Program-made: the position numbers and the translations under genes
In this document: in pieces, positions 1 to 34,541 of the stretch
Numbering within the stretch: position 1 is the first letter of the stretch
How the letters are laid out: each line of letters begins with the position of its first letter
The notes under the pieces: generated by a model
Databases searched by the model: none
Told to the model about the DNA's origin: nothing
The model's input: only the letters and a program-made list of their open reading frames with translations
Virus record (IMG/VR): IMGVR_UViG_3300021963_000380
Coordinates: 1-34,541 of that record
Direction: 5' to 3' (one strand)
DNA length: 34,541 nucleotides
Source: a virus

Positions 1-71
1 TCAATCATATTTTTAATTGTAAAAACAAGTTGGGGGTCACGATACGAAGCAATCTGAACAAAAATTTTCAT
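1..71 (-). CDS. Glycosyltransferase, GlcNAc-type (PF11397-like), 5' fragment cut by window edge
   Basis: Reading the minus strand from the ATG at 69-71 gives 23 codons without a stop before the window ends. The peptide begins MKIFVQIASYRDPQL. The segment I-A-S-Y-R-D-P at its N-terminus is typical of the GlcNAc-transferase family PF11397, where it forms the first beta strand and the start of the nucleotide-sugar site. Only this opening is visible, so catalytic residues further on cannot be checked. It lies just downstream of the large minus-strand tail protein, so it may modify a virion protein or a surface glycan; that is inference. No octamer promoter like those seen elsewhere is found in the 61 bases before it, so it is probably read through from the gene upstream. 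Confidence 0.6.
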   Translation of the reverse strand, partial: MKIFVQIASYRDPQLVFTIKNMI

Positions 72-132
72 TGTATTTTATTTTACCCAAAAAAATATGG
101 ACAAAAAAATAAAAATGAATAACTAAGTAAAA

Positions 133-2412
133 TTAAATAGGAGTTGCCGATGGTGTTGGTGTGGGTGTTGGACTTTGAGGAATCAAACATGGATATGTAA
201 CTTTACAAGTATCACAATCATCATACACATCAACAACAATAGGACCTGTTGGTGAACCTTCACTCACTAATGTTGGAGTATTAACTATCTCATAACACTG
301 TATGTTACCATTTAAATTAACACTTATTATATCACCAACATTTAATGGTATTATACTACTAATAAGTTCTGTCGGAATATTAGACCCATCACAACAATAC
401 GTTAATCCTCCTATTTCCCAAGTATAATTGTAATAAGAAGCGGTGGGTGACGGAGTAGGCGTTACACTACTTGTTGGTGTTATACTTGGTGTCGGTGTTA
501 ACGTCATTGTTGGTGTCATACTTGGTGTTGGTGTTGGTGTTACAGGACAAGAAGGACAGAATGGATTAAACAAAAGATAATTGTTCTTTAAAACTCTAAA
601 GTTGTGTTGGATTTCGGGTGATAATAACGGTTTGTTGTAAAATCTAAATTGTGATATCCCTCCATTAAACGTTCCTGCAAAATATTTTTCTAAATAAATG
701 TTATTTGTAAGTGCGCTTAAAGATGTACCACTCATAACATTATCAGGAAACAATTGTGGGTCTTGAATATATTCATTATAATCAGAAGTTGGTTTGGCAC
801 TAAAGATAAGGTTTTCATGTAAACCTTGTGTTCCACCACCTATAGACATATTAAACGGAACCCCTATTTGTCTTTCTTTGATTGTATCTAATCCTCTTGG
901 AATGATTTCCTCAAAGTTATCGACAATAAAAAACGGCATTCCATTAACGTAAATTGTGAATGTACCAATTCTATAATCTTTTTCTAACAACCAGTTGTTA
1001 TTTAATTCAACAATTTCTATTCTTTGTGGTGGGGGAGAATTAGGGTCTGTTGTTGGTGGCATTATTAATGATAAAGTTTGACCTACAGTTTCTGCACTAT
1101 AAGGGTCTGAGGTTATTATACCTAACCCTCCTTTCCAAAGTAAATCACAATCATCATACCATCGTTTTCGTTCCCAAACAGCGTCTATCTGAACCCAATG
1201 TTCTTCATCTGAATATGTCGTACCTGAACAATAATCATATATTCCTTTAGTAGAACAAAACTCTTCAAACGTATAACCTGTTACGGAAGTTCTACCTGTT
1301 ATACAAGTTCCTGATACTTCACAATCACCCGTCATTCTAAAAACCCTAACACAAACACTTGGATTTTTTGGGTCTCCACTCAATCTTAACGCAATCGCAT
1401 TTGACATTGAATCGTATAGTGGGTCGTGCTCTGGTGTTGATATTGTAACTGGACATGGATTGCAGGCACATACTTCACATCCACATGTATTGTGGATTGT
1501 GGTTTGTCCTGTTGGTGGATAAACATAGTCACAATTTGAATTTGTTACACCTGTGTTTGCACAAGCACAAGTAACTAAATCTCTCAAATCTTTTGTAACA
1601 TACGTATAACCAGATGTTTCCCCCGATGCGTGGTGCCAATATTTGTTTTCACCTCTGGCCCCTAAATAAAAGAAAATGTTTTCATTTTGGGGGTAATATG
1701 CGTTTAAAGTTGTGTATCCTGATGGCGGTGTATATTCATCAACAAATCTAGGTTTTATTAACATCTCTACAGTCCAACCTCTATGCATTCTAGTTGGTAA
1801 TGCGTCATATTCAAAACCAAATAGTTTATAAAATCCTTGATAAAAACCTCCATAAAATTCTTGGTACGTCCCAATCGTGTTGGCACTTTTTGTAACAATA
1901 CTATAAACAGAACCTGATGGGACCCCTGAAAATCTGTGGTTTGGTAAAGATGTATATCCACTAACTTGGTGAAATTTCATTTCTCTACCAAATGAATAAC
2001 GGTCAAATTTAGACGCACCTGTTAATACTCCATTTGTAATAGTAATACTTTGACCCGTCATACCGGTTACCAAACCATTATCAGTTCCTGTTAAACCAAT
2101 ATCACATAATGTTTGGGCAGTTATACAGTTGGGGTTAAAATTTTCGGGTGTCCAATAAGCACCAGCCACCACAATATTATTAAAGTCATATACGTTATAC
2201 TCAAGGTCAAAAGTTTGAGTATTTGCCGAGCTATTAAAATTTATATTAATAGGTAATGTATTACCATCACCAACCCCTATAACATATGGAGAAAATACAA
2301 CTTCTTGATTAAAATCTCGTTCGTCTGATGCTAAAGAAATGTCTTCACCGGTATATCTATTGATTAAATACCATTTATTATAGACATATTGATTGATGTT
2401 TTGATAAGCCAT
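133..2412 (-). CDS. Large tail/adhesin-type virion protein with LamG-like fold and Pro/Thr-rich linkers
   Basis: 759 residues. The N-terminal ~200 residues are unassigned. Residues ~211-605 look like a split concanavalin/LamG jelly roll: GWTVEMLIKPRF at 212-223, HWVQIDAVWERKRW at 405-418, FTIYVNGMPFF at 485-495 and GGISQFRFYNKPLLSPE at 584-600. A Cys-rich insert lies at ~282-320 and further Cys pairs follow to ~422. Residues ~624-657 are a repeated Pro-Thr-Pro/Ser linker. A small Cys-containing domain follows (~660-745), and the protein ends inside a second Pro-Thr linker (~747-759). LamG folds and PT linkers are common in phage tail and surface-binding proteins, so host-surface binding is likely. 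It has a promoter-like octamer 6 bases before its start and is divergent from the next gene. Ending in a linker is odd and may mean loss of distal domains. Confidence 0.7.
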   Translation of the reverse strand: MAYQNINQYVYNKWYLINRYTGEDISLASDERDFNQEVVFSPYVIGVGDGNTLPININFNSSANTQTFDLEYNVYDFNNIVVAGAYWTPENFNPNCITAQTLCDIGLTGTDNGLVTGMTGQSITITNGVLTGASKFDRYSFGREMKFHQVSGYTSLPNHRFSGVPSGSVYSIVTKSANTIGTYQEFYGGFYQGFYKLFGFEYDALPTRMHRGWTVEMLIKPRFVDEYTPPSGYTTLNAYYPQNENIFFYLGARGENKYWHHASGETSGYTYVTKDLRDLVTCACANTGVTNSNCDYVYPPTGQTTIHNTCGCEVCACNPCPVTISTPEHDPLYDSMSNAIALRLSGDPKNPSVCVRVFRMTGDCEVSGTCITGRTSVTGYTFEEFCSTKGIYDYCSGTTYSDEEHWVQIDAVWERKRWYDDCDLLWKGGLGIITSDPYSAETVGQTLSLIMPPTTDPNSPPPQRIEIVELNNNWLLEKDYRIGTFTIYVNGMPFFIVDNFEEIIPRGLDTIKERQIGVPFNMSIGGGTQGLHENLIFSAKPTSDYNEYIQDPQLFPDNVMSGTSLSALTNNIYLEKYFAGTFNGGISQFRFYNKPLLSPEIQHNFRVLKNNYLLFNPFCPSCPVTPTPTPSMTPTMTLTPTPSITPTSSVTPTPSPTASYYNYTWEIGGLTYCCDGSNIPTELISSIIPLNVGDIISVNLNGNIQCYEIVNTPTLVSEGSPTGPIVVDVYDDCDTCKVTYPCLIPQSPTPTPTPSATPI

Positions 2413-2418
2413 TTGTAC

Positions 2419-2426
2419 ATAAATAC
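2419..2426 (-). promoter_or_regulatory. Candidate late promoter octamer GTATTTAT
   Basis: The minus-strand octamer GTATTTAT ends 6 bases before the start codon of the LamG-like tail gene. It belongs to a set of near-identical octamers placed before many units in this window. It resembles the T4 late promoter TATAAATA except in the two middle bases. No -35 element is evident. Only 9 bases separate it from a plus-strand copy. Confidence 0.5.
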
Positions 2427-2435
2427 TTTTATGAT

Positions 2436-2443
2436 GTATTTAT
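2436..2443 (+). promoter_or_regulatory. Candidate late promoter octamer GTATTTAT (divergent partner)
   Basis: The plus-strand octamer GTATTTAT, followed by A to give TATTTATA, ends 11 bases before the ATG at 2455. It is back to back with the minus-strand copy at 2419-2426, so the 42-base gap between the two genes holds a compact divergent promoter pair. Confidence 0.5.
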
Positions 2444-2454
2444 AGTAAGAAATT

Positions 2455-3303
2455 ATGTTAGAACTTAATAAAGAATATTTCGCCAATCCTTATTATTTCT
2501 TTTTAAAAGAAAACAGAAACACTATTGATGTGTATTTTTCTGTTCAAACTACATTGTCTGAAGCAAGAAAAAAAGATGAAAAAATTTCTGTTCCGAAATC
2601 AAAAGAAAAAGAATTAAAGTCTGTTGTTTCCAAGTTGGGAAAACAAAAAGACAAAAAATACGACTTAAATGATTTGAAAAAAATTTTATCAAAAGTTGGA
2701 AAGAATAAAGATGAGTTTACCGAAATAGTAAACTACGATGGTTCCATGAGTGATTCGTCAATTCCAATTTTGAATATGACAATGCATCCAAGAAAAACTA
2801 TGGACCAAACGGTTAGAGCAACAAGAAGTCCAAAACCACCATACACAGGGACATATCGTGTTTATTACGGTGAATCAACCGAAGATGAACCAACAATTCA
2901 AGAAGTTGATTATTCTGATGCGTTTGGTTATGAAGAAACCGAAGAATTGGACGGAAAAGAAACATTCAAGTATTTGAAAGATAAAATGGAAATGGACCCT
3001 GAAGAGGCTTATAACAGAACAAAACAATTTGGTAAAGACCCATCAGGTAAAAGAGATAAAAGTTCAAAATATTACAAAGACAAAAACTTTGTTACAAAAG
3101 CAACATTGTCTGAAATTGAAAAACAAAAAATGAGAAAGATGATTGAGGATATCATCTCTAAGAAAACCAATGACTATGAATTATCTCAAAAATCAGAGGC
3201 CAGTGAAATGTTGAAAAAGAATATTAAAGTTTTGAAAAAGATGGCCGATAAAGAGGGTTTGTCCCTTAGAGACTTAATGAATTTATTAAAAGGTGAACAG
3301 TAA
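2455..3303 (+). CDS. Unknown charged protein, first gene of a small-protein cluster
   Basis: 282 residues, very rich in Lys, Glu and Asp, not recognised. Residues ~40-85 are Lys-rich and probably helical. The middle (~95-150) is less charged and contains Pro/Tyr-rich RSPKPPYTGTYRVYYG. The C-terminal third is again Lys/Glu-rich helix ending in LSLRDLMNLLKGEQ. No membrane segment or signal peptide is seen. The ATG at 2455 lies 11 bases after a promoter-like octamer and has no Shine-Dalgarno. The end overlaps the next gene by 11 bases, so it heads a unit of five genes. A virion or head-accessory role is a guess from position beside a tail gene. Confidence 0.6.
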   Translation: MLELNKEYFANPYYFFLKENRNTIDVYFSVQTTLSEARKKDEKISVPKSKEKELKSVVSKLGKQKDKKYDLNDLKKILSKVGKNKDEFTEIVNYDGSMSDSSIPILNMTMHPRKTMDQTVRATRSPKPPYTGTYRVYYGESTEDEPTIQEVDYSDAFGYEETEELDGKETFKYLKDKMEMDPEEAYNRTKQFGKDPSGKRDKSSKYYKDKNFVTKATLSEIEKQKMRKMIEDIISKKTNDYELSQKSEASEMLKKNIKVLKKMADKEGLSLRDLMNLLKGEQ

Positions 3304-3769
3304 ATTATATGGTAAACATTTTACAATTCCTGACGAAGTTAGGAAACACTTGGTAACAATGTACCAACAACATGGCGCTGCGGGTCAAGGAGGTGATGGA
3401 TATGAAAGAAATAGACAGTTACAAAACTCACCATCATTATCATATCAACAGGCCAAAAGAATTAAAAATTTTTTTGATTCTTATAATGGAGACCAAAACG
3501 GACCCGAGTTTAATTTGAATGGGGGTGTTAAAATGAAACAATTTGTGGAGTCAATTTTATCAGGGGCAAGAAGGGGCTTAGAATTGACTGACAGAAATAA
3601 AAGAGATACTGGAATGCAAATGGACAGAGAATACACATCTAAACTTCCAAATATGAACATTTCACCATCTAAAGAACACAAAGGTGGTAGAGAAAAACAC
3701 ATGAACGAAGAAGTCGTTCAAAGCCTAAAAAGGATAAATGAAATAATGGAGAAACTATGGCAACTTTAA
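3293..3769 (+). CDS. Unknown 158-residue protein with GTG start
   Basis: The protein starts at a GTG that lies inside the last codons of the previous gene, an 11-base overlap that indicates translational coupling. It has a Gly/Gln-rich stretch near residues 26-45, a helical segment with ESILSGARRGLEL in the middle, and a Lys/Glu-rich C-terminal helix that ends in INEIMEKLWQL. I do not recognise a family. The 13-base overlap with the next gene keeps it within the same unit. The sequence INE|I near the C-terminus fits the loose (I/L)-x-Glu prohead-protease pattern, but one short match is weak evidence. A virion-associated role is inferred only from the cluster. Confidence 0.6.
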   Translation: MNSKLYGKHFTIPDEVRKHLVTMYQQHGAAGQGGDGYERNRQLQNSPSLSYQQAKRIKNFFDSYNGDQNGPEFNLNGGVKMKQFVESILSGARRGLELTDRNKRDTGMQMDREYTSKLPNMNISPSKEHKGGREKHMNEEVVQSLKRINEIMEKLWQL

Positions 3770-4047
3770 TTCCGTTGGATTACTCACAACCAGCAAACAC
3801 TTTAACCGCAATTGCTAACAATCAAAGAACTGTTAATCAAGTAAAAAATGACTATATACCTACCGCAGATGAATATTCTGTAACGGCACCTGACGCAATA
3901 GCGGACGGAGATGCTTTGGGTAGGGGTACAGGTATTTTCTTGGATGTTTATAATGAAGGTGGTGGAACAAGTGTAGATGTGGTTGAGAGAAAATTAGAAA
4001 TCAAAATAAACAAGTACAACAAGAACAAAACTTACCCTGACTTTTAA
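3757..4047 (+). CDS. Unknown 96-residue small protein
   Basis: A short protein beginning MATLIPLDYSQPANTLTAIA. It has a central Asp/Ala/Gly-rich segment (DAIADGDALGRGTG, residues ~46-59) and a basic C-terminus (KLEIKINKYNKNKTYPDF). The family is not recognised. The start overlaps the preceding gene by 13 bases and the stop codon shares its last base with the next ATG, so it sits in the middle of a translationally coupled unit. The length and the mixed turn-rich sequence would suit a small virion or adaptor subunit, but nothing decides this. Confidence 0.55.
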   Translation: MATLIPLDYSQPANTLTAIANNQRTVNQVKNDYIPTADEYSVTAPDAIADGDALGRGTGIFLDVYNEGGGTSVDVVERKLEIKINKYNKNKTYPDF

Positions 4048-4445
4048 TGAAATTAACTAACTCACTGAAAACAATCTTGTTAGAAGCCGCAAATTTGGGC
4101 GATGTCCAAAAAGCGGTAAAAAACAAAGATGTTGTAGTAATTTACTATGATGGTGATGAACCAGGTGGTAAAGGACTGCGATTAATTGAACCAGTGTGTT
4201 TAGGTTATTCTAAAGCAAACAATTTAGTGTTAAGAGCGTGGGATTATGAAGGTGCGTCACATAAAAGTTATTTGGGGGTTTTACCACTTCCAAGTTGGAG
4301 AATGTTTAGATTGGATAAAATCCTTTCATTTAAACCGACCACAGAAAAATTTGACACACCAAGACCAGGATATAATTTTACTGGTGACAAAAGTATGAAT
4401 CGTGTTATCATTAATAGTAAATTTGATAACATACCAAGAGCATAA
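4047..4445 (+). CDS. WYL-like beta-barrel protein with candidate capsid-targeting N-terminus
   Basis: 132 residues. Residues ~29-110 resemble a WYL-type domain: VVVIYYDGD, then LRLIEPVCLGYSKANNLVLR, then a strand ending in SWRMFRLDKI. WYL domains bind ligands or nucleic acid and usually sit in regulators; here there is no helix-turn-helix, only the barrel. The N-terminus MKLTNSLKTILLE|AANLG is a short helix ending in Leu-Leu-Glu|Ala at 11-14, the form of a T4 capsid-targeting peptide cut by the prohead protease. If that is right, the protein is packed in the head and may enter the host with the DNA. The ATG overlaps the previous stop by one base. The WYL call rests on pattern reading only. 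Confidence 0.55.
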   Translation: MKLTNSLKTILLEAANLGDVQKAVKNKDVVVIYYDGDEPGGKGLRLIEPVCLGYSKANNLVLRAWDYEGASHKSYLGVLPLPSWRMFRLDKILSFKPTTEKFDTPRPGYNFTGDKSMNRVIINSKFDNIPRA

Positions 4446-4447
4446 TT

Positions 4448-5041
4448 ATGATGGACGAAAATTCTTTAATGCAAAAATTAGTGATGGCCAAAAAGGTTAT
4501 GGACATTCACAACGGAACCCCAAGAGGGTCATCCAGAAATATTAATATTCCCAATGTAGAAAATTTTGATGTCCCTGACGCAAAATATAACATACCAACA
4601 GACATGTTAATGTCTGAACAAGCGGTAGTGCAAAAACAAAATAGTTCTTCAGTTCCTGCAACAAAAGATAGAATTTTAAATTCAAAACTACCTGATGAGA
4701 TAAAAAAACTCATGATTGAGCATCCAATCTCACAACCAGCAGGTATGGCAGGACCGTCTATTAGTGATGATTTGGTTAATAAAGCGTCTAGATTAATGAA
4801 AGACAATTTATTTTCTGAAGGAACTAATTCACCACAAAAACAACCCCAAAGACAAACTCAAGGACAAAATGTTCCTGGAAACACTGATTTAAAGAAATTA
4901 GTAAAAGAAGCCGTCCGTGAAATTTTGTCAGAAAGTGGATTGTTAACTGAATCAACATCCAAGTCTAATGACCAATTTTCATTCAGAGTTGGTCAACACA
5001 TTTTTGAAGGAAAAATTTCCAAAATCAAAAAACTTAAGTAA
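4448..5041 (+). CDS. Unknown protein with C-terminal (I/L)xE helix, possible head-associated protein
   Basis: 197 residues; two adjacent ATGs (4448 and 4451) could both serve. The N-terminal two thirds are polar and low in structure, with a Gln-rich run at ~129-140. The C-terminal part has a helix DLKKLVKEAVREILSESG (147-164), followed by a compact tail FSFRVGQHIFEGKISKIKKL (177-196). The helix ends in Ile-Leu-Ser-Glu and resembles the terminal helices of two other proteins here (22264-22755 and the C-terminus of 23200-24174), so a shared targeting or protease-recognition role is possible. It follows the WYL-like gene after two bases and closes the five-gene unit; 48 bases without an obvious terminator separate it from the glycosyltransferase that follows. 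Confidence 0.55.
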   Translation: MMDENSLMQKLVMAKKVMDIHNGTPRGSSRNINIPNVENFDVPDAKYNIPTDMLMSEQAVVQKQNSSSVPATKDRILNSKLPDEIKKLMIEHPISQPAGMAGPSISDDLVNKASRLMKDNLFSEGTNSPQKQPQRQTQGQNVPGNTDLKKLVKEAVREILSESGLLTESTSKSNDQFSFRVGQHIFEGKISKIKKLK

Positions 5042-5089
5042 TCTTTGATTTTCTCATAATTTTTAATATCTTTTTCCTAAAAGATTAAG

Positions 5090-6304
5090 ATGTCTAAAAT
5101 TAAAGTATTAGTTGTTCCGTCTGACAGAACGGGCGTAGGTAAATTCAGGTCTGTCGACCCACATATTTTTTTACAAAATCAATACCCAAATGATTTCCAT
5201 ATTGATATTGATTACGAACCAAACATGGAAGACTTGAACTATTGGTCTAACTATCAAATTGTTCATTTTCATAGAACCATTACACCTGATTATGACAAAA
5301 GTAAGGATTTTGTTGAAATGTTAAATTTGTTAGGAATTATTACTATTATGGACTTGGATGACTATTGGTTACCAACAAAAGAACACCCAATACATCCAAT
5401 TATTATGCAACATAAAATTCATGAAAAAATTGTTGCTAATTTGAGAGTTGCAAAATATGTGTCAACAACAACTTCATTGTTTGCGGATGAAATTAGTAAG
5501 GTCAATAAAAATGTTGTTGTTTTTCCAAACGCCATTAACCCAAAAGAACCTCAGTTTTGTGAGCCCACAATTGAATCCAATAAATTAAGAGTTGGTTGGT
5601 TAGGTGGTTCGTCTCATTTACATGATATAATGTTATTAGAAGGTTTAGGTCACCATATGGAAAACCACAAAAATGAGGCACAGTTTTATCTTTGTGGATT
5701 TGATATTCGTGGTGTTGTAACTGAAATTAACAAAGATACCGGAGAACAAACCAAGAGACCAATTAAACCACATGAAACTGTTTGGGCGAGATATGAAGAA
5801 ATTATTACCAATAACTATAAATTAGTTGGAGAACCTTACAAAATTGAATTGATGAAATGGAAAGAATTTGAAGATTCGTCAAGTTGGGATGACAGTTACT
5901 ACCAAAGAGTTTGGACAAGACCTGTAACATCATATGCTAAAAATTATTCAAAATTTGATGTATCTTTGGCACCAATTAAGAATCACATATTTAACAGAAT
6001 GAAATCACAATTAAAAGTCATTGAGGCGGGTTTTTACAAAAAGGCATTAATTGCATCAAATGTTGGTCCATATACAATTGATTTGAAACATTGCTTAGAT
6101 AATGGTAACTTTGTTGACGGAAACGCTATGTTGGTTAATGAAAATAGAAATCACTCAGATTGGTATAAGTTTATTAAAAAACTTATTCAGAACCCAAATA
6201 TGGCTAAAGACATGGGTGAAAGATTGTATGAAACTGTTAAAGACACTTACGATTTACACAACGTAACAAAGACAAGAGCGGAATTTTATAAATCAATTGT
6301 ATGA
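5090..6304 (+). CDS. Glycosyltransferase, GT4-like (GT-B fold)
   Basis: 404 residues. The first domain opens with KIKVLVVPSDRTGVGKFR and contains IVHFHRTI near 57-64 and a DLDDYW segment at 88-93. The linker strand VVVFPNAIN (142-150) and the start of the second domain, LRVGWLGGSSH (166-176), are typical of GT4 enzymes. The C-terminal donor site is seen in SQLKVIEAGFYKKALIASN (306-324) with Glu312 as the likely nucleotide-sugar ligand. An insert rich in acidic and aromatic residues lies at ~205-285. No membrane segment is present, so it acts in the cytoplasm. It is the first of a long series of sugar genes and overlaps the exonuclease gene by 4 bases. The acceptor cannot be told from sequence. 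Confidence 0.8.
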   Translation: MSKIKVLVVPSDRTGVGKFRSVDPHIFLQNQYPNDFHIDIDYEPNMEDLNYWSNYQIVHFHRTITPDYDKSKDFVEMLNLLGIITIMDLDDYWLPTKEHPIHPIIMQHKIHEKIVANLRVAKYVSTTTSLFADEISKVNKNVVVFPNAINPKEPQFCEPTIESNKLRVGWLGGSSHLHDIMLLEGLGHHMENHKNEAQFYLCGFDIRGVVTEINKDTGEQTKRPIKPHETVWARYEEIITNNYKLVGEPYKIELMKWKEFEDSSSWDDSYYQRVWTRPVTSYAKNYSKFDVSLAPIKNHIFNRMKSQLKVIEAGFYKKALIASNVGPYTIDLKHCLDNGNFVDGNAMLVNENRNHSDWYKFIKKLIQNPNMAKDMGERLYETVKDTYDLHNVTKTRAEFYKSIV

Positions 6305-7002
6305 TAGATATACCTTTACACCAAATTTTATTTTTAGACATTGAAACCGTAGGTATAACATCTACCTACGATGACTTGGAAAAAAAATACCCTATGCTTC
6401 ATAAGCAATTTCATAACTATTTTGATTGGTTTTTGAAGAGATATCCCGAAGATTCTAGTCTTCCACCTAAAGACATTTATCACAATAGAGCCGCTTTGGT
6501 TCCCGAATTTTCAAAGATTGTATGTGTTTGTATGGCTTTTGTTGATAAGGAAGGTAAAGTTCGTTCACAAGTCCTTAAAAATGATGATGAATATACTTTA
6601 TTAAAAGAGGTAAATCACTTGTTTGAAAGATGTAATAATTTAGGATTTTGGATGTGTGGGCACAATATTAAAAATTTTGATATTCCTGTTATGATGAAAA
6701 GAATGATGGTTAACGGAATTGAACCGTCAAAATTATTACCTCGTTACGATACAAAACCTTGGGAAGTTAGGGCTATCGATACATTAGAAGTTTGGAGAGC
6801 AGGTAATCCTTGGGGTCTTGCATCATTAGAATTAATGTGTGCGGCAATGGGTGTTGAATCGTCAAAAGAAGGTGAAGTAACGGGTAATAGAGTTCATGAC
6901 GCGTATTGGTTGGACGGTATGTTAGAAGCAATTTCGGACTATTGTGAAAGAGACGTTTTAGTATTAGTAAAAATAATAGATAAATTAAAAAAATTAAGAT
7001 GA
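6301..7002 (+). CDS. 3'-5' exonuclease, DEDDy type (PolB exonuclease-like)
   Basis: 233 residues with the three exonuclease motifs of the DEDD superfamily. Exo I is FLDIET (11-16) with Asp13 and Glu15, Exo II is GHNIKNFDIPVM (120-131) with Asp127, and Exo III is YCERD (214-218) with Tyr214 and Asp218, which makes it DEDDy. The general form, without any polymerase domain, fits the predicted PolB-like exonuclease family (PF10108). These enzymes remove 3' nucleotides with two metal ions; roles in phage DNA repair or proofreading in trans are likely. It overlaps both neighbours by 4 bases and is followed directly by dut, so DNA metabolism genes are set inside the sugar block. Confidence 0.85.
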   Translation: MIDIPLHQILFLDIETVGITSTYDDLEKKYPMLHKQFHNYFDWFLKRYPEDSSLPPKDIYHNRAALVPEFSKIVCVCMAFVDKEGKVRSQVLKNDDEYTLLKEVNHLFERCNNLGFWMCGHNIKNFDIPVMMKRMMVNGIEPSKLLPRYDTKPWEVRAIDTLEVWRAGNPWGLASLELMCAAMGVESSKEGEVTGNRVHDAYWLDGMLEAISDYCERDVLVLVKIIDKLKKLR

Positions 7003-7592
7003 GATATTCAGAAGAATTAGAAAAAGAACTGCAAAAACTTTTAAAAGACTTAGAACTGACTATGGGAGAGGCTTTGGCTGATTTGGAAATTAAAGAAATT
7101 GAAGGAGTGAACTTAGAAGAACTTGAGAAAAATTTTAAAGTTCCAAAACCTAAACAAACGTTAAGTTACGAAAAGATACATCCAAACGCTATTGACCCTA
7201 TGTACAACTATCCTTCAGATAGTGGGTTTGATTTACATTCTACAGAAAGTTTATCAATTCCACCCTTGAGTAGAATGTTAGTTCCAACAGGGTTAAAACT
7301 ATCTATTCCAACAGGATATGAAATACAAGTTAGGTCCAAAAGTGGTTTGGCTCTAAAACAAGGACTGATGGTTTTAAACTCACCTGGAACTGTTGACCAA
7401 GGATATACAGGAGAAGTTAAAGTTATTTTGTTTAACACAAATCAAACAAATTATCAAATAAATGTTGGTGACAAAATTGCTCAAGCGGTTTTATGTCCCG
7501 TAATGTGTGGTGAGGTTGTTGACTTGTTAAACGTTGAAAAGATTGAAGATGGGGAAAGAAGTGATAAAGGTTTTGGGAGTACGGGTATATGA
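6999..7592 (+). CDS. dut: dUTPase (dUTP diphosphatase) with N-terminal helical extension
   Basis: 197 residues. All five trimeric dUTPase motifs are present: DSGFDL (74-79), RSKSGLA (112-118), the GTVDQGYTGEV segment (130-140) with catalytic Asp133, GDKIAQAV (157-164) and the C-terminal arm RSDKGFGSTG (187-196). It hydrolyses dUTP to dUMP and pyrophosphate, limiting uracil in phage DNA and feeding dTMP synthesis. The core alone would be about 145 residues; the first ~50 are an extra Glu/Lys/Leu-rich segment (ELEKELQKLLKDLELTMGE) that looks like a coiled coil or helical hairpin. The ATG overlaps the exonuclease stop by 4 bases, which supports the long start. Confidence 0.93.
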   Translation: MRYSEELEKELQKLLKDLELTMGEALADLEIKEIEGVNLEELEKNFKVPKPKQTLSYEKIHPNAIDPMYNYPSDSGFDLHSTESLSIPPLSRMLVPTGLKLSIPTGYEIQVRSKSGLALKQGLMVLNSPGTVDQGYTGEVKVILFNTNQTNYQINVGDKIAQAVLCPVMCGEVVDLLNVEKIEDGERSDKGFGSTGI

Positions 7593-9019
7593 TAACGATA
7601 GGATTTAGTACAAGAAAAATTGATAATTCTTATGTAGAACATATCAAAAAAACATGCGGTAATAAAAAAGTTCAAATAATTCCCGTAGAAAACAACGGTG
7701 AATTTTCACTAACCCAAGTTTATAATAAAATTTTAGATGAGGCGGAAAATGATATTATTGTTTTTTGTCACGATGATTTAAATTTTGAAACAACAGGTTG
7801 GATGTATAAATTAAAATCTCATTTTGATAGAAATCCTGAATACGGTATTATAGGTTTGGCTGGTACAAAATATTTACCACAATCGGGAAGATGGTGGGAA
7901 TTACAATCCGCAATGTATGGAATTGTCAATCACAAATCAGAAGGTAAACAATGGGAATCAAGATACTCAAAAGACATTGGTAATAAATTAGAACCAACAA
8001 TTATTGTTGACGGATTGTTCTTTGCTGTAAACAAGAAAAACATTGTTGAAAGATTTGATGAGTCAATTCAAGGATTTCATTTTTATGATATTGATTTTTC
8101 ATTCAGAAATTACTTGAAAAATGTTAATGTTGGTATTTGTACTGATATCCGAGTAACTCATTTATCTATTGGGCAAACCAATGAACAATGGGAAACTAAT
8201 AGAGAAATTTTTGCGGAAAAATTTGCAGAAAAATTACCAATAGATATTACCGAACCAGAAAAACATGTTAAAACTTTTATTTTTATTCATGACCAAGATT
8301 TATTATTGGAATTTGAAAGAATTAAAAAGTTTATTGGGTTTACAGGATACAAATATGTTTTTGTGGGTAATAGACCTATTGATAAAATTGAAGACATGTC
8401 TAACGTAATTATTTCTCGTAGTTATGAAGGTAATTTAGAGGCGTACCCCCAACTCACTTCATTTACAGGTTGGTATACATTGTGGAAACACAATTTGATT
8501 GACAGTGAATACGTAAATTTATTTGAGTATGATATTAACTATGTACCTGATTTTGAAACAAACATGTATAAGTTTTATTACGAAAGGGCGGAGTTGATAG
8601 GTTATATTCCATACCCATCTCATCACAACATGTTTGTTAAACATAAACCGTTTATTGATGGATTGTTTAATGCAATAAAATCAATTTATTTTGTGGATTT
8701 AAAACAAGCAATTGACGAGGCGGTTGAAAAAAAGATTTTGACTTATTGGTCGGCAACATCTAACACAACTTTTAGAAAAGATATTTTTGAAAAGTATATG
8801 GATTGGTTTGTTCCTTTAGTAAATTTAATTAAAGATGATAAAAACGCCGGTCATTACCACGAAAGGTCAATTACGTTGTTTTCAGTTTTAAACAGAAAAA
8901 AACTTTCATTAACCGCAAATTTTATTAAACATTTTCAAATGGATTCACATAAGACGCAAGGACATCATGTGGATAATGAAAGTGTTATGGAAAAACTAAC
9001 AACTAACGAAATGTCATGA
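7589..9019 (+). CDS. Two-part glycosyltransferase (GT2-like N-terminal domain)
   Basis: 476 residues. Residues 1-~220 form a GT-A domain of the PF13712 type: ITIGFSTRK at the start, NDIIVFCHDDLNF (54-66) with HDD as the metal-binding motif, IIVDGLFFAVNK (138-149) and GFHFYDIDFSFRN (162-174) as the acceptor-side motif. Residues ~227-476 form a second region starting TFIFIHDQDLLLEFERIKKF, with NLFEYDINYVPDFE further on, which has the look of another glycan-processing domain but is not firmly recognised. No membrane helix is seen. Four-base overlaps on both sides place it in the same coupled unit as dut and the next glycosyltransferase. Confidence 0.8.
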   Translation: MITIGFSTRKIDNSYVEHIKKTCGNKKVQIIPVENNGEFSLTQVYNKILDEAENDIIVFCHDDLNFETTGWMYKLKSHFDRNPEYGIIGLAGTKYLPQSGRWWELQSAMYGIVNHKSEGKQWESRYSKDIGNKLEPTIIVDGLFFAVNKKNIVERFDESIQGFHFYDIDFSFRNYLKNVNVGICTDIRVTHLSIGQTNEQWETNREIFAEKFAEKLPIDITEPEKHVKTFIFIHDQDLLLEFERIKKFIGFTGYKYVFVGNRPIDKIEDMSNVIISRSYEGNLEAYPQLTSFTGWYTLWKHNLIDSEYVNLFEYDINYVPDFETNMYKFYYERAELIGYIPYPSHHNMFVKHKPFIDGLFNAIKSIYFVDLKQAIDEAVEKKILTYWSATSNTTFRKDIFEKYMDWFVPLVNLIKDDKNAGHYHERSITLFSVLNRKKLSLTANFIKHFQMDSHKTQGHHVDNESVMEKLTTNEMS

Positions 9020-9675
9020 CAAAATACGTAAGTTTCAGTTTGTGGGGTAGTAAACCAATATATTGTATTGGTGCTATAAAAAACGCCGAATTAATATCCA
9101 AAATATATGAAGGATGGAAAATGGTGGTATTTTATGATAGTACTGTACCACAACCTATTATAAAAAAATTAAATGATTTGGGTGTTATTACAATTGACTC
9201 AACCTCATTTGAAACTTACGGTATGTTTTGGAGATTTTTTGCATATAGTATTGACGATTGTGAGTATGTTGTTTTTAGAGACGCGGACTCACGTATTTCT
9301 GACAGGGAATTTTCTGCGGTCGATGAGTGGATTAATAGTGGTAAAACTATTCATGTTATGAGAGACCACCCAGCACACAGAATACCATATGGAACTAATA
9401 GACCGGGAATATTAGGTGGAATGTGGGGTATTAAAAAAACAGAATACAATTTGTTTGAGGACATAGTTTCATTTATTGAAAATAAGGAATTAAATTATGG
9501 TAGTGACCAAACTTTCTTATCAGGAATTTATGATACTTTCCAAGACGATATGATAATTCACGACGAATTTTCTGACGGATTAAAATTTCCTTTACCACGT
9601 GTAAACAAAAGATTTATAGGAGAAAGAATTGATACAAACGAATCTCCACTAACAAATGACCATAATCAATTATAA
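9016..9675 (+). CDS. Glycosyltransferase, GT-A type with DxD motif
   Basis: 219 residues. It opens with a strand (KYVSFSLWG) and has a DxD metal-binding motif in VVFRDADSRIS (85-95, Asp89 and Asp91). A second motif, NRPGILGGMWGIKK (128-141), and NYGSDQTFL further on resemble the sugar-binding and acceptor parts of small GT-A enzymes that move a sugar from a nucleotide donor. The family is not certain (GT8/GT32-like are options). It overlaps the previous gene by 4 bases. Nine bases separate it from the FkbM-type gene, one of the few small gaps in the block. Confidence 0.72.
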   Translation: MTKYVSFSLWGSKPIYCIGAIKNAELISKIYEGWKMVVFYDSTVPQPIIKKLNDLGVITIDSTSFETYGMFWRFFAYSIDDCEYVVFRDADSRISDREFSAVDEWINSGKTIHVMRDHPAHRIPYGTNRPGILGGMWGIKKTEYNLFEDIVSFIENKELNYGSDQTFLSGIYDTFQDDMIIHDEFSDGLKFPLPRVNKRFIGERIDTNESPLTNDHNQL

Positions 9676-9684
9676 TAAATAACT

Positions 9685-10431
9685 ATGAAATTAGAAAATT
9701 ATCTCTCAGAGAGACCACAGAACACCATATCAATCGTGGTTGAAGAATTAAAAACCTACACAACAAAATTTTTTGTTGATATTGGAGCATCTAATGTCAC
9801 CAATTCGTCTCAAACGGAACAATTAATCCCTATAGGGTGGGGAGGTATATTATTTGAATGTGACGAAAAAAAATACCCATCTTTACAACAAAGATATGAA
9901 AAAAATAAAAACGTGACCGTAATACCAAAAAAAGTTACTCCCGATAACATTTTAGATTTTTTAGAAAAAAATAATACCCCAAATGATTTCTATCTTTCTT
10001 TGGATATTGATGGGTATGATTACTTTGTTTTAGACAAAATATTAAGTAAGTATAAACCATCAATGATATTGTCCGAGATAAATGAAAAAATACCACCTCC
10101 TTTTAAGTTTACTGTAGAGTATGATGAAAATTATTGGTGGGACGGAACACATTTTTATGGATATTCCATATCAATGTTGGAAAACCTTTTAACAAAATAT
10201 GGATATAAAATTATGTTTTTACATTACAACAATGTTTGTTTAGTTCCAGGAAAACACGAAGGAGACCTAAAAAAAATATATGAAGATGGGTATTTAAACG
10301 CACCGTTAACCAAACAGTATTTTTCGTATAATAATGCATTTAAAATTGTTGGTACCAATGATTTAGAAAAACTAAATTTTATAAATAACTTTTTTATATC
10401 CAAAAAAGGTAAATACCATCTAAGTATTTAA
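9685..10431 (+). CDS. FkbM-type SAM-dependent methyltransferase
   Basis: 248 residues. The Rossmann motif I is FFVDIGASNVTNSS (29-42), followed by GILFECDEKKYPSL (54-67), where the acidic residue after strand 2 would hold the SAM ribose. FYLSLDIDGYDYFVLDKIL (~102-120) is the post-II segment typical of FkbM-like enzymes that O-methylate sugars. It acts on a soluble or carrier-bound glycan; the substrate is unknown. It sits between a DxD glycosyltransferase and a GT9-like gene, so capping or marking of a glycan made by this block is a fair guess. Upstream is a weak TATAAT-like stretch (9671-9676) but no clear octamer. Confidence 0.75.
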   Translation: MKLENYLSERPQNTISIVVEELKTYTTKFFVDIGASNVTNSSQTEQLIPIGWGGILFECDEKKYPSLQQRYEKNKNVTVIPKKVTPDNILDFLEKNNTPNDFYLSLDIDGYDYFVLDKILSKYKPSMILSEINEKIPPPFKFTVEYDENYWWDGTHFYGYSISMLENLLTKYGYKIMFLHYNNVCLVPGKHEGDLKKIYEDGYLNAPLTKQYFSYNNAFKIVGTNDLEKLNFINNFFISKKGKYHLSI

Positions 10432-10434
10432 CTC

Positions 10435-11103
10435 ATGATTTTAATACATCACCACTTAGGATTAGGTGACCACATTGTTTGTAACGGATTGGTTAGAAAT
10501 TTAATACAAAAAAATCAAATTTATGGTATTTTTGTAAAAAAACATAACGTTGATAACGTTATGTTTATGTATAAAGATTTAAAAAACCTTGAGTTAATTC
10601 CAATAGATGGTGATAACAATGTTCTTGAATTTCAAAATGAAAATATTATATCTATAGGACATCAGAAACTTGGAATTACTATGTCAGAAAATAATTGTTT
10701 TTGGGATGAGGCGTTTTACAAACAAATGAACATTGATTTTAAACAAAGATGGTTATCTTTTTATTATTCCCGAGATTTTGGTTCCGAAAAAATGATGTAC
10801 AATAAATTAAATCCAAATGACGAAGAATTCATTTTAATTCACAACACCGACTCAACAGGTACTGATAGAATAGATTATAGTAAAGTTTCTGAAAAATATA
10901 AAAGGATTTTTATTGAGAAGGCAAAAACAATTTTTGATTATGGATTACTAATTGCCAAAGCAAAAGAAATACATTGTGTTGATTCGTCATTTAAACATTT
11001 AGTCGATTCTATACCAAGTATGGGTAAATTATTTTATCACAAAAACTATAAACTTAAAATATCTTTAGAACATAATCATAAAAAAAATTGGATAATAATA
11101 TGA
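10435..11103 (+). CDS. GT9-like (heptosyltransferase-type) glycosyltransferase
   Basis: 222 residues. The N-terminus HHHLGLGDHIVCNGLVRNL (5-23) has the G-x-G-D-x-(I/V) loop of ADP-heptose:LPS heptosyltransferases and related GT9 proteins. The C-terminal region has ILIHNTDS (~132-139) and IHCVDSSFKHLVDS (~177-190), which match the usual donor-side 'D-S-(S/G)' turn. It is much shorter than bacterial GT9 enzymes (about 320-350 residues), so it is a reduced form. The ATG lies 3 bases after the FkbM stop; GTATTTAA just upstream (10424-10431) resembles the promoter octamer but overlaps coding sequence. The stop overlaps the next ATG (ATGA). Confidence 0.65.
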   Translation: MILIHHHLGLGDHIVCNGLVRNLIQKNQIYGIFVKKHNVDNVMFMYKDLKNLELIPIDGDNNVLEFQNENIISIGHQKLGITMSENNCFWDEAFYKQMNIDFKQRWLSFYYSRDFGSEKMMYNKLNPNDEEFILIHNTDSTGTDRIDYSKVSEKYKRIFIEKAKTIFDYGLLIAKAKEIHCVDSSFKHLVDSIPSMGKLFYHKNYKLKISLEHNHKKNWIII

Positions 11104-11699
11104 CAACAGAAGGACAAATTTTAGACGGAAGTCAATTTGGTACATGGATTGACAAAATAATCACAGATTATAAACCAAACACTATTGTTGAAATAGGTAC
11201 GTGGAAAGGATTGGGGTCAACAAAAAGAATAATTGATTCAATAATTAAAAACAACTACTCCCCAAACTTTATAAGTTTAGAAAGTAATTTAACTTTTTAT
11301 CACACTGCAGTAAATAATTTAAAAAATTTTTCCGATAAAGTAGATTTGGTGTGGGGTAGATTAGTTGAAAAAGAAGATGTTGATTTATTTGTTTCTAACA
11401 ATCCTATAACAGAAGAAATGAATAGATGGTTAAACAGTGATATTGTTGATTATTTAGAGTGTGAAAATGTTATACACAAAATACCAAACCAAATAGATTT
11501 CTTACTATTAGATGGGGGAGAATTTTCAACTTACGCCGAGTGGACTAGACTAAAAGACAAAACATCAATTGTTGCGTTGGACGACAGTAAATCACTCAAG
11601 TGTAAACAAATTAGAGAGGAGCTTTTAAATGACCAATCGTACAAATTAATTATTGACTCAACAGATAGAAATGGATTTACTATTTTTATAAAAAAATGA
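11100..11699 (+). CDS. Class I SAM methyltransferase-like protein
   Basis: 199 residues from the ATG that overlaps the previous stop as ATGA; a TTG 12 bases upstream gives a longer frame but is less likely. The motif IVEIGTWKGLGST (~29-41) is the SAM-binding loop, NFISLES is strand 2, and QIDFLLLDGGEFSTYAEW carries the acidic residue of strand 4, close to the pattern of cephalosporin hydroxylase/CmcI-type and class I methyltransferases. SIVALDDSKS follows as strand 5. The substrate is unknown; the neighbours are sugar enzymes. It overlaps the next gene by 4 bases. Confidence 0.65.
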   Translation: MTTEGQILDGSQFGTWIDKIITDYKPNTIVEIGTWKGLGSTKRIIDSIIKNNYSPNFISLESNLTFYHTAVNNLKNFSDKVDLVWGRLVEKEDVDLFVSNNPITEEMNRWLNSDIVDYLECENVIHKIPNQIDFLLLDGGEFSTYAEWTRLKDKTSIVALDDSKSLKCKQIREELLNDQSYKLIIDSTDRNGFTIFIKK

Positions 11700-12466
11700 A
11701 TACATTTCAATTTAACAAACTTTCAGAACTTCACGATGGTAAAAATATTTTTTTTACAAAAACAGATTTTATCGTAAAAGATTTAGTGGCAATTAATAAG
11801 TTGAATAATGAAGTTATTTTAATTTCCGGAAATTCTGATTATGTAATTGACAAAGTTCATTTAAAAGCAATTCCAAAAAATTTAAAAGTTTGGTTTGCAA
11901 CAAACGCAATAGTTTCTCACCCAAAAATCGTAAATATACCATTAGGTATTGAAAACTATAAACCATCATTGAGGGAGGGTCATGGAATTGGATACGAACG
12001 AGTTAAGATAAAAGACGATTTTATAAATAATTTTGTTGATAGAAAACCAAAATATCTCCTATACGCCAATTTTAATGTCGGTACAAATTTTGAACATAGA
12101 AATCGCGTCAAAAATATTTGTATTCAAACACCACACATTACATGGGAAGAACCAAATTTGAGTATAGAAAATTTTTTTGATAGGGTATTAGATTTTGAAG
12201 GCGTTGTTTGTGCTCAAGGTAATGGACCAGGTGATAACCACAGGATATATGAAACCTTATATCTTAATAGAATACCAATAACGTTCAATAAAACATTATA
12301 TTCATTATTACACCACAATTTTCCTGTGGTGTTGTTAGAAAATCCCGAACAATTGGTTGATTTAGATTTTATAAGTATGGAAATAAATAAAGCCAAAACT
12401 AAAATTTGGGATAAAAATATGTTAGATTTAAATTATTGGAAAAATTTAATTTTATCTTATACTTAA
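11696..12466 (+). CDS. Exostosin-like (GT47-type) glycosyltransferase
   Basis: 256 residues. The key segment is AQGNGPGDNHRIYETLYLNR (~172-191) followed by IPI. This G-N-G-x-D-x-H-R-(I/L)-(W/Y)-E-(A/T)-L pattern is the donor-binding motif of exostosin-like GT-B enzymes. The first half has ILISGNSDY and VWFATNAIVSHPKIVNIPLG, a plausible first Rossmann-like half. It is short for the family, which suggests a minimal form. It ends the first run of sugar genes; 22 bases with no visible octamer separate it from phoH. Confidence 0.62.
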   Translation: MNTFQFNKLSELHDGKNIFFTKTDFIVKDLVAINKLNNEVILISGNSDYVIDKVHLKAIPKNLKVWFATNAIVSHPKIVNIPLGIENYKPSLREGHGIGYERVKIKDDFINNFVDRKPKYLLYANFNVGTNFEHRNRVKNICIQTPHITWEEPNLSIENFFDRVLDFEGVVCAQGNGPGDNHRIYETLYLNRIPITFNKTLYSLLHHNFPVVLLENPEQLVDLDFISMEINKAKTKIWDKNMLDLNYWKNLILSYT

Positions 12467-12488
12467 TTAACTTAGAAAAACATTTTTA

Positions 12489-13223
12489 ATGGAAAAAAAG
12501 ACAAAAAAGAAAATCACCGTAATGACCGGTGATACGGAACAAACACCGAAGACAAAAAAACAATTGTTAACTCAAATAATCAAAAGACCCACCAAAGAAA
12601 AATTTTTAACGGAAAACCAAAGATTATATTACGAGATTTTAAAAACTAATCAAATAACAATTTGTTCGGGACCTGCGGGTGTTGGTAAATCATATATTGC
12701 AATGAAAGCTGCGGTTGATTTATTATCTGACCCAACTTCACCATATGAAAAATTGATGATTGTAAGACCGGCAGTTGAGGCAGAAGAAAAGTTAGGTTCA
12801 TTACCAGGTTCTTTGGAAGAAAAGTTAGACCCATATATTAGCCCTTCTTATTATTTATTAAACAAATTAATAGGTAAAGAAACTAGAGAAAGATTAGTTC
12901 AATGTGATTTTATCGAGGTACAAGCATTGGCTTACATTAGAGGTTGGAATATAGATAACACAATTTTGATTTTTGAAGAGGGTCAGAACAGTACTCCAAA
13001 TCAAATGAAACTTTTACTCACCCGTATTGGATTCAACAGTAAGTTTTTTATATCGGGTGACTTAGAACAGACGGATAGATACAAAGACAAAACACAATCA
13101 GGTTTATGGGATGCAATTAATAAATTTAAAAATATGGATGATATTGGTGTTTTTGAATTTAATGAAAATGATATTGTTAGAAATCCACTAATTACAAAAA
13201 TATTAAAAAGATACGAAGAATGA
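12489..13223 (+). CDS. phoH: PhoH-like ATPase
   Basis: 244 residues. Walker A is GPAGVGKSY (61-69), the PhoH-specific VRPAVEAEEKLGSLPGSLEE follows at 92-111, Walker B is ILIFEEGQN (159-167), and FFISGDLEQTD (187-197) is sensor I. PhoH proteins are P-loop ATPases linked to RNA handling and are very common in marine T4-like phages; their exact role in infection is not settled. The usual Walker B of the family ends D-E-A-Q-N, so Glu163-Glu164-Gly165 is a departure. The first 35 residues are a basic extension. It overlaps the following gene by 4 bases. Confidence 0.92.
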   Translation: MEKKTKKKITVMTGDTEQTPKTKKQLLTQIIKRPTKEKFLTENQRLYYEILKTNQITICSGPAGVGKSYIAMKAAVDLLSDPTSPYEKLMIVRPAVEAEEKLGSLPGSLEEKLDPYISPSYYLLNKLIGKETRERLVQCDFIEVQALAYIRGWNIDNTILIFEEGQNSTPNQMKLLLTRIGFNSKFFISGDLEQTDRYKDKTQSGLWDAINKFKNMDDIGVFEFNENDIVRNPLITKILKRYEE

Positions 13224-13825
13224 AAATTGGTATTGAAATAAATGGTGTGTTACGAGATGTTGTAACAAAAATGGAACAAGTTTATCAAAAATATTTGATA
13301 GATGAAATGGACGAAAATTCTGAATTTGTTTATGAAATGAATTTACCCGTAACATCTTTTGAGTTTGGTAGTCATTTTAAATTTAAAGATGACGATGAGT
13401 TTTATCATTTTTTGTATGAAGAATTTGTAATACAGTTATTTGGGCACGCACCATCAACAGAAAACTCAACTTTTTGGGATTATGATGAGATGTATCAAAA
13501 ATATAAAACTAAACATAGATTTATTTTGTTTTCTGATGACATTGGAAAGGCAAAACCCGCAACATTATTTTTCATTTCAAAATTTGCGTGCCAGTGTGAT
13601 AAGATAGTTTTTATTAACAAATTTAATGAAGACGAATTTTGGGATGAGGTTGATATGATTGTTACAACAAATCCGGTATTACTATCTAATAATAATGAAA
13701 AACTTATGGTAAAATATGAAATGCCATTTAATAAAGACATTGATACGGAATTAACTATTTCTAATTTGAAAGAATTGGATATTATTTTAGAAAAATTTAC
13801 AGAACATGATACAATTGATGGGTGA
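13220..13825 (+). CDS. Degenerate HAD-like protein
   Basis: 201 residues. The opening KIGIEINGVLRD resembles HAD motif I (D-x-D-G-V-L), but the nucleophile position is Glu6 and the +2 acid is Asn8, so phosphatase activity is doubtful. A later strand, RFILFSDD (~98-105), fits HAD motif II and IGKAKPATLFFISKF could hold motif III Lys. WDEVDMIVTTNPVLL (~143-157) resembles the final motif with weak acids. A structural or binding role of a dead HAD fold is the best reading; a mere look-alike is possible. It overlaps phoH by 4 bases and the next gene by 20. Confidence 0.45.
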   Translation: MKIGIEINGVLRDVVTKMEQVYQKYLIDEMDENSEFVYEMNLPVTSFEFGSHFKFKDDDEFYHFLYEEFVIQLFGHAPSTENSTFWDYDEMYQKYKTKHRFILFSDDIGKAKPATLFFISKFACQCDKIVFINKFNEDEFWDEVDMIVTTNPVLLSNNNEKLMVKYEMPFNKDIDTELTISNLKELDIILEKFTEHDTIDG

Positions 13826-14078
13826 AAACTACTATTTTGATTTGGACGTAATTAATGATTATATCAATATTGAATCAAAACAAGTTACAACTGGTGATAC
13901 CGACCAACATATTTCTGTTGTGAAATATGAAATGGTGAAGATGATGATGGAAATCATTGTTACTGAGCAAGAAGAAACTGACGAAATGTTAGGTCATAAA
14001 GGGTCTAACAATCTTACAGTTCCTTTCAAAATCGCGTGGAATACTCTACTTAAACACAAAATGATACAAAGTTTATAA
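13806..14078 (+). CDS. Unknown 90-residue protein
   Basis: A small acidic protein with a Met-rich amphipathic helix (YEMVKMMMEIIVTEQEETDE, ~41-60) and a basic C-terminus. No family is recognised. The ATG at 13806 overlaps the upstream gene by 20 bases; a second ATG at 13818 gives MGENYYFDLDVIND and an 8-base overlap, and is an equally good start. It lies between the HAD-like gene and a glycosyltransferase, with a one-base gap to the latter, so it is part of the same transcript. The even helix with no hydrophobic signal suggests a soluble small partner protein. Confidence 0.6.
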   Translation: MIQLMGENYYFDLDVINDYINIESKQVTTGDTDQHISVVKYEMVKMMMEIIVTEQEETDEMLGHKGSNNLTVPFKIAWNTLLKHKMIQSL

Positions 14079-14079
14079 T

Positions 14080-15138
14080 ATGGAAAACGAATTAGTTTTA
14101 AAATTAGAAAAATCTATTGAACAGATTAAAAATAAAAACGCCAGAATTTACTTTTTTGTTCAAGAAACAAAAGGTAATGCCAAGGCATCAATAAGATACA
14201 TTTACGATTTCGCACTAGCTCTTTACAAAGACAAATATAACGTAATAATGTTGACCGAAAAATCTGACTTCACTCCAATTGATACTTGGTTGTCAGGTGA
14301 ATATAGTCAAATTCCACATCAACCAATTGAAGGTGGTACATTGGCAATTGCTCCTGAAGATTTATTTTTCTTACCAGAAATTTTTGGATTTGTAATGGAA
14401 CAGATTAAAAACTTACCTTGTGCTAAAATTGTAATCGCACAAGGATATGATTACATCTTGGAAACATTACAACCTGGTGCATCATGGTCTGACTTTGGAT
14501 TTTTAAAATGTATCACAACTTCAGAAGTTATGAAAACTAAGGTTATGAAAACCATGAGAAATGTTTCTTTTGACATAATTGAACCATTAATTTCTGAAAC
14601 ATTTACAGAACAAGTTTTACCACCAAAACCAATTATTTCAGTACATACTCGTGAACAAAGAGATGGTATTAATTTGATTAAAGAATTTTATTTGAGATTC
14701 CCACAATATCGTTGGATTACTTTTAGAGATTTGAGAGGTGTTTCTGAAAAAGATTTTGCACAATCAATTAAAGAATCTTTCTTGTCCGTATGGATTGACC
14801 CTACAAGTAGTTGGGGTTCGTTTCCTTTAGAAAGTATGAAAGTTGGTGTTCCTGTAATAGGTTTAACACCTTTTTTGAAACACGAATGGATGACTGAAGA
14901 AAACGGTATTTGGATTGAAAACCCAATGAATTTAACAGACATTATTGCCGATTTTGTTTTAAATTGGTTAGAAGATAACATAACACCTAAATTGATTGAG
15001 TCCGGTAAAGAATCAACGCAAGAATTTTCAAATAGAGAAAATTTTGATAACAAAGTAAAAACTTTGATTAACAATATTTTTGAAGTAAGAATCAACAATT
15101 TTGAAGAACAATTAAATAGACTAAAAGAAACAAATTAA
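14080..15138 (+). CDS. Glycosyltransferase, GT4-like
   Basis: 352 residues. The first half has ARIYFFVQETKGNAKASI, a strand and loop at the start of the acceptor domain. The second half opens with IISVHTREQRDG (~187-198) and contains the donor motif WGSFPLESMKVGVPVIG (~245-261), whose Glu is the usual GT4 ligand for the nucleotide sugar. LSVWIDPTSSWGSFPLE is typical of the family. It has no membrane segment. The C-terminal ~40 residues are Glu/Asn/Lys-rich helix. It is followed 3 bases later by a GT2-type gene, so the pair could act in order on one glycan. Confidence 0.8.
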   Translation: MENELVLKLEKSIEQIKNKNARIYFFVQETKGNAKASIRYIYDFALALYKDKYNVIMLTEKSDFTPIDTWLSGEYSQIPHQPIEGGTLAIAPEDLFFLPEIFGFVMEQIKNLPCAKIVIAQGYDYILETLQPGASWSDFGFLKCITTSEVMKTKVMKTMRNVSFDIIEPLISETFTEQVLPPKPIISVHTREQRDGINLIKEFYLRFPQYRWITFRDLRGVSEKDFAQSIKESFLSVWIDPTSSWGSFPLESMKVGVPVIGLTPFLKHEWMTEENGIWIENPMNLTDIIADFVLNWLEDNITPKLIESGKESTQEFSNRENFDNKVKTLINNIFEVRINNFEEQLNRLKETN

Positions 15139-15141
15139 AAT

Positions 15142-15945
15142 ATGAAAACTTTTGATATATCAGTAATATTACCCATTAAATCTGCGTTGGCAAAAAACTT
15201 TGACGAATTTTTCCAAAATGCAGTTTCTTCTGTTTTGAATCAGAAAAGACAAATTAAAGAATTAGTAATCGTTCATACCGCTGAAGAAAATTTGGTGAAA
15301 AAACTAAACACTTTTGATTTTTCAGGTGTAACAGTAAATTTATTAGAATATAACGGAGAACCAAATTTTTGTTCTCAAGTAAATTATGGAGTTGAAAATT
15401 GTAATTCAGAATGGTTTTCAATTTTAGAGTTTGATGATGAATATTCACCTATTTGGTTTGATAATGTTGAAAAATATATGGGTCATTACAATGATGTTGA
15501 TATTTTTCTACCAATAGTTATTGACATCGACACAAAAGGTTCTTTTGCCGGTTTTACTAATGAAGCAACTTTTGCATCTAGTTTTACCACTGAAATAGGT
15601 ATATTAGATAACGAAATACTGCATTCGTATCAGAATTTTCAAATTGCCGGTATGGTTATGAAAAAAGATAAGTTTGTTGAGCTAGGTAAATTTAAACCAA
15701 CAATGAAATTAACTTTTGGTTATGAATTCTTTTTAAGAATGACATACCATTCATTAAGGATTATGACTATCCCAAAATTTGGGTACAAACACTTGAATAT
15801 GAGAGAGGGTGGAATATTTTGGAATTACAAAAATGGAAACCACGTCATGAGTGAAAATGAAGTAAGATTTTGGATTGAAACCGCCAAGAAAGAATATTAT
15901 TTTGTTGAGGACCGTGAAATAAAGTATGAAGTTCAAATGGATTAA
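15142..15945 (+). CDS. Glycosyltransferase family 2-like
   Basis: 267 residues. The GT-A fold is seen from ISVILPIKSA at residues 6-15, followed by VSSVLNQKRQIKELVIVHTA and the acidic metal motif LEFDDEYSP (~94-102). FQIAGMVMKKDKFVELGKF (~172-190) and the GYEFFLRMTYHSL segment are the acceptor-side features of the family. No membrane segments are present. Its stop codon shares one base with the ATG of the sigma factor gene (TAATG), so the late sigma factor would be co-translated with this sugar gene. Confidence 0.8.
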   Translation: MKTFDISVILPIKSALAKNFDEFFQNAVSSVLNQKRQIKELVIVHTAEENLVKKLNTFDFSGVTVNLLEYNGEPNFCSQVNYGVENCNSEWFSILEFDDEYSPIWFDNVEKYMGHYNDVDIFLPIVIDIDTKGSFAGFTNEATFASSFTTEIGILDNEILHSYQNFQIAGMVMKKDKFVELGKFKPTMKLTFGYEFFLRMTYHSLRIMTIPKFGYKHLNMREGGIFWNYKNGNHVMSENEVRFWIETAKKEYYFVEDREIKYEVQMD

Positions 15946-16688
15946 TGTCGGTATATGAAACAACCACAACAACAGTTCTTTCAAGAAAAAGGGGACGTAA
16001 AGTCACAAATCAAAACTACTTTGATGTAGAAGAAGAAATGGCTGTTAGAATGTATTTGACAGCAACAACATTTAACGAAAAGAACGAAATCTATAACCAA
16101 TACCTAAGAGGTCCGTTGGATAAGATGATTTCCTCGATTATTAGACGATACAAACTTTACAGAAAAGATATGGATTTTAAAGAAATCCATACTGATACTC
16201 ATTCTTTTTTAATGACGAAAATAGATAAGTTTAAGCCAGCTAAAGAAAAGAAGGCTTATTCTTATTTTGGAACAATCTGTAAAAATTATTTAATGGGTCA
16301 AATAATTAAAGACCAAAAAGATATGAATCGTAAAGTTTCCTACGAAGATATATCTTCCAATTTAGAAAATAGACCCGACATGGTTTATTATTTGGAGTAC
16401 GAAATCGTTGATGCCCAAGACATAATATCTGAATTTTTGGAAGAGTTAAAATCAATGATTGATGGGGACGATTTGAGTGATAACGAAAAAAAATTAGGTT
16501 TGGCTTTACAAGAACTATTTGAAAATTACAAAGAAATTTTTTTGGGAAATGAAAATAATAAGTTTAACAAAAATGTCATATTATTATCGTTAAGAGAGAT
16601 GACTAATTTGTCAACAAAGGAAATTAGAAGTGCAATTAAAAAATATAAAAAACTTTATTATGTAGTACTTAATGGTCTTTTGGAATAA
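15945..16688 (+). CDS. gp55: gp55-like late transcription sigma factor
   Basis: 247 residues. Residues ~84-127, with DTHSFLMTKIDKFKPAK, KKAYSYFGTICKNYLMGQII and a basic end, match the sigma-70 region 2-like part of T4 gp55, which binds host RNA polymerase and recognises the late -10 element. The C-terminal half is mostly helical and Lys/Glu-rich. In T4, gp55 works with a sliding clamp and gp33; neither is visible here. The gene overlaps the upstream glycosyltransferase by one base. A promoter-like octamer 16 bases after its stop begins the virion block that it probably switches on. Confidence 0.8.
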   Translation: MSVYETTTTTVLSRKRGRKVTNQNYFDVEEEMAVRMYLTATTFNEKNEIYNQYLRGPLDKMISSIIRRYKLYRKDMDFKEIHTDTHSFLMTKIDKFKPAKEKKAYSYFGTICKNYLMGQIIKDQKDMNRKVSYEDISSNLENRPDMVYYLEYEIVDAQDIISEFLEELKSMIDGDDLSDNEKKLGLALQELFENYKEIFLGNENNKFNKNVILLSLREMTNLSTKEIRSAIKKYKKLYYVVLNGLLE

Positions 16689-16703
16689 AAAAACAATAAA
16701 AAA

Positions 16704-16711
16704 ATATTTAT
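16704..16711 (+). promoter_or_regulatory. Candidate late promoter octamer ATATTTAT
   Basis: Exact ATATTTAT, continued by A to TATTTATA, in the 27-base gap after the sigma factor gene. It ends only 4 bases before the ATG at 16716, so a start about 6 bases downstream of the element would fall at or inside the start codon. It begins the baseplate/virion block. Confidence 0.55.
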
Positions 16712-16715
16712 AGTT

Positions 16716-17084
16716 ATGCCTAGACCGAAAAAAAAAGAAATAGATACCTCTAAAAGTTCAATTTTATCACTTTTACAGGAAGTATACAATGAGTTAGTGG
16801 AACAAAGAAACACCGCACTCAGAGTACAAAACAAAATGTTAGCATTTTTAAAAGACCCTGAAGATATGACACTTATTGGGCCGGTGTTAGAAAAACAACA
16901 GAAAATTATCAATGACGTTGTTGAGAAAAAATTAACTTTAGCGAAATTACAAACCACAATTTGGGAAAAATCATCTAAACAAGAAGATGACCTTTCATTT
17001 AATGAAAATGATGAAGAAATGTTGCAAGCACTTCTTCAGAAAGACATTGAATCAATTAACCAACAATCATTTAAAATGAAATAA
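16716..17084 (+). CDS. Small coiled-coil protein, possible small-terminase (gp16-like) candidate
   Basis: 122 residues: a basic N-terminus (MPRPKKKEID), a helix ILSLLQEVYNELVEQRNTAL (16-35), a short Asp-Pro break at 47-50, a second long helix (~55-85) and an acidic C-terminus. The pattern of a short basic start, a helical pair suited to ring formation and an acidic tail is compatible with the small terminase gp16 of T4, which is otherwise missing from the window. Sequence likeness is too weak to claim it; a baseplate or chaperone protein is equally possible. It shares one base with the next gene's ATG (TAATG). Confidence 0.5.
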   Translation: MPRPKKKEIDTSKSSILSLLQEVYNELVEQRNTALRVQNKMLAFLKDPEDMTLIGPVLEKQQKIINDVVEKKLTLAKLQTTIWEKSSKQEDDLSFNENDEEMLQALLQKDIESINQQSFKMK

Positions 17085-19003
17085 TGCCGGTTGATTTAAA
17101 TGAAACATATAAACAGGTTGAGGAAAAAATAAAAGCCACAACAACTTATAACAAAGTAAGGGAAGATTATCTTGCATCAAAAAAACTTGCAGATGGGGCT
17201 GAAGGAGAATTCCAAGAAGCTAAGAACAAAACTGTAACACAACTTAGCCAATTACAAAAACAAACAGGTAAAAAACGATTTGAGCGTGAAATTAAAAATC
17301 AAACAGACAAACTTTTTGATTTATTAAAGTTACAATCGGGTACAGGAAATATTAGTGGTGGAACAAGTTTAGAAACAACTAAATTTCTCAGAAGCAAATA
17401 TGTTGAAGCGGTAAACCGAGTACAATCACAAGTTGAGACCATATTTGTGGAAGAGGTAAAAAAATTGTTAGGTTGTGACCAACAATTAAAATATGTCGCT
17501 CCTCAGGTTGTAGATATTCCTATAGCGTCTATTGATTTATATAAAATACTTTATGATAGTCCCGAATCGGTACCAGGTACTGTACACTATGAAACTGAAC
17601 CAGTTGTTGTACAATCGTCACCATTTTCAATGAATAGAAACTTATTTGATTTAATTATTCAAGGAGTTCCTTATTCTACAACTCATGGAACTTTTTATAA
17701 GGGATATTCAGGTCAAGATTTATTTGACATTGAATACATACCAACAACTGAAGTATATCGAGTTAGTTTAAAAAATAGAGTTGGCGGTGATAATTTAGTT
17801 ACCGATTTTATTTCTGATTATTACCAAACAATCAAAGTTTTAGACATGAGAGCACTTTGGACCTCAGTTCTAAATAATATTTTAACAATAGATTATAGTT
17901 TATCAAACAAAGGAATTGGTCAAATACAAGACGAAGAAACTTTTATGATTATTCTAAAAAGAATTTTGGGTTTATGTTTTGATGATAGACAAGAAATTGA
18001 TGTTGCGGGAACTTCTAAAGTTCCTGAATTGGATGGTGTTGATGAATCGTTTTTTGAAATGAACGATATTGATTTGAGAAACATTGACCAAGTAGAAAAC
18101 AATGCAAGACAAGGGGTTGTAGAATTCCAAGACTGTACTAATGTAAAATTACCTGTAAATAAACAAGGACTGTTTAATAATTTGAAAAAAATTCAAGATG
18201 GTCTTCCTGCCGATAATTTAGATAAATTAGTTAATGGAATTTTTGATGATATTCCTAACAGTCCATATTGGCCAAAATTAGAAAGTTTAAAAATAACAAT
18301 AAACACCAGTGTTGTTAAGGAAGTACCTAAGGCAATAATGAAAAGTTTATTGTCACCCAAAGTTCTTTTACCACTATTTGTTATGATGAAAGCTTTAGGA
18401 CAAAACTTGGCGGACAACATTAACTCATTAAAAGATTTTGCAAAAAAATTCAAAAAATTGGTCATAAATGTAATGTCAAGAATAGGTGCTTTATTTGTTA
18501 AAGTGATGTATGATTTAATAATTGGGGACTTAAAAAAATTATTAAAATCAATTACAAAAGATATTTTGGGTAATAAACTACAAAAAGTTTACAGAGTAAT
18601 CGAACAGTTAATCACCACGGCATCTATTATCGCAAATTTTGTTGACGATTATCGAAAATGTAAAAACCTAATTGATTCCATTTTAAACGCAATTCAATTA
18701 GCATTAAAAACTTCACCAATAAACATACCAGCACCATTATTAGTTTTAGCCGAATTTAGAGCGGGATTTGACGAGGTAAGGGCGTACATCAGTGTGTTAG
18801 AAGAATATCAAAAAATTGGTATACCTACGGGACCAATGCCCGACGGGTCACCAAATATTGGATTATTAGCAAAATACGCCGAAATACTTGGTGTTGAAAG
18901 AGAAAGAGATGCTAATGGTGTAACTAAACAAATAATAACCGCAGCGGATATTGCTCAAATAACAACTGTCGGTTTTGTAACAAAATCAGGACTTGTTTTA
19001 TGA
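17084..19003 (+). CDS. Large virion protein, probably baseplate
   Basis: 639 residues, not recognised as a named T4 protein. The first ~140 residues are helical and Lys/Glu/Gln-rich (coiled coil). A middle part (~150-330) is mixed. Residues ~400-560 hold strongly hydrophobic helices (LLSPKVLLPLFVMMKALGQ and IGALFVKVMYDLIIG), but they are interrupted by basic residues and look like packed or amphipathic helices rather than true membrane spans. The C-terminus has GPMPDGSPNIGLLAKY and a Thr/Ala-rich tail. It is followed without gap by a tiny gene and by a gp5-like protein, so a baseplate role is the best inference. Confidence 0.55.
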   Translation: MPVDLNETYKQVEEKIKATTTYNKVREDYLASKKLADGAEGEFQEAKNKTVTQLSQLQKQTGKKRFEREIKNQTDKLFDLLKLQSGTGNISGGTSLETTKFLRSKYVEAVNRVQSQVETIFVEEVKKLLGCDQQLKYVAPQVVDIPIASIDLYKILYDSPESVPGTVHYETEPVVVQSSPFSMNRNLFDLIIQGVPYSTTHGTFYKGYSGQDLFDIEYIPTTEVYRVSLKNRVGGDNLVTDFISDYYQTIKVLDMRALWTSVLNNILTIDYSLSNKGIGQIQDEETFMIILKRILGLCFDDRQEIDVAGTSKVPELDGVDESFFEMNDIDLRNIDQVENNARQGVVEFQDCTNVKLPVNKQGLFNNLKKIQDGLPADNLDKLVNGIFDDIPNSPYWPKLESLKITINTSVVKEVPKAIMKSLLSPKVLLPLFVMMKALGQNLADNINSLKDFAKKFKKLVINVMSRIGALFVKVMYDLIIGDLKKLLKSITKDILGNKLQKVYRVIEQLITTASIIANFVDDYRKCKNLIDSILNAIQLALKTSPINIPAPLLVLAEFRAGFDEVRAYISVLEEYQKIGIPTGPMPDGSPNIGLLAKYAEILGVERERDANGVTKQIITAADIAQITTVGFVTKSGLVL

Positions 19004-19218
19004 TAGACTTAGGTAAAATAAATATTGACCAGGTTGGTGAAATTATTCAAAATATTGACTCAAAATCAAACTCAGATTTAACGAAAGTTATGGATTTTTT
19101 AAGAGATGATTTCGATGAAACAAAAGATTTAATTATTGACCTTACCAAACATTTAGACAACATTGAAAAAATGTACGATTTAGTACATAACGAATATAAG
19201 AGAAGAACTAATGGCTAA
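19000..19218 (+). CDS. Unknown 72-residue helical protein
   Basis: A small acidic protein that looks fully helical: QVGEIIQNIDSKSNSDLTKV, then FDETKDLIIDLTKHLDNIEK, then YDLVHNEYKRR. Heptad-like spacing of Ile/Leu suggests a coiled coil that could form a trimer or chaperone. It overlaps the upstream gene by 4 bases and the downstream gp5-like gene by 8, so its amount is tied to theirs. A chaperone or a small baseplate subunit would fit; no family is recognised. Confidence 0.6.
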   Translation: MIDLGKINIDQVGEIIQNIDSKSNSDLTKVMDFLRDDFDETKDLIIDLTKHLDNIEKMYDLVHNEYKRRTNG

Positions 19219-20734
19219 TGATGTAACTAAGAGCAGCCAAAGAATACTCTATTCAGGGTTAATTATTGATGCCCAAGACCCAATGAATTTAGGTAGACTT
19301 CGCGTAGAACCTGAAGACAAATCAATATTAGCTGTTACCCAAGCATATAATGTAACAGAAAAATCAAAATGGAATACGGACCCAAACAATGGTCCGATAG
19401 ACCCGTTTGTTGTAAAACCTTTGTTACCCATATTTGTAAGTTTACCAATCTTGGAAAACGAAAGAGTAAACTTACTTTATCAAAACCCACTTTATCCTTG
19501 GCAGGATTCTTATTATATACCATCATTGTTTTCATCCCCGATGGCGATTCCGTTTGAGAATTACCAATCAATGAAACAACAAACAGGTCAAGGTGCTCAG
19601 ATTAAAGGGTCTTTGGCTTTGAGGGATAAGTTTGGTAAGTATAACAATCCACAATCCGCAGGTGTTTTTCCAAACCCTGAAGACTATGGAATTTTAGGTA
19701 GGGGTTCTGCCGACATTATTGTTAAAGAAGAAGAACTTTTACTTAGAGCAGGTAAGACACAAAAATTAGATGTTAACGAATATCCAATTGGGTATACAAG
19801 AAGAGCATTTATTCAATTATCAAATTATAAAGAAACACTGAGAAAAACCGATACACAAAAAACCTTTAGACTCCAATCAGATGAACTATTTGTTAAATTT
19901 TTGGTAGAATGGGATATACAAAATTTAGATAATTTATTTGGTAGATTCACAGGTTCTGTAAATGTATACAGACTTCCACTGTCAAGAGATACCACGACAG
20001 AAACAATTAAATACAATTCAGATTTGAGTGCGTTATCTCAAATAGTTTTTACCCAACAATTTAAAAACGTAAATTTTGATGAGGCGTTAGAAATAATTAA
20101 TACGGTGATATCTGACGTAGCGTTTGATAATTTAACGATAGCCCAAACAGATGAAAGTGGACCAATATTAGGGGACAGATTTCCATTTATTTTTAAACCA
20201 AATATTACCACCATCAACTCATCAACAGGTACCACATCACAAAATAACTTCGATAGGTTTTATAATAATGTTCAATTTTTAGATGCTAACTATGAAGACC
20301 CATCTAAACAAGACAATGGTTTTGGTATTGTCTTAAATGAAAATACCACAGGAAAACCAACTAAAACAATATTTTCTGAGGTTACACCAACAGAGGTTGA
20401 CCCAAATCCAACCACCTATAATATTATGGGGGCAGATAAAATATTGTTATTATCTCATTTAGCCAAAAGTTTGGATATTGAAAATACCATATATGGTTTA
20501 ACCCAAGACCAAGTTATTAATACGGTATTACCACAAACAAGTTCTTTGGTTAGGGGAGAAGAATTACTTGAATTACTAAACATAATTGTGAAGTTCTTAA
20601 TTTCACACGTTCATTCATATCATGGACTTGCACCGGTTCCTGTTGGAACTGACGGAACATCCACTGCACAGTTATTACAAGAATTAAATAATGCGGCAGA
20701 AAAAGTATTGAATCAAAATATTCGTTTAAATTGA
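19211..20734 (+). CDS. gp5-like baseplate spike/hub protein with OB-fold, no lysozyme domain
   Basis: 507 residues. The N-terminus ILYSGLIIDAQDPMNLGRLR (12-31) followed by VEPED is the OB-fold start of T4 gp5-type spike proteins ('G-x-V-x-x-x-x-D-P-x-x-x-G-R-(V/L)-(R/K)-V'). NPLYPWQDSYYIPSLFSSP (~91-109) fits the rest of the OB-fold. DIIVKEEELLLRAGKTQKL (~168-186) is like the strand that leads into the spike beta-helix. Residues ~205-440 are inserted and unrecognised. The C-terminus has SHVHSYHGLAPVPVGTDG, seen near the end of many phage baseplate proteins. No lysozyme catalytic motif is seen. It would form the membrane-piercing centre of the baseplate. Confidence 0.7.
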   Translation: MANDVTKSSQRILYSGLIIDAQDPMNLGRLRVEPEDKSILAVTQAYNVTEKSKWNTDPNNGPIDPFVVKPLLPIFVSLPILENERVNLLYQNPLYPWQDSYYIPSLFSSPMAIPFENYQSMKQQTGQGAQIKGSLALRDKFGKYNNPQSAGVFPNPEDYGILGRGSADIIVKEEELLLRAGKTQKLDVNEYPIGYTRRAFIQLSNYKETLRKTDTQKTFRLQSDELFVKFLVEWDIQNLDNLFGRFTGSVNVYRLPLSRDTTTETIKYNSDLSALSQIVFTQQFKNVNFDEALEIINTVISDVAFDNLTIAQTDESGPILGDRFPFIFKPNITTINSSTGTTSQNNFDRFYNNVQFLDANYEDPSKQDNGFGIVLNENTTGKPTKTIFSEVTPTEVDPNPTTYNIMGADKILLLSHLAKSLDIENTIYGLTQDQVINTVLPQTSSLVRGEELLELLNIIVKFLISHVHSYHGLAPVPVGTDGTSTAQLLQELNNAAEKVLNQNIRLN

Positions 20735-20741
20735 TATTTAT
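20734..20741 (+). promoter_or_regulatory. Candidate late promoter octamer ATATTTAT
   Basis: Exact ATATTTAT with a following A. It overlaps the last base of the gp5-like stop codon and ends 5 bases before the ATG at 20747. The position suggests a separate, strong and nearly leaderless transcript for the large virion protein downstream. Confidence 0.55.
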
Positions 20742-20746
20742 AATAG

Positions 20747-22267
20747 ATGTCAATTTTAAATTCATATTTCAACAGAAACAATACCATTATTGAAAATAGT
20801 TATGCCAATACAGGTAGAAATCCTGTTATGGAGTTATACTTTGGTTCAAACCAAAATTCATTTGCCCCATACAGTTATAGTAGGTTCATATTTTCACTGG
20901 ACTTAACATTATTGGAAGAAAAAATCGCTTCAGGACAAATATCTACAGATTGTACTTCTTTCTCATCTATGACTCATACTTTGAAGATGAGAAACACAAG
21001 TTCGTTTGATGAGGCGTTATTAAATACCACCACTTCAACCGGTTCTCAAAGAGCAACATCATTTGATTTGGTTTTGTTAAGAATTCCTAAGGTTTCTGGG
21101 GACACTGGTTCACCTCAAACGTGGGACGAAGGGGTTGGATATGATTATAGTAATTTGGCTCAAACACAGAACTCTTATTTAGGTTCTTTCACTAACAATA
21201 CATTCTTTGATACTGATTCTTTTTCAGATAGACCTTCAAACTTTTACCAAAGAAATACAATAGAAACTTGGTCTCAGTTTGGAATTTACGATAATACAAA
21301 TTCTTTAGTTGGTTTAAGTGGTTTGAATTATTCGTCATTAACAATTGTTGATGAACAACATTTTGAATTTGGTAATGAAGATATTGAGTTTGATATGTCA
21401 AATGAGATTAATTCCATTTTGGATGGTTCTTTAACTGGTGTTACTGGTTGGGTAATCGCCTACAAACCTCAATTTGAGAACATCACAGGACTAACTGACA
21501 CTTATTCTGTTGGTTTTTTTACAAGACACACACAAACATTTTACGAACCCTATTTGTTAACTACTTATGACGATTTAATTCAAGACGACAGAAACAATTT
21601 CGCCTTAGGTAAAACCAATAAATTGTATTTGTATGTTTATGATAACGCTGGCGATTTTGCTAACTTAGATTATAATCCTACAGTAGATATTGAAGATAGT
21701 ACAGGTACGGTTCCCGCATTCTTAAGTGGATTGACAACATGTTTAAAAACAAGGGGTGTTTACGAGGTTACAATACCACCAATTACGGGTTATAATACAC
21801 CTTGTTTATTTAGTGACATATGGAAAGATGTTTATTTGGATGGAGCTTCGTTAGGAGACATTCAAAACTCATTTGCCGTTAAACAATATGTCAATACCGT
21901 AAGTGTTAGTTCAATGAGTATTGACCCGGCACTTTATGGTTTTGATTTTTACGGAATCAAACAAAGTGAAAAAATATTAAACACAGATGTTAGAAAAGTC
22001 GGTGTTGTAATAAAGAGAGCTTATTCAGCGGCTGAAACTCTACAAAAAATATCCGCCAAATACAGAGTATATGTAATGGAAGGAACTACAGAAGTGTTAG
22101 TTCAGGATTGGACAAATATAAACAGAACACCAAACGAGTATTACTTCATTTTTGACACCCAAGATAAAATTCCAAACGAATATTTTATTGATATACAGGT
22201 GAATAGTAGTGGAGATAAGAATACTTATAAGAAACAATTAAAATTCCAAATAGTAAATTCGAAATGA
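20747..22267 (+). CDS. Virion structural protein, beta-rich
   Basis: 506 residues, rich in Ser, Thr, Asn, Asp, Tyr and Phe and low in Lys, as in phage tail, fibre or baseplate proteins. The N-terminal half (~40-260) has YSRFIFSLDLTLLEEKI and TSFDLVLLRIPKVSGD, a pattern like DNRLRE-type or other jelly-roll domains of surface proteins, but this is not firm. The C-terminal ~110 residues (VGVVIKRAYSAAETLQ to the end) look like one or two Ig-like beta sandwiches. It is followed by a small gene that overlaps its stop by 4 bases. It could be a baseplate-attached or fibre protein. Confidence 0.6.
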   Translation: MSILNSYFNRNNTIIENSYANTGRNPVMELYFGSNQNSFAPYSYSRFIFSLDLTLLEEKIASGQISTDCTSFSSMTHTLKMRNTSSFDEALLNTTTSTGSQRATSFDLVLLRIPKVSGDTGSPQTWDEGVGYDYSNLAQTQNSYLGSFTNNTFFDTDSFSDRPSNFYQRNTIETWSQFGIYDNTNSLVGLSGLNYSSLTIVDEQHFEFGNEDIEFDMSNEINSILDGSLTGVTGWVIAYKPQFENITGLTDTYSVGFFTRHTQTFYEPYLLTTYDDLIQDDRNNFALGKTNKLYLYVYDNAGDFANLDYNPTVDIEDSTGTVPAFLSGLTTCLKTRGVYEVTIPPITGYNTPCLFSDIWKDVYLDGASLGDIQNSFAVKQYVNTVSVSSMSIDPALYGFDFYGIKQSEKILNTDVRKVGVVIKRAYSAAETLQKISAKYRVYVMEGTTEVLVQDWTNINRTPNEYYFIFDTQDKIPNEYFIDIQVNSSGDKNTYKKQLKFQIVNSK

Positions 22268-22755
22268 AAAAAATTATAAAGTTGACAGAATCTGATTTAA
22301 AAGACTTAGTTGTCAGAGTTCTAAAAGAAGGTGGAGACCAAAACTCACAAAGATATATGTTCTTTTCTAATTTAGAACAGATGAAAAGACAGTGTGAAAT
22401 GTTATTGGAAATGGACCAACAACAAATTGAATCTATATTGAGTAATGGACATGATTGGGCTCAGGACCATATTGCCGAAGCAAAAAATAACATGGACCAA
22501 GTTTTTGATTTCTTAATGAATGAAACTAAAGGTTCCGACAGTGAAGAAGATATGAATGACGAGCAAATGATGGGAACTATGATGGAAGGTAGGAAAAAAA
22601 CGGGAACTAAGTTGTGTGCAAGAGGAAAGGCCGCCGCCAAGGCAAAATTTGATGTCTACCCATCCGCATATGCTAATGGTTATGCCGTCCAAGTATGTAA
22701 GGGTAAACAACCTGGTAACGATGGTAAAAAGAAATGTTCAGGTACCTATTGTTAA
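22264..22755 (+). CDS. Candidate internal head protein with capsid-targeting N-terminus
   Basis: 163 residues. The N-terminus MKKIIKLTESDLKDLVVRVL then Lys-Glu|Gly-Gly is a short basic amphipathic helix ending in Leu20-Lys-Glu22|Gly, the form of a T4-type capsid-targeting peptide removed by the prohead protease. A helical acidic middle (~25-105) follows. The C-terminal ~55 residues are basic and Cys-containing: KLCARGKAAAKAKFDVYPSA (116-135) and YAVQVCKGK (140-148), a small domain also found in other T4-like and large viruses (DUF5872-like from memory). The basic tail could bind DNA inside the head. It overlaps the upstream virion gene by 4 bases. Confidence 0.55.
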   Translation: MKKIIKLTESDLKDLVVRVLKEGGDQNSQRYMFFSNLEQMKRQCEMLLEMDQQQIESILSNGHDWAQDHIAEAKNNMDQVFDFLMNETKGSDSEEDMNDEQMMGTMMEGRKKTGTKLCARGKAAAKAKFDVYPSAYANGYAVQVCKGKQPGNDGKKKCSGTYC

Positions 22756-22796
22756 TTTAAGTTTTTTTCCATAATTTTGGAGAAAATAATACTCAC

Positions 22797-23207
22797 ATGG
22801 TACAAAAATTCCAACACAAGTTAAAACGTTTTGTTCAAAAACAAGGTATAAAAATTCAAAAAATTACCGACCCTACTCGATTGGTGAAAAGTCAACACGA
22901 GAGAGAGTGTGTGGATATTTGTAAAAAATTAATACCTTTAAAAGAAACAAAACTTCTCATTACTCCGTTGTCGCCCAAAAAATACATTAGAAATGATGAA
23001 TTGGATATTTATGTAATTATTGAAGGTAGGCACGTGAACATAATTAATCACGTATATAGTTACTCTGTAGTAATTGAAGGTAAAGGGATGGAAACAATTA
23101 TGAACATGTTTAATAATGAATTAGAATCTCGTAGGGAACAATTTGAATCTGAAATAACTTCAAATATTAAACATTCATTAAAAACTATATCAAACAATAT
23201 TAAGTAG
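22797..23207 (+). CDS. Unknown 136-residue protein
   Basis: A basic N-terminus (MVQKFQHKLKRFVQKQGIKI), a middle beta-like part (LDIYVIIEGRHVNIINHVYS, ~79-98) and a helical C-terminus. No family is recognised. The ATG follows a 41-base gap that contains GGAG (~22 bases before the ATG, too far to act as a normal Shine-Dalgarno) and no octamer. The C-terminus overlaps the end of the minus-strand gene 23200-24174 by 8 bases, tail to tail, with no terminator between them. It is the last gene of the plus-strand region. Confidence 0.55.
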   Translation: MVQKFQHKLKRFVQKQGIKIQKITDPTRLVKSQHERECVDICKKLIPLKETKLLITPLSPKKYIRNDELDIYVIIEGRHVNIINHVYSYSVVIEGKGMETIMNMFNNELESRREQFESEITSNIKHSLKTISNNIK

Positions 23208-24174
23208 ACTTATGTTCTCTTAATACTGTTTTAATTAACTCTCTAAGAGATTCGTTTTTTGTTTTGTATGATGTCATAACAGGTTTTTGACCTTTTCCTG
23301 TTTGAGTATCTTTTTTTTCCGCTCTTCTTTTTTGAGCACAAGCTGCCTTCTTTTGTGAATCACTCATTTTAGATGCAACACCTGCGGCTCTACACTTTGG
23401 GTAACCTTTAGGGTCTGCATCTGGTCTACCACATGGTGGGTGTCCACCACCCTCTTTTTTTCTACATATATTTACCCAAGGACCTTTTGGTTGTTTAGTA
23501 CCTTTAGGTTTTTTTTTAGTTCCAAACCAAACACCCAAATCTTCCTTTAAAGTATGAACATCATGTGTTGGTATTTTATGTGAACCATCTTTACCCTTTT
23601 CCCAAACACCAACAACTGTTTCAATATTATTTTTCATAGTTTTTTGTTTCTTTTTTTTATTTGATTCATGTGTCGACAATTTTTCATAAGGAGACAATTG
23701 ACTTCTCAACCATTTTTTTAAACCTAACTCAACAGGACCTGTGTAAGGTCCGGATGTTAAATTAGTACTTGTTGCCTCTGAAATTTTTTCGTTTTTATAA
23801 ATTGATTCGCTCTCTTTTTTTGGTAAATTTGCCTTTTTGTAAACGGACTTTGGTGTTCCTGCAAGTGGATTTCCCATAGGACTATAACCATTAAACGGAT
23901 TACCATCTTCATCATTTTGACTAAAAAACTTTTCAGCGGTTTTAGATTGTTTTTCGGCTTTTTTTTCTATTTTGGAAATTTCTTCTTTTGTGTAATCGTC
24001 CATATTTCCGTCATAACTATCGTAAGCCAATTGTGCACTCAAATAATCTGAAACTGGTATTGTATACGCACCCATGTTAGAGTTTTTCCAAATTTTTGCA
24101 GCCATTGTTATTGGATTTTTGTAATTACCACTATTAGATGCGGATGTTACCTCATTAATTGACTTATTTTTCAT
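23200..24174 (-). CDS. Candidate internal head protein with repeated (I)xE modules and basic Cys-containing C-terminus
   Basis: 324 residues. The N-terminus MKNKSINE|VTSASNSG ends its basic leader in Ile-Asn-Glu|Val (6-9), the same form as the gp23 cleavage site. A related segment recurs at 131-155: ISEATSTNLTSGPYTGPVEL then GLKKW, aligned to 6-29 with a one-residue gap, so the protein is internally duplicated. Residues ~231-290 are basic and Cys-rich: GPWVNICRKKEGGGHPPCGR (231-250) and GYPKCRAAG (257-265), then a Lys/Ala helix. The C-terminus NESLRELIKTVLREH ends in Leu-Arg-Glu. Together this suggests a DNA-binding protein packed in the head and processed by gp21. It lies downstream of gp23, divergent from a small gene. 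Confidence 0.6.
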   Translation of the reverse strand: MKNKSINEVTSASNSGNYKNPITMAAKIWKNSNMGAYTIPVSDYLSAQLAYDSYDGNMDDYTKEEISKIEKKAEKQSKTAEKFFSQNDEDGNPFNGYSPMGNPLAGTPKSVYKKANLPKKESESIYKNEKISEATSTNLTSGPYTGPVELGLKKWLRSQLSPYEKLSTHESNKKKKQKTMKNNIETVVGVWEKGKDGSHKIPTHDVHTLKEDLGVWFGTKKKPKGTKQPKGPWVNICRKKEGGGHPPCGRPDADPKGYPKCRAAGVASKMSDSQKKAACAQKRRAEKKDTQTGKGQKPVMTSYKTKNESLRELIKTVLREHKST

Positions 24175-24176
24175 TT

Positions 24177-24184
24177 TTATTTAT
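24177..24184 (+). promoter_or_regulatory. Candidate late promoter octamer TTATTTAT (plus strand)
   Basis: One mismatch to ATATTTAT (first base). With the following A it gives TATTTATA. It lies 18 bases before the ATG at 24203 and is interleaved with a minus-strand copy at 24189-24196. The 28-base gap between two divergent genes thus seems to hold two overlapping promoters. Confidence 0.4.
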
Positions 24185-24188
24185 ATTA

Positions 24189-24196
24189 ATAAATAT
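24189..24196 (-). promoter_or_regulatory. Candidate late promoter octamer ATATTTAT (minus strand)
   Basis: Exact ATATTTAT on the minus strand, 14 bases before the start of the candidate internal head protein. It faces away from the plus-strand copy just to its left. Confidence 0.5.
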
Positions 24197-24202
24197 CTCT
24201 TT

Positions 24203-24442
24203 ATGGACAATAAAAAAACCGTCGGAACCATTTTTGACACAATTACTTTTGATTCTACACTTCAACTTGATAGTATGATTGATACTATGGATGAGGTTCA
24301 GATAAACTTTTTAACTATTAAGGCGTTAGAATCCGCATTTAATAGAGGAGCCTTTAATCTGATAGAAACTGAAATTGTTTCAAAAATTATTCGAAAAACA
24401 TCATACATTCCAATAGTTAATTCTGAAAAATCTGTAAAATAA
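24203..24442 (+). CDS. Unknown 79-residue protein, own promoter and terminator
   Basis: A small, mostly helical protein with an acidic first half (FDSTLQLDSMIDTMDEVQIN) and a mixed second half (FNLIETEIVSKIIRKTSYIP). No family is recognised. It is on the plus strand between two minus-strand head genes, with a promoter-like octamer before it and a strong bidirectional hairpin directly at its stop. This single-gene layout in a late head module suggests that it is made on its own in defined amounts. It could be a head accessory protein or a late regulator; the sequence does not decide. Confidence 0.6.
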   Translation: MDNKKTVGTIFDTITFDSTLQLDSMIDTMDEVQINFLTIKALESAFNRGAFNLIETEIVSKIIRKTSYIPIVNSEKSVK

Positions 24443-24471
24443 AAAAGGGTCCTGTTAAGGACCCTTTTTTT
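24441..24471. terminator. Bidirectional intrinsic terminator
   Basis: Perfect inverted repeat of 12 bases: AAAAAAGGGTCC (24441-24452), loop TGTTAA, and GGACCCTTTTTT (24459-24470). The G/C part is 6 bases with U-tracts on both strands. It lies between the 79-residue plus-strand gene, whose stop it overlaps, and the 3' end of the gp23 gene, so it should stop transcription from both sides. Confidence 0.9.
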
Positions 24472-24488
24472 ATCTACGTTAAGATTGA

Positions 24489-26372
24489 TTATCTCAATTC
24501 TCTCAAGTCGAATGTTCTTACACCATCAACTGTGATTCTACCATAGAAACGGTTGTTAACCATTTTCTTAGCGTATCTTGTCATGATACCCTTGATAGGT
24601 GTGAAGTTGAATGGGTTGTACATTGTTGGAGTTAATTGTAGAGGTACATATGGTGCGTAGATGTAACCTGTGTCTAACAAAGACGTTCCTTTGTGACCCA
24701 ACAATACTGTGTTAGCTGGGAAGTAAGGGTCTCTGTAAACTTGGTATCTACCTGACAAAGTACCTACTCTCTCAATACCCATGTTGTATTGGTCTTGGTC
24801 AGGAGCCGCGTTTGATACGTGGAAGTACTCCAAGTCATCAAAGATTGCACTGATTTCAGATGATACAACAATCCAGTTAGCTCCACCTCTCAAAGTAGAT
24901 TTGTGAATCTGTGCTGAGATTTGGTTGATTGCCGTAATCAAAGTTTGGTTCCAGTCTTTTTGTGTGTATGATGTAGTTTGAGAAAGTCTCTTCCATCCGT
25001 TGTAATCCCATCTCAAGTTCCAAGCCGCACCTTTTCTCAAATCTCTCAAGATTTCTCTATCAATTTCTGCTGCGATTTGTTCTGACAATAAAGCTGTTAA
25101 TTCAGCTTCAGCGTCAATGTTATGGAATGCCGCAACGTCCTGTGCTAATTCAGGAGACCACTGTGCTCTCAATTTTCTTTCAGTTACAGAAACTGTTACA
25201 GATTCCAAATCAAAAGAAACTTCACCAATTTTATCTTCAAATTCCAATTCTTCATATCTTCTGAAGATACCGAAGAATGCTTCAGCACTTTCTAATCCAT
25301 CACCACCTGTAGTATATCCTGAATAACCGTCCAAACTGTTAGTTGCACAATCAATACATACTGGTTGTTGTAAATCAACTTCTAAGATAATTTCTCCGTC
25401 AGTATTACAAGTGTTGTAGTAAGAACCACCGTTACCTGTTGAAGGCCAAACTGTTTGTGTGTTTGAACCGTAGTTAACAATGCCTTTACCGTAAATTTGA
25501 GTTACAACTCTGAACAACAATGGTTGAGAAACACCTGGTAAATCACTCATAGTCAAACCTGACAAAGCTCCAGTACCTGATGCACCTGCTGATGCCAAAG
25601 TTCTGATTTGTAAGTCAGACAAGAATTCTTCAGTGTCCATTTCGTTACCATTTGGTCCAATAAGTTTACCAGCTCCGCTATTAGCGAAACCTTTCATCTT
25701 GATGATTACTTTTCTGTATTCAGTGTTTGCACTCAATCCCCAGTTTACTAAAGTACTACCAACCCATCTTTGAACATAAGTTGTTGCTGTGATAGCTGAC
25801 CATCTTCCTTTAGAATAATCAAATAAACCTGGAGGGTCTAATTGTGCTTCATTACCTTCATAGAACAAATCGTAAAGATTCTTTCTGTAGATTGGGTTGT
25901 AGTCACCTGAACCTGCGTTTACTTGAGTATAACCAAGATTTGGGTCACCTGGGTAGTTTCCTGGAGAACCTACAGGTGCGTAGTGCTGACCTGAGTAATC
26001 ACCATAACCTGCGTCGTTCAATGAACCACCAGAATAACCTTGAATTTTAGGTACAAAGTAGAACAATTTACCGATAGGTAAGTTCATAGCTTGTACAGAT
26101 ACGATGTCGTTAGCTAACAATTTAGAGAATACTCTTCTCACGATTGGGAATACAACCGTTTCGAATGAACCTGAGTCAGTCGTAGAAGCTGCCTCGTTGA
26201 TTAAGTGAGACGCTTGGTTCTCATACAACTGTGCAACGTTCTCCTTCAAGTGACCTTTAAGTCCTTCTAAGAAACCTAGTTTATCCCATTTGTTAATAGT
26301 GTCTTCTTTGATAACTTTAAGGTGCTTAAGACCAATGTTACCTACTAGACCTGATTCTAATAATGCTCCCAT
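24489..26372 (-). CDS. gp23: Major capsid protein, gp23-like
   Basis: 627 residues, somewhat longer than T4 gp23 (521). The segment FPIVRRVFSKLLANDIVSVQ (75-94) followed by AMNLPIGKLFYFVPK matches the start of the mature gp23 core (HK97 fold). Residues 1-60 are a helical propeptide, and Ile58-Asn-Glu60|Ala61 is a clear prohead-protease site, close to Glu65 in T4. The C-terminal part (GTLSGRYQVYRDPYFPA and KGIMTRYAKKMVNNRFYGRI) is also typical. It forms the hexamers of the head shell. Codon use seems more regular and less AT-biased than in the neighbours, as usual for a highly expressed gene. The 34-base leader is A-rich, with no Shine-Dalgarno. It lies downstream of the scaffold and ends at the terminator. 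Confidence 0.95.
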   Translation of the reverse strand: MGALLESGLVGNIGLKHLKVIKEDTINKWDKLGFLEGLKGHLKENVAQLYENQASHLINEAASTTDSGSFETVVFPIVRRVFSKLLANDIVSVQAMNLPIGKLFYFVPKIQGYSGGSLNDAGYGDYSGQHYAPVGSPGNYPGDPNLGYTQVNAGSGDYNPIYRKNLYDLFYEGNEAQLDPPGLFDYSKGRWSAITATTYVQRWVGSTLVNWGLSANTEYRKVIIKMKGFANSGAGKLIGPNGNEMDTEEFLSDLQIRTLASAGASGTGALSGLTMSDLPGVSQPLLFRVVTQIYGKGIVNYGSNTQTVWPSTGNGGSYYNTCNTDGEIILEVDLQQPVCIDCATNSLDGYSGYTTGGDGLESAEAFFGIFRRYEELEFEDKIGEVSFDLESVTVSVTERKLRAQWSPELAQDVAAFHNIDAEAELTALLSEQIAAEIDREILRDLRKGAAWNLRWDYNGWKRLSQTTSYTQKDWNQTLITAINQISAQIHKSTLRGGANWIVVSSEISAIFDDLEYFHVSNAAPDQDQYNMGIERVGTLSGRYQVYRDPYFPANTVLLGHKGTSLLDTGYIYAPYVPLQLTPTMYNPFNFTPIKGIMTRYAKKMVNNRFYGRITVDGVRTFDLRELR

Positions 26373-26406
26373 TTTATTTTTTTTTGTTTTTTTATTTTAG
26401 TTTATT

Positions 26407-28011
26407 TTATAATTTACTCATTAAATCTTTCATTCTTAAGAATTGTGGATTTTCATAAGTTTTAGACTCAATTAAATTAGTTGCTGAGCCTGTTGATGCA
26501 GTTTTATCTATTTTTCTTTCAATAGATTCTGTTACAACTTTGTTAGAATTTTGTGATAATTCATTTTTAATTGATGTGTAAAGAGATTTTGACTCTTTTA
26601 ACGACTCAACATCATCAAATCTTCTCAAAATGTTAATTTTTTCTGGTTTTGATGTAGAATGTTCAGTGAACAATCTTGTAGCGTATGCCAAATTTGAATT
26701 AAAAACCGCAACTTCGTTAAGTTTTTCTCTGAAAACATTTAAAGCTTTTCTGTACTCTTCGTTCTTTTCTTTAAGAACTTCAACTTCTTGCTTTAACAAT
26801 TCGTTTTCATAAACGTAATTTCTGTTATTAGTGATTCCTTTTCTTAAACCACGACCTTCTTTAGAACCATTACCGTATGTTCTGGCCGCCTCTTTATATT
26901 CAAATTTCTTTTGACCTGGTTTCATACCAACACCTTTAGGTTTTTGGATAAATGATGACTCTTTGGTCTCAGATTTTTTAACATTAGAGATACCTTTTTC
27001 AGGTAATGTTTCTTTTTTATAACCATCAACTTTAGTTTGTTTTGTAGGTTTTACAGGTTTTGACATGTAATTACCTTCTTTTGATTCTGCTTTTTTCAAA
27101 CCTTTAGTTGCTGATTTAGCCGTTTTATTTTCTTTGGTCTCGCCCTTATTCTTCATTTTACCCATTACAGGTTTAATCATGTATTTTGCTTCATTCACAG
27201 GTTCATCATCATCATCATCTTCGTCATCATCATCATCATCATCATCTTCGTCGTCGTCTTCGTCGTCTTCAGATTCGTAGATTTCTTCGTCCATAGACTC
27301 ATCCATTTCTTCATCCATAGATTCATACATTTCTTCATCCATTTCTTCGTCCATAGATTCATACATTTCTTCATCCATTTCTTCGTCCATTTCTTCGTCC
27401 ATAGTGATTTCGTAAACTACTTCATCGCTATCGTCCATAGCCTCATCCATTTCTTCGTCCATTTCTTCGTACATCTCTTCGTCCATTTCTTCGTTCATAT
27501 CTTCTTCCATTTCTTCGTTCATTTTTAGGATGTATTCAACATCATTTTCATCATCTTTGATGTGAATGTTTTCACCATCTTTGTCAATTACGAACGAATC
27601 TTTGTTAGGGTCCATTTTTTTGAATAAACTCCAAAGTTCGTCTCCACCTAACATCTTAGCGTCATAGACATCAACGTCTTCTTCATCATCATCATCATCT
27701 GTGAAATCCAAATCACCCATTACTTTGGTATCATCATCCTCATCATCACCAAGACCTAAATCAGGCATGTTAGACATATCAGGAGCAATGTCACCAACTT
27801 CAATGTCAGTTTCCACTGCATCGTCGTCATCTACTTCGGGTTGTTCGTTTAATTGTTTGTTCTTAGTCTCTTTAGATAAAGACTCTTTTACCAATTCAGA
27901 GATTTCTTGAGCCATAGTTGCCCCAAGTATTCCTTTTGCATTTTCCTGCACTACATCTTCCAAATTTTTCATTTGTTGTAATGCTTCTTGGACTAAATCT
28001 TTTTCAGTCAT
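26407..28011 (-). CDS. gp22: Head core scaffold protein, gp22-like, with acidic repeats
   Basis: 534 residues, about twice T4 gp22. Residues ~57-272 are extremely acidic: Asp-runs and a Met-Asp-Glu-Glu-Met repeat array, then a solid Asp/Glu block. Residues ~275-395 are Lys-rich. Residues ~400-434 (ENELLKQEVEVLKEKNEEYR and on) form a coiled coil, and FNSNLAYATRLFTEHSTSKP then EKINILRRFD follow, the conserved C-terminal core of T4-like scaffold proteins. The scaffold fills the prohead, guides gp23 assembly and is destroyed by gp21; several (L/I)-x-Glu sites are present. The gene lies directly upstream of gp23 and has an unusual leader with an inverted repeat around its promoter octamer. Confidence 0.85.
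   Translation of the reverse strand: MTEKDLVQEALQQMKNLEDVVQENAKGILGATMAQEISELVKESLSKETKNKQLNEQPEVDDDDAVETDIEVGDIAPDMSNMPDLGLGDDEDDDTKVMGDLDFTDDDDDEEDVDVYDAKMLGGDELWSLFKKMDPNKDSFVIDKDGENIHIKDDENDVEYILKMNEEMEEDMNEEMDEEMYEEMDEEMDEAMDDSDEVVYEITMDEEMDEEMDEEMYESMDEEMDEEMYESMDEEMDESMDEEIYESEDDEDDDEDDDDDDDDEDDDDDEPVNEAKYMIKPVMGKMKNKGETKENKTAKSATKGLKKAESKEGNYMSKPVKPTKQTKVDGYKKETLPEKGISNVKKSETKESSFIQKPKGVGMKPGQKKFEYKEAARTYGNGSKEGRGLRKGITNNRNYVYENELLKQEVEVLKEKNEEYRKALNVFREKLNEVAVFNSNLAYATRLFTEHSTSKPEKINILRRFDDVESLKESKSLYTSIKNELSQNSNKVVTESIERKIDKTASTGSATNLIESKTYENPQFLRMKDLMSKL
27265..27530 (-). repeat. In-frame repeat array coding Met-Asp-Glu-Glu-Met units in scaffold gene
   Basis: Imperfect tandem repeats of a 9-15-base type (ATGGACGAAGAAATG and variants, often with a Tyr or Ser codon) encode MDEEM/MDEEMYE/ESMDEEMDE units, roughly residues 160-249 of the scaffold. 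An Asp-codon run lies beside them (27195-27265). Such arrays can change length by slippage without breaking frame. Confidence 0.85.
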
Positions 28012-28060
28012 TTTTCAAGTTAATAATTGATACATAATAAATATACCCCAACTTGAAAAA
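28011..28060. repeat. 11-base inverted repeat around the scaffold promoter
   Basis: TTTTTCAAGTT (28011-28021) and its exact reverse complement AACTTGAAAAA (28050-28060) flank a 28-base centre that holds the promoter octamer. The inner arm touches the first base of the gp22 start codon. It could be an operator-like site or, if transcribed, a hairpin that masks the start; the second is only possible if the transcript starts upstream of the octamer. Confidence 0.75.
28037..28044 (-). promoter_or_regulatory. Candidate late promoter octamer ATATTTAT
   Basis: Exact ATATTTAT on the minus strand, 25 bases before the gp22 start, the longest spacing in the window. It lies inside an 11-base inverted repeat. 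It would drive the gp22-gp23 unit, separated from gp21 by the terminator at 28096-28121. Confidence 0.55.
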
Positions 28061-28095
28061 AGTTATTTTTTTGGGCACAATAACCCAATAAAAAT

Positions 28096-28121
28096 AAAAA
28101 ACCCCTCATTTTGGAGGGGTT
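28096..28121 (-). terminator. Intrinsic terminator after the gp21-DUF4494 unit
   Basis: On the minus strand AACCCCTC, a 6-base loop and GAGGGGTT (28121-28100) form an 8-base stem with five G-C pairs, followed by T-rich sequence (28101-28091). It lies 5 bases past the stop of the 70-residue gene and separates it from the gp22 promoter. Confidence 0.88.
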
Positions 28122-28125
28122 AATT

Positions 28126-28338
28126 TTAATCTTCGATTACTTCGTCAATCTTACTTTCAGATACCGAAGTGATTCGCCAATCATGTTGAAATCCTTGATA
28201 TCGTGAAGTAACCTTGGCTTCGACATCGGTTACTGAGTAACCTTTTACCAATTTTTCTTCTCTGATTTTCTTTAATTTACCTGAGTTTTCATCGGGTAGT
28301 TCGTACTGTACTTTTGCTACAAAATATTTTTCGTCCAT
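28126..28338 (-). CDS. DUF4494-like small protein
   Basis: 70 residues: FVAKVQYELPDENSGKLKKI, then EEKLVKGYSVTDVEAKV and DWRITSVSESKIDEVI. This is the general form of DUF4494, a small alpha/beta family common in Bacteroidota and their phages; the role is not known. It is between gp21 and gp22, where T4 has no such gene. The gene is 11 bases downstream of gp21, has no octamer of its own, and is followed by a strong terminator, so it is the last gene of the unit. The family call is from memory of the pattern. Confidence 0.62.
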   Translation of the reverse strand: MDEKYFVAKVQYELPDENSGKLKKIREEKLVKGYSVTDVEAKVTSRYQGFQHDWRITSVSESKIDEVIED

Positions 28339-28349
28339 GTTGTGTAATA

Positions 28350-29060
28350 TTACTTAGTTAAATAATCGGACAATTTCTTCATTAAGTCAACCGATTTATC
28401 AATTGACCCTTGAGATTTTCTTTGAGCTTCTTCTTCCAAGTTTTCCTCAAAGTTTTTTCTTTCAGATGGGTCGGTGAATAAATATGCACCAGGTGTTGAT
28501 GGTGACGACACCAAGTCAAAACAAATTAATTCAAAATCGTCTTGTACTTCATTTCTATCCCCAACCTTTTTTAAGGAACCCACTCCACGAGAAGATATAC
28601 CTAAAGTAACCCCTTGTCTTAGTAAGTTAGCCGCTTGGTCTCCTTTTGTAGAAACAATACCTCTTTCATGAAAACCAGGTGAAGTTAATAATTTTAATTT
28701 ACCCATTAAAATAATTCCGTCCCACCAAACATCCGTGATTATGTGAGACACACGGTCCAAATCAATTAATGATGACTCAGGGTGATTTAATTCAGAAAGA
28801 GATGTTCCTTTTTGAATCATTTTTTTATAGTTGTCTGATTCTCTTTTTAAAATTCTTTCAGGATAAATTCTTCCGTTTCTATTTGGTGTATTATATTTTT
28901 GTAATACGGCATAAAACTCAAACGGCTTTGAATAGTCCAACATGTCTTTTTTCATTTGTTCCATCAAATGAAGATTGCTCTTTTCGTTTGGGGATAAGTA
29001 CCCCGCATCGTATTCAATCAATATACCACGTCCTGTATCATTAGGTCCTAATATCTTCAT
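28350..29060 (-). CDS. gp21: Prohead core protease, gp21-like
   Basis: 236 residues. YNTPNRNGRIYPERIL (56-71) is the substrate-binding strand region of T4-type prohead proteases. LNHPESS (91-97) holds the catalytic His93, and GVTLGISSRGVGS (150-162) holds the catalytic Ser (156 or 157). FDLVSSPSTPGA (181-192) follows as in the family. The enzyme is a serine protease with herpesvirus-assemblin-like fold that matures gp23, gp22 and other core proteins after (L/I)-x-Glu. The C-terminal ~40 residues are polar and likely removed by self-cleavage. A promoter octamer lies 11 bases before the ATG. Confidence 0.92.
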   Translation of the reverse strand: MKILGPNDTGRGILIEYDAGYLSPNEKSNLHLMEQMKKDMLDYSKPFEFYAVLQKYNTPNRNGRIYPERILKRESDNYKKMIQKGTSLSELNHPESSLIDLDRVSHIITDVWWDGIILMGKLKLLTSPGFHERGIVSTKGDQAANLLRQGVTLGISSRGVGSLKKVGDRNEVQDDFELICFDLVSSPSTPGAYLFTDPSERKNFEENLEEEAQRKSQGSIDKSVDLMKKLSDYLTK

Positions 29061-29071
29061 AACTTTTAGTT

Positions 29072-29079
29072 ATAAATAT
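29072..29079 (-). promoter_or_regulatory. Candidate late promoter octamer ATATTTAT
   Basis: Exact ATATTTAT on the minus strand, continued by A, 11 bases before the prohead protease start. It lies in the 28-base gap after the unknown 147-residue gene. Confidence 0.55.
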
Positions 29080-29088
29080 GTTGGAACA

Positions 29089-29532
29089 CTAAATAATTTC
29101 CTTTTCAAGTTTAGAAACGGTAAAATCAAAATAAGGGTTTTTTTTCATATTTTCTTGATAAATGAATTTTGCTATTTTTTTCAATTTGTCTTTTAATTCA
29201 TTTGATTTGAAATCCATTTCTTTTTTCATAAAAAAAGTCATTTCCAAATTAACAAAACTTTTTTTATTTATTTGAATTCCGCTTGTTCGTAAATCCAAAT
29301 CAACAATGTAGTTTGGTAAGAATGTTTCTAAATCAACCACATCTAATATATTGTGTTTTATGTTTCTACTTAAGTTTGCAACCACACGATTCCAATTATC
29401 ACTTATAATTTGGGGAGTTGCCCATGTTTGAATATTTAGATAAACCGATTTCAAATTTTTAGAGTCCACAGTACCATACGTCACTTTAATAGAATCAAAT
29501 CCTATTATTTTTGAGGTTTTTCCTTTTTTCAT
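29089..29532 (-). CDS. Unknown 147-residue protein between core protein and protease
   Basis: A basic alpha/beta protein: SIKVTYGTVDSKNLKSVYLN at the start, YIVDLDLRTSGIQINKKSFV in the middle and a Lys-rich helix near the end. No family is recognised. T4 has gp68 at the comparable place, but there is no likeness that I can see. The beginning is divergent from the bS21 gene, with 96 bases between; the leader contains only a weak octamer variant. It may belong to head assembly by position. Its composition (many Lys, Asn, Ile) follows the rest of the window, so there is no sign of recent transfer. Confidence 0.55.
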   Translation of the reverse strand: MKKGKTSKIIGFDSIKVTYGTVDSKNLKSVYLNIQTWATPQIISDNWNRVVANLSRNIKHNILDVVDLETFLPNYIVDLDLRTSGIQINKKSFVNLEMTFFMKKEMDFKSNELKDKLKKIAKFIYQENMKKNPYFDFTVSKLEKEII

Positions 29533-29615
29533 TAATTTTGTACATATAAAATGTTTATTTTATAAAAATATACAAACAGAATGTATTTCAGTCAAACTTT
29601 TTTTAAATTATGCGT

Positions 29616-29623
29616 GTATTTAA
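29616..29623 (+). promoter_or_regulatory. Candidate late promoter octamer GTATTTAA before bS21
   Basis: GTATTTAA matches the (A/G)TATTTAT set except in the last base. It ends 5 bases before the bS21 ATG at 29629, the same close spacing as at several head and baseplate genes. This supports the internal ATG over the longer frame that starts at 29581. Confidence 0.45.
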
Positions 29624-29628
29624 ATTAT

Positions 29629-29823
29629 ATGTTAAAAGTTGAAATTGATAAAAATACCGGATTGGAAAAAGCCTTAAAGATTCTCAAAGGTAAGGTTATT
29701 AAAACCAAACAAAATGAAGAATTAAGAAAACGTACTGAGTATGTAAAGAAAACAACTCAAAAAAGAGAGAAAATGAAAAAGGCAAAATTTAAACAATCCA
29801 TCCAATCAAAAACAGAATTATAA
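29629..29823 (+). CDS. rpsU: Phage-encoded ribosomal protein bS21
   Basis: 64 residues starting MLKVEIDKNTGLEKALKILK. The pattern 'V-x-V/I ... E-x-A-L-(K/R)', then a Lys-rich helix, ELRKRTEYVKKTTQKREKMK (31-50) and KAKFKQ, follows bS21, including the Arg-x-Arg-x-x-(Y/F)-(V/E)-K core. bS21 sits at the 30S platform near the anti-Shine-Dalgarno of 16S rRNA. In Bacteroidota it helps to hide that sequence. A phage copy could replace the host protein on new 30S subunits and favour phage mRNA. It is alone on the plus strand inside the minus-strand head module, tail to tail with the gp67/68-like gene by a 6-base overlap. An upstream ATG at 29581 is rejected. Confidence 0.82.
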   Translation: MLKVEIDKNTGLEKALKILKGKVIKTKQNEELRKRTEYVKKTTQKREKMKKAKFKQSIQSKTEL

Positions 29824-30522
29824 CCCTTCGTATAAGTTTTTTAACTTAACGTAGTTGTACTTGTTATATTCTTCCTGTTTTACTGATGAAATTGTTTCAT
29901 TAATTTTATTTCTTGTTAAATCATCGTGATTACCTTCAGATAAAACATTTAATTTGTCTAAAGTTTTTTCTTTGTAACCTTCAAACAAACCATTTAATTC
30001 TTCATCATTTTTTCCCAAAATATCTTTTAAATTACTTTTGGTGGATTCGTCTAAAGACTCAATATAGTTTTTAACAACATTCTTTCTAATTATTTCAACC
30101 GAAGATAATGGAATGTTTAAACTTTCTTTTTGGATAGGTTTTTTAGTTAGTGATTCAACAATTTTAGACTTAGCTAAAATCTTTTCTTTTAACTTTAATG
30201 GGTCAGTATTAACCAAATCATCAATTTTACTGTATCTGTTTTCACATACAGTAGAAGATACCCATTTGTCAAAATTTGTTGTTTTTACAACTTTTGATAA
30301 TTCTTTAATCTGAGAAATAGATTCATTAACATACTCCTCAGCAAATGATTTATCAAATCCTTGTTCTTTTGATAATTCAGAATACAAGAAATACATTTTT
30401 GATAAATTTTTATTTTCCAAAACTAATTTTTGGAATTTTTTTATATCATCAGAAAGTGTCTTACCAATGTAAGACTCTGACAACAAATATTCTACTTTAC
30501 TAAATTTTTCTCCAAAGTTCAT
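29818..30522 (-). CDS. Prohead core protein, gp67/gp68-like by position
   Basis: 234 residues, helical, rich in Lys, Glu, Ser, Asn and Leu. It has many potential gp21 sites of the form (L/I)-x-Glu: LLSE at 13-16, LVLE, YIESLDES, VLSEG, KINET and others, and ends LYEGL. Head core proteins gp67 and gp68 of T4 lie between portal and protease and are shredded by gp21; the place here, between gp20 and gp21, is the same. There is no direct sequence likeness that I can prove. An octamer lies 4 bases before the ATG. Its stop codon lies inside the last codons of the bS21 gene on the other strand. Confidence 0.55.
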   Translation of the reverse strand: MNFGEKFSKVEYLLSESYIGKTLSDDIKKFQKLVLENKNLSKMYFLYSELSKEQGFDKSFAEEYVNESISQIKELSKVVKTTNFDKWVSSTVCENRYSKIDDLVNTDPLKLKEKILAKSKIVESLTKKPIQKESLNIPLSSVEIIRKNVVKNYIESLDESTKSNLKDILGKNDEELNGLFEGYKEKTLDKLNVLSEGNHDDLTRNKINETISSVKQEEYNKYNYVKLKNLYEGL

Positions 30523-30526
30523 GATA

Positions 30527-30534
30527 ATAAATAT
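30527..30534 (-). promoter_or_regulatory. Candidate late promoter octamer ATATTTAT
   Basis: Exact ATATTTAT on the minus strand, ending 4 bases before the core protein ATG and overlapping the stop codon of the portal gene. This close fit argues that the site is selected, as it lies in an 11-base gap. Confidence 0.55.
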
Positions 30535-32378
30535 TATGAATTTAATAATCTACCCAATTCATCGTCCATATCACCTAAAGATTGTCTTCCTTTACCTAAA
30601 TCTAAAAAATCATTTGGGGTTAAGAAATCACCTTCTAATAAAATGTTATAGTTATTTCCTCTTCCTTCAGGAACCGTTTCTCCGCCAGGAGGAGGTGGTA
30701 CTTCTCCACCCGGTGGTGGACCACCAAGTTCTCCACCAGGAAGAGGTGGTGGTGGTGCCCCGAAGTCACCTCCGCCACCAAAGTCACCTCCGCCACCAAG
30801 TTCAGCACCTGGTGTTGGTACACCACCTCCTGTTTGACCACTAAGTTGACCATAAAGTTTATCAACATTATCAAACAATCCTGTTTTGGTAATAACTGTT
30901 GCGGTATTGGTCAATTCAGCGGCAACTGCTCTTTCCAATCTTTGTTGTTGTAAATCCAACTTAATTTCTTCATCAGAGAATCCGAGTATGTGTTTCTTAG
31001 CCCATGATTGCGATGTTGGTGCAATACCTTCAATAGTCGTAGTTGCGTCTTTATATAACAACATTTTTTCTTTCCACACATCAATAGCCAATAAATCAGC
31101 TTGTTTTGACGGGTTTGTTAATCCTAAAGTAAAGTTACCTAATTCGTCTTCAAAACCTAATAAGAACAAGTGAACAATTGCCACTTTATTCAATTCGGCA
31201 ATCATAGATTTTTGTATTCTATTAATTGTTCTGGCAAAACGAATATCTAATAATGATAAGTTCTTACCATCACCCACAGTTTCTTCAAATCCTAAAAATG
31301 CTTTTGGTATTCTCAACGCAGTTAACAATTTCTTTTGGATATATTCAATGTCAGCAATTTCGGATAAGTTTTGTGCCCCTGGTAAAGTATCAATTGGGCT
31401 TGGTGAGGATGGGTCACGTACAGGAACAAAATAATCTTGGTCAACCGCCATCTGATTATATCTCATGTCTACATTACCTGTTTTTGAATCCGTAACTTGG
31501 TCTCTTTTAAAGTTGTTTGCAAATTTTTGAACATATGGTTGAACGTCTTTGTCGTCCATGTTTCCAACATAAACTTTAAATACACGTCTTTCAGGTGCTC
31601 TTGATGTTCTATAAATTAACATCGCATCTTCTGCCAAAATTAATTGTTTCCAAGTTCTACGAGCTTTTTCCAACATGGATGTTCCATAAGGAAGTCTTCT
31701 ATCGTCACCTAACAAACGGAAGTGAGCGATTTCCCACGATTGGTATTCCATTTGTTTATTTTTCCAAGCAAATTTTAATGCTTTTTGTTCGTTTTCTGCG
31801 GTTGAAACTGTATTTGGTGTCATACCCCTTTCAATACGTTCCATCTCAATGTTTGGTAACTGAAATGAACCTACAACCCCTTTCTCAGGGTCAAGTTTTA
31901 AATAGACAAAATTATCACCATACTTACATACGTTTCTTGTCCACATTTGTAAGTTTGTGTTAACGTCCAAAACATTGTTAAACAAATCAGTTAGAATTGA
32001 TTTAATTCTTTTTGATTCAGAATAAATCTGTAACATAAATCCGTTTTCATCTACCGTTGTAGATTCTTCAGCATATGCATCCAAAGCCGCAGAAATTTCA
32101 GGAGTGTACTCCATACTCTCGTAATCATAAAATGCAGATAGTCTAGTTGGTTCGTAATATACAGCTTGTTGGTAAAGATTATTTTCTATTTTTGCCCACT
32201 GATTAGAAAGAAATGCAGTTTGTTGTGCTTGGAGTTTTTCTAACTCATATTGTCTTTTGTCAGTGGTTCTAAGTAATTCTTTTTTATCATACTTGTAGAC
32301 AGGGGCATCTTGACCCAAAAGGGAATCGGGTCCAAAGGTTTGGGTTAACCTCTGCCATATAGTCATATTTTCGCTCAT
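30534..32378 (-). CDS. gp20: Portal vertex protein, gp20-like, with Gly/Pro-rich C-terminal tail
   Basis: 614 residues. The T4-like portal core is seen in YTPEISAALDAYAEESTTVD (91-110), NVCKYGDNFVYLKLDPEKG, AHFRLLGDDRRLPYGTSMLE, then RTWKQLILAEDAMLIYRTSR followed by APERRVFKVYVGNMD, and ALRIPKAFLGFEE. Twelve subunits form the ring through which DNA enters and to which the terminase and neck bind. After ~505 residues comes a run rich in Gly and Pro (GGGVPTPGAELGGGGDFGGG, then PPPPLPGGELGGPPPGGE), and last a short ordered-looking end with ILLE|GDF, which fits a prohead-protease site. The gene follows gp17 after 26 bases; an octamer variant lies 4 bases before it. Confidence 0.93.
   Translation of the reverse strand: MSENMTIWQRLTQTFGPDSLLGQDAPVYKYDKKELLRTTDKRQYELEKLQAQQTAFLSNQWAKIENNLYQQAVYYEPTRLSAFYDYESMEYTPEISAALDAYAEESTTVDENGFMLQIYSESKRIKSILTDLFNNVLDVNTNLQMWTRNVCKYGDNFVYLKLDPEKGVVGSFQLPNIEMERIERGMTPNTVSTAENEQKALKFAWKNKQMEYQSWEIAHFRLLGDDRRLPYGTSMLEKARRTWKQLILAEDAMLIYRTSRAPERRVFKVYVGNMDDKDVQPYVQKFANNFKRDQVTDSKTGNVDMRYNQMAVDQDYFVPVRDPSSPSPIDTLPGAQNLSEIADIEYIQKKLLTALRIPKAFLGFEETVGDGKNLSLLDIRFARTINRIQKSMIAELNKVAIVHLFLLGFEDELGNFTLGLTNPSKQADLLAIDVWKEKMLLYKDATTTIEGIAPTSQSWAKKHILGFSDEEIKLDLQQQRLERAVAAELTNTATVITKTGLFDNVDKLYGQLSGQTGGGVPTPGAELGGGGDFGGGGDFGAPPPPLPGGELGGPPPGGEVPPPPGGETVPEGRGNNYNILLEGDFLTPNDFLDLGKGRQSLGDMDDELGRLLNS
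30763..30798 (-). repeat. Tandem 18-base repeat in portal C-terminal tail
   Basis: AAGTCACCTCCGCCACCA occurs twice without a gap (30763-30780 and 30781-30798) and encodes the duplicated Gly-Gly-Gly-Gly-Asp-Phe unit. Further Gly/Pro codons on both sides make this a low-complexity stretch. Confidence 0.9.
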
Positions 32379-32382
32379 ATCA

Positions 32383-32390
32383 TTAAATAT
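32383..32390 (-). promoter_or_regulatory. Candidate late promoter octamer ATATTTAA
   Basis: ATATTTAA on the minus strand, one mismatch to the consensus, 4 bases before the portal start and inside the 26-base gap between gp17 and gp20. Confidence 0.4.
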
Positions 32391-32404
32391 AATTTGATAT
32401 TGAT

Positions 32405-34180
32405 TTATTTAAACCCCATTCCACCAAAGACCCAACGATAATCTTGATAATCTTGTCTGGTTGGTTGATTTCTGTAAACATTTTTATCACTTTCTCTATC
32501 GTTAAAGACCGGAATGTTTGGATTAAACCCTGTTATTGCCGAATTATCGTGAGAATTAACCGTCCAAGACTCTAACATAACTTTTGTTAAATCGTCAACT
32601 TTTTTCAGTTGGGTAAACGATATTTCACATACATATAGAGCCATTGCCAAACTCATCAGTAAGTCATCATGTTGACCTTTCATGTGGTCAGGTCTTCCGT
32701 TAAGATAAACAAAAGTATTCATCTCATTTAATAATCTAGATGAATATATTCTAAACCCGTGTCTCATCCCCTCCTCAAAAGCACTAATAATTTGGACACG
32801 TTTTGAGTTAAAGTTAATACCGGGTATTTTGTCTGCTGTCTTTGGGTCATATTTCCACTTATTACCCAACTCAACACCGTCTACATATAAATCTCTATAT
32901 CCAAGTTCTTGAAGTTTTCTTGATGTAGCAACACCCATTCCACCCGTGATATCAATTACAATATATGCAGAATACATGGTCGCCCACTTGTAGGCGATTT
33001 CGGCCAACATATCAGGTGGGGTTTTACCAACATATTCCAACACTTGTTCTCTTTCATCAAAATCAATAATCTGTATGGATGAAAAGTCTTCAGAATCACC
33101 ACGAGAAACGTCCACACCCATAACATATTTGTGTCCCATAACAGGTTCTTTCCATATCCACAAACTATTTGCCATCATTTTTGATGATGGTTCTTTAATC
33201 ATGGTTTCAGAAATTTTTTGAAGTAGGTTTGAGTCAAATACGTTATCACCTGAACCCAAAAAGTTACACTCTAATTCCTGAGATATTTTTCTTTTATCAT
33301 ATTTTAACTTTTTAACCATCGCCTCAAACCAAGCGGAACATGGTTTGTAACCTTTGTTCATTAATTCTTTGATATCGTTAATATCACGTTGGTATGGGTC
33401 TCCACTTAAATCAAGTATTTCTGTGTTAGGGTAGTTGTTTCGGTCTAACAAGAAATCAACCAAACTATCTGTTTTAACCATATATAAATCTTTGGTATAA
33501 CGTGGGTCACGATACCAATACATGTCAGATACTTTGAATTCGTTAACACCTTTTGCCGCCTGTTCGTAAATACTATAATAAATTGGGTCGTATCCGTTTG
33601 GAGTTGATATTACAATCACTTTACCACCTGTGGAAAGTGATGCCATACAAGCCGCCCAAAAGTCATCATCGGCATCAATATACGCCGCCTCGTCAAATAT
33701 AAGTATGGTTGGGGTATAACCACGAAGTGCATCTTTTGATGTTGCTACGGCTTTTACTTCACATTTGTTTGTTAGTTTAAAGTGTCTTGCGGCGTTCTTT
33801 TCAGGTGAGAATCCAACGTTGACCCATTTTGGCCATTGTTCGGTAAATTCTCTTACTTTGTTTGCCATTTCTACCGCAGTGTCTAATTTGTTGGCAATAA
33901 TCAATATTTTTTCAGGTTTGTTTTTGTTGGCAAAAACCAATCGTTTTGAAACCCAAGCGGCGGTTACCGTTGATACGCCCGCCTGACGATACTTTAGTGC
34001 AATATTTTCATTATGAGAATCATAATCCTGAATAAGTCTAACTTGGTCAGGAAATAACTCTAAAGGTACGTATTTTGACTGTGTGTTATCGTACGTATGT
34101 AGATAAGTCTTTAGTGCGTATGGTGTATTCTTAATACACCTTGCAGTTTCTAAAAGTAATTGTTCTTTAGTTATAGCCAT
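32405..34180 (-). CDS. gp17: Large terminase subunit, gp17-like
   Basis: 591 residues. ATPase: the Walker A-like YRQAGVST (64-71), Walker B TILIFDE (158-164) with Glu164 as catalytic carboxylate, and VISTPNG (190-196) as coupling motif. Nuclease (RNase H-like): MGVDVSRGDSEDFSS (354-368) with Asp357, VIDITGGMG (408-416) with Asp410, and GQHDDLLMSLAMAL (502-515) with Asp505/506. It pumps DNA into the prohead and cuts the concatemer. The start at 34180 comes directly after a run of 7 T (the tail of a terminator stem) without any Shine-Dalgarno. In T4, sheath gp18 and tube gp19 lie between 17 and 20; here they do not. Confidence 0.95.
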   Translation of the reverse strand: MAITKEQLLLETARCIKNTPYALKTYLHTYDNTQSKYVPLELFPDQVRLIQDYDSHNENIALKYRQAGVSTVTAAWVSKRLVFANKNKPEKILIIANKLDTAVEMANKVREFTEQWPKWVNVGFSPEKNAARHFKLTNKCEVKAVATSKDALRGYTPTILIFDEAAYIDADDDFWAACMASLSTGGKVIVISTPNGYDPIYYSIYEQAAKGVNEFKVSDMYWYRDPRYTKDLYMVKTDSLVDFLLDRNNYPNTEILDLSGDPYQRDINDIKELMNKGYKPCSAWFEAMVKKLKYDKRKISQELECNFLGSGDNVFDSNLLQKISETMIKEPSSKMMANSLWIWKEPVMGHKYVMGVDVSRGDSEDFSSIQIIDFDEREQVLEYVGKTPPDMLAEIAYKWATMYSAYIVIDITGGMGVATSRKLQELGYRDLYVDGVELGNKWKYDPKTADKIPGINFNSKRVQIISAFEEGMRHGFRIYSSRLLNEMNTFVYLNGRPDHMKGQHDDLLMSLAMALYVCEISFTQLKKVDDLTKVMLESWTVNSHDNSAITGFNPNIPVFNDRESDKNVYRNQPTRQDYQDYRWVFGGMGFK

Positions 34181-34211
34181 AAAAAAACCCTATATCAATA
34201 AATATAGGGTT
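34181..34211 (-). terminator. Intrinsic terminator just upstream of gp17
   Basis: On the minus strand AACCCTATAT (34211-34202), loop TTATTG, ATATAGGGTT (34195-34186) and T-tract down to 34181; a 10-base perfect stem. It lies 6 bases after the stop of the acidic gene and its T-run ends directly at the gp17 ATG. It also contains a promoter-like octamer. Confidence 0.82.
34198..34205 (-). promoter_or_regulatory. Candidate late promoter octamer ATATTTAT inside terminator stem
   Basis: Exact ATATTTAT on the minus strand, 17 bases before the gp17 ATG. Four bases lie in the stem and the rest in the loop of the terminator hairpin, so ending of the upstream unit and start of the gp17 unit would share the same DNA. 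Confidence 0.5.
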
Positions 34212-34217
34212 CTGTTG

Positions 34218-34523
34218 TTATTTAGAAGGGCCAATTCCCATACTACTCAGGAAATCATCTAAATCCTCAAATCCGTCATCACCATCGTCTGTTGGTAATG
34301 TTGGCGTTTCATCATCACCGTAGTCTTCATCATCACCGTAGTCTTCATCATCACCGTAGTCTTTATCACCATCCTTTTTAGACGCATTTTCGCGTGATTT
34401 TTTTGCCTGAGCTAAAATATATTCAAATTCTTTTTTTGCCTTTTCATTATCTCTAGGATTTTCGGACAAAACATTTCTAATTAATAATAAAAATTCTTCA
34501 GCAGGTTTTCTATAAAAATACAT
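34218..34523 (-). CDS. Acidic small protein upstream of gp17, possibly cut by window edge
   Basis: 101 residues from the ATG at 34521-34523, but the frame stays open to the window edge (LPNWFK before the Met), so the true start may be further upstream. The first ~45 residues are helical (EEFLLLIRNVLSENPRDNEK), and the second half is acidic with three exact DYGDDE units followed by a Thr/Pro segment and FEDLDDFLSSMGIG. No family is recognised. Acidic C-terminal tails of this kind can bind basic partner proteins. It is followed by a terminator and then gp17; a neck or packaging role is only positional inference. Confidence 0.55.
   Translation of the reverse strand: MYFYRKPAEEFLLLIRNVLSENPRDNEKAKKEFEYILAQAKKSRENASKKDGDKDYGDDEDYGDDEDYGDDETPTLPTDDGDDGFEDLDDFLSSMGIGPSK
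34308..34361 (-). repeat. Three exact tandem copies of an 18-base unit
   Basis: TTCATCATCACCGTAGTC occurs three times without gaps (34308-34325, 34326-34343, 34344-34361); the minus strand encodes Asp-Tyr-Gly-Asp-Asp-Glu per copy. The copies are identical at DNA level, which points to recent duplication. Confidence 0.93.
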
Positions 34524-34541
34524 TTTAAACCAGTTAGGTAA

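Follow-up and report, generated by a model that had tools for sequence, protein, structure and literature searches.

A core stand-alone WYL-domain protein with a candidate capsid-targeting leader in large uncultured phages

WYL domains are the sensors of several regulators of phage defence and of the DNA-damage response. The window, that is, the whole 34,541-nucleotide stretch of viral DNA that was analysed, carries on its plus strand, at positions 4047-4445, an open reading frame with an ATG start whose 132-aa product includes the motifs IYYDGD, LRLIEPVCLGYSKANN and WRMFRLDKI. The first-pass annotation described this product as a WYL-like barrel with no DNA-binding domain, placed after a 13-residue leader that might direct it to the phage head. 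The features of the locus are listed below (an arrow marks a candidate cut or a junction between leader and body).

2419-2425, minus strand: divergent TATTTAT ahead of the tail-fibre-like gene 133-2412, found by motif search
2437-2443, plus strand: TATTTAT, late-promoter-like, ahead of the operon to which the WYL gene belongs; present upstream of the orthologue of the gene at 2455 in 22 of 23 relatives
2455-3303, plus strand: first operon gene, syntenic with the WYL gene in 77 of 80 loci
3293-3769, plus strand: second operon gene, syntenic in 80 of 80 loci
3757-4047, plus strand: third operon gene, 96 aa, with its stop codon overlapping the start of the WYL gene (TAATG); synteny kept in 80 of 80 loci
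4047-4445, plus strand: stand-alone WYL-domain protein (open reading frame, Pfam and PADLOC WYL matches, fold search), a single-copy core gene of the lineage
4047-4085, plus strand: leader MKLTNSLKTILLE, 13 residues ending in LxE, a candidate capsid-targeting propeptide (conservation among homologues, leader sharing)
4086-4349, plus strand: WYL/Sm-like barrel, residues 14-101 (profile matches, VIA-align to BrxR, conservation table)
4362-4424, plus strand: C-terminal element PRPxYNxxGDKSMxxVIINxxF, residues 106-126, in the place of a WCX domain (alignments)
4448-5041, plus strand: gene directly 3' of the WYL gene, 197 aa, with a leader-like helix, LKKLVKEAVREILSE↓S, inside the protein; synteny kept in 80 of 80 loci

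Both divergent TATTTAT boxes lie in the 42-nt intergenic stretch 2413-2454, a layout that is kept in relatives. The product of 4448-5041 has a conserved terminal element, F.FrVGxHiFEGKxTKiKK, and the leader-like helix before it ends in LSE↓S or LxE↓N.

The WYL gene, its fold and its distribution

The window protein matches the Pfam model PF13280 (WYL) with E=2.7e-4 and 21.3 bits, just below the cut-off of 21.8, and the same model is matched by 48 of 48 aligned relatives (best E=3.8e-6); among the PADLOC WYL models, the best match is that of CAS associated_signaling WYL (E=8.6e-8). An AlphaFold2 model built from a 52-sequence alignment (pLDDT 78) contains an Sm-like barrel plus an N-terminal helix. 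When this model was compared with the PDB using Foldseek, the first 21 rows were all WYL regulators, the best matches being PafBC, DriD, CapW and BrxR. VIA-align gave a Z of 10.8 to PafBC and of 10.5 to BrxR (1.8 A over 80 residues, spanning residues 15-109), and placed Hfq and Sm proteins next (Z 6-7), as expected for such a fold. By sequence, profile search included, the protein has no match in the PDB. Pfam, PADLOC and the fold search thus agree on the WYL-like barrel that had been proposed, and structure prediction, which the first-pass annotation named as a check, recovered a WYL fold and not an unrelated one. The absence of a DNA-binding domain was also borne out: leader, barrel and short C-terminal element make up the 132 aa, which leave no room for one, and neither an HTH nor a WCX domain was found in the protein. 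A likeness to the DNA end protector gp2 was weak in a viral fold search (E 0.11-0.23, TM <0.4) and was rejected.

A profile scan of IMG/VR found 526 stretches that encode the WYL protein, in more than 500 viral contigs, and the gene is single-copy in 9 of 9 large related contigs of 261-322 kb. The gene order is identical in all 80 loci examined: two genes, the 96-aa gene, the WYL gene, the 197-aa gene and a glycosyltransferase-like gene. Between the window and the related genomes G002, G005 and G007, identity is 66-71% for the WYL protein and 68-75% for terminase, portal and protease, which indicates that the WYL protein evolves as slowly as these three. Distant relatives, 22-30% identical, were found in 600-735 kb phages and in IMG/VR contigs; they have in common the barrel and the YN...F end of the C-terminal element, which the alignments show to be largely retained in the 600-735 kb phages, and they are without the short leader and the neighbours of the WYL locus. 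In a synteny search no homologues of the adjacent operon genes were seen around these leader-less megaphage relatives. The phage collection held no cultured relatives, its matches being uncultured 634-735 kb records only. Two candidate homologues were discarded: one in a Thorarchaeota MAG (L165), considered as a host homologue, was a chance alignment in a genome without a PF13280 match, and in an apparent paralogue, a tail protein of G005 with 751 aa (profile E=1.4e-11), the match was spread over BspA-type FNQPLSGWNVSNVTNM repeats.

The barrel keeps the basic positions R45, R63, R85, R88 and K91 (conservation table), and the predicted mature form (residues 14-132, 119 residues) has a net charge of +5. 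Binding of ssDNA by PafB requires R181, R204, R208, R211, R214 and Y196 (PMC11804915). Mapped by motif and not by solved structure, R88 and K91 correspond to PafB R211 and R214 (the RxxR of the beta4/beta5 loop) and R85 to R208, and R45 probably matches R181; E. coli YfjR was dropped as a bridge for this mapping because it is too divergent. Position 88 is R or K, position 91 is K in near relatives and R or N in megaphages, and D90 is near invariant among the WYL relatives. The position of the WYL tyrosine (PafB Y196) is occupied by V in 37 of 40 near relatives and by L in 12 of 12 far ones. This tyrosine is a hallmark at the sequence level and may be absent from many divergent WYL proteins; its loss weakens the case for PafB-like ligand binding and leaves the fold assignment unaffected.

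Leaders on unrelated proteins and the TATTTAT motif

E13 and L or I at position 11 are present in 48 of 48 aligned relatives, and [LI]xE occupies residues 11-13 in 72 of 72 distinct homologues, a set for which M[KR]L was required and LxE was not. The residue after E13 is V or I in 62 of the 72 and A, as in the window, in 6. The Pfam and PADLOC WYL matches start at residues 13-16 of the window protein; therefore, the leader is an addition ahead of the domain. The 13-residue leader is thus conserved as had been noted from the window, and of the LLE↓A pattern read at its end, E13 and the L or I at position 11 stand, whereas A after the E is a minority form.

A matrix made from the WYL leader found 7 unrelated proteins scoring at least 10 bits, against 0.18-0.21 expected (five sequence sets), all of them with E at position 13. 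Five leader classes, written as regular expressions after the inspection of two genomes and then applied to two more, stand at the start of 109 ORFs in four relatives and 2 in the window. After shuffling, 1.6 matches are expected in all, 1.5 of these from class C, to which the WYL leader belongs.

Class A: MKKxxxLTESDLxxIVxRVxxE
Class B: MNLQENIxRIxxMM
Class C: MxLxxSIKxILxE
Class D: MKIIITESQYxxLxE
Class E: xxFIITEEEKxxI

Each 270-310 kb genome has about 20-30 ORFs with one of the five leaders, on unrelated bodies and mostly after TATTTAT (loci L231-L244 in G001, L245-L260 in G005, L261-L276 in G002 and L277-L290 in G007), and these ORFs look like a large set of head-packaged proteins. The bodies include a KptA/Tpt1-type ADP-ribosyltransferase fold, a two-region sigma factor and a kinase-like ATPase. 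The ADP-ribosyltransferase fold (VIA Z 10.7) belongs to a 142-aa protein encoded at L237:15746-16174 and L296:1501-1926, which has no Pfam or NCBIfam match. At L314:1501-1794, a different protein, with a HEIAH metalloprotease-like motif, carries a leader, MNLQETIRRILREET, identical to that of the ADP-ribosyltransferase-fold protein. At L238:18640-19206 a class D leader (MKIIIKESQLPLLLE) precedes a protein with sigma-70 regions 2 and 4 (E about 5e-11), possibly a head-packaged sigma factor.

Further features of the window bear on the head and on late expression.

15945-16688, plus strand: late sigma factor-like protein, candidate reader of TATTTAT (phrog_234, E=1.6e-3)
23200-24174, minus strand: head-region gene; its orthologues differ in their leaders, the junction being [IL]xE↓[AVI]
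24489-26372, minus strand: major capsid protein, gp23-type (sequence, and position in a T4-like head gene order)
28350-29060, minus strand: prohead protease, T4 gp21 family (PF03420, E=7.4e-23)

In the capsid protein, LINE↓A at 60/61 is conserved and is a candidate site of cleavage, with the cut after residue 60. Orthologous proteins were found to carry different leaders with the junction exactly after E. In one set these are MKDLIKKLLRE↓AVGVP, MKIKIKESQYTKLNE↓AVGVP and MKKNLIITENQLEIIVNNLLLNE↓AVGVP, with LRE↓AVGVP and LNE↓AVGVP among the swap sites; for the gene at 23200 they are MLNDIIKKILRE↓ATSD, MNKNNKIQIKE↓ATSD, MKNNKIHISE↓ATST and MKNKSINE↓VTSA, the junctions including LRE↓ATSD, IKE↓ATSD and ISE↓ATST. 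Swaps after E are what would be predicted for a separable targeting peptide that a protease removes.

TATTTAT lies at most 50 nt upstream of 10 of the 40 window genes, against 0.5 expected; terminase, protease, scaffold and the first gene of the WYL operon are among them. The motif, found in the window, was tested elsewhere on genes with at least 30 nt upstream, where it precedes 47 of 50 leader genes and 216 of 665 others (p=1.4e-18, odds ratio 32.6), and the association is significant in each of four genomes alone. Of six AT-rich control heptamers, four had no significant association and two, TATATTT and TTTTATT, a weak one (odds ratios 2.4-2.7). The T4-style TATAAATA was rejected as the late motif of the window, where it occurs 7 times against 5.1 expected and so not above chance, TATTTAT being the enriched form. 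Late promoters have TATAAATA in T4 and CTAAATA in Aeh1 (PMC1524935); given that these boxes differ, it is plausible that TATTTAT is a variant late box. In one of the four genomes, G001 (268 kb), the genes for terminase, portal, protease, scaffold and capsid are present twice, in divergent versions (28-47% identity) at L232 (about 25-37 kb) and L242 (about 228-238 kb). This contig may be chimeric, joining two phages, or the phage may have two head modules; the leader and TATTTAT statistics hold in the other three genomes without G001.

Leader sharing, the swaps at E and the motif upstream of head genes together support the earlier proposal of a head-targeting leader. The many unrelated proteins that share this leader are probably packaged in the head, from which they may pass into the host together with the viral DNA.

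Possible roles of the WYL protein

T4 brings proteins to the prohead core by means of propeptides 10-19 residues long, which gp21 removes (PMC9026906). The N-terminus of T4 IPIII, MKTYQEFIAE↓A (T4 record), follows the same pattern as the WYL leader. On balance we favour, with slightly better than even confidence, a protein that is made late and packaged into the head, with a WYL/Sm barrel that probably binds nucleic acid and a T4-like capsid-targeting propeptide from which the prohead protease would free it. According to this explanation, the first 13 residues would dock the protein on the prohead core, as T4 internal-protein propeptides do, the gp21-family protease would cut after the LxE at E13, and the 119-residue barrel would be set free inside the head, where it could bind genome ends, nicks or ssDNA; after ejection, it could bind nucleic acid in the host cell. 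We infer that the protein is packaged, cleaved, able to bind nucleic acid and ejected into the host. Being small and basic, and with most of the ssDNA positions of PafB retained, the mature barrel is most likely a nucleic-acid binder, and direct binding is the more economical idea; judged from these residues such binding is likely, not certain, and its mode would necessarily be unlike that of PafB. Some findings go against this explanation. The T4 cut sites of IPIII and gp24 have A or S after the cut, whereas V or I predominates at P1' of the WYL family; in addition, the tyrosine required in PafB, Y196, is V or L. The relatives in the 600-735 kb phages are without the short leader and the neighbours, so the barrel can work without this leader.

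A different and rather unlikely explanation is that the leader is never cut off and serves as a docking helix, with the WYL protein as a permanent part of the particle or of the assembly machinery (for example core, neck or inner surface of the capsid) and its barrel in contact with other proteins, a frequent role of SH3 and Sm folds. Conservation at the level of core morphogenesis proteins, strict synteny beside a tail-fibre-like gene, the motif that the WYL operon shares with head genes and the V or I at P1', unlike T4 sites, would all suit such a part; however, LxE is invariant exactly at the domain edge, proteins other than building blocks, such as a sigma factor and one with an ADP-ribosyltransferase fold, also bear leaders of this kind, and the basic ligand positions are retained.

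The claim of the first-pass annotation that the barrel blocks a host sensor or defence regulator gained no direct support. In the form of an injected decoy or sponge, the barrel would bind the ssDNA or oligonucleotide that activates host regulators of the CapW, BrxR or PafBC/DriD type, or pair with these regulators, and so delay the defence or DNA-damage response. The fold is that of the CapW and BrxR sensor domains, the basic groove is retained, the leader type is common to likely injected proteins, and T4 IPI offers a precedent (PMC3012670). The internal anti-restriction proteins of T-even phages form a highly diverse set (PMC3012670), whereas the WYL protein evolves slowly, is present in every related locus examined and is without the WCX part; constant presence and slow change are more in keeping with a core role than with the blocking of a host sensor, and we consider the decoy improbable. 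Least probable is a protein that stays out of the head and acts late inside the cell, in nucleic-acid binding or regulation, with the leader as an amphipathic helix for another location or complex; this would suit the leader-less megaphage relatives and a cargo-like status that is deduced and not observed, but the leader swaps at LxE and the LxE↓A of the capsid protein point to the prohead protease.

Returning to the head-packaged protein, a broader proposal is more tentative, at somewhat less than even confidence: phages of 260-322 kb may load into their heads a large tagged protein set (at least five leader families, about 20-30 proteins per genome, mostly expressed from the late-promoter motif of the capsid genes), of which the WYL protein would be a constant core member that handles, at DNA entry, nucleic acid or a nucleic-acid signal sensed by host WYL proteins. 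A core, apparently head-targeted WYL protein in very common uncultured giant phages would tie sensor folds to virion cargo, and the leader signature combined with TATTTAT provides a simple, testable rule for finding, from sequence, candidate head-packaged proteins in uncultured phages.

Comparison with known systems

The WYL regulators PafBC, DriD, CapW and BrxR have the fold in common with the phage protein (Z up to 10.8), and also the RxxR/K loop (FRLDKI), the R45, R85 and R88 positions and the nucleic-acid-binding groove; in contrast, the phage-encoded protein has no HTH and no WCX, has lost the tyrosine and bears the YNxxGDKSM C-terminal element. CRISPR-associated WYL accessory proteins (PADLOC) give the best profile match (E=8.6e-8), but no CRISPR locus was seen near the phage gene, and its context is not that of a defence gene.

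The T4 internal proteins IPI, IPII and IPIII and the head protein Alt likewise have a short N-terminal propeptide in common, MK.Y...IxE↓A in IPIII compared with the candidate propeptide MKLYNTLKSLILE in the WYL family. A gp21-family protease is also encoded in the window genome, the head-gene context is alike and would likewise be late, and the cargo bodies of T4 are mutually unrelated, as are those of the leader-bearing proteins; the ADP-ribosyltransferase fold among the latter recalls Alt, which is cut by gp21. The WYL leader differs in having 13 residues instead of the 10 of IPIII and usually V or I at P1', and the WYL body, for which packaging and cleavage are predicted, is a highly conserved barrel and not a fast-changing inhibitor.

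In SPN3US, the phiKZ-type ejection proteins gp53 and gp54 have an identical 15-residue N-terminus (PMC5694885). The likeness lies in a shared N-terminal propeptide with an xxE-type end, on diverged proteins in the head of a giant phage. SPN3US differs in its phage lineage, its S80 protease family and its A/SxE motif; there, the N-terminus is shared by two diverged paralogues, whereas leaders of the WYL type are found on unrelated bodies.
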